Below are positions 1 through 64,000 of a stretch of 64,000 nucleotides of DNA, piece after piece (position 1 is the stretch's first letter; each line of letters begins with the position of its first letter). The notes below the pieces were generated by a model. That model saw only the letters and a program-made list of their open reading frames with translations. It had not been told where the DNA came from and searched no databases. Where the stretch lies: contig NZ_DF970243.1 in NCBI RefSeq assembly GCF_000953855.2, forward strand, positions 1 through 64,000, read 5' to 3'. The position numbers were made by a program, and so were the translations under genes. Source of the stretch: Mizugakiibacter sediminis (GTDB taxonomy: Bacteria; Pseudomonadota; Gammaproteobacteria; Xanthomonadales; Rhodanobacteraceae).

Positions 1-531
1 CGCGGCGTGGACTTCGGCTTCAAGTACCGCCTGCCGGAGACCCGTTTCGGCAACTTCGCGCTGACCTTCGACAGCACCTACATCGCCCAGTACGACAACG
101 ACACGGCGCCGGGTACCCCGGGCGATCTGGTCGTGCACGTGGCCGGCCATTACAACCGCGACTACGGCAACTACGCGCGTTGGCGTGCGCTGGCCGGCAT
201 CAACTGGAACCTGGGTCCGTGGGATGCTTCGTGGCGTATCCGCTACGTCGGCCCGATGGCGGTCGGCAATGCCGACGTGCGTCAGGGTACGTCGGCGGAC
301 GGCGGTATCCCGGGCGTGGAGCTGCCGATCGGCTCCTACACCTACAACAACTTCAGCGTGGGCTACAACATCGAGCCGATCAACACCCGCATCGACGTGG
401 GCGTGGACAACGCGTTCGACAAGCAGCCGCCGTTCCTGTACCAGAACAACGTGATCAACGCCAACACCGACGTGAACACGTACGACACGGTCGGCCGCTA
501 CTACTGGGCCCGCGTGACGGTCAAGTTCTGA
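1..531 (+). CDS. TonB-dependent outer membrane receptor, C-terminal part
   Basis: This is the end of an outer membrane beta-barrel; the start lies before the window. About 176 residues are visible, rich in alternating aromatic strands, and they end in YYWARVTVKF. A terminal aromatic residue after such a strand is typical of TonB-dependent receptors recognised by the Bam machinery. These proteins import siderophores, glycans or peptides using energy from TonB-ExbBD. The substrate cannot be told from this fragment. A strong terminator follows at 554-588, so the next genes probably have their own promoter. Confidence 0.85.
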   Translation, partial: RGVDFGFKYRLPETRFGNFALTFDSTYIAQYDNDTAPGTPGDLVVHVAGHYNRDYGNYARWRALAGINWNLGPWDASWRIRYVGPMAVGNADVRQGTSADGGIPGVELPIGSYTYNNFSVGYNIEPINTRIDVGVDNAFDKQPPFLYQNNVINANTDVNTYDTVGRYYWARVTVKF

Positions 532-553
532 TCTAGCGTTCTTGCCGTACCTG

Positions 554-588
554 AGCCGCGCGGCGCCAGCCGCGCGGCTTTTCTTTTT
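554..588 (+). terminator. Rho-independent terminator after the receptor gene
   Basis: A perfect 10-bp stem, AGCCGCGCGG at 554-563 and CCGCGCGGCT at 570-579, encloses a 6-nt loop. It is followed by TTTTCTTTTT. It lies 22 bases after the receptor stop codon. Confidence 0.9.
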
Positions 589-638
589 CCGCCGCAGGCC
601 CTAACGTGGCGTCTCTGTCATCCCGACCCTGCCACGCA

Positions 639-2468
639 ATGAGCGCCGTTGCCGTCCCCGAAATCTACACGTTGCTCCAGCAGGGCCGCCTGCAGGAGGC
701 CGAGCAGCTTGCGCGCATCGGTCTGGCAACGGCCCCGCAGGACGAGGCCATGCTCACCTTGCTCGGGGTCAGTCTGCAGATGCAGAAGCGGCCGGGCGAG
801 GCGGCGGACATCCACCGTCGGCTGACCGGGCTTCGGCCGCAGTCCAAGGAACACTGGAGCAACCTGGGCACCGCGTTGCGCGAGGCAGGCAGGCTGGACG
901 AAGCGCTCGCCGCGTACCGGCAGGCGCTCAGCCTCGCCCCCGGCGACGCCGTGGTCAGCCTCAACCTGGGACTGCTGCACATGGAGCGCGCGGAATACCC
1001 GCTGGCGCGCCGCCACCTGCTCGAGGCCTGCCACGCCGATCCCGGACTCAACGAGGCGCGCCTGTACGGCGCGATGATGTGCTACGAGTGCGGCGACAAC
1101 CCGACGGCCGAGCGGTTGGTCGAGGACTGGCGCATGTGGCCGGACCTGAGCGATGCGCAGCGCGTGGACCTGGCGTGGCTGCTCACCCAACTCGGCCAGA
1201 CCGCCGAAGGCGAGGCGCTGTTCGAGTCGGTGCTGGAGACCACGCAGGAACTGCCGCGCGTGCTGGCCAACCTGATCCTGCTGCGCGAGCGGGTCAATCG
1301 TCTCGACGAGGCGCGCGCTCTGCTGGCGCGGCTGCCCGAATCCGACGAGTCGATCGACCTGGTAGCGCGCAGCGAAGTGGTTGCGGCCCGCGCGGCGATG
1401 GCCATGCGCGAACGCGACCTGCCGACCGCGCGCCGGCTCTACGAGCAGCTGATCGCCGTGCCGCAGCCGGAGCGCCAACGCAGCAACCTCTATTTCGGCC
1501 TCGCGCACGTCTGCGACAAACAGGGCGATGTCGACGCCGCCATGCAGGCGCTGGCCAAGGCGCACGCCAGCCAGATGGAGACGGCGGCGCAATTGGTGCC
1601 GGAGCTGCTGGCTCCGGACGTGCAGCCGCTGAAGACCTCGACGCTGTGGGTGAGCGCGCAACAGCGCGCCGGCTGGCGGCCGGTATCGGCGCCGCCGACG
1701 GCGGAATCGCCGGTGTTCGTGGTCGGATTTCCGCGCTCCGGCACGACCATGCTCGAGCAGATGCTGGACGCCCATCCCGCACTGCAGGCGATGGACGAGC
1801 GCGCGTTCCTGCAGGGCGTGGTCGAGCGTCTGCGCGACTGGTACGGCCTAGCCTACCCGGACCAACTCGGCGAGTTGGATGACGCGCAGTGCGCGCAGCT
1901 GCGCCAGGCCTACATGCAACTGGTCGGCGGCGTGGTGCAGCTCAAGCCCGGTCAGCGGCTGGTGGACAAGAACCCGCTGAACATGCTGCGGCTGCCGCTG
2001 ATCAACCGGCTGTACCCCAACGCGAAGATCATCCTCGCGCTGCGCCATCCGTGCGACGTGCTGGTGAGTTGCTACATGCAGAGTTTCCGCGCACCCTCGT
2101 TCGCCGTGCTCTGCTCCTCGCTGGAGCGGCTGGCGCGAGGCTACGTCAACGCGATGCAGTTCTGGCTGCATCACGCCGCGCTGCTCAAGCCCGACATCAT
2201 GGAGCTGCGCTACGAGGCGATGCTCGACGATTTCGACGGCCACGTCGATCGGCTCGGCCGGTTCCTCGAGCTCGAGGACGCGTCGCCGCTGCGCAATTTC
2301 CACCAGCACGCGCGCGCCAAGGGCTTCATCAGCACGCCCAGCTACTCGCAGGTCGTCGAGCCGGTGAACAAGCGCGCGGTGGGTCGCTGGCACCGCTACC
2401 AGCGTTATCTGGAACCGGTGCTGCCGATCCTGGCGCCGATCATGGAGCACTGGGGCTATGAACCCTGA
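639..2468 (+). CDS. TPR-repeat sulfotransferase
   Basis: The N-terminal half (about residues 10-320) consists of tetratricopeptide repeats. The C-terminal half is a PAPS-dependent sulfotransferase. Its 5'-phosphosulfate loop GFPRSGTTMLEQML lies near residue 360 and its 3'-phosphate-binding segment LALRHPCDVLVSC near 466. The family moves sulfate from PAPS to an acceptor, and TPR-fused members are suspected to act on proteins or peptides. No acceptor is known here. I chose the ATG at 639; a GTG at 606 would add 11 residues of atypical sequence. It overlaps the next gene by 11 bases, which suggests translational coupling to the hydroxylase. Confidence 0.82.
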   Translation: MSAVAVPEIYTLLQQGRLQEAEQLARIGLATAPQDEAMLTLLGVSLQMQKRPGEAADIHRRLTGLRPQSKEHWSNLGTALREAGRLDEALAAYRQALSLAPGDAVVSLNLGLLHMERAEYPLARRHLLEACHADPGLNEARLYGAMMCYECGDNPTAERLVEDWRMWPDLSDAQRVDLAWLLTQLGQTAEGEALFESVLETTQELPRVLANLILLRERVNRLDEARALLARLPESDESIDLVARSEVVAARAAMAMRERDLPTARRLYEQLIAVPQPERQRSNLYFGLAHVCDKQGDVDAAMQALAKAHASQMETAAQLVPELLAPDVQPLKTSTLWVSAQQRAGWRPVSAPPTAESPVFVVGFPRSGTTMLEQMLDAHPALQAMDERAFLQGVVERLRDWYGLAYPDQLGELDDAQCAQLRQAYMQLVGGVVQLKPGQRLVDKNPLNMLRLPLINRLYPNAKIILALRHPCDVLVSCYMQSFRAPSFAVLCSSLERLARGYVNAMQFWLHHAALLKPDIMELRYEAMLDDFDGHVDRLGRFLELEDASPLRNFHQHARAKGFISTPSYSQVVEPVNKRAVGRWHRYQRYLEPVLPILAPIMEHWGYEP

Positions 2469-3075
2469 GCCGACCACGGCGAGGCCGCCGATGCGCGACC
2501 GCCTGCAGGACTACGTGCAGTGGTACGACGGCGCGCTGACGCCGGCGTTCTGTAGCCAGCTGATCGCGGCGTTCCAGCAGACGCGCCAGCAGCAGATCGA
2601 GCGCACGCGCGGCTGGCGGCCGGGGCTCAAGGACAGCGCCTGGACCGAACTCGACATCACGCCGCTGGCGGACGAGGCGTTCCGCGGCTTCTTCTACGAC
2701 CAGATCGATCGCTATCTGGCGCGCTACAACGCCCACCTCGGCCTGACCCTGCCGGTGCCGGGCTCGACCCTGCTGGCGCCGCTGCGCATGAAGCGCTACG
2801 CCGTCGGCAAGGGCGAATGGTTCCAACCGCACTTCGACTCGATCAACGAAGTTGCGAGCCGCTATCTGGTGTTCCTGTGGTACCTGAACGACGTCGCTGA
2901 AGGCGGCGAGACGGAGTTTTGCGACCTCGACCTCAAGGTGGAGGCCCGCACCGGCCGCCTGCTGGTGTTTCCGCCGTACTGGATGTACCAGCACGCCGGC
3001 CTGCCGCCGCGCTCGAACGACAAGTACATCCTCTCGACCTATCTGATGTTCCCGGCGTCGTCGCCGGGGCGCTGA
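2458..3075 (+). CDS. 2-oxoglutarate/Fe(II)-dependent dioxygenase, prolyl 4-hydroxylase-like
   Basis: A 205-residue single-domain oxygenase. The iron triad is visible as H125-x-D127 in QPHFDS and H179 in MYQHAG; K189 is placed to bind 2-oxoglutarate. Family enzymes hydroxylate prolyl or other side chains, usually of proteins, while decarboxylating 2-oxoglutarate. No signal peptide is visible, so it should act in the cytoplasm. Its start lies inside the sulfotransferase gene, so both are probably made together and may modify the same substrate (inference). Confidence 0.8.
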   Translation: MNPEPTTARPPMRDRLQDYVQWYDGALTPAFCSQLIAAFQQTRQQQIERTRGWRPGLKDSAWTELDITPLADEAFRGFFYDQIDRYLARYNAHLGLTLPVPGSTLLAPLRMKRYAVGKGEWFQPHFDSINEVASRYLVFLWYLNDVAEGGETEFCDLDLKVEARTGRLLVFPPYWMYQHAGLPPRSNDKYILSTYLMFPASSPGR

Positions 3076-3088
3076 TCCGGGGCGGTGC

Positions 3089-4000
3089 TCAGTCGCCCTT
3101 GCGGATGTGGATGTCGCCGCTGAAGGTCTCCACCGTCACGCGGCCGGCGCCGGCGCCGATGCGGGCGTCGAGATGCGTGCCCGGGCCGTGCTCGGGCCGT
3201 TCGGCGCTGCCGAAGTCGCTCTGCAGGTTGCCGCTGAAGGTCTCGGCGCTGAGCTGCGCGGACAGGTCCGCCGGCAGGTTCAGGCGCACGTCGCCGCTCA
3301 TCGTTTCCACGTGCAGGTTGGCGTCGGCGGCGAGGCGGACGCCGAGCACGATGTCGCCGGACACCGTGCTGGCCTGGCCCTTGCGCAGCGGCCCGCCATT
3401 GACGCGAATGCCGCCCGACACCGTCTGCACGTCGGCGGATTCGCTCACCGACGGGATGACCACGTTGCCGCTGACCGTTTCCACGTTTGCCTTGCGCACC
3501 GGCGCGCCGAGCTCGACGTCGCCGCTGACGCTGTCGACGCTGATTTCCGGGCTGCGCGCATCCAGCCGCACGCGGCCGCTGACCGTGTTGACGTCGACCT
3601 TGCCGCCGGCGAGGCCGCTGACGCTGACCGGCGCGCTGACCACGTCGACGGCGAGCGCGACGCCGCGCGGCACGTGCACGTCGAGGTCGGTCGGCCCCAT
3701 GCGGCTGTCGCTGCCCCAACTGAACCAGCCGGATTTCTCGGGCCCCTCCACCTTGATGCGCAGGTCGTGGGCGTCGCCTTCGACGGCCAGGCGCCTGGCG
3801 CCCTCGCCGAGCGTGCCGGTGATCTGCACCTGGTTGCGGTCCCAGGCCGTGACTTTCACTTCGCCCTTGACGTTGCTGATGCTGATGCGGGCATCGGCAG
3901 CGACGTCGCGCAGCTCGTTGATCGGCGTGCCGGCGGCGAGCGTCGCCGCGGCGTGACCGCCGAGGGCGAGCGCCAAAGCCAGAAGGGTGAGCGGTTTCAT
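3089..4000 (-). CDS. Secreted DUF4097-type beta-solenoid protein
   Basis: A 303-residue protein with an N-terminal signal peptide (MKPLTLLALALALGG...). Most of it is a repeat of the form V-x-T-x-SG-x-[VI], such as VNTVSGRVRL, VETVSGNVV, VETMSGDVRL and VETFSGDIHI. I count about eight copies spaced roughly 20-25 residues apart, as in DUF4097 right-handed beta-helices. The molecular function of the family is unknown. The start at 4000 has the ribosome site GAGGAG just upstream. It is the last gene of a minus-strand set after a sigma factor and a probable anti-sigma factor, so it is probably part of that stress or envelope response (inference). Confidence 0.8.
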   Translation of the reverse strand: MKPLTLLALALALGGHAAATLAAGTPINELRDVAADARISISNVKGEVKVTAWDRNQVQITGTLGEGARRLAVEGDAHDLRIKVEGPEKSGWFSWGSDSRMGPTDLDVHVPRGVALAVDVVSAPVSVSGLAGGKVDVNTVSGRVRLDARSPEISVDSVSGDVELGAPVRKANVETVSGNVVIPSVSESADVQTVSGGIRVNGGPLRKGQASTVSGDIVLGVRLAADANLHVETMSGDVRLNLPADLSAQLSAETFSGNLQSDFGSAERPEHGPGTHLDARIGAGAGRVTVETFSGDIHIRKGD

Positions 4001-4014
4001 CGGAGGTCTCCTCG

Positions 4015-4428
4015 TCAGCCGGCGCGGTGTTCGAGCTGCCGCAGGCGGGCCTGCTGGCGCTCGGTGCGGTCGATCAATCGGTGCAGGAAGGCGGCCTTGG
4101 GCGATTCGTCCAGGGCCTGCCGCAATTCGTAGCGCGCCGCATCCAGCTCGATGGCGGCGCCGGCGAGGCGCGGGTCGTGCGGGTTCCAGCGCGCCTCCCG
4201 CCCCACCGCGGGCGCGTCCGCCGCGGCCTCGAGCAGCAGGCGCGCGCTGATGCCGCCGACCACCAGCGCCACGGCCGCGCTGGCCGCGGCCAGCAGCAGG
4301 CGCGGCGAACGCCGGCGGCGCGGCGCCGGCGCGGCGATGCGCGCGGCGATGTCCGGCCACAGGTCGCGGCCGGGTTCGACCGGCGCGTTCAGCGCGCGGG
4401 CCTGCTTCAGCCATGCGAGCTCGTTCAT
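4015..4428 (-). CDS. Probable single-pass anti-sigma factor
   Basis: A 137-residue protein with a basic, Arg-rich stretch followed by one membrane helix at about residues 43-62 (LLLAAASAAVALVVGG). A C-terminal helical region rich in Gln, Arg and Leu follows. It overlaps the sigma factor gene by ATGA and has the ribosome site GGGAGG. Position and topology fit a membrane-bound anti-sigma factor, or an accessory protein, for the upstream ECF sigma factor. I see no zinc-binding HxxxCxxC motif, so it is not a classical ZAS protein and the role is inferred from context. Confidence 0.6.
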   Translation of the reverse strand: MNELAWLKQARALNAPVEPGRDLWPDIAARIAAPAPRRRRSPRLLLAAASAAVALVVGGISARLLLEAAADAPAVGREARWNPHDPRLAGAAIELDAARYELRQALDESPKAAFLHRLIDRTERQQARLRQLEHRAG

Positions 4429-4976
4429 GTCGTACCTCCCAGCGCGCGCCTCAGCAGACCGCGCGCGCGGTGCAATTGCGCTTTCGAGGAGCCGACCGCC
4501 ATGCCCAGCTCGGCGGCGATCTCCTCGTGTTTCCAGCCTTCGACGTCGTGCAGCACCAGCACCGCGCGCGCCCGCGGCGGCAGCGTGCCGATCGCGCGCT
4601 CCAGCTCGGCGCGCTCGACCGGGCAGAACGGCTGCTGCGGCTGCTCCGGCAGGTCTTCGCTGCCGCCCGCCGTGTCGACCGGATCGCTGCGCTGCGCGCG
4701 CAGGTCCATCAGCGCGACGTTCACCGCCAGGCGGTACAGCCAGGTGCCGAACGCGCTCTCGTGGCGGAAGCCGTCCAGTTTCTGCCAGGCGCGCACGAAC
4801 GCCTCCTGCACCAGCTCCTCGGCGCGTCCGTGGTCGTAGCCGACCAGGCGCAGCAGCGCGCCGTGCACGCGGCCGACGTGGCGGCGGTAGAGCGTCTCGA
4901 ACGCACGCACGTCGCCGCGGGCGGCGGCGCGGGCGAGTGCGGCGTCCGCGGGCTCCGTGCGGAGCGCTGGCTGCAT
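4425..4976 (-). CDS. ECF-type RNA polymerase sigma factor
   Basis: About 183 residues with the two ECF domains. Region 2 (ALLRLVGYDHGRAEELVQEAFVRAW...) binds core polymerase and the -10 element. Region 4 (ELERAIGTLPPRARAVL..., then EEIAAELGMAVGSSKAQLHRA) is a helix-turn-helix for the -35 element. It directs polymerase to a small stress or envelope regulon, probably including its own operon. The start at 4976 is the first ATG before the conserved part; starts at 5009 and 5030 are possible and no ribosome site decides between them. It is the first gene of the sigma/anti-sigma/DUF4097 operon. Confidence 0.85.
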   Translation of the reverse strand: MQPALRTEPADAALARAAARGDVRAFETLYRRHVGRVHGALLRLVGYDHGRAEELVQEAFVRAWQKLDGFRHESAFGTWLYRLAVNVALMDLRAQRSDPVDTAGGSEDLPEQPQQPFCPVERAELERAIGTLPPRARAVLVLHDVEGWKHEEIAAELGMAVGSSKAQLHRARGLLRRALGGTT

Positions 4977-5102
4977 GGGCGTCACGCGGGCAGGGCAGGC
5001 ACCGTCCATCTTGCCAGTTTGGATGCGCATCCGGCGATGACGGTTTAAGCCGCCGCGGCCACGGCGGCCGGTACGTTATGATCGATCGCATCGGCGACGC
5101 GC

Positions 5103-6806
5103 ATGTCGCTGTCGGCCCGCACCCTCGAACCGAGCGCAGCCAGCGCGGAATTCCGCATGGATCCCACCCTCCCCATCGCCGAGGATCGCGCCGCCGCCGA
5201 CGCGGCGGTCGGACGATTCCGCGAAATCGCGGCCCTGAGGGGCGCACAGGCCGGGCTGGAGGCGCTGCGGACGGATCTGCTGTCGGCGCCTGCGGCGGCG
5301 TGGGTGGCCTGCGCGCGGCAGCTTGCCGCCCAAGGCGCCGCGGAGATCGCGGTGGCGTTGCTGCGCACGGCGCCCGCGACGCTGGCGGCGCAACCGGCGC
5401 TGCGCGTGGCGCTCGGCGAGGCGCTTTGGCAGGCCGGCGCCGCCGGCGAGGCCGAGGCCACGCTGCGGCGCGTGCTCGCCGAGGACCCTGAGCGTCATCC
5501 CGCAGCCCTGGCGCTGGCCCGCCAGCTGCGCAATCGCGGACGGCTCGACGCCGCGGTGGCGGTGCTGGAAGCGGCATGCGGGCCGGATGCCGGTCTCGCC
5601 GTGCTGCTGGAATGCGCGCTGTTCATGAAGCAGTGCCAGCGCGAGGCGCGGGCGCTGGCCTTGTGCGAGGACGCGCTCGCGCGCGGCGAGCGCGATGCGC
5701 GCCTGCTCGCCCTGGCCGGCAATCTTGCCCTCGCCCTGGGGCGCTTCGAGCAGGCGCGCGCGCGGCTGCTCGAGGCCATCGCGCAGGGCGTCGATTTCAA
5801 CGAGTGGCAGGTGCCCGAGGCACTGGCGCGCGCGCAGCGTTACCGCGACCCGCAGCACCCCGACTTCGCCCGCTTCGAGGCCTGGCGCGGCGATCCGCGG
5901 TTGGGCCCGCGGGCGCGCGCGTCGCTGCTGTTCGGCCTGGCCAAGGCGTACGACGACGTCGGCGACTACGCGCGCGCGGCGGCGCTGCTGCGCGAGGCCA
6001 ACGCGCTCGCCCGCAGCGTTTCGCCGTGGTCGCGCGAAAGCTGGCGCGCCGCCATCGCCGCGCGATTGGCGGCGCCGGCGCCGCGCGTGACCGCATCGGT
6101 GGCAAGCGGCTGCGCGCCGGTGTTCGTGGTCGGCCTGCCGCGCACGGGCACGACCCTGGTGGCGGAATTGCTGGGGCGCCATCCGCACGTGCGCAACCGC
6201 GGCGAGCTGCCGGTGCTGGGCTACGTCGCCAACCGGCTGCGGCAGAGCGGGCGCGAGGAAGACCCCGCCGTGCTGCGCGAGGCGGCGGAGCTGTACCTCG
6301 CGCACCTGCGTCAGGACGACGCGCCGGCCCGCTGGTACGTCGACAAGGATCCGCTGAACTTCCGCTACCTCGACAGCGTCGCCGCGCTGTTCCCGCAGGC
6401 GCGGGTGGTGTATTGCCGGCGCAATCGCCGCGACACGGCGCTGTCGATCTGGTCGCAGATGTTCGGCAATCCCGAGTACGGCTTCGCCGGCGACTTCGCC
6501 GACATCGCCGCGGTCGCCGCCGACTGCGAGCGGCTGATGGCGCACTGGCGGCGCACGTTGCCGCTGGCCATCCACGTGCTCGACTACGAGCATCTCGCCG
6601 CGCAGCCGCAGGCAACCTTGGACGCGCTCGGCGCGTTCATCGGCCTGCCGCCTTTCGACCTGCTCGCCGCGCCGGCGCCGGAAGGCGCGGCGATCGCCAG
6701 CGCCAGCCTGTGGCAGGCGCGGCAGCCGGTGCACCAGGGCTCGATCGGCCGCTGGCGGCACTACGCGCCCTACCTGCCCGAACTGGCCGCGGCGTTCCCC
6801 GACTGA
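5103..6806 (+). CDS. TPR-repeat sulfotransferase (second copy)
   Basis: A 567-residue protein built like the one at 639-2468. A helical TPR-like N-terminal region runs to about residue 320, then a sulfotransferase domain. The PAPS-binding loop is VGLPRTGTTLVAELLGRHP near residue 345, and the 3'-phosphate segment YCRRNRRDTALSIW lies near 437. The loop is intact, so the enzyme should be active. An alternative ATG lies at 5157. The two sulfotransferases differ a lot in sequence and probably have different acceptors. The 3' end overlaps the convergent deacetylase-like gene by 37 bases. Confidence 0.8.
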   Translation: MSLSARTLEPSAASAEFRMDPTLPIAEDRAAADAAVGRFREIAALRGAQAGLEALRTDLLSAPAAAWVACARQLAAQGAAEIAVALLRTAPATLAAQPALRVALGEALWQAGAAGEAEATLRRVLAEDPERHPAALALARQLRNRGRLDAAVAVLEAACGPDAGLAVLLECALFMKQCQREARALALCEDALARGERDARLLALAGNLALALGRFEQARARLLEAIAQGVDFNEWQVPEALARAQRYRDPQHPDFARFEAWRGDPRLGPRARASLLFGLAKAYDDVGDYARAAALLREANALARSVSPWSRESWRAAIAARLAAPAPRVTASVASGCAPVFVVGLPRTGTTLVAELLGRHPHVRNRGELPVLGYVANRLRQSGREEDPAVLREAAELYLAHLRQDDAPARWYVDKDPLNFRYLDSVAALFPQARVVYCRRNRRDTALSIWSQMFGNPEYGFAGDFADIAAVAADCERLMAHWRRTLPLAIHVLDYEHLAAQPQATLDALGAFIGLPPFDLLAAPAPEGAAIASASLWQARQPVHQGSIGRWRHYAPYLPELAAAFPD

Positions 6807-7717
6807 GGCGCGTGCGCCGCCCAGCGACGGGCGGCCTCGCACACCGTGCCGAAATGGATGTCGGCGATGTCCTCGACGTCCTCGGCGTAACCGCCGGCCA
6901 TGGCGATCGCGCAGGGCAGGGCGGCGCGCGCCAGCGTGTCGAGCACGTAGCGGTCGCGCTGGCGCAGACCGGCCTTGCTGAGCAACATGCGGCCGAGCGT
7001 GTCGCCGGCGTAGGGGTCGGCGCCGGCGAGGTAGATCGCGGCGTCGGCCTCGGCCCGCGCGATCGCCTCGGGCAAGTGCCGCGCCAGCAGGTCGAGGTAG
7101 CGGCGGTCGTCGCAGCCTTCGGGCACGGCGACGTCGAGGTCGCCCGGCTCCTTCAGCGCCGGATAGTTGCGCGCGTCGTGCATGGAGAAGGCGAAGATCG
7201 AGGGATCGCCGCGCACCAGCGCCGCGGTGCCGTTGCCCTGGTGCACGTCGAGGTCGACGATCAGCACGCGCCGCGCCAGGCCGAGCGCCTGCGCGTGGCG
7301 GGCGGCGACCACGGCGTCGTTGAACACGCAGTAGCCGCGGCCGTGGTCGGCGTGCGCATGGTGGGTGCCGCCGGCCAGGTTGACCGCGACGCGCTCGCCG
7401 CGCAGCGCGGTCTCCAGCGCGGCCATGGTGCCGCCGACCGAGCGGCGCGCGCGTTCGACCATCGCCGGCGACCATGGGAAGCCGAGACGGCGCTGCTCGG
7501 TGGCGGTGAGCGTGCCGGCGGCGAGCCGGGCCAGATAGTCGGCGGTGTGCGCGCGCAGCAGCGCGGCGTCGTCGGCGGCCACCGGCTCGCGCAGTTCGAT
7601 GCCGAGCGCGTCGGCGTGCGCGACGACGCGCTCGTACAGCCGCCGGTACTTGGCCATCGGAAAGCGATGGCCGGCGGGCAGCGGCAGCACGAAATGGTGG
7701 CAGTAGAACGCTTTCAC
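6770..7717 (-). CDS. Histone deacetylase-family protein (acetylpolyamine/acetoin-utilization type)
   Basis: A 315-residue zinc hydrolase of the arginase/deacetylase fold. The active-site stretch GGTHHAHADHGRGYCVF carries the His pair. DLDVHQGNGT supplies zinc-binding Asp and His, and AGADPYAGD a further Asp. Bacterial members remove acetyl groups from small amines or proteins; the substrate here is unknown. The start is GTG, chosen because the first residues (KAFYCHHFVLPLPAGHRFP) look like the conserved family N-terminus, although no ribosome site is evident. Confidence 0.82.
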   Translation of the reverse strand: MKAFYCHHFVLPLPAGHRFPMAKYRRLYERVVAHADALGIELREPVAADDAALLRAHTADYLARLAAGTLTATEQRRLGFPWSPAMVERARRSVGGTMAALETALRGERVAVNLAGGTHHAHADHGRGYCVFNDAVVAARHAQALGLARRVLIVDLDVHQGNGTAALVRGDPSIFAFSMHDARNYPALKEPGDLDVAVPEGCDDRRYLDLLARHLPEAIARAEADAAIYLAGADPYAGDTLGRMLLSKAGLRQRDRYVLDTLARAALPCAIAMAGGYAEDVEDIADIHFGTVCEAARRWAAHAPQSGNAAASSGR

Positions 7718-7784
7718 GAAGAAGAACGGCGCGGGACGGCGCGGCGCCGGCCCGCGAGTGTAGCGACGCGATGCCGCCGCGGCG

Positions 7785-9569
7785 TCAGGCGCGCGCGGCG
7801 GCCTTGGCGGGGGCCTCGCCGCCGGCCAGCGCGGCGGCGACGCGCTGCTGCTCGGCCTTCAGCCGGGCCGGCATGCGCGCGCCGTAGCCGTCGAGGTACT
7901 CACCGATCGCCGTCAACTCCGCACGCCAGCCTTCGATGTCGACGCCGAGCAGCGCGTCGACCGCCTGCGCCGACAGGTCGAGGCCGGCGAGGTTCAGCTC
8001 CTCGCGCTTCGGCAGGATGCCGATCGCGGTCTCGTTGCCGCCGACCGCGCCGGCCACGCGCTTCAGCATCCACTCGATCACGCGCAGGTTGTCGCCGTAG
8101 CCCGGCCAGAGGAATTTGCCGTCGGCGCCCTTGCGGAACCAGTTGACGTGGAAGATCTTCGGCAGCTTCGCGCCCGGCTTGTCGAACGACAGCCAGTGCG
8201 CGAAGTAGTCGGCGAAGTTGTAGCCGCAGAACGGCTTCATCGCCATCGGATCGCGGCGCACCACGCCGACCTTGCCGGTCGCCGCCGCGGTGGTCTCGGA
8301 GGCCATCGCCGCGCCGACCAGCACGCCGTGCGCCCAGTCGCGCGCCTCGAACACCAGCGGCACCAGCGACTCGCGGCGGCCGCCGAACATGATCGCGGAC
8401 AGCGGCACGCCCTGCGGGTCCTCGGCATGCACCGACCAGCTCGGGCACTGGTTGATGCGTACGGTGAAGCGCGCGTTCGGATGCGCCGCCGGGCCGTTGG
8501 CGGGGTCGTAGGAGCGGCCCTGCCAGTCGACCGCCGGCTGGCCGTCGCCGATGCCTTCCCACCACGGTTGGTTGTCGGCGGTCAGCGCGACGTTGGTGAA
8601 CAGGGTGTCGTGGTGCAGCATCGCCATCGCGTTCGGATTGGTGCGCGTGCTGGTGCCGGGGGCGACGCCGAAGAAGCCGGCCTCGGGGTTGATCGCCCAC
8701 AGGCGGCCGTCCGCGCCCGGCTTCATCCAGCAGATGTCGTCGCCGACCGTCCACACCTTCCAGCCGTCGCGGCGGTACCCCTCCGGCGGAATCAGCATCG
8801 CCAGGTTGGTCTTGCCGCAGGCCGACGGGAACGCGGCGGCGACGTAGTGCGTCTCGCCCTGCGGGTTCTCGATGCCGACGATCAGCATGTGCTCGGCCAG
8901 CCAACCTTCCGTGCGCGCCTGCCAGCTGGCGATGCGCAGCGCGTGGCATTTCTTGCCGAGCAGGGCGTTGCCGCCGTAGCCGGAGCCGTACGACTTGATG
9001 GTCAGCTCCTCGGGGAAGTGCATGATGAAGCGGCGCTCGGGATCGAGTTCGCCGGTGGAGTGCAGGCCCTTGACGAAGCTGCCGTCGCGTTCGATGCGCG
9101 CCAGCGCCGCCGCGCCCATGCGCGTCATCATGCGCATGTTGGCGACGACGTACGGGCTGTCGGTGATCTCCACGCCGCAGCGGGCGAGCGGCGAGTCGAT
9201 CGGTCCCATGCAGTAGGGCACCACGTACAGCGTGCGTCCGTGCATGCAGCCGTCGAACAGCGCGTCCATCTTGGCGTGCGCCTCGGCCGGCGCCATCCAG
9301 TGGTTGTTCGGGCCGGCGTCCTCGCGTTCGCGCGTGCAGACGAAGGTGAGGTGCTCGACGCGGGCCACGTCCGAGGGGTTGGAACGGTGCAGGTAGCAGC
9401 GCGGGTGGGTGGTCTGGTTCAGCGCCAGCAGCGTGCCGTTGGCCTGCATCAGCTCGACCAGCGCCGCGTACTCGGCGTCGGAGCCGTCGCACCAGTGCAC
9501 GCGGTCGGGGCGGGTCAGGCGTGCGACCTCGTCCACCCATCGGTTCAGCGATTCCAGCTTGCTCGTCAT
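7785..9569 (-). CDS. pckG: Phosphoenolpyruvate carboxykinase (GTP)
   Basis: A 594-residue GTP-dependent PEP carboxykinase, close to the usual length. The P-loop with the reactive cysteine reads [13 protein letters not shown], and [12 protein letters not shown] and [10 protein letters not shown] are also family segments. It converts oxaloacetate and GTP to PEP, CO2 and GDP, the entry to gluconeogenesis from amino acids or fatty acids. It is a single gene beside the TetR gene. The nearby acyl-CoA dehydrogenase fits growth on lipids, where this step is needed. Confidence 0.95.
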
Positions 9570-9651
9570 GGTCCCTCGGGCCCCGCGGAAGTGAAGAAAA
9601 AAGCGACGTTAGCCCCGCCTCGGGGGCAATGCAACCGCAGCGCAGCGGACC

Positions 9652-10230
9652 TCAGGACGGGATCAGCGTGGCGATCACATGGGCCACGTAGGCGTCGAAT
9701 TCCTCGTGGCTCAACTTGGGCAGGCCCAGCGTCAGGTTCAGCTGCAGGAAGCCGACGTAGGCGGCGTAGGCGAGCCGCGCGCGGTTCAGCGCGGTGACGC
9801 GGTCCATGCCGGTCTGGCGATAGGCGAGGGCGAGGAAGTCCATGCGCCGCTGCGAGACGCGCGCCATCAGCGGCAGCACCTGCGGATGGTCCAGCGCCTT
9901 CAGCAGCGCGGCGTAGATGCGGTGCGGCTGCACTTCGCGCGCGACGCGGCGGAACAGTTCGCGCAGGCGTTCGCGCGGATCGGGGATCGGATCGACCTGC
10001 GCGACCAGCGCGCGGTCGTCGTCGCGCTCCCAGCGCTCCAGCGCGGCCTTCAGCAGCGCCTCGCGCGTGCGGAAATGCCAGTAGAAGCTGCCCTTGGTGA
10101 CGCCGAGCCGCCGCGCCAGCGCCTCCACGGCGAGCGCGTTGACGCCCTGTTCGGCGATCAGGTCCAGCGCGCCCAGTTCCCAGTCGTCGGCGGAGAGACG
10201 CGAACGTTCTTGCTTGGTGGCGGCTTCCAT
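9652..10230 (-). CDS. TetR/AcrR-family transcriptional regulator
   Basis: A 192-residue repressor. The N-terminal helix-turn-helix lies around residues 15-60 (ALDLIAEQGVNALAVEALA, then VTKGSFYWHF); the rest is a ligand-binding helical domain. The start at 10230 places the DNA-binding domain at the usual distance from the N-terminus. It is divergent from the hydrolase/fadE/thioesterase operon and probably controls it through the palindromic boxes at 10319-10372. The ligand may be an acyl-CoA or fatty acid (inference from neighbours). Confidence 0.85.
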   Translation of the reverse strand: MEAATKQERSRLSADDWELGALDLIAEQGVNALAVEALARRLGVTKGSFYWHFRTREALLKAALERWERDDDRALVAQVDPIPDPRERLRELFRRVAREVQPHRIYAALLKALDHPQVLPLMARVSQRRMDFLALAYRQTGMDRVTALNRARLAYAAYVGFLQLNLTLGLPKLSHEEFDAYVAHVIATLIPS

Positions 10231-10318
10231 GGAGCCATGGTAGCGATTCGTCCCGGGCTTGCAACGCGAAATTTTGCGGTCCCGCCGGAAAACGGCATCG
10301 CGACAATGAGATAGCGTC

Positions 10319-10333
10319 CATACTTTTGCGTAT
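10319..10333. promoter_or_regulatory. Candidate TetR operator, box 1
   Basis: CATAC, six bases, then GTAT: an inverted repeat that runs into the -35 hexamer at 10333. The same pattern recurs at 10357. Two similar boxes beside a divergent TetR gene make these the best operator candidates. Confidence 0.5.
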
Positions 10334-10362
10334 TGACTTGGCGTCGAAAGACGCCACATACT
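10333..10362 (+). promoter_or_regulatory. Promoter of the hydrolase-fadE-thioesterase operon
   Basis: TTGACT at 10333-10338 and CATACT at 10357-10362, 18 bases apart, form a near-consensus sigma-70 promoter. The ATG of the first gene begins 7 bases after the -10 box, so the transcript would have essentially no leader. The spacer is filled by a perfect inverted repeat, TGGCGTC (10339-10345) and GACGCCA (10350-10356). Confidence 0.6.
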
Positions 10363-10372
10363 CGATCGTATG
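10357..10372. promoter_or_regulatory. Candidate TetR operator, box 2
   Basis: CATAC, six bases (TCGATC), then GTATG. It covers the -10 box and the start codon of the downstream gene and repeats the arrangement at 10319. A repressor bound here would block polymerase directly. Confidence 0.5.
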
Positions 10373-11257
10373 GTCGCGGTAGCCCGCTCGCCGTCCGAAG
10401 TCCTGCATTGGCGCCATCCGGCGGCGGACGGCGCCTGGCTGGCGGTCGACGACCGCGGCCCGCGCGAGGCCGCGCCCGTGCTGTTCGCGCACGGCTTCGG
10501 CCAGACCCGCCACGCCTGGACCGCCGCCGCGGCGGCGCTGGCCGCCGCCGGCTACCGCTGCGTCAGCTTCGACGCGCGCGGCCATGGCGACAGCGCGCGC
10601 GTCGCCGACGGCGGTTACCACCTCGAGCAGTTCATCGACGACCTGGCCGGGCTGGCCGCGGCGTTGCCGCGGCCGCCGGTGCTGGTCGGCGCCTCGATGG
10701 GCGGCCTGCTCGGCCTGGCGCTGGCCGGCGAGCGGCGGCCGACGCCCTTCCGCGCGCTGGTGCTGGTCGACATCACGCCGCGCTGGGAGTCCGCCGGCGT
10801 CGAGCGCATCCTCGGTTTCATGCGCGCGCATCCGCACGGCTTCGCCGATTTCGCCGAGGCCGCCGCCGCGATCGCCGCCTACCTGCCGCATCGCGGCAAG
10901 CGCAAGAGCGAGGCGCGGTTGCGGCCGCTGCTGCGCGCCGGCGACGACGGCCGCCTGCGCTGGCACTGGGACCCGGCGATGCTCGGCCCGATCGCCGAGG
11001 AGGGCGAGCGCTACCAGCCGCGCCTGCTGGCAGCGGCGCGTCGCGTCGAGCTGCCGACCCTGCTGCTGTCCGGCGGGCGCAGCGACGTCGTTTCCGCCGA
11101 CACCGTGCGCGAATTCCTCGCGCTGGTGCCGCACGCGCGGCACGTCGAGCTGCCGCGCGCCACCCACATGCTCGCCGGGGACGCCAACGACGCGTTCACG
11201 CGCGAGATCGAAGCCTTCGTCCGCGCGCTGGACGCGGGCGATCCGTCCACGAGGTGA
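10370..11257 (+). CDS. Alpha/beta-fold hydrolase
   Basis: A 295-residue hydrolase. The oxyanion region is FAHGFGQTRHAW, FDARGHGDS is typical of the fold, the nucleophile elbow is GASMGG, and a His near the end (RATHML) completes the likely triad. It may cleave an ester or thioester. It leads an operon with an acyl-CoA dehydrogenase and a thioesterase, so a role in lipid or acyl-ester breakdown is likely, but the substrate is unknown. The start codon sits right at the predicted transcript start. Confidence 0.8.
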   Translation: MVAVARSPSEVLHWRHPAADGAWLAVDDRGPREAAPVLFAHGFGQTRHAWTAAAAALAAAGYRCVSFDARGHGDSARVADGGYHLEQFIDDLAGLAAALPRPPVLVGASMGGLLGLALAGERRPTPFRALVLVDITPRWESAGVERILGFMRAHPHGFADFAEAAAAIAAYLPHRGKRKSEARLRPLLRAGDDGRLRWHWDPAMLGPIAEEGERYQPRLLAAARRVELPTLLLSGGRSDVVSADTVREFLALVPHARHVELPRATHMLAGDANDAFTREIEAFVRALDAGDPSTR

Positions 11258-11262
11258 CTGTC

Positions 11263-13731
11263 ATGGCCCCATGGTTTCCCTTGCTCGCGGCGTTGCTGGC
11301 CACGTTCGTCTGCGCCTATCGCCGCGCCAGGCTGCGCACCTGGACGTCGACGACCGCGGCGGCCATCGCCGCCGCCGGCCTGCTCGCCGGCTTCCACGCC
11401 GGCTTCTGGAGCGTCGCCGCGGCGTTCGCGCTGATCGCGCTGCCGCTCAACCTGACCGGCTTCCGCCGCGCCGTCTTCAGCGCGCCGCTGCTGCGCGTGT
11501 TCGAGCGCGTGCTGCCGCCGCTGTCCGACACCGAGAAGGCCGCGCTCGAGGCCGGCACCATCGGCTTCGAGGGCGAGCTGTTCGCCGGGCGTCCGGATTG
11601 GTCGAAGCTGCTGGCCGAGCCGAAGCCCGAGCTCAGCGCGGAAGAGCAGGCCTTCCTCGACGGCCCGGCCGAGGAACTCTGCCGCATGATCGACGACTGG
11701 CAGATCACCCACGAGCTGGCCGACCTGCCGCCCGAGGTCTGGGATTACCTCAAGGCGCACAAGTTCTTCGGCATGATCATCCCGAAGCGTTACGGCGGCC
11801 TGGAGTTCTCCGCGCTGGCGCATTCGGCGGTGCTGCAGAAGTTGGCCAGCATCTCCGCCACCGTCGCCTCGACGGTGGCCGTGCCGAACTCGCTGGGCCC
11901 GGCCGAGTTGCTGCTGCACTACGGCACCGACGCGCAGAAGGAGCACTACCTGCCGCGCCTCGCCGACGGCCGCGAGATCCCGTGCTTCGCGTTGACCGGC
12001 CCGTTCGCCGGCTCCGACGCCACCTCGATTCCCGACTTCGGCATCGTCTGCAAGGGGCGCTGGAAGGGCGAGGAGGTGCTGGGCGTGCGCCTCACCTTCG
12101 ACAAGCGCTACATCACGCTGGCGCCGGTGGCGACCGTGGTCGGCCTGGCGTTCCGCATGTACGACCCGGAACGCCTGCTCGGCGGCAAGGACGACCTCGG
12201 CATCACGCTGGCGCTGCTGCCGCGCGAGACGCCGGGGTTGGAGATCGGCCGCCGCCACCTGCCGCTGAACGTGCCGTTCCAGAACGGCCCGGTGCGCGGC
12301 AGGGACGTGTTCGTGCCGCTCTCGCAGCTGATCGGCGGGCCGGCGATGGCCGGCCACGGTTGGCGCATGCTGGTCGAGTGCCTGTCGGTGGGCCGTGCGA
12401 TCTCGCTGCCGTCGAACGCCACCGGCTTCGTGCGCACGGCGGCCGCGGCCACCGGCGCCTACGCGCGCATCCGCAAGCAGTTCGGCCTGGCGATCGGCCG
12501 CTTCGAGGGCGTGGAGGAAGCGCTGGCGCGCATCGGCGGCTGGACCTACGCGATCAGCGCGCTGTCGCGCGCCACCGCCGCCGCCGTCGACCGCGGCGAG
12601 AAACCGGCGGTGACCTCGGCGATCGGCAAGTACCACGCCACCCAGCTCGGCCGCGAGGTGGTGCAGGACGCGATGGACGTGCACGGCGGCAAGGGCATCG
12701 TGCTCGGTCCGAAGAACTACCTGGGCCGCAGCTGGCAGGGCGCGCCGATCTCGATCACCGTCGAGGGCGCCAACATCATGACGCGCAGCCTGATGATCTT
12801 CGGCCAAGGCGCGGTGCGCTGCCATCCGTACGTGCTGCAGGAAATGCAGGCGGTGCGGATCGCCGATCCGCGCGAGCGCCTGGCGGCGTTCGACCGCGTG
12901 CTGTTCCGGCACCTGGGCTTCGGCTTCGGCAACGCCGTGCGCGCGCTGGTGCTGGGGCTGACGCACGCGAAGATCGGCAAGGCGCCGGGCGATGCCTACA
13001 CGCGCCGCTACTACCGCAAGCTCAACCGCTACTCCGCCGCGCTGGCGCTGACCGCCGACGTGGCGATGGGCGTGCTCGGCGGCAAGCTGAAGTTCAAGGA
13101 GAAGATCTCCGCGCGCCTCGGCGACGTGTTGAGCTATCTCTACATCGCCAGCGCGATGCTGAAGCGCTACGAGGACCAGGGCCGCCCCGAGGCCGACCGC
13201 CCGCTGCTGGCCTGGGCCTTCCACGAGTGCGTGTGGCGCATGCAGATGGCGCTGGACGGCGTGCTGCGCAACTTCCCGGTGCGCCCGGTGGCGTGGCTGC
13301 TGCGCGCGCTGGTGTTCCCGTTCGGCCGCCGCGAGGTGCCGGCGTCCGACCGCCTCGGCCGCCGCGTCGCCGCGCTGCTGACCGCGCCGAACGAGGCGCG
13401 CGACCGCCTGGTCGAATGGGCCTACCTGACGCCGGCGCCCAACAACGAGGTCGGGCGCATGAACGCGCTGTTGCCGGAGGCGATCGCCGCCGAGCCGGTC
13501 GAGCGCAAGTTCCTCAAGGCGCTGAAGTCCGGCGCGATCGAGGCGCACGACTACTTCGAGCAGCTCGCCGAAGCGGAACGGCTCGGCGAGATCGACGCCG
13601 GGGAGCGCGAGCTGCTGGCGCGCGTGCGCCGGATGAGCGCGGAGTTCATCGCCGTCGACGACTTCGATCCGAAGGAGCTGGCGGCGGCGGTGCGGCGCGG
13701 GCCCGGGGCGGCGCTGCGCTCGGTGGCCTGA
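11263..13731 (+). CDS. fadE: Acyl-CoA dehydrogenase, FadE type
   Basis: An 822-residue enzyme, the length of the large FadE class rather than the roughly 380-residue ordinary type. Two hydrophobic helices at the N-terminus (residues about 1-60) suggest membrane attachment. The FAD-dependent dehydrogenase core spans about residues 110-520 (ALTGPFAGSDATS, GGKGIVLGPKNY), followed by the FadE-specific C-terminal domain. It catalyses the first step of beta-oxidation, acyl-CoA to trans-2-enoyl-CoA. The start at 11263 follows the ribosome site GAGGTG and lies just after the hydrolase stop codon. Confidence 0.93.
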   Translation: MAPWFPLLAALLATFVCAYRRARLRTWTSTTAAAIAAAGLLAGFHAGFWSVAAAFALIALPLNLTGFRRAVFSAPLLRVFERVLPPLSDTEKAALEAGTIGFEGELFAGRPDWSKLLAEPKPELSAEEQAFLDGPAEELCRMIDDWQITHELADLPPEVWDYLKAHKFFGMIIPKRYGGLEFSALAHSAVLQKLASISATVASTVAVPNSLGPAELLLHYGTDAQKEHYLPRLADGREIPCFALTGPFAGSDATSIPDFGIVCKGRWKGEEVLGVRLTFDKRYITLAPVATVVGLAFRMYDPERLLGGKDDLGITLALLPRETPGLEIGRRHLPLNVPFQNGPVRGRDVFVPLSQLIGGPAMAGHGWRMLVECLSVGRAISLPSNATGFVRTAAAATGAYARIRKQFGLAIGRFEGVEEALARIGGWTYAISALSRATAAAVDRGEKPAVTSAIGKYHATQLGREVVQDAMDVHGGKGIVLGPKNYLGRSWQGAPISITVEGANIMTRSLMIFGQGAVRCHPYVLQEMQAVRIADPRERLAAFDRVLFRHLGFGFGNAVRALVLGLTHAKIGKAPGDAYTRRYYRKLNRYSAALALTADVAMGVLGGKLKFKEKISARLGDVLSYLYIASAMLKRYEDQGRPEADRPLLAWAFHECVWRMQMALDGVLRNFPVRPVAWLLRALVFPFGRREVPASDRLGRRVAALLTAPNEARDRLVEWAYLTPAPNNEVGRMNALLPEAIAAEPVERKFLKALKSGAIEAHDYFEQLAEAERLGEIDAGERELLARVRRMSAEFIAVDDFDPKELAAAVRRGPGAALRSVA

Positions 13732-13737
13732 GCCGGC

Positions 13738-14247
13738 ATGGCGGCGGCCCCGATCGCGGCGCGGCAGGGCGCTCCGCCGCTGCTGCGCCGCTACCGCGCG
13801 CTGCGGCGCTGGCCGGGCGGCCTCTGGCTGTTCAGCCGGCGGGTCTGCCTGCGCTCGCCGTACTTCGCCGGCATCGCGCCGCGCATCGAGCGGCTGCGGG
13901 CGGACGTCTGCGAAGTGACGATCCGCGACCGCCGCGCCGTGCACAACCACCTCGGCACCGTGCACGCCATCGCCCTGTGCGCGATGGCGGAACTGGCCGC
14001 GGGGCTGCTGGCCGAGGCCGGCTTGCCGGCGGCCATGCGCTGGATCCCCAGGGGCATGAGCGTCGAGTACCTGGCCAAGGCGCGCGGACGCATGCGCGCG
14101 ACGGCGACGTTCGCCGAGCCGCCGCGCGTCGCCGCGGAGGGTTACACCCTGCCGGTCGAGGTGGTGGTGGTCGATCCCGCCGGTACGGCCGTGTTGCACG
14201 CGCGCATCGCCATGTGGGTCAGCCCGCGGCCGCGCCTGGGCGGTTAG
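13738..14247 (+). CDS. Hotdog-fold thioesterase, DUF4442/PaaI-like
   Basis: A 169-residue single hotdog domain. The segment VHNHLGTVHAIALCAMAELAAG resembles the central helix and active-site loop of this family, and RWIPRGMSVEYLAKARG the following strand. Members hydrolyse acyl-CoA thioesters. It starts 6 bases after the fadE stop codon and probably completes a fatty-acid operon. Confidence 0.72.
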   Translation: MAAAPIAARQGAPPLLRRYRALRRWPGGLWLFSRRVCLRSPYFAGIAPRIERLRADVCEVTIRDRRAVHNHLGTVHAIALCAMAELAAGLLAEAGLPAAMRWIPRGMSVEYLAKARGRMRATATFAEPPRVAAEGYTLPVEVVVVDPAGTAVLHARIAMWVSPRPRLGG

Positions 14248-14253
14248 CGATGC

Positions 14254-15855
14254 TCAGGCGTCGATCGCGGCGGCGTGCTCGCGCGTGGCCGCGAACGTCA
14301 CCTGCGGCCAGCGTTCCTCGGCGAGCTGCAGGTTGACCCGCGACGGCGCGAGATAGACCAGCTCGCCGGCGGCATCCAGCGCCAGGTTCATCGCGTTCTT
14401 GTCGCGGAACTCCTCGAACTTCTTCGCGTCCGCGCAGCGGATCCAGCGCGCGGTGACCACGCCGACCTGCTCGAACGCACAGTCGACGCCGTATTCGTCC
14501 TTCAGGCGGTAGGCGACCACGTCGAACTGCAGCATGCCGACCGCGCCGAGGATCAGGTCGTTGGACATCAGCGGGCGGAAGAACTGCGTGGCTCCTTCCT
14601 CGGACAGCTGCGCCAGGCCCTTGGCCAGCTGCTTCATCTTCAACGGATCGCGCAGGCGCGCGCGGCGGAACAGCTCGGGCGCGAAGTTGGGGATGCCGGT
14701 GAAGCTGAGCGGCTCGCCCTCGGTGAAGGTGTCGCCGATCGAGATGGTGCCGTGGTTGTGCAGGCCGATCACGTCGCCCGGATAGGCGGTGTCGACGATC
14801 TCGCGGTCGGAGGCCATGAAGGTGAGCGCGTTGGCCAGCTTCACCTCCTTGGCGGTGCGCACCTGCAGCGCCTTCATGCCCGGGCTGTAGCGGCCCGAGC
14901 AGATGCGCATGAACGCCACGCGGTCGCGGTGCTGCGGATCCATGTTGGCCTGGATCTTGAAGACGAAGCCGGTCAGCTTCTCTTCCTCCGGCCGCACCTC
15001 GCGCGTGGTGGTGGCGCGCGGCTTCGGCGCCGGCGCGTGCTCGACGAAGAAGTCCAGCAACAGTTGCACGCCGAAGTTGTTCACCGCCGAGCCGAAGAAC
15101 ACGGGCGTCTGCCGGCCGGCGAGATAGGCCTGCGCATCGAACGGATGCGAGGCGCCCTGCACCAGCTCCAGCTCCTCGCGCAATTCGGCCAGCGCCTCGG
15201 CGCCGATGCGCTCGGCCAGGCCGGGCGCGTCCAGGCCCTTGAAGATCGTCGAGTCCTGGCGCGTGAAGTTGCGGCCGGCCTCGTAGATGTGCACCTCGTC
15301 GAGCAGCAGGTGGTACACGCCCTTCAGGCGCGCGCCCATGCCGATCGGCCAGGTGACCGGCGCGCACTGGATCTTCAGCACGCGCTCCACTTCGTCCAGC
15401 AGCTCGATCGGCGAGCGGCCCTCGCGGTCGAGCTTGTTGATGAAGGTCATGATCGGCGTGTCGCGCAGCCGGCACACCTCCATCAGCTTGATCGTGCGCT
15501 CCTCCACGCCCTTGGCGCAGTCGATCACCATCAGCGCGGAGTCGACCGCGGTCAGCACGCGGTAGGTGTCCTCGCCGAAGTCGGCGTGGCCGGGCGTGTC
15601 GAGCAGGTTGACGATCTTGCCCTCGTAGGGGAACTGCATCACCGACGAAGTGACCGAGATGCCGCGCTCCTTCTCCAGCGCCATCCAGTCGGAGGTGGCG
15701 TGGCGCGCCGCCTTGCGGCCCTTCACCGAGCCGGCCAACTGGATCGCGCCGCCGAACAGCAGCAGCTTCTCGGTCAGCGTGGTCTTGCCCGCGTCCGGGT
15801 GGCTGATGATGGCGAAGGTACGGCGACGCCGGGTTTCGTTGAGGTGCTCGGACAT
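14254..15855 (-). CDS. prfC: Peptide chain release factor 3
   Basis: A 533-residue translational GTPase. The G motifs are [13 protein letters not shown] (G1), [14 protein letters not shown] (G3) and NKLDRE (G4). It removes RF1 or RF2 from the ribosome after termination. I chose the start at 15855 ([14 protein letters not shown]), which gives the length of known RF3 proteins; the open frame further upstream is repeat-derived. It is divergent from the methionine operon. Confidence 0.95.
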
Positions 15856-15902
15856 GGCCGGAACCGTGGGTAAAGCTCGCCATGATAGCGCGGAAGGCGG
15901 GT

Positions 15903-16043
15903 GGAGCGGGGAGCAGGGAGCGGGGCGGTGGTAGGGGGCTCTGGGGACGGGGCGAGACGGCAGCGTGCCTGTCATTGCCGGCATGACGATACGAGCGACG
16001 CGCATCACCGTCTCCCGTCTCCTTCCTCGAGCACCCCGATTCC
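15903..16043. repeat. Heptad-bounded intergenic element 1
   Basis: The left block has 7-bp units such as GGAGCGG and GGAGCAG from 15903. The right block has two exact copies of CGTCTCC at 16009-16022 followed by weaker units. The right block is the purine/pyrimidine complement of the left. Together they fill most of the space between prfC and the met boxes. Confidence 0.6.
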
Positions 16044-16055
16044 GCCAAACCAAAT

Positions 16056-16079
16056 AGACGTCTAAACGTCCAAACGTCT
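16056..16079. promoter_or_regulatory. Three tandem met-box-like 8-mers
   Basis: Three adjoining 8-bp units: AGACGTCT (16056-16063), AAACGTCC (16064-16071) and AAACGTCT (16072-16079). They match the MetJ box consensus AGACGTCT in 8, 6 and 7 of 8 positions, with the 8-bp period of tandem MetJ sites. They lie directly before the -35 hexamer of the methionine operon. Another methionine-responsive regulator with a similar site is possible. Confidence 0.6.
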
Positions 16080-16080
16080 A

Positions 16081-16109
16081 TTGACACGGCGCCGCGCAAA
16101 CCCTAGTGT
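16081..16109 (+). promoter_or_regulatory. Promoter of the metX-metB-hom operon
   Basis: A consensus -35 TTGACA at 16081-16086 and a weak -10 TAGTGT at 16104-16109 are 17 bases apart. Transcription would begin just before the riboswitch at 16120. Confidence 0.6.
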
Positions 16110-16119
16110 ACGCACACTG

Positions 16120-16238
16120 CTCATCGAGACCGGCTGAGGGACAGGCCCTTTGAAGCCGGGGCAACCCGCGGAACCGCAAGGTCCGCACGGTGCCAACTCC
16201 TGCGGGGACGCGCCCGACGCGATCTGCCGAGAGATGAG
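16120..16238 (+). ncRNA. SAM-I (S-box) riboswitch aptamer
   Basis: The closing helix P1 pairs CTCATC (16120-16125) with GATGAG (16233-16238). Inside are the conserved S-box segments in the right order: GAGGGA then GGCCC, TGAAGCC then GGGGCAACC, GGTGCCAACTCCTGC, and finally GAGAGATGAG. The aptamer binds S-adenosylmethionine and should lower expression of the methionine genes when SAM is plentiful. S-boxes are commonest in Gram-positive bacteria. Confidence 0.92.
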
Positions 16239-16289
16239 TTGCGTGATCGTCGCGCCGGTGCTGCGCGGCGGTCGCTGCAACGCCTTTCC

Positions 16290-16327
16290 GGTTCTCCGCA
16301 GCGCCATGGGCGACCTGCCGGAGAACC
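16290..16327 (+). promoter_or_regulatory. Hairpin hiding the metX ribosome binding site
   Basis: GGTTCTCCG (16290-16298) pairs perfectly with CGGAGAACC (16319-16327). The second arm contains the GGAG of the metX ribosome site, whose ATG is at 16331. No U-tract follows, so the riboswitch output is probably translational rather than a terminator. Confidence 0.7.
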
Positions 16328-16330
16328 CAG

Positions 16331-17359
16331 ATGACCCTGCTGTCCCCCGATCTCGTCGTCGAACCCGCATCGCCGCCCGCGCGCGACGACGCGCCTGCGC
16401 CGTCGTTCGGCGAGCGCCGCCTGTGGCTGCAGCCGCGGCACGGCGACGGCCCGCGTGCCGTGCGCGTGCGCTATGCGCTGCACGGGCCGGACGGCGCGCC
16501 GGTGGTGATCGCGCAGGGCGGTATCTCGGCCGACCGCCGGGTCTGCGCCGGCGAGGACGGCGCGCACGGCTGGTGGTCCGCGCTGGCCGGCCCCGGTGCC
16601 GCGATCGACACGACGCGCGTGCGCGTGCTGGCGATCGACTGGCTGGACCGCGCGGACCTCGGCGCTGCCCGCGCGGTCGGCAGCGAGGACCAGGCCGATG
16701 CGCTGGCCGCGCTGTTGATCGCGCTGGGGCTGGGCCGCGCGCACGCCTTCGTCGGCGCGTCCTACGGCGCGATGGTCGGCCTGGCGTTCGCCGCGCGCCA
16801 CCCGCAACGCCTCGGCCGTCTGGTGGCGATCGCCGGCGCGCATCGCGCGCATCCGCTGGCCGTGGCCGTGCGCGCTCTGCAGCGCGAGATCGTGCGTTTC
16901 GGCGCGCGCCACGGCGACGCCGCCGGCGGCCTCGACCTGGCGCGCCGTCTGGCGATGACCACCTACCGCGGCGAGCGCGAGTTCGCGCTGCGCTTCGGCG
17001 CCGAGCCCGAGTTCCGCGACGGCCGCTACCGTTTCGCCGCCGAAGGCTGGCTGGAGGCCGCGGGCGCGCGTTTCGCCGCGCGCTTCGATGCCGAGCGCAT
17101 TCTCGCGCTGTCCGAATCGATCGACCTGCACGCGGTCGATCCGGCCGCGGTGCGCGTGCCGGCCACGCTGATCGCCTTCTCCACCGACCGCGTCGTGCCG
17201 CTGGGCGACCTGTGCGAGCTGCAGCGCCGGCTGGGCGCGCCGGCCGTGCTGCACGTGCTCGATTCCCCTTACGGCCACGACGCCTTCCTCAAGGACGCCG
17301 CGCAGCTCGCCCCGCTGCTGCGCGAGGCCATCGCCATCGAAGGAGCCTGCCATGACTGA
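16331..17359 (+). CDS. metX: Homoserine O-acyltransferase (MetX family)
   Basis: A 342-residue alpha/beta-fold acyltransferase. The nucleophile elbow is GASYGAMVG, the catalytic Asp lies near FSTDRVVP, and the His is in GHDAFLKD. It activates homoserine with a succinyl or acetyl group from CoA, the first committed step to methionine. Which acyl group is used cannot be read from the sequence. It is the first gene of metX-metB-hom, under SAM riboswitch control, and overlaps metB by 8 bases. Confidence 0.85.
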   Translation: MTLLSPDLVVEPASPPARDDAPAPSFGERRLWLQPRHGDGPRAVRVRYALHGPDGAPVVIAQGGISADRRVCAGEDGAHGWWSALAGPGAAIDTTRVRVLAIDWLDRADLGAARAVGSEDQADALAALLIALGLGRAHAFVGASYGAMVGLAFAARHPQRLGRLVAIAGAHRAHPLAVAVRALQREIVRFGARHGDAAGGLDLARRLAMTTYRGEREFALRFGAEPEFRDGRYRFAAEGWLEAAGARFAARFDAERILALSESIDLHAVDPAAVRVPATLIAFSTDRVVPLGDLCELQRRLGAPAVLHVLDSPYGHDAFLKDAAQLAPLLREAIAIEGACHD

Positions 17360-18545
17360 ACTCGCCCCCTGTACGCGCGCGGTGCGTACCGGCATCGAGA
17401 CCGACACGCAGCACGGCGCCGTGGTGCCGGCGCTGCACCTCAGCACCAACTTCGCCTTCGCCGGCTTCGCGCGGAAACGCGCCTACGATTACTCGCGCAG
17501 CGGCAATCCGACGCGCGACCTGCTGGCCGGCGCGCTCGCCGAACTGGAGGAGGGCGCCGGCGCGGTGGTCGCCGCCAGCGGCATGGCGGCGGTGGCGTTG
17601 GTGCTGGAGCTGGTGCCGGCCGGCGCGCTCGTCGTCGCCTCGCACGACTGCTACGGCGGCACCTGGCGCCTGCTGGATGCGTGGGCGCGCAAGGGCCGCT
17701 TCCGCGTGCGCTTCGCCGACCTCGGCGAGGCGCGCGCCTGCGCGGAGGCGCTGGCGGAACGGCCGGCGCTGGTGTGGGTGGAGACGCCGTCCAACCCGCT
17801 GCTGCGCATCACCGACATCCGCCGCGTCGCGCAGGCCGCGCACGCGGTCGGCGCGCTGTGCGCGGTCGACAACACCTTCCTGTCGCCGGCGCTGCAGCGG
17901 CCGCTGACGCTGGGCGCCGACCTCGTCGTGCATTCCACCACCAAGTACATCAACGGCCACAGCGACGTGGTCGGCGGCGCGGTGGTGGCGAAGGACAAGG
18001 CGGTGGCCGAGCAGCTGACCTGGTGGGCGAACTGCCTCGGCCTGACCGGCGCGCCGTTCGACAGCTTCCTCACCCTGCGCGGGCTGCGCACGCTGGGCGC
18101 GCGCCTGCGCGTGCACCAGGAGAACGCCGCGCGCGTCGCCGCGCTGCTGCACGGCCATGCCGCAGTCGAGCGCGTGTACTGGCCGGGCCTGCCGCAGCAT
18201 CCCGGGCATGCGCTGGCCGCGCGCCAGCAGGACGGCTACGGCGCGATGCTCAGCTTCGAGCTGCGCGGCGGCGAGACGGCGATCGTCGCCTTCCTCGACG
18301 GCCTGCGCTGCTTCTCGCTGGCGGAATCGCTGGGCGGCGTCGAGAGCCTGGTCGCGCATCCGGCGACGATGACGCACGCGGCGATGGCGCCGGAGGCGCG
18401 CCGCGCCGCCGGCATCGCCGACGGTCTGCTGCGGCTGTCGGTCGGCATCGAGGACGCGGACGATTTGTGCGCCGACCTCGCCGCCGCGCTTGCGCGCGCG
18501 CAGGCGGCGGCGCGCGCGCCCGCCGCGCGGCGGGCGACGGCATGA
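17352..18545 (+). CDS. metB: Cystathionine gamma-synthase-type PLP enzyme
   Basis: A 397-residue Cys/Met-metabolism PLP enzyme. The cofactor lysine lies in HSTTKYINGHSD near residue 198; WVETPSNPLLRITD and YSRSGNPTRD are family motifs. It joins activated homoserine to cysteine, giving cystathionine. An O-acylhomoserine sulfhydrylase activity cannot be excluded from sequence alone. It overlaps metX and shares ATGA with hom, so the three enzymes are translationally coupled. Confidence 0.87.
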   Translation: MTELAPCTRAVRTGIETDTQHGAVVPALHLSTNFAFAGFARKRAYDYSRSGNPTRDLLAGALAELEEGAGAVVAASGMAAVALVLELVPAGALVVASHDCYGGTWRLLDAWARKGRFRVRFADLGEARACAEALAERPALVWVETPSNPLLRITDIRRVAQAAHAVGALCAVDNTFLSPALQRPLTLGADLVVHSTTKYINGHSDVVGGAVVAKDKAVAEQLTWWANCLGLTGAPFDSFLTLRGLRTLGARLRVHQENAARVAALLHGHAAVERVYWPGLPQHPGHALAARQQDGYGAMLSFELRGGETAIVAFLDGLRCFSLAESLGGVESLVAHPATMTHAAMAPEARRAAGIADGLLRLSVGIEDADDLCADLAAALARAQAAARAPAARRATA

Positions 18546-19618
18546 GCGCGGTGCTGGCCGGGCGCGTCGCGGCGCAGCGCGGCGCGGCGGATCGTGCGCT
18601 GGTGCTGCTCGGCACCGGCGTGGTCGGCGGCGCGTTCCTCGACTTGCTGCGCACGCCGGCGGCATCGCGGCTGCGCCTCGTCGGCGTCGCCAACTCGCGC
18701 CTCCAGCGAACGGCAGCCGAGGGACTGGCGGCGCACGACCTGCGTGCACGACTGCGCGTGGACGGCGAAGCGCGCGACGACGCGGCGCTGCTGGCCGCGC
18801 TCGATGCCAGCGGCGTGGCGACGAAAGTGATCGTCGACGCCACCGCCAGCGCCGACCTGGCCGCGCGACATCCGCAGTGGTTGGCGCGCGGCCATCACGT
18901 GGTGACCGCGAACAAGGCGCTCGCCGGCGGCGATCTCGCCGGCTGGCGCGCGCTGCAGGCGGCGCTGGCGCACGGTGCGCGCTACGGCGACGCGGCCACC
19001 GTCGGCGCCGGCCTGCCGGTGCTCGCGACGCTGCGCCGCCTGCGCGATTGCGGCGACCGCCTGCTGGCGCTGGAGGGCGTGTTCTCGGGTTCGCTGTCGT
19101 GGCTGTTCAACCGCTACGACGGCCGCAGGCCGTTCTCGGCGCTGCTGCGCGAGGCGCGCGCGCGCGGTTACACCGAACCCGATCCGCGCGCCGATCTGTC
19201 CGGCGCCGACGTCGCGCGCAAGCTGCTGATCCTCGCGCGCGCCGGCGGCTTCGCCCTCGACGCCGGCGACGTCGAGGTGCAGAGCCTGGTGCCGGCCTCG
19301 CTGCGTGCGCTGGACACGGACGCCTTCCTCGCGTGCGCGGAGGCACTCGACGCGCCGCTCGCGGCACGTCACGCCGAGGCGCAGGCGCGCGGCCATGCGC
19401 TGCGCTTCCTCGCGCGCCTCGATGCGCACGGCCGCGCGCAGGTCGGTCTGGCCGAGGTGCCCGCGCAGCATCCGGCGGCGCGCCTCGACGGCACCGACAA
19501 CCAGTTCATCCTCACCACGACCCGCTATCGCGCGCAGCCGCTGGTGATCCAGGGCCCCGGCGCCGGTCCGGAAGTCACCGCGCAGGCGCTGCTGGGCGAC
19601 GTGCTGGCGCTGCGGTAG
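18542..19618 (+). CDS. hom: Homoserine dehydrogenase
   Basis: A 358-residue enzyme with the NAD(P)-binding loop LLGTGVVGGAF near the N-terminus. ANKALA and the catalytic-domain stretch FSGSLSWLFN, with YTEPDPRADLSGADVARK, follow. It reduces aspartate semialdehyde to homoserine. There is no ACT domain and no fused aspartate kinase, so feedback control must act mainly on expression. Its place behind a SAM riboswitch with metX and metB commits this copy to methionine. Confidence 0.9.
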   Translation: MSAVLAGRVAAQRGAADRALVLLGTGVVGGAFLDLLRTPAASRLRLVGVANSRLQRTAAEGLAAHDLRARLRVDGEARDDAALLAALDASGVATKVIVDATASADLAARHPQWLARGHHVVTANKALAGGDLAGWRALQAALAHGARYGDAATVGAGLPVLATLRRLRDCGDRLLALEGVFSGSLSWLFNRYDGRRPFSALLREARARGYTEPDPRADLSGADVARKLLILARAGGFALDAGDVEVQSLVPASLRALDTDAFLACAEALDAPLAARHAEAQARGHALRFLARLDAHGRAQVGLAEVPAQHPAARLDGTDNQFILTTTRYRAQPLVIQGPGAGPEVTAQALLGDVLALR

Positions 19619-19641
19619 CCCGATCGTCGCGGAAAGGGAAC

Positions 19642-19732
19642 GTAGGGCGGAACCGGCCTCACCGGTTCCACCGTCGCGTTGCGCATGCGCTCGAAACCAT
19701 CGGCGGAAGCCGCGCTGCGGCTTCCGCCCTAC
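19642..19732. repeat. MITE-like repeat with 11-bp terminal inverted repeats
   Basis: The ends are GTAGGGCGGAA (19642-19652) and its perfect complement TTCCGCCCTAC (19722-19732). Two internal hairpins are present: AACCGG/CCGGTT at 19651-19667, and a perfect 10-bp stem with a 3-base loop at 19704-19726. No coding capacity. It could act as a bidirectional transcript end between hom and the convergent gene. Confidence 0.65.
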
Positions 19733-19736
19733 AGGA

Positions 19737-20093
19737 CTATGACGGATTGAGGTCGGAGCGCATGCGTTTCAACAAGAGCGCGAGTGCAGCCGACCGTTCA
19801 GTGGAGTTCGGGGGTGTGACTCGCATCTTGGCGATGGCGTCTATCACGTCGTCAGAACCAATGACTTCGGCACGTGCAGCCCACATGCCGAAGCGTTTTG
19901 CGTTCTCGATGGAATTTGTGACCTCGAGAGATTCCAGCGCCTGCAATAGACCGGAATAGACTTCGCTCCGATCTTTGCGCAGCACGTCTTCAAGTTGTGC
20001 CCGACGTGCTAGGAAGTGCTGCAAAAGAGCGGTGACAACGGAGCCGGCGCCAAGTCCGCCAAGGAAAGCAGAGATTGTCGATGCTTCGATCAA
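19737..20093 (-). CDS. Orphan membrane-anchored hypothetical protein, low GC
   Basis: A 118-residue protein I do not recognise. An N-terminal hydrophobic helix (STISAFLGGLGAGSVVTALLQ) is followed by a charged helical region (LARRAQLEDVLRKDRSEVY). The start is TTG with an upstream AAGGGG. Its GC content is about 55 percent by hand count, against about 70 percent or more for its neighbours, and its codon use is clearly less biased. With the repeat beside it, this points to recent acquisition. The function is unknown. Confidence 0.6.
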   Translation of the reverse strand: MIEASTISAFLGGLGAGSVVTALLQHFLARRAQLEDVLRKDRSEVYSGLLQALESLEVTNSIENAKRFGMWAARAEVIGSDDVIDAIAKMRVTPPNSTERSAALALLLKRMRSDLNPS

Positions 20094-20148
20094 GCGCCTG
20101 ACCCCTTCCCTCGAAAACCTCGCTCTCTGCCGAGCGAGACCCCGCGGC

Positions 20149-21813
20149 TCAATGCCCGGTGATGCGCTCGGCGGTCTCTTCGTCGGGCGGCACCAGCGGA
20201 TCGCGCGGGTGCGCGCGCGCCTCGAGTTCGGCGGCTTCCACCGACGGCGTGCGCCAGCCGGATTTCACGCCCCACAGGTAGAACACCAGGCCGATCGCGG
20301 CGACCACCAGCAGGTCCCAGCCGTAGGGGATGTAGCCGTGGCCGTGGAACATCGGGCTGCCCGCCCACGACACCAGCGCCAGCGTCGGCAGGTAGCACAC
20401 CAGCCACCAGGCGCCCCGCAGCTGCCGGCCGAAGTCGTGCCAGCCGCCCTTGGCCTGGTAGTAGAAGTACACCGGCAGCGCGACCACCACCAGCAGGATG
20501 ATCTGGCCGGTCAGCGGCCAGCGCGCCCAGTACAGCAGCTCGGTGGCGAAGATGAAGGCCAGCGCGGAGATCACCGGCAGGCCGGACAGGCGCAGCGGGC
20601 GGTGCAGGTCCGGCGCGGTGCGGCGCAGCGTCATCGCGCTGACCGGGCCGGTCATGTAGGAGATGATCGTCGCCACCGAGATCACCGCCGCCAACGTGCC
20701 CCAGCCGCGGAAGAAGAACAGGAACAGGTAGGACACGGCGAGGTTGAACCACATCGCCGCGCGCGGCACGCCCCACTTCGGATGCAGCGTGCCGAGGATC
20801 TTCGGCAGCGTGCCGTTGCGCTCCATGCCGTAGATCATGCGCGCGGTGGTGGCGGTGTAGGTGATGCCGGTGCCGCTGGGGCTGATGAAGGCGTCGGCGT
20901 ACAGCAGCATCGCCAGCCAGTGCAGGTTGACGATGATCGCCAGCTCGGCGAACGGCGAGCGGAAGTCGATGCCGTTCCAGCCGGCCTTGGCCAGCAGCTC
21001 CGGCGGCACCGCGCCGAGATAGGCGACCTGCAGGATCACGTAGACGACCGTCGCCAGCGCGATCGAGCCCAGCACCGCGAATGGAATGCTCTTGCCGGGA
21101 TTGCGCGCCTCGCCGGCGAGATTGACCGGGCTCTGGAAGCCGTTGTAGCTGAACACGATGCCGGCGGTGGCGACCGCGGTCAGCACGGCGGCGAAGTCGA
21201 TCGCATGCGCCTCGCCGTTGACGCCGACGGAGAAATTGCCGCCGTGGAAGCCGGAGGCGATCAGCGCCAGGCCGGTCGCCGCCGGCACCACCAGCTTGAA
21301 CAGGGTGATGGCGCTGTTGGAGCGCGCGAACAGCTTGACGCTCCAGAAGTTCAGCAGGAAGTAGACGATCACCAGCGCCGCGGCGATCGAGAGGCCGGGC
21401 AGGGTGAGCTCGCCGCGGCCGTCCGGCATGTGCACGTAGAGATCCTGCGCCCACTGCCACGGCCACGAGGCCATGTACTGCACCGAGGCTTCCGCCTCGA
21501 CCGGGATCACCGAGACGATCGCGATCCAGTTCGCCCACGCGCCGATGAAGCCGACCAGCGAGCCGTGGGAGTAGTGGCTGTAGCGCACCATGCCGCCCGA
21601 TTCGGGAAACATCGCGCCGAGTTCGGCATAGGTCAGCGCGATCGCGGTGATGATCGCCGCGCCCAGCACCCAGGCCCACACCGCGCCCGGACCGGCCAGT
21701 CCGGCCGCGCGCCAGGCGCCGAACAGCCAGCCGGAGCCGATGATCGAGCCGAGGCCGGTCAGCATCAGGGCGAAGGGGCCGACATCGCGGCGGATCGGGG
21801 AATTTGCGGACAT
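20149..21813 (-). CDS. APC-superfamily amino acid permease
   Basis: A 554-residue inner membrane protein with about 12 to 14 hydrophobic helices. The first helix carries the APC signature GLGSIIGSGWLFG. It should exchange or take up amino acids or amines; the substrate is not evident. The start at 21813 has the ribosome site GAGGAG. It is followed on the same strand, about 190 bases upstream, by serine dehydratase, so serine or a related amino acid is a reasonable guess only. Confidence 0.85.
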   Translation of the reverse strand: MSANSPIRRDVGPFALMLTGLGSIIGSGWLFGAWRAAGLAGPGAVWAWVLGAAIITAIALTYAELGAMFPESGGMVRYSHYSHGSLVGFIGAWANWIAIVSVIPVEAEASVQYMASWPWQWAQDLYVHMPDGRGELTLPGLSIAAALVIVYFLLNFWSVKLFARSNSAITLFKLVVPAATGLALIASGFHGGNFSVGVNGEAHAIDFAAVLTAVATAGIVFSYNGFQSPVNLAGEARNPGKSIPFAVLGSIALATVVYVILQVAYLGAVPPELLAKAGWNGIDFRSPFAELAIIVNLHWLAMLLYADAFISPSGTGITYTATTARMIYGMERNGTLPKILGTLHPKWGVPRAAMWFNLAVSYLFLFFFRGWGTLAAVISVATIISYMTGPVSAMTLRRTAPDLHRPLRLSGLPVISALAFIFATELLYWARWPLTGQIILLVVVALPVYFYYQAKGGWHDFGRQLRGAWWLVCYLPTLALVSWAGSPMFHGHGYIPYGWDLLVVAAIGLVFYLWGVKSGWRTPSVEAAELEARAHPRDPLVPPDEETAERITGH

Positions 21814-22006
21814 CGGCTGCTCCTCGGCGCGCCCGGTCGGGCGGGCGCGTTCGCGCTGGATCGGATCGAAAGGGGGCGTCCCCTGCGACGGACGGTCCGG
21901 TGACGGACCGGGTCGAGGGCCGGATGATGTCAGCATCGGGCCGGGCTGTCAGCCCTGCGGGCGCGTACGGGCGGCGGGGCGGGAAAAACGCGCCGCGGCG
22001 CGCGGC

Positions 22007-23389
<1,383 letters not shown>

Positions 23390-23454
23390 GGCGGGAAGGT
23401 GAGGGCAAGGGTTCGGGTATTCTACGCGGCGGGCATGGGGAAACGCAGGAGATC

Positions 23455-23556
23455 GGCAGTGGGGAGTGGGAAGAGCATCGCAGCGATGTCGCGCAGTACC
23501 CGCCATTGCATCCTTCCTCTTCTCCACGCCCTACGCCCCACCCCCCACTCCCGGCC
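23455..23556. repeat. Heptad-bounded intergenic element 2
   Basis: The left block has units GGCAGTG, GGGAGTG and GGAAGAG (23455-23475). The right block at 23522-23556 has five pyrimidine-rich 7-mers such as CCCTACG and CCCCACT. It ends 3 bases before the next start codon and fills the gap between sdaA and the glutaredoxin-like gene. Confidence 0.6.
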
Positions 23557-23559
23557 GCC

Positions 23560-23787
23560 ATGCCCCTGATCCTCTACCAGCGCGACCACTGCAAGCTCTG
23601 CGACCAGGCGCTGGCCGTGCTGGCCGCCGCGCGCGTGCCCGAATTCACCAGCGTGTGGATCGACGGCGACGAGGCGCTGGAGGCGCGCTACGGCACGCGC
23701 GTGCCGGTGCTGCGCGACGACGCCCGCGGCCGCGAGCTGGACTGGCCGTTCGACGCCGCCGCGGCGGCCGATTTCGCCGCCGGCTGA
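23560..23787 (+). CDS. Glutaredoxin-like thiol protein
   Basis: A 75-residue thioredoxin-fold domain of the DUF836 kind. The redox motif is C11-K-L-C14 in YQRDHCKLCD, and the cis-proline region is TRVPVLRDD. It probably reduces disulfides or glutathione mixed disulfides in the cytoplasm; the partner is unknown. I chose the ATG at 23560; the frame upstream runs through a repeat element. Confidence 0.8.
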   Translation: MPLILYQRDHCKLCDQALAVLAAARVPEFTSVWIDGDEALEARYGTRVPVLRDDARGRELDWPFDAAAAADFAAG

Positions 23788-23850
23788 CGCAGGTCAACGG
23801 CGCGGCCGCGGGCGCCGCCTAGACTGCGGCCGACTGCGGACGCCGGCGCC

Positions 23851-25833
23851 ATGGCCCATCCCTCGCTCTATCCCTGTTTCCTCGGCCCTTACGGCGAGAA
23901 CGACGTCCTGTTCGAGCAGGTGCTGGTCGAACTGCTGCGCGACCACGTGTACTGGCGGCGCAACTTCCACCCCGAGGACCCGCCGGCGATCCCCACCGCC
24001 GCCGCCCAGCAGCCCGAGTACCAGGCGTTCAGCGCGCGCATGCGCCGCGAGCTGCACGCGCTGTCGGCGTCGCTGAAGCGCTCGGTGCCGTTCCACAGCC
24101 CGCGCTATATCGGCCACATGGCCTCCGACCTGCTGCTGCCGGGTCTGCTGGCGTGGATGGCGACGCTGCCGTACAACCCCAACAACGTGGCCGGCGACGC
24201 CGCGCCGGTGACGCTGGACATGGAGATCAGCGTCGGCCTGCAGCTCGCGCGCATGCTCGGCTATCCCGACGACGAGCGCCGCGCCGACTGTGCCTTCGGC
24301 TGCCTGACTTCCGGCGGCAGCTCGGCGAACTACCAGGCGCTGCGTCTGGCGCTGGCGCTGAAGGCGTACGCGCCGGCGTTGCGCGAGGCGCTGACCGCAC
24401 TCGGCGAGGATCTGCGCGTGCCGGCCCTGCCGGACGGTCTGCGCCGCTGCAACGACTGGACGCTGGGCAACCTCGGCACCGCCGGCGTGATCGCGCTGCA
24501 GCAGGCGTGGGCCGCGCGCCTCGCCGCGGCGGCGCCGGCCGAGCGCGGACGCCTCACCGCCGCGCTGCAGGCCGAGCGCATCGAGACGCTGGGCAGCGTC
24601 GAGTACTTCCGCCGCCATCCGGCGCTGGCCTCGCCGTGGGTGGTGGTGCCGGTCACCGCGCATTACTCCTGGCCGAAGGCGATGAAGCTGCTCGGCCTCG
24701 GCACCGCGCAGCTGAAGCGCGTGCCGGAACAGCGCATGCGCATGGACGCCGACGCGCTGGACGCGCTGCTCGAACAGGCCGCCGCGCGCCGCCAGCCGGT
24801 GCTGGCCGTGGTCGGCGTGCTCGGCACCACCGAGTTCGGCACGCTCGATCCGATCGACCGCATCGTCGCCGCGCGCGAGCGCATGGCCGCGGCCGGGCTC
24901 GGCTTCGGCGTGCACGTCGACGCCGCCTGGGGCGGCTACCTGGCGACGCTGTTCCGCGCCCCCGACGGCAGCCTGCTGCCACACGCCGCGGTGCGCGAGG
25001 GCTTCCGCTACTTTCCCACCCGCCCGGTGTACGACGCCTTCGCCGCCCTGGCGCAGACCGACAGCATCACCGTCGATCCGCACAAGCTCGGTTACCTGCC
25101 GTACGGCGCCGGCGCGTTCGTCTGCCGCGACCACCGCGCGATGGCGCTCTTGGCGGAGGACGCCGACTACGTGTTCGAGCGCGGCGCGGCCGCGGACTAC
25201 CGCGCCACCTTCCGCGCGCTCGGTCGCTACACGCTGGAGGGTTCGAAATCCGGCGCCGCGGCGGCCGCCGCCCACGTCGCCCACCGCGTGCTGCCGCTGG
25301 ACCGCGAGCACTTCGGCCGCATCCCGCGCGAGACCGTGCAGGAAGCCGAGCGCTTCCACGACCGCCTCGCCGGCTTCGCCGCGGCGCTGGCCGACGTCGC
25401 CACCGTGCGCGTGCCGTTCGAGCCGGACAGCAACCTGGTGTGCCTGGCGATCAACCCGCGCGGCAACCACTCGCTGCGCGCGATGAACCGTTTCGTCGGC
25501 CGGCTCTACGACGCGCTGCGCATCGACGCGCAGCAGCCGCTGCAGGCGAAGGCGTTCTTCGGCTCGATCACCACCCTGCGCCCGGAGGCGCTCGGCCCCG
25601 CCGACACCGCGCGCGTGCTCGCCGAACTGGCCCTCGATCCGGCCACGCTGGCCGAGGCGCCGCGCGAGGAAGCCGGCGAGGACGACCGCATCGTGATCCT
25701 GCGCCACACCCTGATGAACCCGTTCCTGCACGACACCGAGAACGGCATCGACTATCCCGCGCAGTACCTGACGTATCTGGAGATGCTGGTGCGCCGCCTG
25801 CTGGCCGCGTCGCCGGCACAGGCGGTGGCGTAG
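23851..25833 (+). CDS. PLP-dependent decarboxylase, group II-like
   Basis: A 660-residue fold-type I PLP enzyme. HVDAAWGGY holds the cofactor-binding Asp, and SITVDPHKLGY holds the Schiff-base lysine K412. FHSPRYIGHM and TSGGSSANYQALR are typical of glutamate/tyrosine/aromatic decarboxylases. It is longer than usual (about 450-550), with an extended middle and C-terminus. The substrate is unknown. A possible -10 box TAGACT lies at 23820-23825. Confidence 0.85.
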   Translation: MAHPSLYPCFLGPYGENDVLFEQVLVELLRDHVYWRRNFHPEDPPAIPTAAAQQPEYQAFSARMRRELHALSASLKRSVPFHSPRYIGHMASDLLLPGLLAWMATLPYNPNNVAGDAAPVTLDMEISVGLQLARMLGYPDDERRADCAFGCLTSGGSSANYQALRLALALKAYAPALREALTALGEDLRVPALPDGLRRCNDWTLGNLGTAGVIALQQAWAARLAAAAPAERGRLTAALQAERIETLGSVEYFRRHPALASPWVVVPVTAHYSWPKAMKLLGLGTAQLKRVPEQRMRMDADALDALLEQAAARRQPVLAVVGVLGTTEFGTLDPIDRIVAARERMAAAGLGFGVHVDAAWGGYLATLFRAPDGSLLPHAAVREGFRYFPTRPVYDAFAALAQTDSITVDPHKLGYLPYGAGAFVCRDHRAMALLAEDADYVFERGAAADYRATFRALGRYTLEGSKSGAAAAAAHVAHRVLPLDREHFGRIPRETVQEAERFHDRLAGFAAALADVATVRVPFEPDSNLVCLAINPRGNHSLRAMNRFVGRLYDALRIDAQQPLQAKAFFGSITTLRPEALGPADTARVLAELALDPATLAEAPREEAGEDDRIVILRHTLMNPFLHDTENGIDYPAQYLTYLEMLVRRLLAASPAQAVA

Positions 25834-25862
25834 GCGCGCGCAGCGCGCTCGCCACGATCGCA

Positions 25863-25889
25863 GGCGGAATCCGCTGCGCGGATTCCGCC
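25863..25889. repeat. Perfect 12-bp hairpin after the decarboxylase gene
   Basis: GGCGGAATCCGC (25863-25874) and GCGGATTCCGCC (25878-25889) enclose a 3-base loop. No U-tract follows. It resembles the internal hairpin of the repeat at 19704-19726, so it may be a piece of the same repeat family. It lies between two convergent genes. Confidence 0.6.
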
Positions 25890-25986
25890 GCCGCGCGACC
25901 GCGGCGACGCAGGGCGGGTCGAGCCTCGTCAGCGGCTCCGCCGCCGGCCGGCGCCCGCACCGTGCGATGAAGAGCGGCGGTCCTGC

Positions 25987-26544
25987 TCAGCCGCCCGCCG
26001 GCGTCAGCGCGAGATGCGCTTTCACCGTCACCGCGTTGGCGATCACCGAGGTGTCGGCCCAGTCGCCGCCGCCGACGCCGAAGTCGAGGCGCCGCAGCGA
26101 CGCGCCGACGTCGAGCGCGGCGCCGGCGGCGGCCGGCGTGAACTTCACGGTCAGCGTCAGCGGCCGGCTGACGCCGCGCAGCGTCAGGATGCCGTCCGCC
26201 AGCACCGTGCCGTCGGCGGCCCTGCGGAATCCCGTGCTGACGAAACGCGCGCGGGGAAACTTCGCCACGTCGAAGAAATCGGCGCCGGGCAGCATCTGGT
26301 CGCGCTCGGCGTTCTGCGTGTCGGCGCTGGCGAGGTCGACGCTGACGTCGAACTTCGCGTGCGCCAGGTCGGCGGGGTCGTAGGCGATCTTCGCGCCGAA
26401 GCGCTCGAAACGGCCGTCGAAGGCCTCGCCCTGGTAGGTGGCGGTGAAGCCGAGCGTGCTGCGCGTCATGTCGACGTTCCATTCGCGCGCGGCGGCGGGC
26501 AGGGCGAAGGCGAGGGCGGCCAGCAGCGGGACGAGGCGTTTCAT
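25987..26544 (-). CDS. YceI-family periplasmic protein
   Basis: A 185-residue protein with a signal peptide (MKRLVPLLAALAFALPAAA) and one YceI lipocalin-like barrel. REWNVDMTRSTLGFTATY is the usual first strand, and DVSVDLASADT and LTLRGVSRPL are family segments. YceI barrels bind long isoprenoid chains such as polyprenols or quinones. It overlaps the cytochrome b561 gene by ATGA, so both should be made together. Confidence 0.87.
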   Translation of the reverse strand: MKRLVPLLAALAFALPAAAREWNVDMTRSTLGFTATYQGEAFDGRFERFGAKIAYDPADLAHAKFDVSVDLASADTQNAERDQMLPGADFFDVAKFPRARFVSTGFRRAADGTVLADGILTLRGVSRPLTLTVKFTPAAAGAALDVGASLRRLDFGVGGGDWADTSVIANAVTVKAHLALTPAGG

Positions 26545-27128
26545 CGAGCGGAGTCTCCGGAAGGGACGGGCCGCCGGCGCGTGCGCCATGGCAGCATGCG
26601 CGCCAGCACGGCGTCGCGGTCGACGTAGTGGTGCTTCAGCGCGGCGCCGACGTGCGCCGCCAGCACCGCGACCAGGATCCAGAACAGGGTTTCGTGCGCC
26701 GCGCGCGCGAACGCCTTCAGCGCCGGGTCGGCGCCGCCGGTCAGGCTGGGCACGTGCACCAGACCGAACCAGCTGAGCGGGAAATTGGCGGCGGAATTGA
26801 ACAGCCAGCCGCTCAACGGGATGGCGAGGATCAGCACGTACAGCGCCGCGTGCACCGCGCGCGCGGCCAGCGCCTGCCGGCGCGGCATCGCCGGCGGATC
26901 GGCGGGACGGCGGTCGGCGGCGCGCCAGGCGAGGCGCAGCAGCGCCAGCGCCAGCACGGTCAGGCCGATCGACTTGTGCAGCGCGTACACCTTCACCTTG
27001 GCCACGGTGGGCGCCATCGCCACCATCGCCAGCCCGATCGCGCCCTGCGCCACGATCAGCAGCGCGACCGTCCAGTGGAAGAACTGCGCCAGCGCGCCCC
27101 AGCGCGCGTCACTGCTGCGTAGCGGCAT
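26541..27128 (-). CDS. Cytochrome b561
   Basis: A 195-residue integral membrane protein with four helices. Heme-ligand histidines are visible in FFHWTVALL, YALHKSIGL, ARAAHETLFW and AAHVGAALKHHY. It carries electrons between quinol and periplasmic acceptors. It sits between two yceI genes and overlaps both, a setting that suggests the barrels deliver or bind its quinone (inference). Confidence 0.9.
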   Translation of the reverse strand: MPLRSSDARWGALAQFFHWTVALLIVAQGAIGLAMVAMAPTVAKVKVYALHKSIGLTVLALALLRLAWRAADRRPADPPAMPRRQALAARAVHAALYVLILAIPLSGWLFNSAANFPLSWFGLVHVPSLTGGADPALKAFARAAHETLFWILVAVLAAHVGAALKHHYVDRDAVLARMLPWRTRRRPVPSGDSAR

Positions 27129-27738
27129 GGGTGGCCTCGTACTGCCGATAGAGCTCGGGGGCGCGGCTGTCCAGGATGGCCTCGATCTCGAGGCGCACCT
27201 GCACGTCCGCGCCGATCGACTTGGCGAACGCGGTCATGCCGAAGTCGCGGCGCGCCAGCGTGACCGCGCCGGAGAAGCCGGCGATGGTGTGCAGGCCGAA
27301 GGCGGTGATGCCGACGCGGTTGACCGTGAACGGAATCGTCACCTCGCGGCTGGCGCCGCGCAGGGTCAGCGTGCCGTGCAGCACGCCGTGGTCGTCGTCG
27401 CGGCGCTGCACCGACACGCTCTCGAAATGCGCCAGCGGCGCGCGCTTGGCGTCGAGGAAATCGCGGCCGCGCACCGCCTTCTCCCACCCGGCATCGCCCA
27501 TGTCCACGGAGGCGAGGTCGATATCGGCGACGACCCGCGAGCGGCTCCAGTCGTCGCGGTCGAAATGCAGCCAGCCGGCGGCGACGCGCAGGCGACCGCA
27601 CGGCGTGGAGAAGCCGTCGTGGTCGACGCAGAAGATCACCTGGCTGTGCACGGGATCGATGCGGTAGTCCTGCGGCGGCGCGGCGCGCGCGGCGGCGGCG
27701 GCCAGCAGCGGCAGGGCGAACCACGGGAACCGGCGCAT
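27109..27738 (-). CDS. YceI-family periplasmic protein (second copy)
   Basis: A 209-residue protein with a signal peptide (MRRFPWFALPLLAAAAARA) and a YceI barrel (YRIDPVHSQVIFCVDHDG, then LTLRGASREVTIPF). It is diverged from the copy at 25987-26544 and has a Cys in the first strand and another near CGRLRV. It is the first gene of the yceI-cytochrome b561-yceI set and overlaps the cytochrome gene by 20 bases. Confidence 0.87.
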   Translation of the reverse strand: MRRFPWFALPLLAAAAARAAPPQDYRIDPVHSQVIFCVDHDGFSTPCGRLRVAAGWLHFDRDDWSRSRVVADIDLASVDMGDAGWEKAVRGRDFLDAKRAPLAHFESVSVQRRDDDHGVLHGTLTLRGASREVTIPFTVNRVGITAFGLHTIAGFSGAVTLARRDFGMTAFAKSIGADVQVRLEIEAILDSRAPELYRQYEATHAATQQ

Positions 27739-27979
27739 GGGGGTGTTCACGGCAGGGAAGGTTACGCGATTGTGGCGGCGCCGTCGGCAGCGCGGCATGA
27801 ACGCTGCGTGCAGAAATTCGCGCCGGCGGCAGCGGACTTCACGATTTGGCATGATGGCGGGTGCCGCGCGATGCCCGCCGCGCGCGGGGCGGCCTGCGGC
27901 GGGACGCGCGAGAGCGCCGCATCCGCGCCGCCGGGCCGCGGCGGCGTCGCCGGGGGTTCGACAGGGGGAGGGAATCCGC

Positions 27980-30900
27980 ATGTTGCAGGCTCTGCTGCTG
28001 GGCGCCGCGCTGGCCGCGGCGCCCGCGCCCGCGCCGTTGCCGACGCCGTTGTTCCGCCACTACGGCGTGGACGACGGCCTGCCGTCCAGCGCCGTCTACA
28101 TGACCGTGCAGGACCGCGAGGGCTTCCTGTGGATCGGCACGCGCGACGGCCTGGCGCGCTACGACGGCGTCGGCTTCGAGGTGTTCCGCCACGACGACCG
28201 CGATCCCGGCAGCCTGCCGGCCAACGACATCTCCACGCTGTTCGTCGACCGCGACGGCGGCGTGTGGGCGGGCGGCGAGGGCACCGGCCTCAACCGCTAC
28301 GACGCGAAGACGCAGCGCTTCGAGCACTGGCGCCACGATCCGAAGGATCCCGCCAGCCTCGCCGGCGACGACGTGTGGGCGCTGGCGCAGACGCCGGACG
28401 GCGCGCTGTGGGTCGGCCTGTACGCGGCGGGGCTCGACCGCCTTGCGCCCGACGCCAAGGGGTTCATCCATCTGCGCCACGACGATGCCGATCCCGCCAG
28501 CCTGGTGTCCGACACGGTGATGTCGCTGCAGGTCGACGCGAAGGGACGCCTGTGGATCGGCACCGACGCCGGCCTCGACCTGCGCGAGCCGGACGGCCGC
28601 CTGCGTCACGTCGTCTTCCCCGGCGTCGACGGCCCGTTGCGCATCTGGCGCACCGAGGAGCGCGGCGACGCCGTGCTGGCGGCGACCAACGCGGGCGTGT
28701 TCGCGGTCGACGGCGATGCGGTGGCGCGGCGCCTGGCCGTGGACGGTCTCGACGCGCACGGCGTCTACGCCACCGCCCACGACGCGCGCGGCGCGCTGTG
28801 GCTGGCCACCGCGAACGGCCTCGACTACATCGACGCCGACGGCCGCTACCGCCACATCGCCGCCGTGCCCGGCCTGGCCGGCGCGCTGCCCGGCGCGGTG
28901 CAGATGCACGTGCTGTGCGACCGCGAGGGCGGGCTGTGGTTCTCCTCGCAGGACGGCGGCCTGGCCTACCTGCCGCCGCGCTGGCAGGCGTTCGGCTACT
29001 ACCGCCACTTGCCGGACCATCCCGAGAGCCTCAGCCCGGGGCGCATCCCCAGCCTGGCGCCGGCGCGCGACGGCCGCCTGCTGGTCGGCGGCCAGACGGG
29101 CAGCGTGGACCGGCTCGATCCGGCGACGGGCAAGGTCGAGCATGTCGCCTTCGTCCCGCCCGGGCTGCCATCGACGCGCCAGGTCGAGGCGCTGGCCGAG
29201 GACGCCGCCGGCCGGCTCTGGATCGGCCAGCAGGGGCTCGCCGTCGCCGACGCCGGCCGCGTGCGCGCGGTGCAGGGCCTGCCGGCGAACGTGCGCGTGC
29301 AATTGCTGGCGATCGCCGCGGACGGCAGCGTCTACGCCTCGCTGAGCGGCGCCGGCGTCTATCGCGTGGATGCGGCGACGCTGCATGCCGAGGCGGTGGC
29401 CGGCAGCAACGACACGCCCGACGCGGGGCAGACCGAGCAGATGCGCTTCGACGTGCGCGGCGCCCTGTGGCGCGCCACCGGCGCCGGCATGGACCGCCTG
29501 TCGGCGGGCGCGACGCGCTTCGCGCCGGTGCCGGGCATCGCGCCGGGGCACGTGTTCGGCTTCGCGTTCGCCGACGACGGCACGCTGTGGCTGGCGCGCG
29601 CGGACGCGCTGGAGCACTACCGTCTCGACGGCGACCGCGCGCTGCGCATCGGCGGCGCCGGCGCCGCCGAAGGCTGGGCGGCCGGGCGCGTGTCCGGCCT
29701 CGCCGTCGACGCGCGCGGGCGCGTCTGGGCGGGCACGCTGCGCGAGCTGCTGCGCTACGATCCGGACCGCCGTCGCCTCGACGGCTTCGGCACCCGCGAC
29801 GGCCTGCTCAGCCAGGAAATCGTGCCGCGCGCGCTGCTGCGCGTCGGCGACGTGCTCTATGCGGGCACCCCGCGCGGCGTGATAGCCATCCATGCCGAGG
29901 TCGCGCCGCCCGCGGCGCCGGCGCCGCTGCTGGCGCTGACCGCGATCAGCGTGCGCCGCGACGGCCGCGCGGTGCCGCTGCAGCCGCGCGGCGGGCGCGT
30001 CGATCTGCGCTGGTCGGACCGCGGGTTGCGCATCGAGGCGCGTGCGCTGTCCTACGTCGACCCGCAGCGCAACCGTTACCAGTTCCGCGTCGACGGCTTC
30101 GACGCCGACTGGGTCGACGCGGGCAGCCGCGGCGTGCGCGAGCTGGCGGGCCTCGGCGCCGGCGACTACCGCGTCGAAGTGCGCGCCCGCACCGGCGACG
30201 GCGCCTGGGGCATGCTGGCCGCGCCGCTCTCCGTGCGCGTGTCGGCGCCGCCGTGGAACACGCCGTGGGCATGGGCGGCCTACGCGCTGGCCGCGGCGCT
30301 GCTGACGCTGCTGGCCGCCGCGGCGTGGCGGCGGCGCGTCGAACAGCGCCATCGCGTCGCGCTGGCCGAACAGCAGCGGCGCCTGGCCGAGGAGGCCAGC
30401 GCGGCGAAGACGCGCTTCCTCGCCACCATGGGCCACGAGATCCGCACGCCGATGACCGGCGTGCTCGGCATGGCCGAGCTGCTGCTGCGCACGCCGCTGG
30501 CCGAGCGTCAGCGCGAATACGCCGAGGCGATCCAGCGCTCCGGCACGCTGCTGCTGAAGTTGGTCAACGACGCGCTGGACCTGGCGCGCATCGAGGCCGG
30601 ACGCTTCGAACTCGAATCCGCGCCGCTCGATCCCGCCGCGCTGCTGCGCGAAGTGGCCGAGCTGGAAACCGGCATGGCGGCGCGCAAGGGACTGGCGCTG
30701 CGCGTCGAGATCGCGGCGGACGCGCCGCGCGCGCTGCGCGGCGATGCGCTGCGCATCCAGCAGGTGTTGCTGAACCTGGCCAGCAATGCCATCAAGTTCA
30801 CCGAGCGCGGCGAAGTGCGCCTCGCGCTGGCGCGCGCCGCCGACGGCAGCGCGCAGTTCAGCGTGACCGACACCGGCCCCGGCATTCCCGAGGCCAGCCG

Positions 30901-31525
30901 CGAGCGCCTGTTCCAGCGCTTCGAGCAGGACGAAGCCGGCGAGGGCCGCCGCCAGGGCGGCAGCGGCCTCGGCCTGGCGATCTGCCGCGAGCTGGTCGCG
31001 CTGATGGGCGGGCGCATCGAGGTGGCATCGGCGCCGGGGCAGGGCAGCACGTTCCGCGTCTGCCTGCCGCTGCCGGAATGCGCGCCGCCCGGCGATGCCG
31101 CGCGCGGCGCGTCGCCGGCCGCGCCCGCGCCGGGCGCGCTGCGCGTGCTGCTGGTCGAGGACGACGCCACCGTGGCGCAGGTGATCGCCGGCCTGCTGGA
31201 AGCGCAGGGCCACGCGGTGCGCCACGCGCCGCACGGCCTCGCCGCGCTGTCCGAACTCGACACCGCCGGCTGCGACGCGATGCTGCTCGACCTCGACCTG
31301 CCCGGCGTCGACGGCTTCCAGCTCGCGCGCATGATCCGCGCGCGCGAACGCGGCGGCGCGCGCCTGCCGATCGTCGCCATCACCGCGCGTTCCGGCGGCG
31401 ACGAGGAGGCGCAGGCGCTGGCGGCCGGCATGGATCGCTTCCTGCGCAAGCCGCTGACCGGCGCGCAGCTGGCGGAAGCGCTGCACGAAGTGACGGACGC
31501 GAAGCGCAGGGAGCGGAACGCGTAA
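27980..31525 (+). CDS. Hybrid sensor histidine kinase with periplasmic two-component propeller
   Basis: An 1181-residue sensor. After a signal peptide come about a dozen propeller repeats of the form DREGFLWIGTRDGLARYDG up to about residue 640. A Y_Y_Y domain follows (near 680-750), then one membrane helix near 765. The kinase core has H819 in TMGHEIRTP, and an ATPase domain with SNAIKFTERG and GGSGLGLAICRELV. A receiver domain is last, with phospho-acceptor D1104. There is no DNA-binding domain, so the signal must pass to a partner not seen nearby. Related sensors detect oligosaccharides. The ribosome site GGGAGG decides the start. Confidence 0.88.
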   Translation: MLQALLLGAALAAAPAPAPLPTPLFRHYGVDDGLPSSAVYMTVQDREGFLWIGTRDGLARYDGVGFEVFRHDDRDPGSLPANDISTLFVDRDGGVWAGGEGTGLNRYDAKTQRFEHWRHDPKDPASLAGDDVWALAQTPDGALWVGLYAAGLDRLAPDAKGFIHLRHDDADPASLVSDTVMSLQVDAKGRLWIGTDAGLDLREPDGRLRHVVFPGVDGPLRIWRTEERGDAVLAATNAGVFAVDGDAVARRLAVDGLDAHGVYATAHDARGALWLATANGLDYIDADGRYRHIAAVPGLAGALPGAVQMHVLCDREGGLWFSSQDGGLAYLPPRWQAFGYYRHLPDHPESLSPGRIPSLAPARDGRLLVGGQTGSVDRLDPATGKVEHVAFVPPGLPSTRQVEALAEDAAGRLWIGQQGLAVADAGRVRAVQGLPANVRVQLLAIAADGSVYASLSGAGVYRVDAATLHAEAVAGSNDTPDAGQTEQMRFDVRGALWRATGAGMDRLSAGATRFAPVPGIAPGHVFGFAFADDGTLWLARADALEHYRLDGDRALRIGGAGAAEGWAAGRVSGLAVDARGRVWAGTLRELLRYDPDRRRLDGFGTRDGLLSQEIVPRALLRVGDVLYAGTPRGVIAIHAEVAPPAAPAPLLALTAISVRRDGRAVPLQPRGGRVDLRWSDRGLRIEARALSYVDPQRNRYQFRVDGFDADWVDAGSRGVRELAGLGAGDYRVEVRARTGDGAWGMLAAPLSVRVSAPPWNTPWAWAAYALAAALLTLLAAAAWRRRVEQRHRVALAEQQRRLAEEASAAKTRFLATMGHEIRTPMTGVLGMAELLLRTPLAERQREYAEAIQRSGTLLLKLVNDALDLARIEAGRFELESAPLDPAALLREVAELETGMAARKGLALRVEIAADAPRALRGDALRIQQVLLNLASNAIKFTERGEVRLALARAADGSAQFSVTDTGPGIPEASRERLFQRFEQDEAGEGRRQGGSGLGLAICRELVALMGGRIEVASAPGQGSTFRVCLPLPECAPPGDAARGASPAAPAPGALRVLLVEDDATVAQVIAGLLEAQGHAVRHAPHGLAALSELDTAGCDAMLLDLDLPGVDGFQLARMIRARERGGARLPIVAITARSGGDEEAQALAAGMDRFLRKPLTGAQLAEALHEVTDAKRRERNA

Positions 31526-31645
31526 GGCGGAGCGGGTCGTCGGCTGCGCGCACGAGGAGGCGCTACGGCAAGGCCCGCCGCGCACACAGGGTTCCGGCTT
31601 GCACGGTCGCGTGCCGTCCCCGCTCACGCCCCTGCGCGCCTGCTC

Positions 31646-32065
31646 CTACATGTCGTGCTTGGCGACCGCGAAGCCGCGGCGCCTGTACTCGCTCCAGCGC
31701 GCGCGCGAGCCTTCGCGCTCGGCGGGATCGGCGGCGACCACTTCCAGCACGCGCTCGTAGCGGCCGGGCGCGCAGGCGTCGCGCAGGTTGATCACCAGCG
31801 GACGGTCGGGGGTGTCGAAGCCCGGCGGCACGATCAGCACGGCGGTGTCGGCATCGTCCTCGTCGCCGGCGATCTGGTGCGGGATGAAGGCATCCTCGTC
31901 GAACGCCCACAGCAGCTCGTCCAGCGCCTCGGCCTGCTCCAGCGAGCGCGCCAGGATCAGCGTCGGCTGCTGCGCCGCCAGCGCCTTCTTCGCCAGCTCG
32001 CAGACCAGCCGCAACGGCTCGGCGGCGAAGCGCGGTTTGGCGATCAGGTAGAAGTCGGCGCGCAT
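31646..32065 (-). CDS. holC: DNA polymerase III chi subunit
   Basis: A 139-residue protein of the HolC family (ADFYLIAKPR at the start, LDELLWAFDEDAFIPHQ in the middle, LVINLRDACAP near the end). Chi links the clamp loader to single-strand binding protein. It follows pepA on the same strand, the usual gammaproteobacterial order. Confidence 0.9.
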   Translation of the reverse strand: MRADFYLIAKPRFAAEPLRLVCELAKKALAAQQPTLILARSLEQAEALDELLWAFDEDAFIPHQIAGDEDDADTAVLIVPPGFDTPDRPLVINLRDACAPGRYERVLEVVAADPAEREGSRARWSEYRRRGFAVAKHDM

Positions 32066-32162
32066 GGAAGCAGGGAGCAGGGCCCGGGGCGCAGGGAGCA
32101 GCGTGCAGAAAAGCGTGCGTTAGCCATTTCCCCGGCTCCCCGAGCCCCTGCCCCCTCTCTCC
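32066..32162. repeat. Heptad-bounded intergenic element 3
   Basis: Six 7-bp units run from 32066 (for example GGGAGCA and GGGCGCA) and five more from 32128 to 32162 (for example GCTCCCC and GAGCCCC) in the opposite sense. It fills the whole gap from the pepA stop to the holC start. Confidence 0.7.
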
Positions 32163-32166
32163 TCAT

Positions 32167-33654
32167 TCAACCGCATCGATCGATCAGGAACTGCGCCAGC
32201 ATCGGCACCGGGCGGCCGGTGGCGAGGCCCTTGCGGCCGTCTTCCCAGGCGGTGCCGGCGATGTCGAGGTGCGCCCAGCGCTGGCCTTCGACGAAGCGGG
32301 CGAGGAAGCAGCCGGCGGTGATCGCGCCGGCGTTCTTGCCGCCGATGTTGGCGACGTCGGCGAAGCCGGACTCGAGCTGGACCTGGTAGTCGTCCCACAG
32401 CGGCAGGCGCCAGCCGCGGTCGAGCGCGTGCTCGCCGGCGGCGAGCAGCTGCTCGGCGAGGTCGTCGTGCTTGCTCATCAGGCCGGTGGCGTGCTTGCCC
32501 AGCGCGACCACGCAGGCGCCGGTCAGCGTCGCCGCGTCGACGATCGCCTGCGGCTGGAAGCGCTGCACGTAGCTCAGCGCGTCGCACAGGATCAGGCGGC
32601 CCTCGGCGTCGGTGTTGAGCACCTCGACGGTGATGCCGGACATGGTGGTGACGACGTCGCTGGGGCGATAAGCGTTGCCGTCCGGCATGTTCTCCACCGC
32701 CGGCACCACGCACACCAGGTTCAGCGGCAGCTTCATCTCGACGGCGGCGAGGAACGCGCCCATCACGCCGGCGGCGCCGCACATGTCGAACTTCATCTCC
32801 TCCATGCCGGCGCCCGGCTTCAGGCTGAGGCCGCCGCTGTCGAAGGTGATGCCCTTGCCGACCAGCGCGTAGGGCTTCTCGTCGCCGCGCCCGCCCTTCC
32901 ACTGCAGCACGACCAGCTTGGGCGGATTGGCCGAGCCGCGCGCGACGCCGAGCAGCGCGCCCATGCCGAGCTTCTCCATGTCCTCGCGCTCGAGCACTTC
33001 CAGGGTGACGCCGGCGTGCGTATCGGCGATCCGCTTCGCCTCGGCGGCGACGTAGGCGGGATTGCAGATGTTCGGCGGCAGGTTGCCCAGCTCGCGCGCG
33101 AACTTGACGCCGGCGGCGATCGCCGCGGCCTGCGCCAGGCCGGCGCGGGCGTCCTCGCCGGCGACGAAGGCGACGCCTTCGAGGCCGTCGCGCGCGTTGC
33201 CGTTCGCCTTCGGCTTCAGCGTCGCGGTGTACTTGTAGGCCGCGTGGTCGGCGGCGAGCGCGGCGGTGCGCACGCGCCAGGCGCCGTCCTTGCCGGGCAC
33301 GTCGAGCTCGGTCAGCCACGAGGTGGCGTGCTTGACCGGCATGCCTTTCAGCGCGCGCGCGGCCTCCAGGCTGATCTTCTGGAAGCGCGCGGCGTCGAAG
33401 CTCTTCTGGTCGCCGAGGCCGACCACCAGCACGCGCGGCGCCTTCACGCTGGGCAGGCCGAACAGGGTCAGGATGCTGCCGGCCTTGGCGGTCAGGTCGC
33501 CGCTCTCGATCAGGCGCTTCAGCGCGCCCTGCGCCGCGCCGTCGATGCGCGCGGCGGCGCTGGACAGCACGCCGTGCTCGTAGACGCCGACCACCGCGCA
33601 GGCGGTGTCGGCAAGCTCGGGGGGTACGGAAGCGAGGCTGAACTGCAGCGTCAT
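32167..33654 (-). CDS. pepA: Leucyl aminopeptidase
   Basis: A 495-residue M17 aminopeptidase. The dimetal centre motif [14 protein letters not shown] is intact, and [15 protein letters not shown] holds the other metal and active-site residues. It removes N-terminal amino acids from peptides; some homologues also bind DNA as XerCD accessory or regulatory proteins. I chose the ATG at 33654 because GGAA lies at better distance than for the ATG 6 bases earlier. It is divergent from lptF. Confidence 0.95.
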
Positions 33655-33693
33655 GGGCATTTCCGGGGTTGGGTCCGGGCGCGGCGGACCGGC

Positions 33694-33699
33694 TAGACT
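33694..33699 (+). promoter_or_regulatory. Possible -10 box of lptF-lptG
   Basis: TAGACT lies about 50 bases before the lptF start. A matching -35 is weak (TTGGGT, 19 bases upstream). The same hexamer stands before the decarboxylase gene and gspE. Confidence 0.25.
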
Positions 33700-33747
33700 T
33701 GGCGCTTCGCCGCGCGAAGCGCGCGGCCGGAACGCCCAGTCTACCGC

Positions 33748-34851
33748 ATGCTGCGCATCCTCGACCGCTACCTGCTGCGCGAACTCGCCTTCGGCATCCT
33801 CGCCGTCGGCGCCGTGCTGCTGCTGATCACCGTCGGCGGCACGTTCGCCGACGTGCTCGGCAAGGTCGCGGCCGGGCGCTATCCGGCCAGCATCATGTTC
33901 CCGGTGCTCGGCCTGCGCATGGTCGACACGCTGACCTTCGTGGTGCCGCTGGCGGTGTTCCTCGGCGTGCTGCTGTCGCTGGGGCGCATCTGGCGCGACA
34001 GCGAGATGCACGTGCTGGCCTCGTCCGGTTTCGGGCCGCGCGGGCTGTTGCGTCCGATCGGCCTGCTGGCGCTGCCGCTGGCGCTGGCGATCGCGCTGGT
34101 GTCGCTGTGGCTGGGGCCGTGGTCGGTGCGCGCCGCCAACGCGCTGATCGACGAAGCCAACCGCTCGGTGGTCGCCGCCGGCCTCGAGCCCGGACGTTTC
34201 GTCGAGCTGCCGGGCAAGGGCGGCATCATCTTCGTCGACTCGATGAGCAGCGACGGCACGAAGCTCGGCAGGCTGTTCGTGGAGAACGAGCGCGTCGGCA
34301 ACGACGGCGCCCAACGCATCGACATCGTCACCGCGAAACGCGGCGAGCTCTACTACGAGAGCCAGGGCGGCAACCGCTTCCTCGCGCTGTTCGACGGCCA
34401 TCGTTTCGAGGGTCGCCTCGACCGCGACGACTGGCGCCTGATGCGCTACGTCCGCAACGATCTCGCGCTGTCGCAGGATCAGGAGGACGTCAACGGCGAC
34501 GACCCCGACCACGCGCTGCCCACGCCGGCGCTGTGGCGGCAGGACGACCCCGGTGCGCGCGCCGAGCTGGCCTGGCGCATCGGCGCGCCGTTCACCGGCC
34601 TGATGCTGCTGGCGCTGGCGCTGCCGCTGGCGCGGCAGTCGCCGCGCGAACCGCGCTATGGGCGCCTGCTGCTCGGCGTCCTCTGCTACTTCATCTACTC
34701 CAACACGCTGCTGCTGGCGCGCGCGGGCATCGTCAAGGGGCAGCTGAGCGCGGCGGTCGGCCTGTGGCCGGCGCACTTCGCCGTGCTGGCGGCCGCCGCC
34801 TGGATGTTCTGGCGCCAGTACGCGCCGCGCCGCGTGCGGGAGACCGCCTGA
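33748..34851 (+). CDS. lptF: LPS export ABC transporter permease LptF
   Basis: A 367-residue inner membrane protein with the YjgP/YjgQ layout: helices at the N-terminus ([19 protein letters not shown]), a periplasmic beta-jellyroll in the middle, and helices at the end. With LptG and LptB it pulls lipopolysaccharide from the inner membrane. It overlaps lptG by one base. Confidence 0.93.
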
Positions 34852-35960
34852 TGCAGCTCGCCCTGCCGCGCCTCAAGCAGGCCGACCGCCTGATCGCGAC
34901 CAGCGTGCTGGGCGCGCTGCTGCTCACCTGGGTGCTGCTGGTCGGCTTCGACAGTTTCACCCAGCTGGCGCGGCAGCTCGGCAACATCGGCAAGAACGGC
35001 TACACGCTGTCGCAGGCGATCGGCTACATCGCGCTGACCGTCCCGCGCCGCCTCTACGAGATGTTCGCCAACGCCGCGCTGATCGGCGGCCTGCTCGGCC
35101 TGGGCGGCCTCGCCGCCAGCGGCGAGCTGACCGCGCTGCGCGCCGCCGGCATGTCCAAGCTGCGCATCGCCGCCGCCGGCGTCGGCACCGTCGCCGTGCT
35201 GACCGTCGCCGTGGCGGTGCTGGGCGAGACCGTGGCCCCGGCCGGCCAGCAGCGCGCCGACGCGATCCAGATGCAGGTGAAGGCGGCGAACCTCGGCGCC
35301 TCGACGCGCAGCGGGCTGTGGGCGCGCGACAACGGCAGCATCGTCAACGCCAAGGCCGCGCTGGCGCACCGCGAGCACGGCCGCACGCGGGTCGAGCTGG
35401 CGGACGTGCGCATCTACGGCTTCGACGCCGACGGCAACCTGACCCGGCTGACGCACGCGCGGCGCGCCAAGCACGACGGCGGCGGCTGGACGCTGTACGA
35501 CGCGCGCACCACGGTGTTCCGCGCGGCCGCCTCTGCGCAGAGCACGCAGTCGGCGCGGCTGCGCTGGGATTCCAGCCTCGACCCGCGCGTGCTCGAGCTG
35601 TCGATCGCGCATCCGGAATACCTTGCCGTGCGCGATCTGCGCCGCAACATCCGCTATCTCGAGAACAACGGCCAGAACGCCGGCGCCTACGCCAATGCGC
35701 TGTGGGGGCGCCTGCTGTACCCGCTGAACGTGCTGGTGCTGGTGATGTGCGCGCTGCCGTTCGCCTTCGGCACGCTGCGCTCGGGCGGCCTCGGCAAGCG
35801 CGTGTTCCTCGGCCTGCTGCTGACCGTGGTGTGGTTCTTCCTGCAGAAGGCGCTGGTCAGCATGGGCGCGGTGTACGACGCGCCGCCGTTGCTGGCCAAC
35901 CTGGCGCCGGCGCTGGTGCTGGTGGCGGCGGCGACGCTGTACTTCCGCAAGTTCGGCTGA
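34851..35960 (+). CDS. lptG: LPS export ABC transporter permease LptG
   Basis: A 369-residue partner of LptF with the same design: six membrane helices around a periplasmic domain (residues about 130-270). [12 protein letters not shown] is the cytoplasmic coupling region that meets LptB. The TGATG overlap with lptF points to co-translation in equal amounts. Confidence 0.93.
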
Positions 35961-35991
35961 TGCTGCGCGCGTTGCGACGTCCTCGACCGCG

Positions 35992-36489
35992 TCAGCGCCG
36001 CAGTTCGAGCTCCGTGCCGGAGAGGAGGTCGTGCAGCGCGCGGCGGCGGCGGTCGAAGGGCGCGGCGGCGAGGTCGAGCGCCCACGCCAGCGCCATCGCC
36101 GCCAATACCTGGCGCACGTCCAGCACGCGGCCCAGCGCCAGCAGCAGCAGCGGCGCGGCCGCCGCGGCGAAGCGCAGCAGGGCGCGCGCCGGGCGCGGCG
36201 CGCCGCCGGCCGCGACGACGCGCAGCCGCCACGGCCGCATGCCCAGCGTCTGTCCGCCGCGCGTCCACGACAGCACGAAGTAGGCGGCGACCGCGGCGAG
36301 CTGCAGCGCCGGATACCACCACGGCGCGTCGATGTGGCCGCCCTGCGTCGCGATCAGCGCGCCGCGCGTGGCGATCTGGCAGAGCAGGCCGATCACCATC
36401 ACCAGCGCCAGCACGGCCACCAGGTCGTAGACCAGCGCGGCGAGGCGGCGCCACAGCGGCGCGGGAACGGAGGCGGCGGGAGCGTTCAT
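35992..36489 (-). CDS. RDD-family membrane protein
   Basis: A 165-residue protein with three or four hydrophobic helices. PLWRRLAALVYDLVAVLAL carries the Arg-Asp pattern that gives the family its name, and GGQTLGMRPWRLRVV is its second motif. RDD proteins are poorly understood; some act in ion transport. It is convergent with lptG. Confidence 0.8.
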   Translation of the reverse strand: MNAPAASVPAPLWRRLAALVYDLVAVLALVMVIGLLCQIATRGALIATQGGHIDAPWWYPALQLAAVAAYFVLSWTRGGQTLGMRPWRLRVVAAGGAPRPARALLRFAAAAAPLLLLALGRVLDVRQVLAAMALAWALDLAAAPFDRRRRALHDLLSGTELELRR

Positions 36490-36543
36490 CGGCGTTTCGG
36501 CGGGCTTGCGTCGCGGACGGCGGACGCGCCAGCATCGCCGGCG

Positions 36544-37461
36544 ATGGACACGCACGCAAGCATCGACGCCGCCGATCAGGCCGACATCGACCTGTTCCTC
36601 GAGCGCGTCTGGTCGGAGGAAGGCCTGGCCGACCTCACCCTGGCCGCCTACCGCAGCGACCTCGAAGGTTTCGCGCGCTGGCAGGCCGCGCACCGGCGCA
36701 CGCTGCGCGAGGCCCGCCGCGAGGACATCTTCCGCTACCTCGGCGAGCGCGGCGCGGCGCGGATCAAGGCGCGCAGCAACGCGCGCCTGCTCACCGCGCT
36801 GCGCCGCTACTACGCGCACCGCGCGCGCGTGCAGCCGGGCGCCGACAATCCCACCCTGCTGCTGGAGCCGCCCAAGCTGCCGCGCGGCCTGCCCAAGGCG
36901 CTGGCCGAGCGCGAGGTCGAGGCGCTGCTGCGGGCGCCGGACGACGCCACCCCGCTCGGCCTGCGCGACCGCACCATGTTCGAGCTGATGTACGCCTCCG
37001 GGCTGCGCGTCAGCGAGCTGGTCGGCCTGCCGCTGGCGGCGCTGAACCTGCGCCAGGGCGTGCTGCGCGTCGCCGGCAAGGGCGGCAAGGAACGCCTGGT
37101 GCCGGTCGGCGAGGTGGCGCAGGACTGGCTGCAGCGCTATCTCGCCGAGGCGCGCCCCGTGCTGGCACGCGGCCGCCAGCCGGCGGCGCTGTTCCTGTCG
37201 AACCGCGGCGAAGGCATGACCCGGCAGATGGCCTGGACGCTGGTGAAGAAGCACGCGCTGGCGGTCGGCATCGATCCGAAGCGCATCTCGCCGCACGTGC
37301 TGCGGCATTCCTTCGCCACCCACCTGCTGAACCACGGCGCCGACCTGCGCGCGCTGCAGATGCTGCTCGGGCACAGCTCGCTGTCGACCACGCAGATCTA
37401 CACGCTGGTCGCCAAGGAAGGCCTGAAGCGCCTGCACGCGCAGCACCACCCGCGCGGCTGA
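36544..37461 (+). CDS. xerD: Site-specific tyrosine recombinase XerD
   Basis: A 305-residue recombinase. The catalytic set is present: Arg in ASGLRVSELVGL (about 155), Lys in GKGGKERLVPVG, HVLRHSFATHLL, His in LLGHSSLSTTQ and the nucleophile Tyr (about 286) in QIYTLVAKEG. With XerC it resolves chromosome dimers at dif. In many gammaproteobacteria xerD is followed by dsbC; here an opposite-strand ATPase gene separates them. Confidence 0.94.
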   Translation: MDTHASIDAADQADIDLFLERVWSEEGLADLTLAAYRSDLEGFARWQAAHRRTLREARREDIFRYLGERGAARIKARSNARLLTALRRYYAHRARVQPGADNPTLLLEPPKLPRGLPKALAEREVEALLRAPDDATPLGLRDRTMFELMYASGLRVSELVGLPLAALNLRQGVLRVAGKGGKERLVPVGEVAQDWLQRYLAEARPVLARGRQPAALFLSNRGEGMTRQMAWTLVKKHALAVGIDPKRISPHVLRHSFATHLLNHGADLRALQMLLGHSSLSTTQIYTLVAKEGLKRLHAQHHPRG

Positions 37462-40008
37462 TCAGGCGGCCAGGCGCGCGCGCAGCAGCGGTTTCGCCAG
37501 CGCCAGCGCGGCCAGCAGCACGACGCCGGCGGCGAGCGCGCCGGCCAGCCCGACCGGCGGCGGCAGCGCGAAGTGGAACAGCGCGCGCGCCGGCGCCCAT
37601 GCCAGGGTCAGCGCGAGCAGCGCGGCGGCCGCGCCCAGCACCCACCACAGCGCGCGGTTGGGGCGCAGCAGCGCCGTCGCCAGCGTGCCGTCGAACGAGC
37701 GGTTGCCGAGGATCAGCGCGACGTTGCAGGCGACCAGCGCGACGAAGGCCAGCGCGCGCACCTGGCTGGCGTCGAGGTCGGCGCGCAGCGCGGCGGCGTA
37801 CACCGCGCCGACCAGCAGCAGCGCCAATGCGCCCTGCAGCAGGCTCCAGGCGATCAGCGCGGCGGAGAACAGCGGCGCGTCCGGCGCGCGCGGCGGGCGG
37901 CGCATGGCGTCGCGCTCCTCGCGCTCGGCCTCGAATACGATCGAGCACACCGGGTCGATCACCATCTCCAGGAAGGCGATGTGCACCGGCGCCAGCACCA
38001 GCGGCGTGCCGGCCAGCAGCGGCAGCAGCGCCAGGCCGGCGATCGGCACGTGCACGGCGAGGATGTAGCCCATCGCCTTGCGCAGGTTGTCGTAGATGCG
38101 CCGGCCCAGCCGCACGGTGCGCACGATCGAGCCGAAATCGTCGTCCAGCAGCACCAGGTCGGCGGCCTCGCGCGCGACGTCGGTGCCGCGCAGGCCCATC
38201 GCCACGCCGATGTGCGCGGCCTTCAGCGCCGGCGCGTCGTTGACGCCGTCGCCGGTCATCGCCACCACCTCGCCGTTCGCCTTCAGCGCCTCGACGATGC
38301 GCAGCTTCTGCTCCGGCATGATGCGCGCGAACACGCCGCACTCGCGGATGCGCGCCACCAGCTCGAAGTCCTCCATTCGCTCCAACTCGTCGCCGGTGAT
38401 GGTGTGCGTGGCGTCGATGCCGGCCTCGGCGGCGATCGCGCGCGCGGTGGCCGGATAGTCGCCGGTGATCATGGCGACGCGGATGCCGGCGGCGCGGCAT
38501 TCGCGCACCGCCGCGGCCGCGCCCGGGCGCAGCGGATCGGCGAGGCCGACCAGGCCGACGAACTCGAAATCGAAATCGTGCTGCGACGGCGGCCACTCGG
38601 CGCCGCGGTGCAGCGCGCGCGCCACGCCCAGCACGCGCATGCCGCGCCGCGCCATCGCCTCGGCGTCGCGCAGCGCGGCGGCGCCGGCGTTGGCGTCGAG
38701 GTGGCAGAGGTCGACGATCGCCTCCGGCGCGCCCTTGGCGGCGACCACGTAGGTTTCGTCGTCCTCGGCGCGCCAGGCCTGGGTCATCGCCAGCAGGCCG
38801 GCGTCCAGCGCGTATTCGCGCTCCAGCCGCCATTCGCCGTGCAGGTGCTCGGTGCCGGCCAGGCGTTCGCCGCCGAGCGCGTGCACGGCGCGCTCCATCG
38901 GGTCGAACGGATCGGGCGCGCTGGCCAGGATCGCGTACTCGACCAGCGGGTGGAACGTCTCCGGCAGGTCGCCGTCGTCGAGCGGGGTGGGGCGGAATAC
39001 CTCGCCGTTCATGCACAGCTCGGCGATGCGCATGCGGTTCTGCGTCAACGTGCCGGTCTTGTCCGCGCACAGCACGGTGGCCGCGCCCAGCGTCTCGATG
39101 GTGGCGGCGCGCCGGGTCAGCACGCGTGCCTTCGAGATGCGCCACGCGCCCATCACCATGAACACGCTCAGCACCAGCGGGAATTCCTCCGGCAGCATCG
39201 ACATGCCGAGCGCGATGCCGGCGAGCAGCGCGTTCATCCAGCCGTCGCGCAGCAGGCCGTACAGCAGCACGGCCAGCGCGCTCAGCGTGACGCCGGCGAG
39301 ACCGAACGCGCGCACCACCTGCCGCGTCTGCAGGCTGAGCCGCGTCGGCTCGTGCGTGATGCGGCCGAGCGCCGCGCCGATGCGGCCGATCTCGCTGCGC
39401 GGCCCGGTGGCGGTGACGCAGGCCAGGCCGCGGCCGCGCACCACCAGCGTGCCGGAATAGACGAACGGCAGGTCGTCGCCGCCGGGGCGCGCGGCGGCCG
39501 GCTCGGCGTCGGCGCCGCGCTTGCGCACCGGCGCGGACTCGCCGGTCAGCAGCGATTCGTCGCAGGACAGCTCGTGCGCTTCCAGCACGCGCGCGTCGGC
39601 GGGCACGCGGTCGCCCTCGGTCAGCACCAGCAGGTCGCCGCGCACGACCTCGCGGCCGGCGATGCGCAGGCGCCGGCCGTCGCGCACCACCAGCGCGCGC
39701 GGGCTGGTCAGGTCGCGCAGCGCCTCCAGCACGCGCTCGCTGCGGTGTTCCTGCACGATGGCGATGCCGACCGACAGGCAGGCGAACACCAGCAGCATCG
39801 CCGCCTCGCCGCGGTCGCCGAGGACGAGGTAGAGCAGGCCGGCGGCGAGCAGCAGGCCGAACATCGGCTCGCGCACCACGTCCAGCACGATGCGCGCCAG
39901 CGAGCGGCGGCCGTCGCGCGGCAGCTCGTTGGGGCCTTCGGCATGCAGCCGCCGGGCCGCTTCGCGGTCGGAAAGGCCGGTCAGGGGAGCCGTGGCCTCG
40001 TCGTTCAT
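37462..40008 (-). CDS. Cation-transporting P-type ATPase
   Basis: An 848-residue P2-like ATPase. The phosphorylation motif is DKTGTLTQNR, the actuator loop LTGESAPV and the hinge MTGDGVNDAP. There are about ten membrane helices. The helix 4 motif reads PEEFPLVLS where calcium pumps have PEGLP, and helix 6 has EMVIDPVCSIVFEAE. The ion is uncertain. The stop codon directly abuts xerD. AGGA lies before the chosen start. Confidence 0.88.
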   Translation of the reverse strand: MNDEATAPLTGLSDREAARRLHAEGPNELPRDGRRSLARIVLDVVREPMFGLLLAAGLLYLVLGDRGEAAMLLVFACLSVGIAIVQEHRSERVLEALRDLTSPRALVVRDGRRLRIAGREVVRGDLLVLTEGDRVPADARVLEAHELSCDESLLTGESAPVRKRGADAEPAAARPGGDDLPFVYSGTLVVRGRGLACVTATGPRSEIGRIGAALGRITHEPTRLSLQTRQVVRAFGLAGVTLSALAVLLYGLLRDGWMNALLAGIALGMSMLPEEFPLVLSVFMVMGAWRISKARVLTRRAATIETLGAATVLCADKTGTLTQNRMRIAELCMNGEVFRPTPLDDGDLPETFHPLVEYAILASAPDPFDPMERAVHALGGERLAGTEHLHGEWRLEREYALDAGLLAMTQAWRAEDDETYVVAAKGAPEAIVDLCHLDANAGAAALRDAEAMARRGMRVLGVARALHRGAEWPPSQHDFDFEFVGLVGLADPLRPGAAAAVRECRAAGIRVAMITGDYPATARAIAAEAGIDATHTITGDELERMEDFELVARIRECGVFARIMPEQKLRIVEALKANGEVVAMTGDGVNDAPALKAAHIGVAMGLRGTDVAREAADLVLLDDDFGSIVRTVRLGRRIYDNLRKAMGYILAVHVPIAGLALLPLLAGTPLVLAPVHIAFLEMVIDPVCSIVFEAEREERDAMRRPPRAPDAPLFSAALIAWSLLQGALALLLVGAVYAAALRADLDASQVRALAFVALVACNVALILGNRSFDGTLATALLRPNRALWWVLGAAAALLALTLAWAPARALFHFALPPPVGLAGALAAGVVLLAALALAKPLLRARLAA

Positions 40009-40176
40009 GCGATGTTCCTGCGGCGGATGGTCGCATGGCCGCCGCGCGCGCGTGCCGGCGACGACGGGTGCGGCGGCTTGCGAACGGCGCACGGCCGGCC
40101 GCCAGCCGGCTCGGTTACACTCCGCCCGTCGCCTGCCCCGGGCCCGCCGGCCGGGGCGATCCCACGAGGTCGTTCC

Positions 40177-40929
40177 ATGCCGAAGTTCCTCCTTGCCGCC
40201 GCCGCGCTTCTGGCCGCTGCCGCCGCCGCCGCCGACGACGCTCCCGCCGCCCGCACGCCCGAGCAGATCGTCGCCGAGGCGATCCACGCGATCGCGCCGA
40301 AAGTGAAGATCAGCGCGGTCGAGCAGGCCGGTCTGCCCGGGTTCTATCAGGTCGTCGCCGACGGACGTGTGATCTACGTCAGTACCGACGGCCGCTACCT
40401 GATCGAGGGCGACGTCTACGACCTGAAGACCCGCACCAGCATCTCCGAGGCGCGCACGGCGATGATGGTGAAGGCCGCGCTGGACGCCGTGCCAGCCTCC
40501 AAGCGCGTGATCTTCGCGCCGCCGGACCCGAAGTACCGCGTGGTCGTGTTCACCGACCCGGACTGCCCGTTCTGCCGCAAACTGCACTCGCACATCCAGG
40601 ATTTCATGAAGGCCGGCATCGCCGTGGAGTATCTGGCCTTCCCGCGCAGCGGCCTGTACACGCCGTCCTACGACAAGGCGGTGTCGGTCTGGTGCGCCAA
40701 GGATCCGCGCGACGCCCTGACCCGCGCCATGGCCGGCGAGAAGATCCCGGCGCTGACCTGCGACAACCCGGTGGCCGAGGAGTACACGCTCGGCGCCAGG
40801 ATCGACCTGCCGGGCACGCCGACCGTGTTCAGCCCCGACGGCCACATCCTCGGCGGCTACATGACGGCCGAGGAGCTGCTGAAGAAGCTGCAGCGCCCCG
40901 ACGCCGCGCCGGCCAAGGCCGGCGGCTGA
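40177..40929 (+). CDS. dsbC: Thiol:disulfide interchange protein DsbC
   Basis: A 250-residue periplasmic disulfide isomerase with a signal peptide ([19 protein letters not shown]), an N-terminal dimerisation domain and a thioredoxin domain. The active site is C130-P-F-C133, and the cis-Pro region [12 protein letters not shown] is present. It reshuffles wrong disulfides in secreted proteins, such as those exported by the type II system in this window. The ribosome site GAGG precedes the ATG. Confidence 0.93.
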
Positions 40930-40967
40930 GCCGGCGCGCCGCGCGGCCGCGGCGCATCGGGTACCAT

Positions 40968-40988
40968 ATGGGGCTCCCCATGAGCCCC
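40968..40988 (+). promoter_or_regulatory. Alternative hairpins in the purL leader
   Basis: ATGGGG (40968-40973) can pair with CCCCAT (40976-40981), or GGGGCT (40970-40975) with AGCCCC (40983-40988). The two exclude each other. They end 14 bases before the purL start. A regulatory role is only a guess. Confidence 0.3.
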
Positions 40989-41002
40989 TTCCGGCCCCCG
41001 GC

Positions 41003-44000
41003 ATGATCGTCCTCGACGGCCAGAGCGCCCTTTCGCCGTTCCGTCTCGACCGCCTCAACGCCAGCCTCGCCGCCGTCCAGCGCGGCGTGCGCGTGAGTGC
41101 CGCCTGGTTCGCCTACTTCGTCGACGCGCCGCAGGCGCCGGACGGCGCCGCGCGCGCGCGCCTGATCGACGTGCTGGAAGCGAAGCCGGCGGCGCCGGCC
41201 GCGGCCACGCTGTGGGTGGTGCCGCGCCTCGGCACGATCTCGCCGTGGTCGTCCAAGGCCACCGACATCCTCAAGGGCTGCGGCTTCGACGTGAAGCGCG
41301 TCGAGCGCGGCGTCGCCTTCCTGCTGGAAGGCCTGCCGCCCGAGGGCGCGCCGAAGCGCGCCGCGCTGCTGCGCGCGCTGCATGATCCGATGACGCAGTC
41401 GGTGCTGACCGCGCTGGCCGACGCCGAACACCTGTTCCTCGCCGGCAGCCCCGGTCCGCTGGGGCGCATCGCCCTCGGCGACGACCCCCAGGGCGCGCTG
41501 CAGCGCGCCAACCGCGAGCTCGGCCTGGCGCTGGCCGCCGACGAGATCGCCTATCTCGCCGACGCCTACCGCGCGCTCGGCCGCGATCCGACCGACGCCG
41601 AGCTGATGATGTTCGCGCAGGCGAACTCCGAGCACTGCCGGCACAAGGTGTTCAACGCGAGCTGGACGGTGGACGGCGCGCCCGCGCAGGAATCGCTGTT
41701 CGCGATGATCAAGCACACCCACGCCAGCGCGCCCGCGCACACGCTGTCCGCCTACAAGGACAACGCCGCGGTGATCGAGGGCAGCGTCGGCAAGCGCTTC
41801 TTTGCCGATGCCGCCGACGGCGTCTGGCGCGCGCACGCCGAGACCATCGACTACGCGATCAAGGTGGAGACGCACAACCACCCGACCGCGATCGCGCCGT
41901 TCCCCGGCGCCTCCACCGGCGCCGGCGGCGAGATCCGCGACGAGGGCGCCACCGGCCGCGGCGGCAAGCCCAAGGCCGGCCTGACCGGCTTCTCCGTCTC
42001 GCACCTGCGCATCCCCGGTCTGCCGCGGCCGTGGGAAGGCGAGCGGCCGCTGCCGCCGCGCATGGCGAGCGCGTTCGAGATCATGCGCGACGGCCCGCTC
42101 GGCGCCGCCGCCTTCAACAACGAGTTCGGCCGCCCCGCGCTGGGCGGCTACTTCCGCACCTTCGAGCAGGAAACCGGCGAGCCCGGCGTGCGCCGCGGCT
42201 ACGACAAGCCGATCATGATCGCCGGCGGCCTGGCCAACCTGCGCCGCATGCACGTCGCCAAGGGCAAGCTGGAGCCGGGCGACAAGGTGGTCGTGCTGGG
42301 CGGCCCGGCGATGCTGATCGGCCTGGGCGGCGGCGCCGCCTCGTCGATGGCCTCGGGCACCAGCAGCGAGGAACTCGACTTCGCCTCGGTGCAGCGCGAC
42401 AACCCGGAAATGCAGCGCCGCTGCCAGGAAGTGATCGACGCCTGCTGGGCGCGCGGCGAGGCCAATCCCATCGTCAGCATCCACGACGTCGGCGCCGGCG
42501 GCCTGTCCAACGCGATCCCCGAGATCCTGCACGACTCCGGCGTCGGCGGCCGCATCGACCTGTCCAAGGTGCCGTGCGACGACCCGCACCTGTCGCCGAT
42601 GCAGGTGTGGTGCAACGAATCGCAGGAGCGCTACGTGCTCGGCCTGCGCGCCGCCGACCTGCCGCTGTTCAAGGCGATCTGCGAGCGCGAGCGCTGCCCG
42701 TACGCCGTCGTCGGCGAAGCCACCGAAGAGCGGCGCCTCGTCGTCACCCGCTCTTCCGAGTCCCGAGCGCCGAGCCCCGAGTCCCGCGAGGTCGTGATCG
42801 ACCTCTCGCTGGACACGCTGTTCGGCAAGCCGCCGCGCATGCACCGCGATGCCACGCGCAGGAAGCCGCGCGTCGACCTGGTGCCGGATCTTTCCAGCAT
42901 CACCCTCGACGAGGCGATCGAGCGCGTGCTGCGCCTGCCGGCGGTGGGCAGCAAGTCGTTCCTGATCACCATCGGCGACCGCACCGTCGGCGGCCTGTCC
43001 GCGCGCGACCCGATGGTCGGCCCCTGGCAGGTGCCGGTGGCCGACTGCGCGGTGACGCTGGCCGACTTCGAAGGCTACGCCGGCGAGGCGATGGCGATGG
43101 CCGAGCGCACGCCGGTGGCGCTGCTCGGCAGCGCCGATGCCGCGCGGCTCGCCGTCGGCGAGGCGATCACCAATCTCGCCGCCGCGCCGATCGCCGATCT
43201 CGGCGAGGTGCGCCTGTCGGCGAACTGGATGGCCGCGGTCGGCCAGCCCGGCGAGGACGCCGCGCTCTACGACGCCGTGCAGGCGGTGGGCAAGGCGCTG
43301 TGCCCGGCGCTCGGCATCGCCATCCCGGTCGGCAAGGACTCGCTGTCGATGCAGACGGTGTGGAAGGACGGCGCGCAGGAACAACGCACGGTGGCGCCGG
43401 TGTCGCTGATCGTGACCGCCTTCGCGCGCATCGCCGACGCGCGCCGCACGCTGACGCCGCAGCTGCGCCTCGACCAGGGCGAATCCGAGCTGTGGCTGCT
43501 CGACCTCGGCGCCGGCCGCGACCGCCTCGGCGGCTCGGCGCTGACCCAGGTGTTCAACCGCGGCGGCGGCGTGCCTCCCGACCTCGACGATCCCGAGCGG
43601 CTGAAGGCGTTCTTCGCCGCGATCCAGGAAGCCAATCGCGCCGGCCTGCTGCTGGCCTACCACGACCGCTCCGATGGCGGCGCGATCGTGACCCTGCTGG
43701 AGATGGCCTTCGCCGGCCACGTCGGCCTGGAGATCCACCTCGACGGCTGGGCCGAGAACACGCTGCGCGCGCTGTTCAACGAGGAGCTCGGCGCCGTGGT
43801 GCAGGTGCGCACGCGCGACCACGACGCGTTCGTCACGCTGCTGGCGAAGCACGGCCTCACTGCGCTCGCCCACGTGATCGGCCGGCCCAAGGAAAAGCTC
43901 GGCATCAAGCTGCGCCTTGCCGGCGACCCGGTGGCGAAGTGGAACTGGACGCAGCTGATCACCGCGTGGACCGAGACCAGCCACGCCATGCAGCGCCTGC

Positions 44001-44890
44001 GCGACAACCCGGCCTGCGCCGACATGGAGCGCGTGTGGCGCACCGACGACGCCGATCCGGGCCTCAGCCCCAAGCTCGGCTTCGATCCGGCCGAGGACGT
44101 CGCCGCGCCGCACGTCGCCCGCGGCGCGCGCCCGCGCGTGGCGGTGCTGCGCGACCAGGGCGTCAACGGCCAGGCCGAGATGGCGGCGGCGTTCACGCGC
44201 GCCGGCTTCGAAGCGGTCGACGTGCACATGACCGATCTGCAGAGCGGGCGGTGCAACCTCGCCGACTTCGTCGGCTTCGCCGCGCCCGGCGGCTTCTCCT
44301 ACGGCGACGTGCTCGGCGCCGGCCGCGGCTGGGCCACCTCGATCCTGTACAACGAGGCGCTGCGCACGCAGTTCGAGCTGTTCTTCGCCGATCCCCGGCG
44401 CTTCGCGCTGGGCGTGTGCAACGGCTGCCAGGCGCTGGCGGAGCTGGCGCCGATCATCCCCGGCGCGGCGCATTGGCCGCGCTTCAAGCGCAACGCTTCC
44501 GAGCAGTACGAGGCGCGCCTGGTGATGGTCGAGGTGCTGGATTCGCCGTCGATCTTCTTCCGTGGCATGGAAGGCTCGCGCATCCCGGTGGCGGTCTCGC
44601 ACGGCGAGGGCCGCGTCGAGTTCGCGCACGACGCCAAGCCCACCAAGAGCGGTGCCTGCCTGCGCTACATCGATAACCGCGGCAAGCCGACCGAGAACTA
44701 CCCGCTCAACCCGAACGGCTCGCCCGGCGGCTACACCGGTTTCACCGCCGCCGACGGCCGCGTCACCATCCTGATGCCGCATCCCGAGCGCGTCGCGCGC
44801 AGCGTGCAGATGAGCTGGCATCCCGACACCTGGGGCGAGGACTCGCCGTGGATGCGCATGTTCCGCAACGCGCGGGCGTGGGTGGGGTGA
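41003..44890 (+). CDS. purL: Phosphoribosylformylglycinamidine synthase
   Basis: A 1295-residue single-chain PurL, the proteobacterial form. It has an N-terminal PurS-like domain, two FGAM-synthase halves ([19 protein letters not shown] and others) and a C-terminal glutaminase with the nucleophile in [12 protein letters not shown] and a late His. It makes FGAM from FGAR, ATP and glutamine in purine synthesis. Residues about 584-596 are coded by five 7-bp repeat units that lengthen a linker between the halves. The gene overlaps the next by GTGA. Confidence 0.96.
42754..42788. repeat. Heptad block inside purL (element 4)
   Basis: Five consecutive 7-bp units of the type TCCCGAG (also TTCCGAG and CCCCGAG) lie in the coding sequence and are read through as [12 protein letters not shown]. 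It is a single block without the opposite-facing partner. The frame stays open. Confidence 0.7.
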
Positions 44891-45813
44891 GCGCCTCCGT
44901 GCCGCGCGCCGCCGCGCGCGTGCGTGCGCTCGCCACGCTCGGTCTGCTGGCGCTGACCGCGGTGTGGGGCTCGACCTTCGTGCTGATCAAGGACGTGGTC
45001 GGGCGCATGCCGGTGGCGGACTTCCTCGCCGTGCGCTTCGCCATCGCCGCCGCGGCGATGGCGCTGCTGTTCGCGCGGCCGCTGCGGCGCATGTCGCGCC
45101 TGCAGGTCGGCCGCGCGCTGCTGCTCGGGACGGTCTACGGCGCCGGCCAGCTGCTGCAGACCTGGGGCCTGGCGCTGATCTCGCCCAGCGTCAGCGGCTT
45201 CGCCACCGGCATGTACGTGGTGTTCACGCCGCTCCTCGCCACCGTGCTGCTGCGCCAGCGTCTGGCCGGCGTGGTGTGGCTGGCGACGCTGATGTCGCTG
45301 GCCGGGCTGGCGCTGCTGTCGCTGCGCGGCTTCGAGGTCGATCTCGGCGTATGGCTGACCTTGGCCTCGGCGCTGCTGTACGCGCTGCACATCGTCGGCC
45401 TCGGCCACTGGTCGCGCGCCGACGAGGCGTTCGGCATGTCGGCGGTGCAGACGATGGCGATCGCGCTGGTGTGCATGCTCGCCACCGCGCCGCACGGCCC
45501 GGTGCTGCCGCCGGACCGCGCCGCCTGGATCGCCGTGCTGTACATGGCGCTGGTCGCCGGGGCCGGCGCGATGCTGATGCAGACCTGGGCGCAGGCGCAC
45601 CTGTCGGCCACGCGCACCGCGATCGTGATGACCACCGAGCCGGTGTTCGCCGCCGCCTTCGCCGTCGCCTTCGGCAGCGACGTGTTGAGCTGGCGCATGC
45701 TCGCCGGCGGCGCGCTGGTGCTGGCGGCGATGTACCTGGTCGAGCTGATGCCGCGCCGCCGCGGCAAGGCCGACGCCGCGCTCACCGCGGAGGCGGTGCA
45801 TCACGAGGTCTGA
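44887..45813 (+). CDS. EamA/DMT-family transporter
   Basis: A 308-residue inner membrane protein with ten hydrophobic helices in two EamA halves ([16 protein letters not shown] and [16 protein letters not shown] near the half starts). The family exports amino acids, nucleobases or other metabolites. The start is GTG at 44887 within the purL stop region (GTGA). The coupling to purL may mean a link to purines, but this is not shown. Confidence 0.8.
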
Positions 45814-45903
45814 GCGTCGGTTAGCGCTGCTTCGTCCAGTTTGAGATTGCCGGGCAATGACGCGAGTCGGGGTGGGCGAAGGCCGCCTGCGTTTCCGCCG
45901 CGG

Positions 45904-47616
45904 TCAGGGCTTCGCCCCGCGCTTGGCGCGGAACGGGCTGTCCGGATACCACTGCGGCCACACGCCGCTCTTCGCCAGGCGCTGGCCGAGTTCGTAGTAG
46001 GCCTGGGTGTCCTCGAGGATGCCGTCGACGTTCCAGTTCGGGTCGAACACGTCGTTCGGCGTGTGGTAGCGGTGCGCGGTGTAGTCGGCTGCCGCGGCCT
46101 TGCCGGCGGCCTCGCCGCCGTTCAGCAGGTCGAGGCCGGAGCTGGCCAGCATCGCCGGCACGCCGGCCTTGGCGAAGTTGAAGTGGTCGGAGCGGAAGTA
46201 GAAGCCGTTCTCCGGCGTGGTCTCGGCGGAGATCACGCGGTCCTGCGACTTCAGCACGTCGGCCAGCAGGTCCTCCAGCTGCGACTGGCCCTTGCCGATC
46301 ACGGTCATGTCGTGCGCGCGGCCGATCGGCGGCAGCGCGTCGACGGCGAGGTCGGCGACGGTCTTGTCCAGCGGGAACACCGGCTTTGCCACGTAGTACT
46401 TCGAGCCGAGCAGGCCGGACTCCTCCAGCGTCGGCATGAAGAACAGCACGCTGCGCTCGGGCGGCGTCGGCTGGTGGGCGAAGGCGTCGGCGATCATCAG
46501 CAGCATCGACAGGCCGGTGCCGTTGTCGACGGCGCCGCCGAACACCTGGTGGCCTTCGCGCTGCGGATCCATGCCGAGGTGATCCCAGTGCGCGGTGTAG
46601 ATCACCGCCTCGTCGGGATGCGTGCTGCCCTTCACCATCGCCAGCACATTGCGCGACTCGAAGCGGCCGATGCGGTTCTTCAGCGTCAGCGAGGCGGCGG
46701 CCTTCAGCGGCACCGGCTTGAAGCCGCGCTGCGCGGCCTGCTTCTCCAGCGCGTCGAAGTCGAGGCCGGCGTCGGCGAACAGGCGCTTGGCGGCGTCGCG
46801 GGTCAGCCAGCCGGCCACCGGCAGGCGCGGCGCCGGATCGACGCTGGCGGGCAGGCCGAGCTGCGGGCCCGTGCCGCTGTTGACGACCACGCTCCACGGA
46901 TAGCCGGCCGCTTCGTCGCTGGTGTGCACGACGAAACAGGCGGCGGCGCCCTGGCGCGCGGCCTCCTCGTACTTGTACATCCAGCGGCCGTAGTAGGTCA
47001 TGGCGCGGCCGTTGAACAACTTGGGGTCGCCGGTGGCGAAGCCGGGATCGTTGACCAGCACGATCACCGTCTTGCCCTTGACGTCGACGCCCTGGTAGTC
47101 GTTCCAGTCCCAGTTGGGTGCGATCGCGCCGTAGCCGAGGAACACGATCGGCGAGTTCTTCAGGTCGACCCGCGGCTTGCCCTGCAGCGTCTCCACCATC
47201 ATGTCGGTGCGGTTGGCGAAGCGGTCGCGCTTGCCCTTGGCCGTCACCGTCATGGCGACGTCGGTGTCGAGCAGCTCGGTCGACACCGTCGGCACGGTCT
47301 GGAACCAGCTGCCGTGGTCGCCGGGCTCGAGGCCCATGCGCTTGAACTGCTCGACCAGCCAGGCGGTGGTCTTCTGCTCGCCTTCGGTGCCGGGCTTGCG
47401 GCCCTGGAAGTCGTCGGAGGCGAGGGTGCTGTCGTAGCGCTTGAACGCCTCGGCATTGATCTGCGGCGCCAGCGCCAGCGGCGCGGGCATGGCCGGCGCG
47501 GCGGCGGTGCGCGCCGGCGGCGGCGTCGTTGCGGCGGGCGGGGCGCTCTGCTGCTGCTGGCAGGCGGCGAGGCCGAAGCCGGCGAGGCCGGCGAGGACGA
47601 AGGCGAGGTGGCGCAT
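45904..47616 (-). CDS. M28-family metallopeptidase lipoprotein
   Basis: A 570-residue zinc peptidase. The signal ends in a lipobox (GFGLAAC followed by QQQQ), so it is a lipoprotein. A Pro/Ala linker and a PA-type inserted domain precede and interrupt the catalytic part. Metal residues are visible in TAHWDHLGMD, GAVDNGTG, LEESGLLGS, SDHFNFAKAG and YHTPNDVFD. Family members are aminopeptidases. The ribosome site GGAGAG precedes the start. Confidence 0.88.
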   Translation of the reverse strand: MRHLAFVLAGLAGFGLAACQQQQSAPPAATTPPPARTAAAPAMPAPLALAPQINAEAFKRYDSTLASDDFQGRKPGTEGEQKTTAWLVEQFKRMGLEPGDHGSWFQTVPTVSTELLDTDVAMTVTAKGKRDRFANRTDMMVETLQGKPRVDLKNSPIVFLGYGAIAPNWDWNDYQGVDVKGKTVIVLVNDPGFATGDPKLFNGRAMTYYGRWMYKYEEAARQGAAACFVVHTSDEAAGYPWSVVVNSGTGPQLGLPASVDPAPRLPVAGWLTRDAAKRLFADAGLDFDALEKQAAQRGFKPVPLKAAASLTLKNRIGRFESRNVLAMVKGSTHPDEAVIYTAHWDHLGMDPQREGHQVFGGAVDNGTGLSMLLMIADAFAHQPTPPERSVLFFMPTLEESGLLGSKYYVAKPVFPLDKTVADLAVDALPPIGRAHDMTVIGKGQSQLEDLLADVLKSQDRVISAETTPENGFYFRSDHFNFAKAGVPAMLASSGLDLLNGGEAAGKAAAADYTAHRYHTPNDVFDPNWNVDGILEDTQAYYELGQRLAKSGVWPQWYPDSPFRAKRGAKP

Positions 47617-47702
47617 GATCGCTCTCCGGTGGTGCGGGGGACCGGGCGGTTCTAGCGCCGCCGGGCGGCGCTGTCCAGCGCCGCGGCGCGGAGAGGGCGC
47701 GA

Positions 47703-48227
47703 TCAGAACTTCTTCGGCGGCGCCTGTTGCGGTGCGCTGCCCGGAAAGGCGCGGGTCGCATCGCCGGCGCCGAGGTAGCGCACCGCCAGCTGCCAGCGCT
47801 CGCCGGCCTTGCGCCAGACGTCGACCACGAAGTCCGTCGGCATGGCCTCCGCGCGCGAGTCGTCCGCCGGCAGCGTCAGCGTGAAGCTGACCACCGCCGT
47901 GTCGCCGTAGTCGTGCACGGCGAAGCGCTCCAGTGCGGCGTCGGCGAAGGCCGGCGGCAGGTGCGCCAGCCATGGCGCGCGCGGCGTGGGTACGTCGGGC
48001 GCGTTGGCGTCGCGCTGCTCGAAATCCTCGGCGAGGAGCTGCTTCAGGCGGGCGGCGTCGTGCGCGCGCACGGCATCCGCGAGCTCGCGTTCGAGGCCGG
48101 CGAACCGCATCACCGCGCGGCTGACCGTGGGAATGCGCGGCGCCCCCGCAGCGGGCGGCCGGGCGAGGGCGGCGGCGCCAGCGAGCAGCGCCGCCAGCGC
48201 GACGATGGGGAGCGGAATCCTGGACAT
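47703..48227 (-). CDS. Secreted SnoaL/DUF4440-like protein
   Basis: A 174-residue protein with a signal peptide (MSRIPLPIVALAALLAG). It then has a single alpha+beta cone fold, suggested by ERELADAVRAHDAARLKQLLAEDF and WRKAGERWQLAVRYL. This pattern is typical of NTF2-like DUF4440 proteins, many with no known activity. It is a single gene between the peptidase and the EXORDIUM-like gene. Confidence 0.65.
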   Translation of the reverse strand: MSRIPLPIVALAALLAGAAALARPPAAGAPRIPTVSRAVMRFAGLERELADAVRAHDAARLKQLLAEDFEQRDANAPDVPTPRAPWLAHLPPAFADAALERFAVHDYGDTAVVSFTLTLPADDSRAEAMPTDFVVDVWRKAGERWQLAVRYLGAGDATRAFPGSAPQQAPPKKF

Positions 48228-48313
48228 GATGGCGGGTCCCGAAAAAAGCGGAGACGCCGGCACCGCGACGCGACAGGGGGGCGCGCCGCGGCGCCGACGC
48301 TCCGCCAAGACGA

Positions 48314-49243
48314 TCAGTAGCGCAGCGCGCAGTAGCCGCCGCCGGCGTTCACCCAGTTCTGCTGGATCAGGTAGTCCATGCCGCCGAGGTTCATGTTGGC
48401 CTTGGAGCCGTTGGCGACCGTGTAGGTGGTGCCGAAGGTCCAGGCGCACTTGTCGGCGTTCTCCTGGCCGCGACGGTCGTACCAGGCGTTCAGGTCCGGA
48501 TCGGTGACCGCTTCCTCCAGCTCATGGGCGATGATGCTGGCCATGCCGTCCGCGCCGGCGTTGCCGTTCGGGCCGGTGGTCTGCGCCGCGCACGAGCTCG
48601 GGCAGCGGTCCGGGTTGCCGACGAACGCGTACTTGATGTCGGAGCCGAGGATCGAGCCGTGGGTGTGCCAGCCGCAGTACTGCGTGCAGAAGCCGGAGGT
48701 TTCGTTGACGTCCGCCGAAGTCAGCACGAAGTACACCGCGTTGGTGTCCTTGGGCAGCGCGCCCGAGCCGATCGCGCTGCTGACGATGGCCTGGATGTCG
48801 GCGTCGGCCAGCGCGGTGCCGTGCGAATAGTTGTCGTTGGTCGACTTGATGTAGGCGACCGCGTTGGAGACGTGGCGGTTGCTGCCGTCGTAGTAGGTGG
48901 TGTTGATGTTGTAGTACGGCGAACCGCCGATCGACTGCGCCAGGTTGGTCAGGATCGAGGTGGCGGTGTTGCCGGACCAGTTGCCGTACCAGATGTAGTA
49001 GACGTTGGTGGTGCCGAGCATCACCGGGCCGCCGTGATAGGAGATGCCGTTGCTGCTGGCGCCGCCGGTCGGCTTGGCGAACGACGACGGATGCGCGAAC
49101 GGCACGCCGTAGCCCTTGCCGGTCGGCACCAGTTCCTGCTCGTGGCCGTTGGCCGCCTGCAACACCGTGGCGGCCTGCGCGGCGCCGAACAGCAGCAGCG
49201 CGGACGCGATGCAGGAAACGATAACGCTCTTGTGAAGACGCAT
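48314..49243 (-). CDS. Secreted EXORDIUM/phosphate-induced-like protein
   Basis: A 309-residue exported protein (signal MRLHKSVIVSCIASALLLFG). SYHGGPVMLGTTNVYYIWYGNW and AHELEEAVTDPDLNAWYDRRG match the EXORDIUM/PHI-1 family, best known from plants. The HELEE sequence with later D and C residues resembles a metal site, but I know of no proven activity. Four Cys in the middle (CTQYCGW, CPSSC) suggest disulfides. The start at 49243 gives a clean signal peptide. A possible promoter (TTGACC/CATCAT, 15-base spacer) lies at 49262-49288 and is weak. Confidence 0.75.
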   Translation of the reverse strand: MRLHKSVIVSCIASALLLFGAAQAATVLQAANGHEQELVPTGKGYGVPFAHPSSFAKPTGGASSNGISYHGGPVMLGTTNVYYIWYGNWSGNTATSILTNLAQSIGGSPYYNINTTYYDGSNRHVSNAVAYIKSTNDNYSHGTALADADIQAIVSSAIGSGALPKDTNAVYFVLTSADVNETSGFCTQYCGWHTHGSILGSDIKYAFVGNPDRCPSSCAAQTTGPNGNAGADGMASIIAHELEEAVTDPDLNAWYDRRGQENADKCAWTFGTTYTVANGSKANMNLGGMDYLIQQNWVNAGGGYCALRY

Positions 49244-49699
49244 AAGCCCCAAACTCCCCAGATGATGGTTGTGCAGCATCGGGGTCAAGCCGTCGCTGTC
49301 GGTGTGTCCCTGTGTGGCGCATCCGGGAGTTCCGCCGGCGGCGCAGCACGCCGCCATCCGCCGCGGCGCCGCGCCGCCTGCGCACGACAGGCCGGCGGCG
49401 GCGACGCCGCGGCGGATGCCCCTGACGAAATCAGCCCAAAGAAGCCCGAGTCCGTACTTTGGTGTTGTGTCCCGGCGGCAAAGATCCGTCGCGCGGCCCC
49501 GCCCGGCCGTTGCGCGACGACGACAGCAGAACAGCCCCCCGCCGCGGCTTATAGGGCCTGGCGCCGGTCCGGGGGAATAGGAATTTTTCCTAGACCGGCC
49601 CGGCGCTTGGGGTCCAACCGAACCCTTACGGCGCGAATGCTAGACTCGACCGGCAATGCGGTCTGCTGCCGTTCGCGGCAGCGCCAAGGGCGGGGTGCG
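49244..49699. other. 456-base divergent intergenic region
   Basis: It separates the EXORDIUM-like gene from the secretion operon. It contains the hairpin at 49563-49599 and a possible -10 box TAGACT at 49641-49646 for gspE with no good -35. The rest (49290-49560) is GC-rich with no supported gene. Confidence 0.5.
49563..49599. repeat. Nested inverted repeat before the secretion operon
   Basis: The outer arms are GCCGGTC (49563-49569) and GACCGGC (49593-49599). The inner arms TAGGAA (49578-49583) and TTCCTA (49587-49592) face each other across TTT. It has an AT-rich core in a GC-rich region. It could be an operator or a cruciform. Confidence 0.5.
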
Positions 49700-51421
49700 A
49701 TGGCCATCGACGTGGTCGCGGACAAGACGGAAGCGGGCAGCGACGAGGCGCGCGTCTGCGCGCGCCTGGTCGAGCGCGGGCGGCTGAAGGAGGCCGATCT
49801 GGCGCGCGCGCGCCGCCTCCACGAGGAGGCGCCCGACGGCACCCTGACCGCGCTGCTGACCCGCCTCGGCCTCGTCTCCGAGCGCGACATGGCGGAGGCC
49901 TGGGCCGAGCTGCTGGACCTGCCGCTGCTGGCCGTCAAGGACGCGCCGGAGGCGCCGCCCGAGCTGGCGCTGCCGGTGCGTTTCCTCAAGCAACACCACG
50001 TGGTGCCGCTGGCCGAGCGCGACGGCGCGCTGGAACTGCTGGTGGCCGATCCGGCCGATCCCTATCCCGCGCAGGCGGTGGCGCTGGCCGCCGGCAAGCC
50101 GGTCGTGCTGCGCGTCGGCGTGCGCGCCGAGGTCGACGACCTGATCGAGCGCTACTACGGCCAGGGCCGCTCGGCGATGGGCGCCATCGTCGAGAACCTC
50201 GCCGAGGAAGGCGCACGCGGCGAGGACGACATCGAGCACCTGCGCGACCTCGCCTCCGAGGCGCCGGTGATCCGCCTGGTCAACCTGCTGATCCAGCGCG
50301 CGGTCGAGCAGCGCGCCTCCGACATCCACATCGAGCCGTTCGAGAGCCGCCTGAAGGTGCGCTACCGCATCGACGGCGTGCTGCACGAGGTGGAGTCGCC
50401 GCCGGCGGCGTCCACCGCGGCGGTGATCAGCCGCGTCAAGATCATGGCCAAGCTGAACATCGCCGAGCGGCGCCTGCCGCAGGACGGCCGCATCATGCTG
50501 CGCGTGCAGGGCAAGGAGCTCGACCTGCGCGTGTCGACGGTGCCGACCAGCTTCGGCGAGTCGGTGGTGATGCGCATCCTCGACCGCGGCAACGTGGTGT
50601 TCGACTTCGAGGCGCTCGGTTTCACCGAGCCGCTGCTGTCGCGCTTCATCGGACTGCTGGAGCGGCCGAACGGCATCCTGCTGGTCACCGGCCCGACCGG
50701 CTCCGGCAAGACCACCACGCTGTACACGGCGCTGTCGCGCATCAACACGCCGGACGTGAAGATCATCACCGTCGAGGATCCGGTCGAATACCAGCTCGAG
50801 GGCATCAACCAGATCCAGGTGAAGCCGGCGATCGGCCTCGACTTCGCCGGCGCGCTGCGCTCGATCGTGCGTCAGGACCCGGACGTGATCATGATCGGCG
50901 AGATGCGCGATCTGGAGACCTGCCGCATCGCCATCCAGTCCGCGCTGACCGGCCACCTGGTGCTGTCCACGCTGCACACCAACAGCGCCGCCGGCGGCGT
51001 CACCCGCCTGCTCGACATGGGCGTCGAGGACTACCTGCTCGCCTCCACCGTCAACGGCATCATGGCGCAGCGCCTGGTGCGCAGGCTCGATCCGGCCACC
51101 GCCGAGCCGTACGAGGCGCTGCCCGAGGTGATCGAGGAATTCCGCCTCGACCGCTACACCGACGCGCGCCCGATCCGGCTGTGGCGGCCGGTCGCCTCCG
51201 CCGCCAATCCCACCGGCTACTACGGCCGCACCACGATCATGGAACTGCTGGTGATGTCCGATCCGCTGCGCCGCCTGGTGATGCAGCGCGCCGACACCGG
51301 CCGCATCGAGGCGCTGGCGCGCGAGGAAGGCATGCGCACGATGTACGAGGACGGCATCGTCAAGGCGCTGGCCGGCATCACCACGATCGAGGAGGTGCTG
51401 CGTGTCACGCAGGAGGCTTGA
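49700..51421 (+). CDS. gspE: Type II secretion ATPase GspE/XpsE
   Basis: A 573-residue secretion ATPase. N-terminal GspE domains are followed by the Walker A loop GPTGSGKTTT near residue 333, then ITVEDPVEYQ, Walker B-like DPDVIMIGEMRD and the His box LSTLHTNSAAG. It powers pseudopilus growth. The zinc tetracysteine of EpsE-type proteins is absent; the region reads RLDPATAEPY and RPVASAANPTGYYGR instead. The start at 49700 has GGGG upstream. It is the first gene of the operon. Confidence 0.95.
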   Translation: MAIDVVADKTEAGSDEARVCARLVERGRLKEADLARARRLHEEAPDGTLTALLTRLGLVSERDMAEAWAELLDLPLLAVKDAPEAPPELALPVRFLKQHHVVPLAERDGALELLVADPADPYPAQAVALAAGKPVVLRVGVRAEVDDLIERYYGQGRSAMGAIVENLAEEGARGEDDIEHLRDLASEAPVIRLVNLLIQRAVEQRASDIHIEPFESRLKVRYRIDGVLHEVESPPAASTAAVISRVKIMAKLNIAERRLPQDGRIMLRVQGKELDLRVSTVPTSFGESVVMRILDRGNVVFDFEALGFTEPLLSRFIGLLERPNGILLVTGPTGSGKTTTLYTALSRINTPDVKIITVEDPVEYQLEGINQIQVKPAIGLDFAGALRSIVRQDPDVIMIGEMRDLETCRIAIQSALTGHLVLSTLHTNSAAGGVTRLLDMGVEDYLLASTVNGIMAQRLVRRLDPATAEPYEALPEVIEEFRLDRYTDARPIRLWRPVASAANPTGYYGRTTIMELLVMSDPLRRLVMQRADTGRIEALAREEGMRTMYEDGIVKALAGITTIEEVLRVTQEA

Positions 51422-51538
51422 GAGCGGGGCGCAGGCAAGCGGGAGCGCGAAGCGGGGGGCGCGGCCGGTCCCGCGCCGCGTTGGCGCACCCGCCACACCC
51501 TCCCTTCCCTGCACCCTTTGCCCTGCTCCCTGCTCGCG
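51422..51538. repeat. Heptad-bounded intergenic element 5
   Basis: The left block from 51422 has units such as GAGCGGG and AAGCGGG. The right block at 51504-51538 has five units such as GCACCCT and GCTCCCT. It fills the gap between gspE and gspF. Confidence 0.65.
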
Positions 51539-51544
51539 CTAGCC

Positions 51545-52759
51545 ATGGCCCTGTTCCGCTACCGCGCCGTCGACGCCGCCGGCGAGATCCATGACGGCGA
51601 GATGGACGCCGCCTCGGTCGAGGAGGTGGTGGCGTGCCTGCAGGACCAGGGCCAGATCCCGCTGGACGCGCGCGCCGGCGGCGCCGAGGCGCGCGGCACG
51701 TTGGCCGCGCTGTTCCGCCGCCAGCCGCTGGGCGGCGCGCAGCTCGCGCAGTTCACCCTGCAGCTCGCCACGCTGCTCGGCGCCGGCCAGCCGCTGGACC
51801 GCGCGCTGCAGCTGCTGATGGACCTGCCGGAAGGCGAACGCGCGCAGCGTCTGATCGAGCGCGTGCGCGACCGCGTGCGCGGCGGCGCGACGCTGTCGGA
51901 TGCGCTGGAGGCCGAGTCCGGCGCGTTCCCGCGCCTGTACGTCAGCATGGTGCGCGCCGGCGAGGCCGGCGGCTCGCTGGAGGAGACGCTGAAGCGCCTC
52001 GCCGAATATCTGGAGCGCAGCCGCGCGCTGCGCGAGACGGTGACGAACGCGCTGGTCTATCCGGCCTTCCTGCTCACCGGCGTGCTCGGCTCGCTGGTGC
52101 TGCTGCTGGCCTACGTGGTGCCGCAGTTCGTGCCGATCTTCGCCGACATGAACGTGGAGATTCCGCTGGTCACGCGCATCGTGATGGCGATCGGCACCAC
52201 GCTGCGCGACTACTGGTGGCTGCTGCTGTTGCTGCTGGCCGGCGCCGGCTATGGGCTGCGCGCGCGGCTGCGCGACCCGGACACGCGGCGCGCCTGGGAC
52301 GAGCGCCTGCTGCGCCGGCGCGTGATCGGCCCGCTGGTGCTGAAGGCCGAAACCGCGCGCCTGACGCGCACGCTCGGCACGCTGCTGAAGAACGGCGTCT
52401 CGCTGCTGGCCGCGCTGGGCGTGGCGCGCAACGTGGTCGGCAACCGCGCGCTGGCCGGCGCGCTGGACGCGGTCGCCGAGGAGGTGAAGGGCGGCGCCGG
52501 GCTGGGCCACGCGCTGGCGCAGAGCGGACACTTCCCGCGCCTCGCGCTGTCCATGATCGCGGTGGGCGAGGAGTCCGGCGCACTCGACGCGATGCTGCTG
52601 AAGGTCGCCGACACCTTCGATCAGGACGTGCGCAACACGCTCGACCGCCTGCTCGCCGCGCTGGTGCCCGTGCTGACCATCGTGATGGCGCTGCTGGTCG
52701 CCCTGATCATGCTGGCCGTGCTGCTGCCGCTGCTCAGCCTGACCGGCAGCATGGGCTGA
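51545..52759 (+). CDS. gspF: Type II secretion inner membrane protein GspF/XpsF
   Basis: A 404-residue platform protein with two GspF domains (about 70-190 and 270-395) and three membrane helices. The first is LVLLLAYVVPQFVPIF and the last ends the protein. It couples the ATPase to the pseudopilins. The ATG at 51545 gives the family N-terminus FRYRAVDAAG; no clear ribosome site is present because a repeat element precedes it. Confidence 0.93.
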   Translation: MALFRYRAVDAAGEIHDGEMDAASVEEVVACLQDQGQIPLDARAGGAEARGTLAALFRRQPLGGAQLAQFTLQLATLLGAGQPLDRALQLLMDLPEGERAQRLIERVRDRVRGGATLSDALEAESGAFPRLYVSMVRAGEAGGSLEETLKRLAEYLERSRALRETVTNALVYPAFLLTGVLGSLVLLLAYVVPQFVPIFADMNVEIPLVTRIVMAIGTTLRDYWWLLLLLLAGAGYGLRARLRDPDTRRAWDERLLRRRVIGPLVLKAETARLTRTLGTLLKNGVSLLAALGVARNVVGNRALAGALDAVAEEVKGGAGLGHALAQSGHFPRLALSMIAVGEESGALDAMLLKVADTFDQDVRNTLDRLLAALVPVLTIVMALLVALIMLAVLLPLLSLTGSMG

Positions 52760-52786
52760 ATACGTCAACGGATAGGATGGGTGCAC

Positions 52787-53350
52787 ATGAATGTTTTCGA
52801 TATGGGCGGGACGCGGGACTCGGGATTCGGGACTCGAGGAGAAGACCACGACGCCGCTGCGTCGAGCGCGCGGCTGGCGCCTGGCGTGCGGTGCCAAGGC
52901 GCGCAACCGCGTAACGCCTGGCGCTTCGCCGAGTCCGGAGTCCCGAGTCCCGGCCGTTTGCGCGGCTTCACGCTGATGGAGATGCTGGCGGTGATCGTGC
53001 TGCTCGGCATCGTCGCCGCGATCGTCGTCACCCAGGTCGGCAAGAACGTCGACAAGGGCAAGTACGGCGCCGGCAAGGCGCAACTGGCCACGCTCGGCGT
53101 GAAGATCGAGAACTACGCGCTCGACAACGGCACGCCGCCGCGCCAGCTCTCCGACCTGGTGAGCAAGCCCGCCGACGCGCCGCACTGGAACGGCCCCTAC
53201 GCCAAGGCTTCCGACCTGATCGATCCGTTCGGCCATCCGTTCGGCTACAAGTACCCAGGCACGCACGGCAGCTTCGACCTGATCTTCTACGGCCAGGACG
53301 GCCAGCCCGGCGGCGACGGCCTCAACGCCGACGTCGGCAACTGGCAGTGA
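52787..53350 (+). CDS. gspG: Major pseudopilin GspG/XpsG with unusually long leader
   Basis: The mature part (about 127 residues) begins G|FTLMEMLAVIVLLGIV, the prepilin peptidase site, and ends in the GspG calcium-loop region DGQPGGDGLNADV. It is the main pseudopilus subunit. From the ATG at 52787 (AGGATG upstream) the leader is 60 residues instead of the usual handful to 25, because element 6 (52804-52954) is read in frame. A TTG just before the cleavage site would give a 3-residue leader and is less likely. Confidence 0.9.
   Translation: MNVFDMGGTRDSGFGTRGEDHDAAASSARLAPGVRCQGAQPRNAWRFAESGVPSPGRLRGFTLMEMLAVIVLLGIVAAIVVTQVGKNVDKGKYGAGKAQLATLGVKIENYALDNGTPPRQLSDLVSKPADAPHWNGPYAKASDLIDPFGHPFGYKYPGTHGSFDLIFYGQDGQPGGDGLNADVGNWQ
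52804..52954. repeat. Heptad-bounded element 6, inside the gspG leader
   Basis: Left units such as ACTCGGG and ATTCGGG run from 52804 to 52838, and right units such as TCCCGAG from 52927 to 52954 in the opposite sense. The interior is related to the inverted copy at 53887-54017: GAGGA, AAG and CGAGCGC lie in the same order, and both contain CTTCGCCGAGTCC. Confidence 0.75.
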
Positions 53351-53374
53351 GGCGCCGCTGACGCGGCGTTCCCG

Positions 53375-53884
53375 GTGCTCACGATCGGACGCCCGCGCCG
53401 CGCCGAACGCCCGTCGATCCCGCGGCGCGCCGCGCGCGGCTTCACGCTGCTGGAGCTGCTCGCCGTGATCGTGCTGATCGGCATCGCCATCAGCGTCGCC
53501 GCGGTGGCGACCAGCCGCGGCCTGGCCGGCGCTCGCGTCGCCGCGGCCGGGCGCGATCTCGCCGCGGCGCTGCGCTGGACGCGCACGCAGGCGATCGTGC
53601 AGCAGCGCGAGCAGGTGTTCGAACTCGACCTCGCCGCGCTGCGCTACCAGGTGCCCGGCCGCGACGCGGTGGCGCTGCCGCCGGGCATGCGCGTCGAGCT
53701 GACCACCGCCGCGCGCGAACGCATCGACGCGCGCCGCGCCGGCATCCGCTTCTATCCCGACGGCAGCTCGACCGGCGGCCACATCACGCTCACGTCCGGC
53801 GCGCGCGCCTGGCGCGTCGACGTCGGCTGGCTGACCGGCACGGTCAGCCTGGAGGACGGGGTGCCGCGCCCCGCATCGTCATGA
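53375..53884 (+). CDS. gspH: Minor pseudopilin GspH/XpsH
   Basis: A 169-residue prepilin. The leader of 22 residues ends in AARG|FTLLELLAVIVLIG, followed by a C-terminal GspH domain (residues about 55-165). It belongs to the pseudopilus tip set. The start is GTG at 53375; no ATG is available. It shares ATGA with gspI, and its last codons precede element 7. Confidence 0.87.
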   Translation: MLTIGRPRRAERPSIPRRAARGFTLLELLAVIVLIGIAISVAAVATSRGLAGARVAAAGRDLAAALRWTRTQAIVQQREQVFELDLAALRYQVPGRDAVALPPGMRVELTTAARERIDARRAGIRFYPDGSSTGGHITLTSGARAWRVDVGWLTGTVSLEDGVPRPASS

Positions 53885-54432
53885 TCGGGACTCGGCGAAG
53901 GGCAGGGCGCGACGCGGCTTCGCACTCCGAAGAGATGCGCGGCGCGCCGGTCATGCGCTCGGCGCATCGGCCTGTAAGGCTTGTCCTCCAGTCCCGGGTC
54001 CCGCGTCCCGGGTCGCGGCTGCCGCGCGGCTTCGGCCTGCTCGAACTGGTCGCCGCGCTGGCGCTGTTCGCCGTTGCCTCGGCGGTGCTGTACGGCACGC
54101 TCGCCGCTTCGCTGCACGGTGGCCAGCGCGCCGTCGAGATCAGCGCGGCGACGCTGTGGGGCGAATCGTTGCTGGACACGCTGGGCACGGATGCGCCGTT
54201 GCGGCCCGGCGTGCGCGAAGGCCGCTTCGATGCGCGTTATCGCTGGCGGCTGACGGTGGCGCCGTGGCAGCCGCCGCAGGCCGCCGCCTCGCCGCTGCCG
54301 TCGCCGATCGCGCTGTACCGCGTCGACCTGGAGGTGCTCTGGGATGGCGCGGCCGGGCCGCAGCGGATCCGCTTCGGCACCTTGCGCGCGCTGACCGCGC
54401 CTGCCGCCGGCGCCGTCGGAGGCGGGCCATGA
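53881..54432 (+). CDS. gspI: Minor pseudopilin GspI/XpsI with unusually long leader
   Basis: The mature part starts at RG|FGLLELVAALALFAVAS and is about 133 residues, usual for GspI. From the ATG at 53881 the leader is 50 residues; from the ATG at 53953 it would be 26. In both cases it is coded by the heptad element at 53887-54017. It forms part of the pseudopilus tip with GspJ and GspK. Confidence 0.85.
   Translation: MIGTRRRAGRDAASHSEEMRGAPVMRSAHRPVRLVLQSRVPRPGSRLPRGFGLLELVAALALFAVASAVLYGTLAASLHGGQRAVEISAATLWGESLLDTLGTDAPLRPGVREGRFDARYRWRLTVAPWQPPQAAASPLPSPIALYRVDLEVLWDGAAGPQRIRFGTLRALTAPAAGAVGGGP
53887..54017. repeat. Heptad-bounded element 7, inside the gspI leader
   Basis: GGGACTC at 53887 marks the left end. 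Units such as AGTCCCG and CGTCCCG run from 53990 to 54017. In reverse complement it aligns with element 6 over both ends and parts of the interior, so the two are inverted copies about 0.9 kb apart. Confidence 0.75.
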
Positions 54433-55109
54433 CGCGCGCGCGCTTGGGCCGCGACCGCGCGCGCGGCTTCACGCTGTTCGAAGTGCTGCTGGCGATCGCG
54501 CTGCTGGCGGTGCTGCTGGCCGGCGTCTGGGGCGGGCTGAGCGCGGCGACGCGCGCGGTGCGTTTCGGCGACGCCCGCGACGCGCGCCTCGATGCCATGC
54601 GCGCCACCCAGGATTTCCTGCGCCGCCAACTGGCGCAGGCGCTGCCGCTGCCCTACGCGACCGATCCGCGCGGCGGCCAGCCGGAAGTGTTCGACGGCGC
54701 CGCCACCCGCATGCGCTTCCTCGCGCCGCTGCCCGGCTACCTGTCGCGCGGCGGCCCGTATCTGCAGACGCTGCAACTGGTGCGCGACGGCGACGGCTAT
54801 GCGTTGACCCTCGACTACGCGCCTTGGATGGGCGCCGACGCGCGCGCGCCGCAGTCGCGCGAACCGCCGGAAGTGCTGCTGACCGGCATCCGCGGCGGCC
54901 GCTTCGCCTACCGCGGCATCGGCAGCGACGGCCGCATGGGCGAGTGGACGCCGGCCTGGCCGCGCGCCACGCGCCCGCCGGCGCTGGTGCGCATCGAACT
55001 CGATCTCGGCGGCCGCGACCGCATCGACTGGCCGGTGCTGGAGGCGCCGCTGCGCGTGGGCGGCGGCGCGACCGGGCCGGCGGCGTTCAATTACGGGAGG
55101 CGGCGATGA
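54429..55109 (+). CDS. gspJ: Minor pseudopilin GspJ/XpsJ
   Basis: A 226-residue prepilin with a normal 13-residue leader (DRARG|FTLFEVLLAIALLAVL). The C-terminal GspJ domain has PEVLLTGIRGGRFAYRG and PPALVRIELDLGG. It is part of the tip complex. Both ends overlap neighbours by ATGA, unlike gspG and gspI, which are interrupted by repeats. Confidence 0.9.
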   Translation: MTRARLGRDRARGFTLFEVLLAIALLAVLLAGVWGGLSAATRAVRFGDARDARLDAMRATQDFLRRQLAQALPLPYATDPRGGQPEVFDGAATRMRFLAPLPGYLSRGGPYLQTLQLVRDGDGYALTLDYAPWMGADARAPQSREPPEVLLTGIRGGRFAYRGIGSDGRMGEWTPAWPRATRPPALVRIELDLGGRDRIDWPVLEAPLRVGGGATGPAAFNYGRRR

Positions 55110-56002
55110 ACGCGGTGCGCGGCGTCGCCCTGCTGGTCGTGCTGTGGGCGGTCGCGCTCGCCGCGATCCTGCTCGGCGGTTTCGCGGCGATGGCGCGCAC
55201 CGAGATCGTGCAGGCGCGCTACCAGCGCGATCACGCCGAGGCGCGCTACGCCGCCGAGGCCGGGCTGGCGCGCGCGGTGGCCGCGCTGCGCGAGAACGAT
55301 CCGGCGCGGCGCTGGATTCCCGATGGACGCCCCTACACGTTCCGCTTCGAAGAAGCCGAAGTGCGGGTGGAGGTGACCGACGAATCGGGCAAGCTCGACC
55401 TCAATGCCGCCGACGCGCCGGCGCTGCGCCGGCTGTTCGCCGCCGCGGGCGCCGATCCGGCGCGCGCCGAGGCGCTGGCCGACGCCGTGCTGGACTGGCG
55501 CGACGCCGACGACCTGGTGCGCGCGCACGGCGCCGAGGCCGAGGCCTACCGGCGCGCGCACCTGCCGTACGGCCCGCGCAACGGCCCGTTCGTGACGCTG
55601 GACGAACTGCGCCGGGTGCTGGGCATGGACGCGGAGCTGTACCGCCGCGTGTCGCCGGCGCTGACCCTGTGGTCGGGCCGCAACCTGCCCAATCCCGCCT
55701 ACGCGTCGGCGCTGGCGCTGCAGGCGCTGGGCGGCATCGACGCCGCGCGCGCTGCCGGCCTGGTGACCGCGCGCCGCCAGCCGGAAGCCGCGCAACAGGG
55801 CCTGGCGCCGTTGCTGGGCGATCTGCCCGGCGCCGCCGCGCTGATGGCGGCCGGCAGCAGCTTCACGCATAGTATCCGCGCGGAAGCGACGCTGCCCGAC
55901 GGTGCGCGCGCGGTACTGCATGCCACCGTGCGCTTGCAGGGCGGGCTGGCCGGTGCGCCGCCCTATGTGGTGTTGCGCTGGCAGGAAGGGGAGGAAGGAT
56001 GA
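55106..56002 (+). CDS. gspK: Minor pseudopilin GspK/XpsK
   Basis: A 298-residue protein. A short leader is followed by the hydrophobic helix VALLVVLWAVALAAILLGG, then YAAEAGLARAV and a helix-hairpin-helix domain (DESGKLDLNAADAPALRRLF). GspK caps the pseudopilus. The strong ribosome site GGGAGG lies within the end of gspJ. Confidence 0.9.
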   Translation: MNAVRGVALLVVLWAVALAAILLGGFAAMARTEIVQARYQRDHAEARYAAEAGLARAVAALRENDPARRWIPDGRPYTFRFEEAEVRVEVTDESGKLDLNAADAPALRRLFAAAGADPARAEALADAVLDWRDADDLVRAHGAEAEAYRRAHLPYGPRNGPFVTLDELRRVLGMDAELYRRVSPALTLWSGRNLPNPAYASALALQALGGIDAARAAGLVTARRQPEAAQQGLAPLLGDLPGAAALMAAGSSFTHSIRAEATLPDGARAVLHATVRLQGGLAGAPPYVVLRWQEGEEG

Positions 56003-57153
56003 AGGCGGCCATACCGCCGGCGCTGGCGGAGCCCTTGGAGCGCGCACGGCAGGCCTGGCGCCATTCGCCGCTGCCGCGCTTCCTGGCCTGGTGGGGCGGC
56101 GAGCTTGCCGCGTGCCTGCCGGCGCCGCTGCGCGCCTGGCTGGCGCGCGGGCCGGAACTGCGCCTGCTCGAGATCGACGGCGACACCCTGCGCGTCAGCC
56201 GTGCCGGCGATCCGGCGCCATTGGCGCGCATCGACCTGACGCAGCCGGCCGAAGTGCAGCGGGCCGCGCTGCGCGAGGCCTGTGCCGGCGTCGCCGCGCC
56301 CGATCTGCGCCTGGTGCTGTGCCTGCCGGCGGCGCAGGCGCTGCTGCGGCGCGTGACGCTGCCCGCCGCCACCGCGCAGCGTCTGCGCCAGGTGCTGGCC
56401 TTCGAGATGGACCGGCAGACGCCGTTCCGCGCCGAGCAGGTGCACTACGACCAGCGCGTGCTCGACCTCGCCGCCGACGGCCGCACGCTGACCGCCGAGT
56501 TCGCGCTGGCGCCGCGCGCCGCGCTCGATCCGCTGGTGGCGCGCGTCGAGGCGCTGGGGGCCGGGCTGGACGCGGTGGACGTGCGTGGCGCCGACGGCGT
56601 GCGCCTCGGCTTCAACCTGCTGCCGCCGGAGCGCCGCGCGGCGCGTCCGCATCCGCGGCGCAGGCTCAATTTCGCCCTGGCCGGCGGCGCCCTGCTGCTG
56701 CTGCTGCTGGCGATGGCGCAATGGGTGGACAACCGCGAACGCGCGCTGGAGGCGATGCGCGCGCAGGTGGAGGCGATGCGCGGCGACGCCGAGCAGGTGG
56801 CGCGGCTGCGCCGCATGCTGGACGACAGCGCCAGCGCGGCCGGCTTCCTCGCCGCGCGCAAGCGTGCCGCGCCGTCGATGCTGGAACTGCTCGCCGATCT
56901 CAGCCGGCGCCTGCCGGCGACCACCTGGCTGGAGCGCTTCAGCGTCGATGCCGAGGGGCGCATCGGCCTGCAGGGCCAGGCCACGCAGGCGGCGGCGCTG
57001 ATCGACCTGCTGAAGGATTCGCCGGTGCTGACCGAGCCGAGCTTCCAGGGCGTGATCCAGCCCGATCCGCGCACCGGCAAGGAGCGCTTCTATCTGGTCG
57101 CCAAGCTGCGCCAGCCCCGGGAGGCCGGCCGTGCGCCCGCTGCGTCCCGCTGA
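55999..57153 (+). CDS. gspL: Type II secretion assembly protein GspL/XpsL
   Basis: A 384-residue bitopic protein. The cytoplasmic actin-like part (residues about 50-210) binds GspE. One membrane helix lies near 225-245 (FALAGGALLLLLLAMAQW), and a periplasmic PilN-like domain follows. It recruits the ATPase to the membrane. It overlaps gspM by 23 bases. Confidence 0.87.
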   Translation: MKAAIPPALAEPLERARQAWRHSPLPRFLAWWGGELAACLPAPLRAWLARGPELRLLEIDGDTLRVSRAGDPAPLARIDLTQPAEVQRAALREACAGVAAPDLRLVLCLPAAQALLRRVTLPAATAQRLRQVLAFEMDRQTPFRAEQVHYDQRVLDLAADGRTLTAEFALAPRAALDPLVARVEALGAGLDAVDVRGADGVRLGFNLLPPERRAARPHPRRRLNFALAGGALLLLLLAMAQWVDNRERALEAMRAQVEAMRGDAEQVARLRRMLDDSASAAGFLAARKRAAPSMLELLADLSRRLPATTWLERFSVDAEGRIGLQGQATQAAALIDLLKDSPVLTEPSFQGVIQPDPRTGKERFYLVAKLRQPREAGRAPAASR

Positions 57154-57736
57154 ATCGCGCGCGCTGGCGCTGCTGCTGGCCCTGCTGGCGCTGGCGCTGG
57201 TCTATCTCGCGGCCGTGCACTGGTGGTTCGTCGCGCCGCAACTGCGCATCGCCGGCGAGATGCGCGACCTGCGCGAGCAGCAGGCGCGCTACGCCGGCAT
57301 CATCGCCCAACGCGACGCCGTGCAGGCGCGCCTGAACGCGATGCAGCGCGGCCAGCGCGAGGATCGCGCCTTCCTGCCCGAGGCCGACCCCAACGCGGCC
57401 GCCGCGGCCCTGATGCAGCGCGCCATGGACGCGGTGCAGCGGCATGCCCGCGAGGGCCTCGGCTGCGACATGCCGCAGAAGATGCCGGTTTCGCGCGATC
57501 ATGGCGACGAGCCGTACCGGCGGGTCAGCGTCAGCATCACCTTGCGTTGCGGAACCCAGCCGCTGACCGGCATCCTGTACGACCTGGAGACCGGCATGCC
57601 GTACCTGTTCGTCGACGAGCTGAGCGCCTACCGGCCGCCGGTCGCCGGCGGCGGCGACGCCGCGCCGCCGCGGCTGGAGGTGCAGTTCGTGTTGTCCGGC
57701 TACATCCGCCAGCCCGCCGCCGGGGCGACGCCGTGA
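57131..57736 (+). CDS. gspM: Type II secretion protein GspM/XpsM
   Basis: A 201-residue protein. One N-terminal membrane helix (ALALLLALLALALVYLAAVHWW) is followed by a coiled coil and a periplasmic ferredoxin-like domain. It has two Cys, one in LGCDMP and one in LRCGTQP. It partners GspL. The start is GTG, with GGGAGG upstream inside gspL. Confidence 0.85.
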   Translation: MRPLRPAESRALALLLALLALALVYLAAVHWWFVAPQLRIAGEMRDLREQQARYAGIIAQRDAVQARLNAMQRGQREDRAFLPEADPNAAAAALMQRAMDAVQRHAREGLGCDMPQKMPVSRDHGDEPYRRVSVSITLRCGTQPLTGILYDLETGMPYLFVDELSAYRPPVAGGGDAAPPRLEVQFVLSGYIRQPAAGATP

Positions 57737-58530
57737 ACGCCGCCGACCACGTCCGCCTGACCCCCGTGCTGGCCGCGGCCTGCGCCGCGCTGGCGCTGTT
57801 GCTGGTCGCGCTGTGGGCCGGGCTGGGCCGCGGCGTGCGCTGGTTGGCGCCGCTGCCGGCTGCGCCGCTGGCCGGCGCCGGCCAGGCCGCCGCCGCCGCG
57901 CCGCGCCTCGGTCCGGTCGGCCTGTACGCCGCGGTCTGGCAGCACCCGCTGTTCAGCGAGGACCGGCAGCCCGAGCCCCAGGCCGCGGGCGGCGGCGAGA
58001 CGGGACCGGCCATCGGCCAGCTGGTGCTGACCGGGGTGATGCTGACGCCGCAACTGCACGCGGCGCTGCTGCACGATACGTCCGGCAACAAGAGCTACGT
58101 CGTCCGCGAAGGCAGCGCGTTGCCCGACGGCAGCTGGACGCTGCACGAACTGAAGCCGCGCGGCGCCACCTTCGTCAACGCGCGCGGCGAGCGCGCCGAA
58201 CTCGAACTCAAGGTCGCCACCGTCGGTCCGCAGCGCGGCGCGCCGCCGCAGGCGCCGGCGGCCGGGCCCGCGCCGGAGGCCGCGCCGAAACCCGAGCCGA
58301 TGGGCGAGGGCGGCGTGCAGGTGCAGCAGGTCGAGCCGGCGTCCAGCGGCTCGATGCCCGAGGCGCCCGCGCCGATTCCGCTGCAGCCGCAATCGCAGGC
58401 ACCCGCTTCCGCCCCGGCCGACGCCGCCGCCGAGGCGCGCGTCCAGGCCCTGAAACAACGCATCGAAGAGCGCCGCCGCCGCATGGAACAGCGACCGCAA
58501 CCGCAGCCCGCCGAGGGAGGCACGCCGTGA
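57733..58530 (+). CDS. xpsN: Type II secretion protein XpsN (GspC-like)
   Basis: A 265-residue protein with one N-terminal membrane helix, then a domain like the GspC homology region (QLVLTGVMLTPQLHAALL, then SYVVREGSAL). A long Pro/Ala/Gln-rich tail ends in a charged helix. In Xanthomonas XpsN takes the place of GspC, linking the inner membrane platform to the secretin. There is no gspC in this operon. It starts with GTG (GTGA overlap). Confidence 0.8.
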   Translation: MNAADHVRLTPVLAAACAALALLLVALWAGLGRGVRWLAPLPAAPLAGAGQAAAAAPRLGPVGLYAAVWQHPLFSEDRQPEPQAAGGGETGPAIGQLVLTGVMLTPQLHAALLHDTSGNKSYVVREGSALPDGSWTLHELKPRGATFVNARGERAELELKVATVGPQRGAPPQAPAAGPAPEAAPKPEPMGEGGVQVQQVEPASSGSMPEAPAPIPLQPQSQAPASAPADAAAEARVQALKQRIEERRRRMEQRPQPQPAEGGTP

Positions 58531-60806
58531 ACCCGCCGCGCATCATCCGCACTGCCGCCCTGGCGCTCGCCGTCGCGCTGGCCGGCTGCGCCAGCACCCG
58601 GGGGCCGACGCGCGACTATTCGCTCGAGCGCGAGGCGGTCGCCGGCACCGGCGCCACGGCGACGCCGCTGCCGCCGCCGGGGCCGCTGCGCGGCGAGGGC
58701 GCCGAGGAGCGCCGGGCCGGCGGCGCCGACGTGCGCCTCGGCAGCGGCCAGTTCGTCAACGCGCCGGCGGCGCGGCCGCTGCGGCCGGTCGAATCGGCCG
58801 GCGGCGGCCAGGTCGTGTTCAATTTCGAGAACCAGCCGATCCAGGCGGTGGTGAAGGCCGTGCTGGGCGACCTGCTGAAGGTCAACTACAGCATCGCGCC
58901 CGGCGTGCAGGGCAGCGTCACCTTCGCCACCGCGCAGCCGATCCGCAGCGACGAAGTGCTGCCGGTGCTGGAGATGCTGCTGTCGTGGACCGACAACGCG
59001 CTGGTGCGGCAGAACGGCCGCTACGTCGTGTTGCCGATCAAGCAGGCCACCAGCGGCTACCTGATGCCGGGCCTCGGCGCCGCCGCCCCCGCGGACGGCT
59101 TCGCCGCACGGCTGTATCCGCTGCGCTACATCTCCGCCACCGAGATGCAGAAGCTGCTGAAGCCGTTCGCGCGGCCCGAGGCCTTCCTGCTGGTCGACCC
59201 CGCGCGCAACCTGCTGGTGATGGCCGGCACCCCGGCCGAACTGGCGAGCTACCAGCGCACCGTGCAGATCTTCGACGTCGACTGGCTGCAGGGCATGTCG
59301 GTCGGCGTCTACAGCCTGCAGCACGCGCAGGTCGGCGACCTGATGCCCGAGCTGGAGAAGATGTTCGGCCCGAAGGGCGACACGCCGCTGGCCGGCATGC
59401 TGCGCTTCATCCCGATCGAGCGCACCAACGCGATCGTGGTGATCTCGCCGCAGCCGGCCTATCTCGAGGAGATGCGCGAATGGATCGCGCGCATGGACAA
59501 CGGCGGCGGCAACGACGCCCAGCTCTACGTGTACGACGTCAAGAACGTCAAGGCGACCGACCTCGCCGGTTACCTCAACGCCATCTACAACGGCGCCGCG
59601 CCGCCGCAGCACGAGGCCGGCGCCGGCCGCGTCGGCCCCGGCCTGCAGGCGACCAGCATGAGCGGCGGCTACGACGGTACCGGCAAGCAGGGCGTCGGCG
59701 CGTTCGGCCAGCAGGACACGCTGCGCCCGCGCGGCGCCACGACGACCGCGGCGACGCCCGTGCCGGCCGCGGCGACGCCCGGCGACAGCGGCATGAGCTT
59801 CACCGCCGTCGACGAGAACAACCAGCTGCTGGTGCGCTGCCGGCCCGGGCAGTGGAGCGACATCCAGGCGGCGATCCGCCGTCTCGACACCGTGCCGCTG
59901 CAGGTGCAGATCGAGACGCGCATCCTCGAGGTGCAGTTGACCGGCGAGTTCCGCTTCGGCGTGCAGTGGTATCTCGGCGGCCTGATCGGCAACACCGACC
60001 AGACCGGCAACGCGCCGCCCAACGGCAACCAGTACGGTCGCCGCCACGCCGGCGCCGTCGGCCTCGGCGGCACCAAGTACAACGCTTCCACCGACGCGCT
60101 GTTCTACTCGTTCATCAGCAAGGACGTGCAGGGCGTGCTGCGCGCGCTGGAGTCGACCGGCAACACCAAGGTGCTGTCGGCGCCCTCGCTGGTGGTGCTG
60201 AACAACCAGGAAGCGACCATCCAGGTCGGCGACCGCATCCCGATCACCCAGACCTTCATCACTTCGACCACGGTCGGCACCACCAACGCCAGCGGCACCA
60301 CCACCGTGCCGGCGCAGGGCGAGGTGCAGTACCTCGACACCGGCGTGATCCTCGACGTGATTCCGCGCGTCAATCCGGGCGGCCTGGTCTATCTCGACAT
60401 CCAGCAGCAGGTGAGCACGCCGGGCACGCCGAACGTGCAGGGCAACCCGCCGATCTCGCAGCGCGCGATCAGCACGCAGGTGGCGGTGCAGAGCGGCGAG
60501 ACCGTGCTGCTCGGCGGCCTGATCCAGCAGAACGAGGGCGTCAACGACAGCGGCCTGCCCTGGGTCAGCCGCGTGCCGGTGGTCGGGCGGCTGTTCGGCA
60601 CCACCGACCGCACGCGCAACCGCACCGAGCTCTTGGTGCTGATTACGCCGCGCGTGATCACCAACAGCGCCGAGGCGCGGCAGGTCACCGACGAGTACCA
60701 GCGCAAGTTCGAGTCGCTGGCGCCGCTGCGCGTGGAGATGGAGCGCATCGGCCCGCCGGCGCCGCCCGCCCAGCCCGCGGCCAAGCCGCAGGACGGCGGG
60801 CCCTGA
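58527..60806 (+). CDS. gspD: Type II secretion secretin GspD/XpsD
   Basis: A 759-residue outer membrane secretin. The signal ends in a lipobox (VALAGC followed by ASTR), so it is a lipoprotein and may not need a separate pilotin. N0-N3 domains (NFENQPIQAVVKAVLGDLL first) precede the secretin core with VLSAPSLVVLNNQEATIQVG and GETVLLGGLIQQ. It forms the exit pore. GTG start with GAGGGAGG upstream. It is the last gene of the operon. Confidence 0.95.
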   Translation: MNPPRIIRTAALALAVALAGCASTRGPTRDYSLEREAVAGTGATATPLPPPGPLRGEGAEERRAGGADVRLGSGQFVNAPAARPLRPVESAGGGQVVFNFENQPIQAVVKAVLGDLLKVNYSIAPGVQGSVTFATAQPIRSDEVLPVLEMLLSWTDNALVRQNGRYVVLPIKQATSGYLMPGLGAAAPADGFAARLYPLRYISATEMQKLLKPFARPEAFLLVDPARNLLVMAGTPAELASYQRTVQIFDVDWLQGMSVGVYSLQHAQVGDLMPELEKMFGPKGDTPLAGMLRFIPIERTNAIVVISPQPAYLEEMREWIARMDNGGGNDAQLYVYDVKNVKATDLAGYLNAIYNGAAPPQHEAGAGRVGPGLQATSMSGGYDGTGKQGVGAFGQQDTLRPRGATTTAATPVPAAATPGDSGMSFTAVDENNQLLVRCRPGQWSDIQAAIRRLDTVPLQVQIETRILEVQLTGEFRFGVQWYLGGLIGNTDQTGNAPPNGNQYGRRHAGAVGLGGTKYNASTDALFYSFISKDVQGVLRALESTGNTKVLSAPSLVVLNNQEATIQVGDRIPITQTFITSTTVGTTNASGTTTVPAQGEVQYLDTGVILDVIPRVNPGGLVYLDIQQQVSTPGTPNVQGNPPISQRAISTQVAVQSGETVLLGGLIQQNEGVNDSGLPWVSRVPVVGRLFGTTDRTRNRTELLVLITPRVITNSAEARQVTDEYQRKFESLAPLRVEMERIGPPAPPAQPAAKPQDGGP

Positions 60807-60864
60807 GCGCGCATGATGCGGGCGGCGCGCGCCGGCGCGTCCGCCCGCAGGCGGGGAAGCCGGC

Positions 60865-61761
60865 TTGAGCGCGCCGCGGGTCAGCGTGATCGTCGTCGCC
60901 GCCGACAGCGGCGCGACGCTGCTCGAGTGCGCCGCGCGCGCGCTGGCGAGCGAGGCCGTCGCGGAATTCGTGCTGGTCGACAACGCCTCCGGCGACGGCA
61001 TGCCGGAAGCGCTGGAGCGTGCGCACGCCGGCGATGCGCGCCTGCGCGTGCTGCGCAACGGCGCCAACCTCGGCTTCGGCCCCGCGGTCAACCGTGGCGC
61101 GGCGCAGGCGCGCGGCGAGGCGCTGCTGGTGCTCAATCCCGACTGCCTGCTCGAGCACGACACCGTGGCGCGCCTGCTGGCGGTGCTGGACGCGCATCCG
61201 CAGGCCGGCCTGGTCGGCGCGGTGGTGTGCGATGCCGACGGCCGGCCCGATCCCGCCTCGCGCCGCCGCGATCCGCTGCTGCGCCGCGCGCTGATGACGC
61301 TGACCGGGCTGACCGCGCGCGAGGCCGCGGACGCGCGCTGGGCCGGCGTCAACGTGCCGGGGCCGATGCCGGCGGGCGTCTCCCGCGAGGAAGCGGTGTC
61401 CGGCGCGTTGATGCTGCTGCCGCGCCGCGTGTTCGCGGCGCTCGGCGGCTTCGACGAAGGCTATTTCCTGCACTGCGAGGACCTCGACCTGTGCCGGCGC
61501 GTGCGCGACGCCGGCTACGCGGTGCTGCTCGCCGGCGGCGTGCGCGTGCCGCACGCCAAGGGCGGCTCCAGCCGGCACCGTCCGGCCTTCGTCGCCTGGC
61601 ACAAGCACCGCGGCATGTGGCGCTGGTTCCGCAAGTTCGATCCGGCGGCGCGCAACCCGCTGCTGGCCGGCCTGGTCTGGCTGGGGCTGTGGGCGCATTA
61701 CGCACTGATGCTGCCGCGCTATGCGCTTTCGGCATGGCGGCACGGCCGGCGCGCGGCGTGA
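60865..61761 (+). CDS. Glycosyltransferase family 2, rhamnosyltransferase-like
   Basis: A 298-residue GT-A enzyme. VIVVAADSGATLLEC is the nucleotide-binding start, FVLVDNASGDG follows, LVLNPDCLLE is the metal-site variant, and FDEGYFLHCEDLDLCRR holds the catalytic region. It adds a sugar to an envelope polysaccharide or lipid acceptor. The start is TTG with GGGGAAG upstream. It begins 58 bases after gspD and may be read with it. Confidence 0.83.
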   Translation: MSAPRVSVIVVAADSGATLLECAARALASEAVAEFVLVDNASGDGMPEALERAHAGDARLRVLRNGANLGFGPAVNRGAAQARGEALLVLNPDCLLEHDTVARLLAVLDAHPQAGLVGAVVCDADGRPDPASRRRDPLLRRALMTLTGLTAREAADARWAGVNVPGPMPAGVSREEAVSGALMLLPRRVFAALGGFDEGYFLHCEDLDLCRRVRDAGYAVLLAGGVRVPHAKGGSSRHRPAFVAWHKHRGMWRWFRKFDPAARNPLLAGLVWLGLWAHYALMLPRYALSAWRHGRRAA

Positions 61762-61839
61762 ACGGCGCGTGCGCCGGCGCCCCGCCGTGTGCGCGGCCGC
61801 CGCGGTTATCCTGATGCGATGCCCTTTCCGGAGGCTGCG

Positions 61840-62592
61840 ATGAACGCGTCCCCCTCCGCCGCGCACGCGCGCGGCTTCCGCTACTACGACCTGCTGGTCG
61901 GCGGCATGGTCGCCGTGCTGCTGTGCTCGAACCTGATCGGCCCGGCCAAGGTGTGCACGCTGACGCTGCCGCTGCTGGGCGCGCTCAGTTTCGGCGCCGG
62001 CAACCTGTTCTTCCCGATCAGCTACATCTTCGGCGACGTGCTGACCGAGGTGTACGGCTACGCGCGCGCACGCCGCGCGATCTGGGCCGGCTTCGGCGCG
62101 CTGGTGTTCGCCTCGCTGATGTCGCAGGCGATCATCCGCATGCCGCCCAGCCCGCTCGAGCCGTTCAACGCGCAGCTGCAGCCGGCGCTGGAGCTGGTGT
62201 TCGGCAGCACCTGGCGCATCGCGCTGGCCTCGCTGGTCGCCTACTGGCTGGGCGACTTCGCCAACTCGTTCGTGCTGGCGAAGATGAAGCTGTGGACGCG
62301 CGGCCGCTGGCTGTGGACGCGCACGATCGGCTCGACCGTGGTCGGGCAGGGCATCGACAGCCTGACCTTCTACCCGATCGCCTTCCTCGGCGTCTGGGAA
62401 GGGCAGACCATCCTCAAGGTGATCGTCTTCAACTGGGTGATGAAGGTGACCGTCGAGGTAGTGTTCACGCCGCTGACCTACGCCGTGGTCGGCTTCCTGA
62501 AGACCCGCGAGGGCGTCGACACCTACGACAGGCGCACGCACTTCACGCCGTTCAGCCTGAAGGACGAGGGCGAGGTGCGCCGCCTCGGCTGA
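61840..62592 (+). CDS. yhhQ: Queuosine precursor transporter
   Basis: A 250-residue membrane protein of the YhhQ/COG1738 family with about six helices. PISYIFGDVLTEVYGYARARRAIW is the conserved core, and GSTVVGQGIDSLTFY a second motif. It takes up preQ0/preQ1 for tRNA modification. The ATG at 61840 follows GGAGG. Confidence 0.9.
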   Translation: MNASPSAAHARGFRYYDLLVGGMVAVLLCSNLIGPAKVCTLTLPLLGALSFGAGNLFFPISYIFGDVLTEVYGYARARRAIWAGFGALVFASLMSQAIIRMPPSPLEPFNAQLQPALELVFGSTWRIALASLVAYWLGDFANSFVLAKMKLWTRGRWLWTRTIGSTVVGQGIDSLTFYPIAFLGVWEGQTILKVIVFNWVMKVTVEVVFTPLTYAVVGFLKTREGVDTYDRRTHFTPFSLKDEGEVRRLG

Positions 62593-62608
62593 GGCGCGGG
62601 CGCCTCGT

Positions 62609-63436
62609 TCAGCGGCAGCGGTTGATGGCGTCGCGCAGCGCCAGCGCGGCGTCGCGCGCGGCCTCGGCGTAGTCGGCGCCGGCCGAGGCGTACAGGATCG
62701 CCCGCGAGGAGCTGATCAGCAGGCCGGTGCCGGCGGCGCTGCGGCCGTTGCGCACCACCGCCCCGACGTCGCCGCCCTGCGCGCCGACGCCCGGCACCAG
62801 CAGCGGCATGTCGCCGACGATACGGCGCACGTCGGCCAGTTCCTCGGGATACGTCGCGCCCACGACCAGCAGGCAGTTGCCGTTCGCGTTCCACTCGCGC
62901 GCGACCGTCGCGGCGACGTGCTGGTACAGCCGGCGCTCGCCGCCGGCGGCGTCGCGCACGACGAGGTCCTGCAGGTCGCGCGCGCCGGGGTTGGAGGTGC
63001 GGCAGAGCAGCACCGCGCCCTTGTCGGCGCGGTCGAGGAAGGGCTGCACGGCGTCGCGGCCGAGGTAGGGATTCAGCGTCACCGCGTCGGCGCCGTAGCG
63101 GTCGAAGGCTTCCTCGGCGTAGTACGCCGCGGTCGAGCCGATGTCGCCGCGCTTGGCGTCGAGGATCACCGGCACGCCGGGATGCTGCGCATGGATGTGC
63201 GCGATCAGGCGCTGCAATGCTTCCTCGGCGCCGCGCGCGGCGAAGTGCGCGATCTGCGGCTTGAACGCGCAGACCAGATCGGCGGTGGCGTCGACGATCG
63301 CCGCGCAGAAGCGGAAGACCGCGTCCGGGTCGTCGCGCAACGCGGCGGGAAAGCGCTGCGGCTCCGGGTCGAGGCCGACGCAGACCAGCGAGTCGTTGCG
63401 CGCCCAGGCCGCTTCCAGCATCTGCATGAAGCCCAT
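62609..63436 (-). CDS. pyrF: Orotidine 5'-phosphate decarboxylase, type 2
   Basis: A 275-residue barrel enzyme. The catalytic motif [19 protein letters not shown] has the type 2 form. It makes UMP from OMP, the last step of pyrimidine synthesis. It is convergent with yhhQ and follows ettA on the same strand. Confidence 0.94.
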
Positions 63437-63512
63437 CGTCCCGCTCCCTCTGTCGCTCTCCGCCTCGGTCCGTCATTGCGACTCGCGCCGAAACGACGGG
63501 AGATCACGCCTT

Positions 63513-63529
63513 TCCCGAGTCCCGAGTCC
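63513..63529. repeat. Heptad block before pyrF (element 8)
   Basis: Two exact TCCCGAG units at 63513-63526 and a third, weaker one reach the ettA stop codon at 63530. No clear opposite-facing block is seen within the 93-base gap. Confidence 0.5.

Positions 63530-64000
<471 letters not shown>

Follow-up and report, generated by a model that had tools for sequence, protein, structure and literature searches.

Intergenic-type heptamer repeat elements within the leaders of type II secretion pseudopilins in Rhodanobacteraceae

In Rhodanobacteraceae, a family of soil bacteria, the leaders of type II secretion system (T2SS) pseudopilins repeatedly held repeat hairpins of a normally intergenic kind, which are almost certainly translated and then cleaved off. 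The case analysed in most detail was the gspG gene of Mizugakiibacter sediminis, located in a 64,000-nucleotide stretch of DNA, hereafter the window. The repeat class itself is known. Its recurrent, frame-keeping presence in T2SS pseudopilin leaders looks new, and the literature searched, which was thin on subscription papers, did not mention repeats within leaders of pseudopilins. Within a conserved protein, one part thus behaves like intergenic DNA. Since the leader would be cut off, repeats can come and go with the mature protein unchanged. The finding is also a warning that T2SS annotations in Rhodanobacteraceae may contain miscalled starts and unusual N-termini. The pseudopilin gene sets, carrying 0 to 4 elements each, form a natural series suited to testing hairpin effects on expression.

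The element in the GspG leader

The GspG leader peptide was encoded at 52787–52966 on the plus strand. Its open frame comprised 60 codons from the ATG to the Gly codon ending at 52966, which precedes the cleavage site, and the prepilin motif FTLMEML was next in the gspG frame (read directly and with Pfam). An inverted-repeat element at 52808–52951 covered 48 of the 60 codons, in agreement with the preliminary description, in which most of the leader was attributed to a repeat element. The left arm (52808–52835, plus strand) consisted of the heptamers GGGACGC, GGGACTC, GGGATTC and GGGACTC. The right arm (52931–52951) read GGGACTC, GGGACTC and CGGACTC on the minus strand, corresponding to the three C-rich heptamers GAGTCCG, GAGTCCC and GAGTCCC on the plus strand. 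Both arms were identified by direct reading and pattern matches and enclosed a spacer of 95 bp (52836–52930, plus strand). In RNA folding, the element formed one long hairpin with −115.7 kcal/mol and z = −2.8. Rfam matched no known RNA family between positions 50000 and 56000, and a plasmid search for the source of the GspG leader gave no match.

The cleavage motif was unaltered by the element according to sequence and Pfam. The N-methylation domain of a pseudopilin (N_methyl, PF07963) was detected at GspG residues 59–80, and the domain defining GspG (T2SSG, PF08334) was detected in the mature part with E = 1.6e-26. The cleavage site and the mature major pseudopilin (52967–53350, plus strand) were thus intact, as originally described. 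Comparison with close relatives without the insert, which had been suggested as a check, was possible with one genome of the same genus. Mature GspG was 95% identical between the two, and the leader of the relative, MRLVSFRSRPRRAAG, comprised 15 residues behind a GAGGAGA ribosome site and carried no element.

The reading favoured here, with a probability of about 0.74, is that the element lies in the gspG frame, is translated from ATG 52787 and is removed with the 60-residue leader to leave a normal mature GspG. An intergenic inverted heptamer element typical of the order would be located at the gspF–gspG junction within the gspG frame. Translation from ATG 52787 would run through the entire element, and prepilin peptidase would cut off the resulting cytoplasmic leader of 60 residues. 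Such a leader seemingly has to provide no more than a frame without stops, a few basic residues and a Gly before the cut. Heptamer units, being stop-free on either strand, would ease insertion in open frame. As the unit of seven is coprime with three, an array encodes one and the same heptapeptide repeat whichever frame is read. Elements would have been gained or lost in the GspG, GspH, GspI and GspJ leaders many times within the Rhodanobacteraceae. The leader peptide is probably a passive by-product, and any function would reside in the DNA or the mRNA hairpin.

Relation to known repeat classes

A 21-base heptamer pattern gave 59 overlapping matches at about 16 sites in the 3.1-Mb genome of the window; the reversed-pattern control gave none. 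Most of the other copies in this genome were intergenic and often stood right after a stop codon, as judged with a simple codon-usage gene caller. Close to the end of the window, the minus strand carried another heptamer pair (63513–63530). On contig C88 of the same genome, a glmM-like gene seemingly starts with MPESRVPNPESRKYFGTDGIRG (locus L071, 1056–1100); its initial codons may come from a heptamer arm, or translation may begin further in. In blastn comparisons of spacers, the GspG spacer was unrelated to all other elements of the genome. Because spacers were unrelated within this genome, a classical mobile element with constant internal sequence was ruled out, although genome G194 (below) had similar spacers in three leaders. 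In comparison with MITEs, the terminal arms of the GspG element were inverted repeats, and the gspF–gspG junctions of the window and the same-genus relative were too divergent for an empty site to be read.

The element belongs, as a variant, to the GGGANTN class described in Xanthomonas, with mostly GGGACTC replacing GGGAATC. The GGGNATC and GGGANTN heptamers of Xanthomonas are tandem, G-rich and close to gene ends, and often occur as two convergent arrays able to form a stem-loop, with 70–75 such pairs per genome (Rehm et al. 2015, PMC4692102). The strict definition demands at least one GGGAATC unit, 89–93% of the repeats are intergenic and xpsF is marked among the repeat-associated genes (PMC4692102). 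The window copy likewise had at least two tandem GGGANTN units per arm (left GGGACTC, GGGATTC and GGGACTC, right two GGGACTC), and its arms formed a convergent pair. The other copies of the genome were also mostly intergenic near stop or start codons. The GspG copy differed in being situated inside a coding frame and in comprising GGGACTC, GGGATTC and GGGACGC units instead of GGGAATC. Some relatives, G087 and G155 among them, had GGGAATC units in their leaders.

Rickettsia palindromic elements of 105–146 bp occur between genes and also as translated, in-frame parts of conserved proteins (PMC2229807). The heptamer elements resemble them as palindromic repeats with both intergenic and translated copies. 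The Rickettsia elements occur in many unrelated proteins and are retained in the product, whereas here a removable leader is concerned and one operon is repeatedly affected. Furthermore, the Rickettsia elements share one conserved sequence, in contrast to the unrelated spacers among the copies of the window's genome. Other repeats were also observed. At loci L149 and L150 (genomes G190 and G156), GspG and GspH leaders ended with PSSILPRGAGEE..., apparently another repeat family, so that leaders may be open to repeats of different kinds. The gspF–gspG junction of genome G035 (L187) held a VIPAQAGIQ stretch that looks like a further dispersed repeat, beside heptamers upstream of gspG.

Distribution in the family and within the operon

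The survey comprised 144 Rhodanobacteraceae genomes with a usable locus, in which 564 GspG, GspH, GspI and GspJ cleavage sites were located. An array was scored when it was within 240 bp upstream of the cleavage site. Heptamer arrays were found upstream of 99 sites and lay entirely in open frame in 97 cases. The open-frame sites were spread over 45 genomes and 12 of the 21 genera. Between the first array and the cleavage site, the coding frame was open in 98 of 99 cases, compared with 77 and 73 for the two remaining frames, a bias with P about 4e-11 in which the independence of cases is overstated, as related genomes were counted apart. None of the six frames of the heptamer arms contained a stop, which means that only the spacers can be under this selection. 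When the family was searched for heptamer arms followed by a GF-type prepilin motif, 40 of 233 genomes matched and the controls gave zero matches. Every match that was read out was a T2SS pseudopilin, in the same or a second system. In Pseudomonas orthologues of the same secretion system, leaders were mostly 5–16 residues long. Several of these Pseudomonas loci (L304–L335) were plant-associated, with GspG about 77% identical, short leaders and almost no heptamers. This points to a horizontal transfer of the T2SS.

Twenty-two T2SS operons were scanned for arrays, 20 of which had been chosen as element carriers, so that junction rates are biased upwards. Arrays were present at F|G in 17 operons, G|H in 19, H|I in 16 and I|J in 8. 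E|F also held arrays in 8 operons, adjoining GspF, whose product is no prepilin. The junctions J|K, K|L, L|M, M|N and N|D, which were also short or overlapping, had no arrays in the 22 operons. Conserved T2SS gene interiors contained a single array in 227 kb, situated at the extreme end of gspK. In the window, the gspE–gspF gap (51471–51544) had a degenerate repeat rich in C at its end, CCCTTCCCTGCACCC...CCCTGCTCCCTGCTC; the two genes of the same-genus relative were 1 bp apart.

Type IV pili were compared in 30 element-rich genomes, nearly all with elements in T2SS leaders. None of 60 type IV prepilin motifs had an array, and 100 kb of type IV locus sequence held none either; among T2SS sites, 77 of 118 had one. 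The preliminary description had regarded the leader as possibly one of few coding places able to absorb an insert, because prepilin peptidase removes it. The first part is supported and extends to GspH, GspI and GspJ, with the mature part untouched, 98 of 99 frames open and conserved gene interiors nearly free of arrays. Removal by the peptidase is insufficient as the reason, since type IV prepilins are cut by the same enzyme class and had no arrays. Tolerance of prepilin leaders was thus ruled out as the complete explanation.

In a quick tree of GspF and GspG, presence of an element in GspG required 20 changes for 22 positives, compared with 20.7 for shuffled labels. Owing to weak tips, this result was read as labile and no more. 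Presence in GspH, GspI and GspJ was slightly clustered on the tree, and elements of GspH and GspI tended to change jointly (sign test, p about 0.008). In genome G194 (L116), the spacers of the GspG, GspH and GspI leader elements resembled one another, which suggests copying among the leaders of one genome.

The mRNA hairpin might be kept for message stability or coupled translation and thereby set the proportions of GspG, GspH, GspI and GspJ, an alternative we consider rather doubtful. The hairpin would stand right after the upstream stop at the start of a pseudopilin gene, and the translated leader would be the cost of this placement. The concentration of arrays from E|F to I|J with none from J|K to N|D, the joint changes of GspH and GspI and the type IV loci without elements are consistent with this alternative. 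So is the matching of arms, as the two arms of an element were of identical type in 39 of 56 cases, compared with about 10 by shuffling. However, arm matching may simply reflect the origin of the repeats, and the signal was weaker within a genome (p about 0.01–0.04) because elements of one genome are alike. Presence in GspG was also no more clustered than shuffled labels. Most genomes had no elements, so the element is dispensable. Judged from these sequence patterns, an mRNA-level role of the element is possible. Similarly tentative is the idea that T2SS pseudopilin junctions in Rhodanobacteraceae are a selected niche for inverted heptamer elements, where the translated hairpin at the start of each pseudopilin gene would adjust the proportions of the pseudopilins and the removable leader would make room for it in coding sequence.

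Translation of the leaders

Among the in-frame starts of gspG, ATG 52787 had the best pairing energy with the 16S tail (−6.9). The alternatives were GTG 52781 (−4.1), ATG 52802 (+0.4), GTG 52886 (−3.5) and TTG 52958 (−2.5). The likely starts of element-free relatives had ribosome-site energies of mostly about −6 to −8, and most element-bearing relatives showed a good ribosome site and an ATG directly 5' of the G-rich arm. The element would be untranslated if gspG started at TTG 52958 (52958–52960, plus strand), leaving MRG as leader, or at the spacer codon GTG 52886, with the remainder forming an untranslated hairpin before gspG. Both codons are present in frame, and a codon-usage gene caller truncated gspG at TTG 52958. 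Such a cut is expected where a leader has no coding bias. The TTG start had been named in the preliminary description as the observation that would speak against a translated element. It is unlikely, as is the GTG start, given their ribosome-site energies of −2.5 and −3.5 versus −6.9 for ATG 52787. A leader of only 3 residues would also be shorter than any in the relatives read. The open frame maintained across the family argues further against an untranslated element. In addition, 69 of the 99 arrays, from 36 genomes, were downstream of the last start leaving a leader of more than 3 residues. These 69 arrays must be translated, as they are downstream of the last plausible start.

A second element-bearing leader in the window, absent from the preliminary description, belonged to GspI (53881–54027, plus strand). 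Its element (53887–54016, plus strand) comprised GGGACTC on the left, about 90 bp and an inverted array at 53989–54016. The start of gspI is more secure than that of gspG. Its ATG at 53881 overlapped the gspH stop in the window and the same-genus relative alike, and heptamers followed directly after this ATG in both. According to 16S-tail pairing, gspI had no ribosome site of its own, and its translation is presumably coupled to gspH for this reason. The GspI heptamers of the relative must be translated, because no start codon follows them before the cleavage site.

For the translated leader peptide itself, a function of its own, for example in membrane targeting or timing as suggested in the preliminary description, is highly improbable, because the spacer sequence was not shared within the window's genome, differing heptamer types give quite different peptides and close relatives have no insert, although long leaders are known in type IVb pilins and in pilins of Streptococcus sanguinis (PMC10191384). 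The GspG leader is like these in its length and in its predicted removal by prepilin peptidase. The window case differs in being a T2SS pseudopilin with short-leadered near relatives, and an origin of long leaders from repeat elements is not described in PMC10191384. In several relatives, a small palindrome, GGGCGCGC...GCGCGCC, which may only reflect Arg and Ala codons, was often located ahead of the mature pseudopilin sequence, in the stretch from the C-rich arm to the cleavage site.
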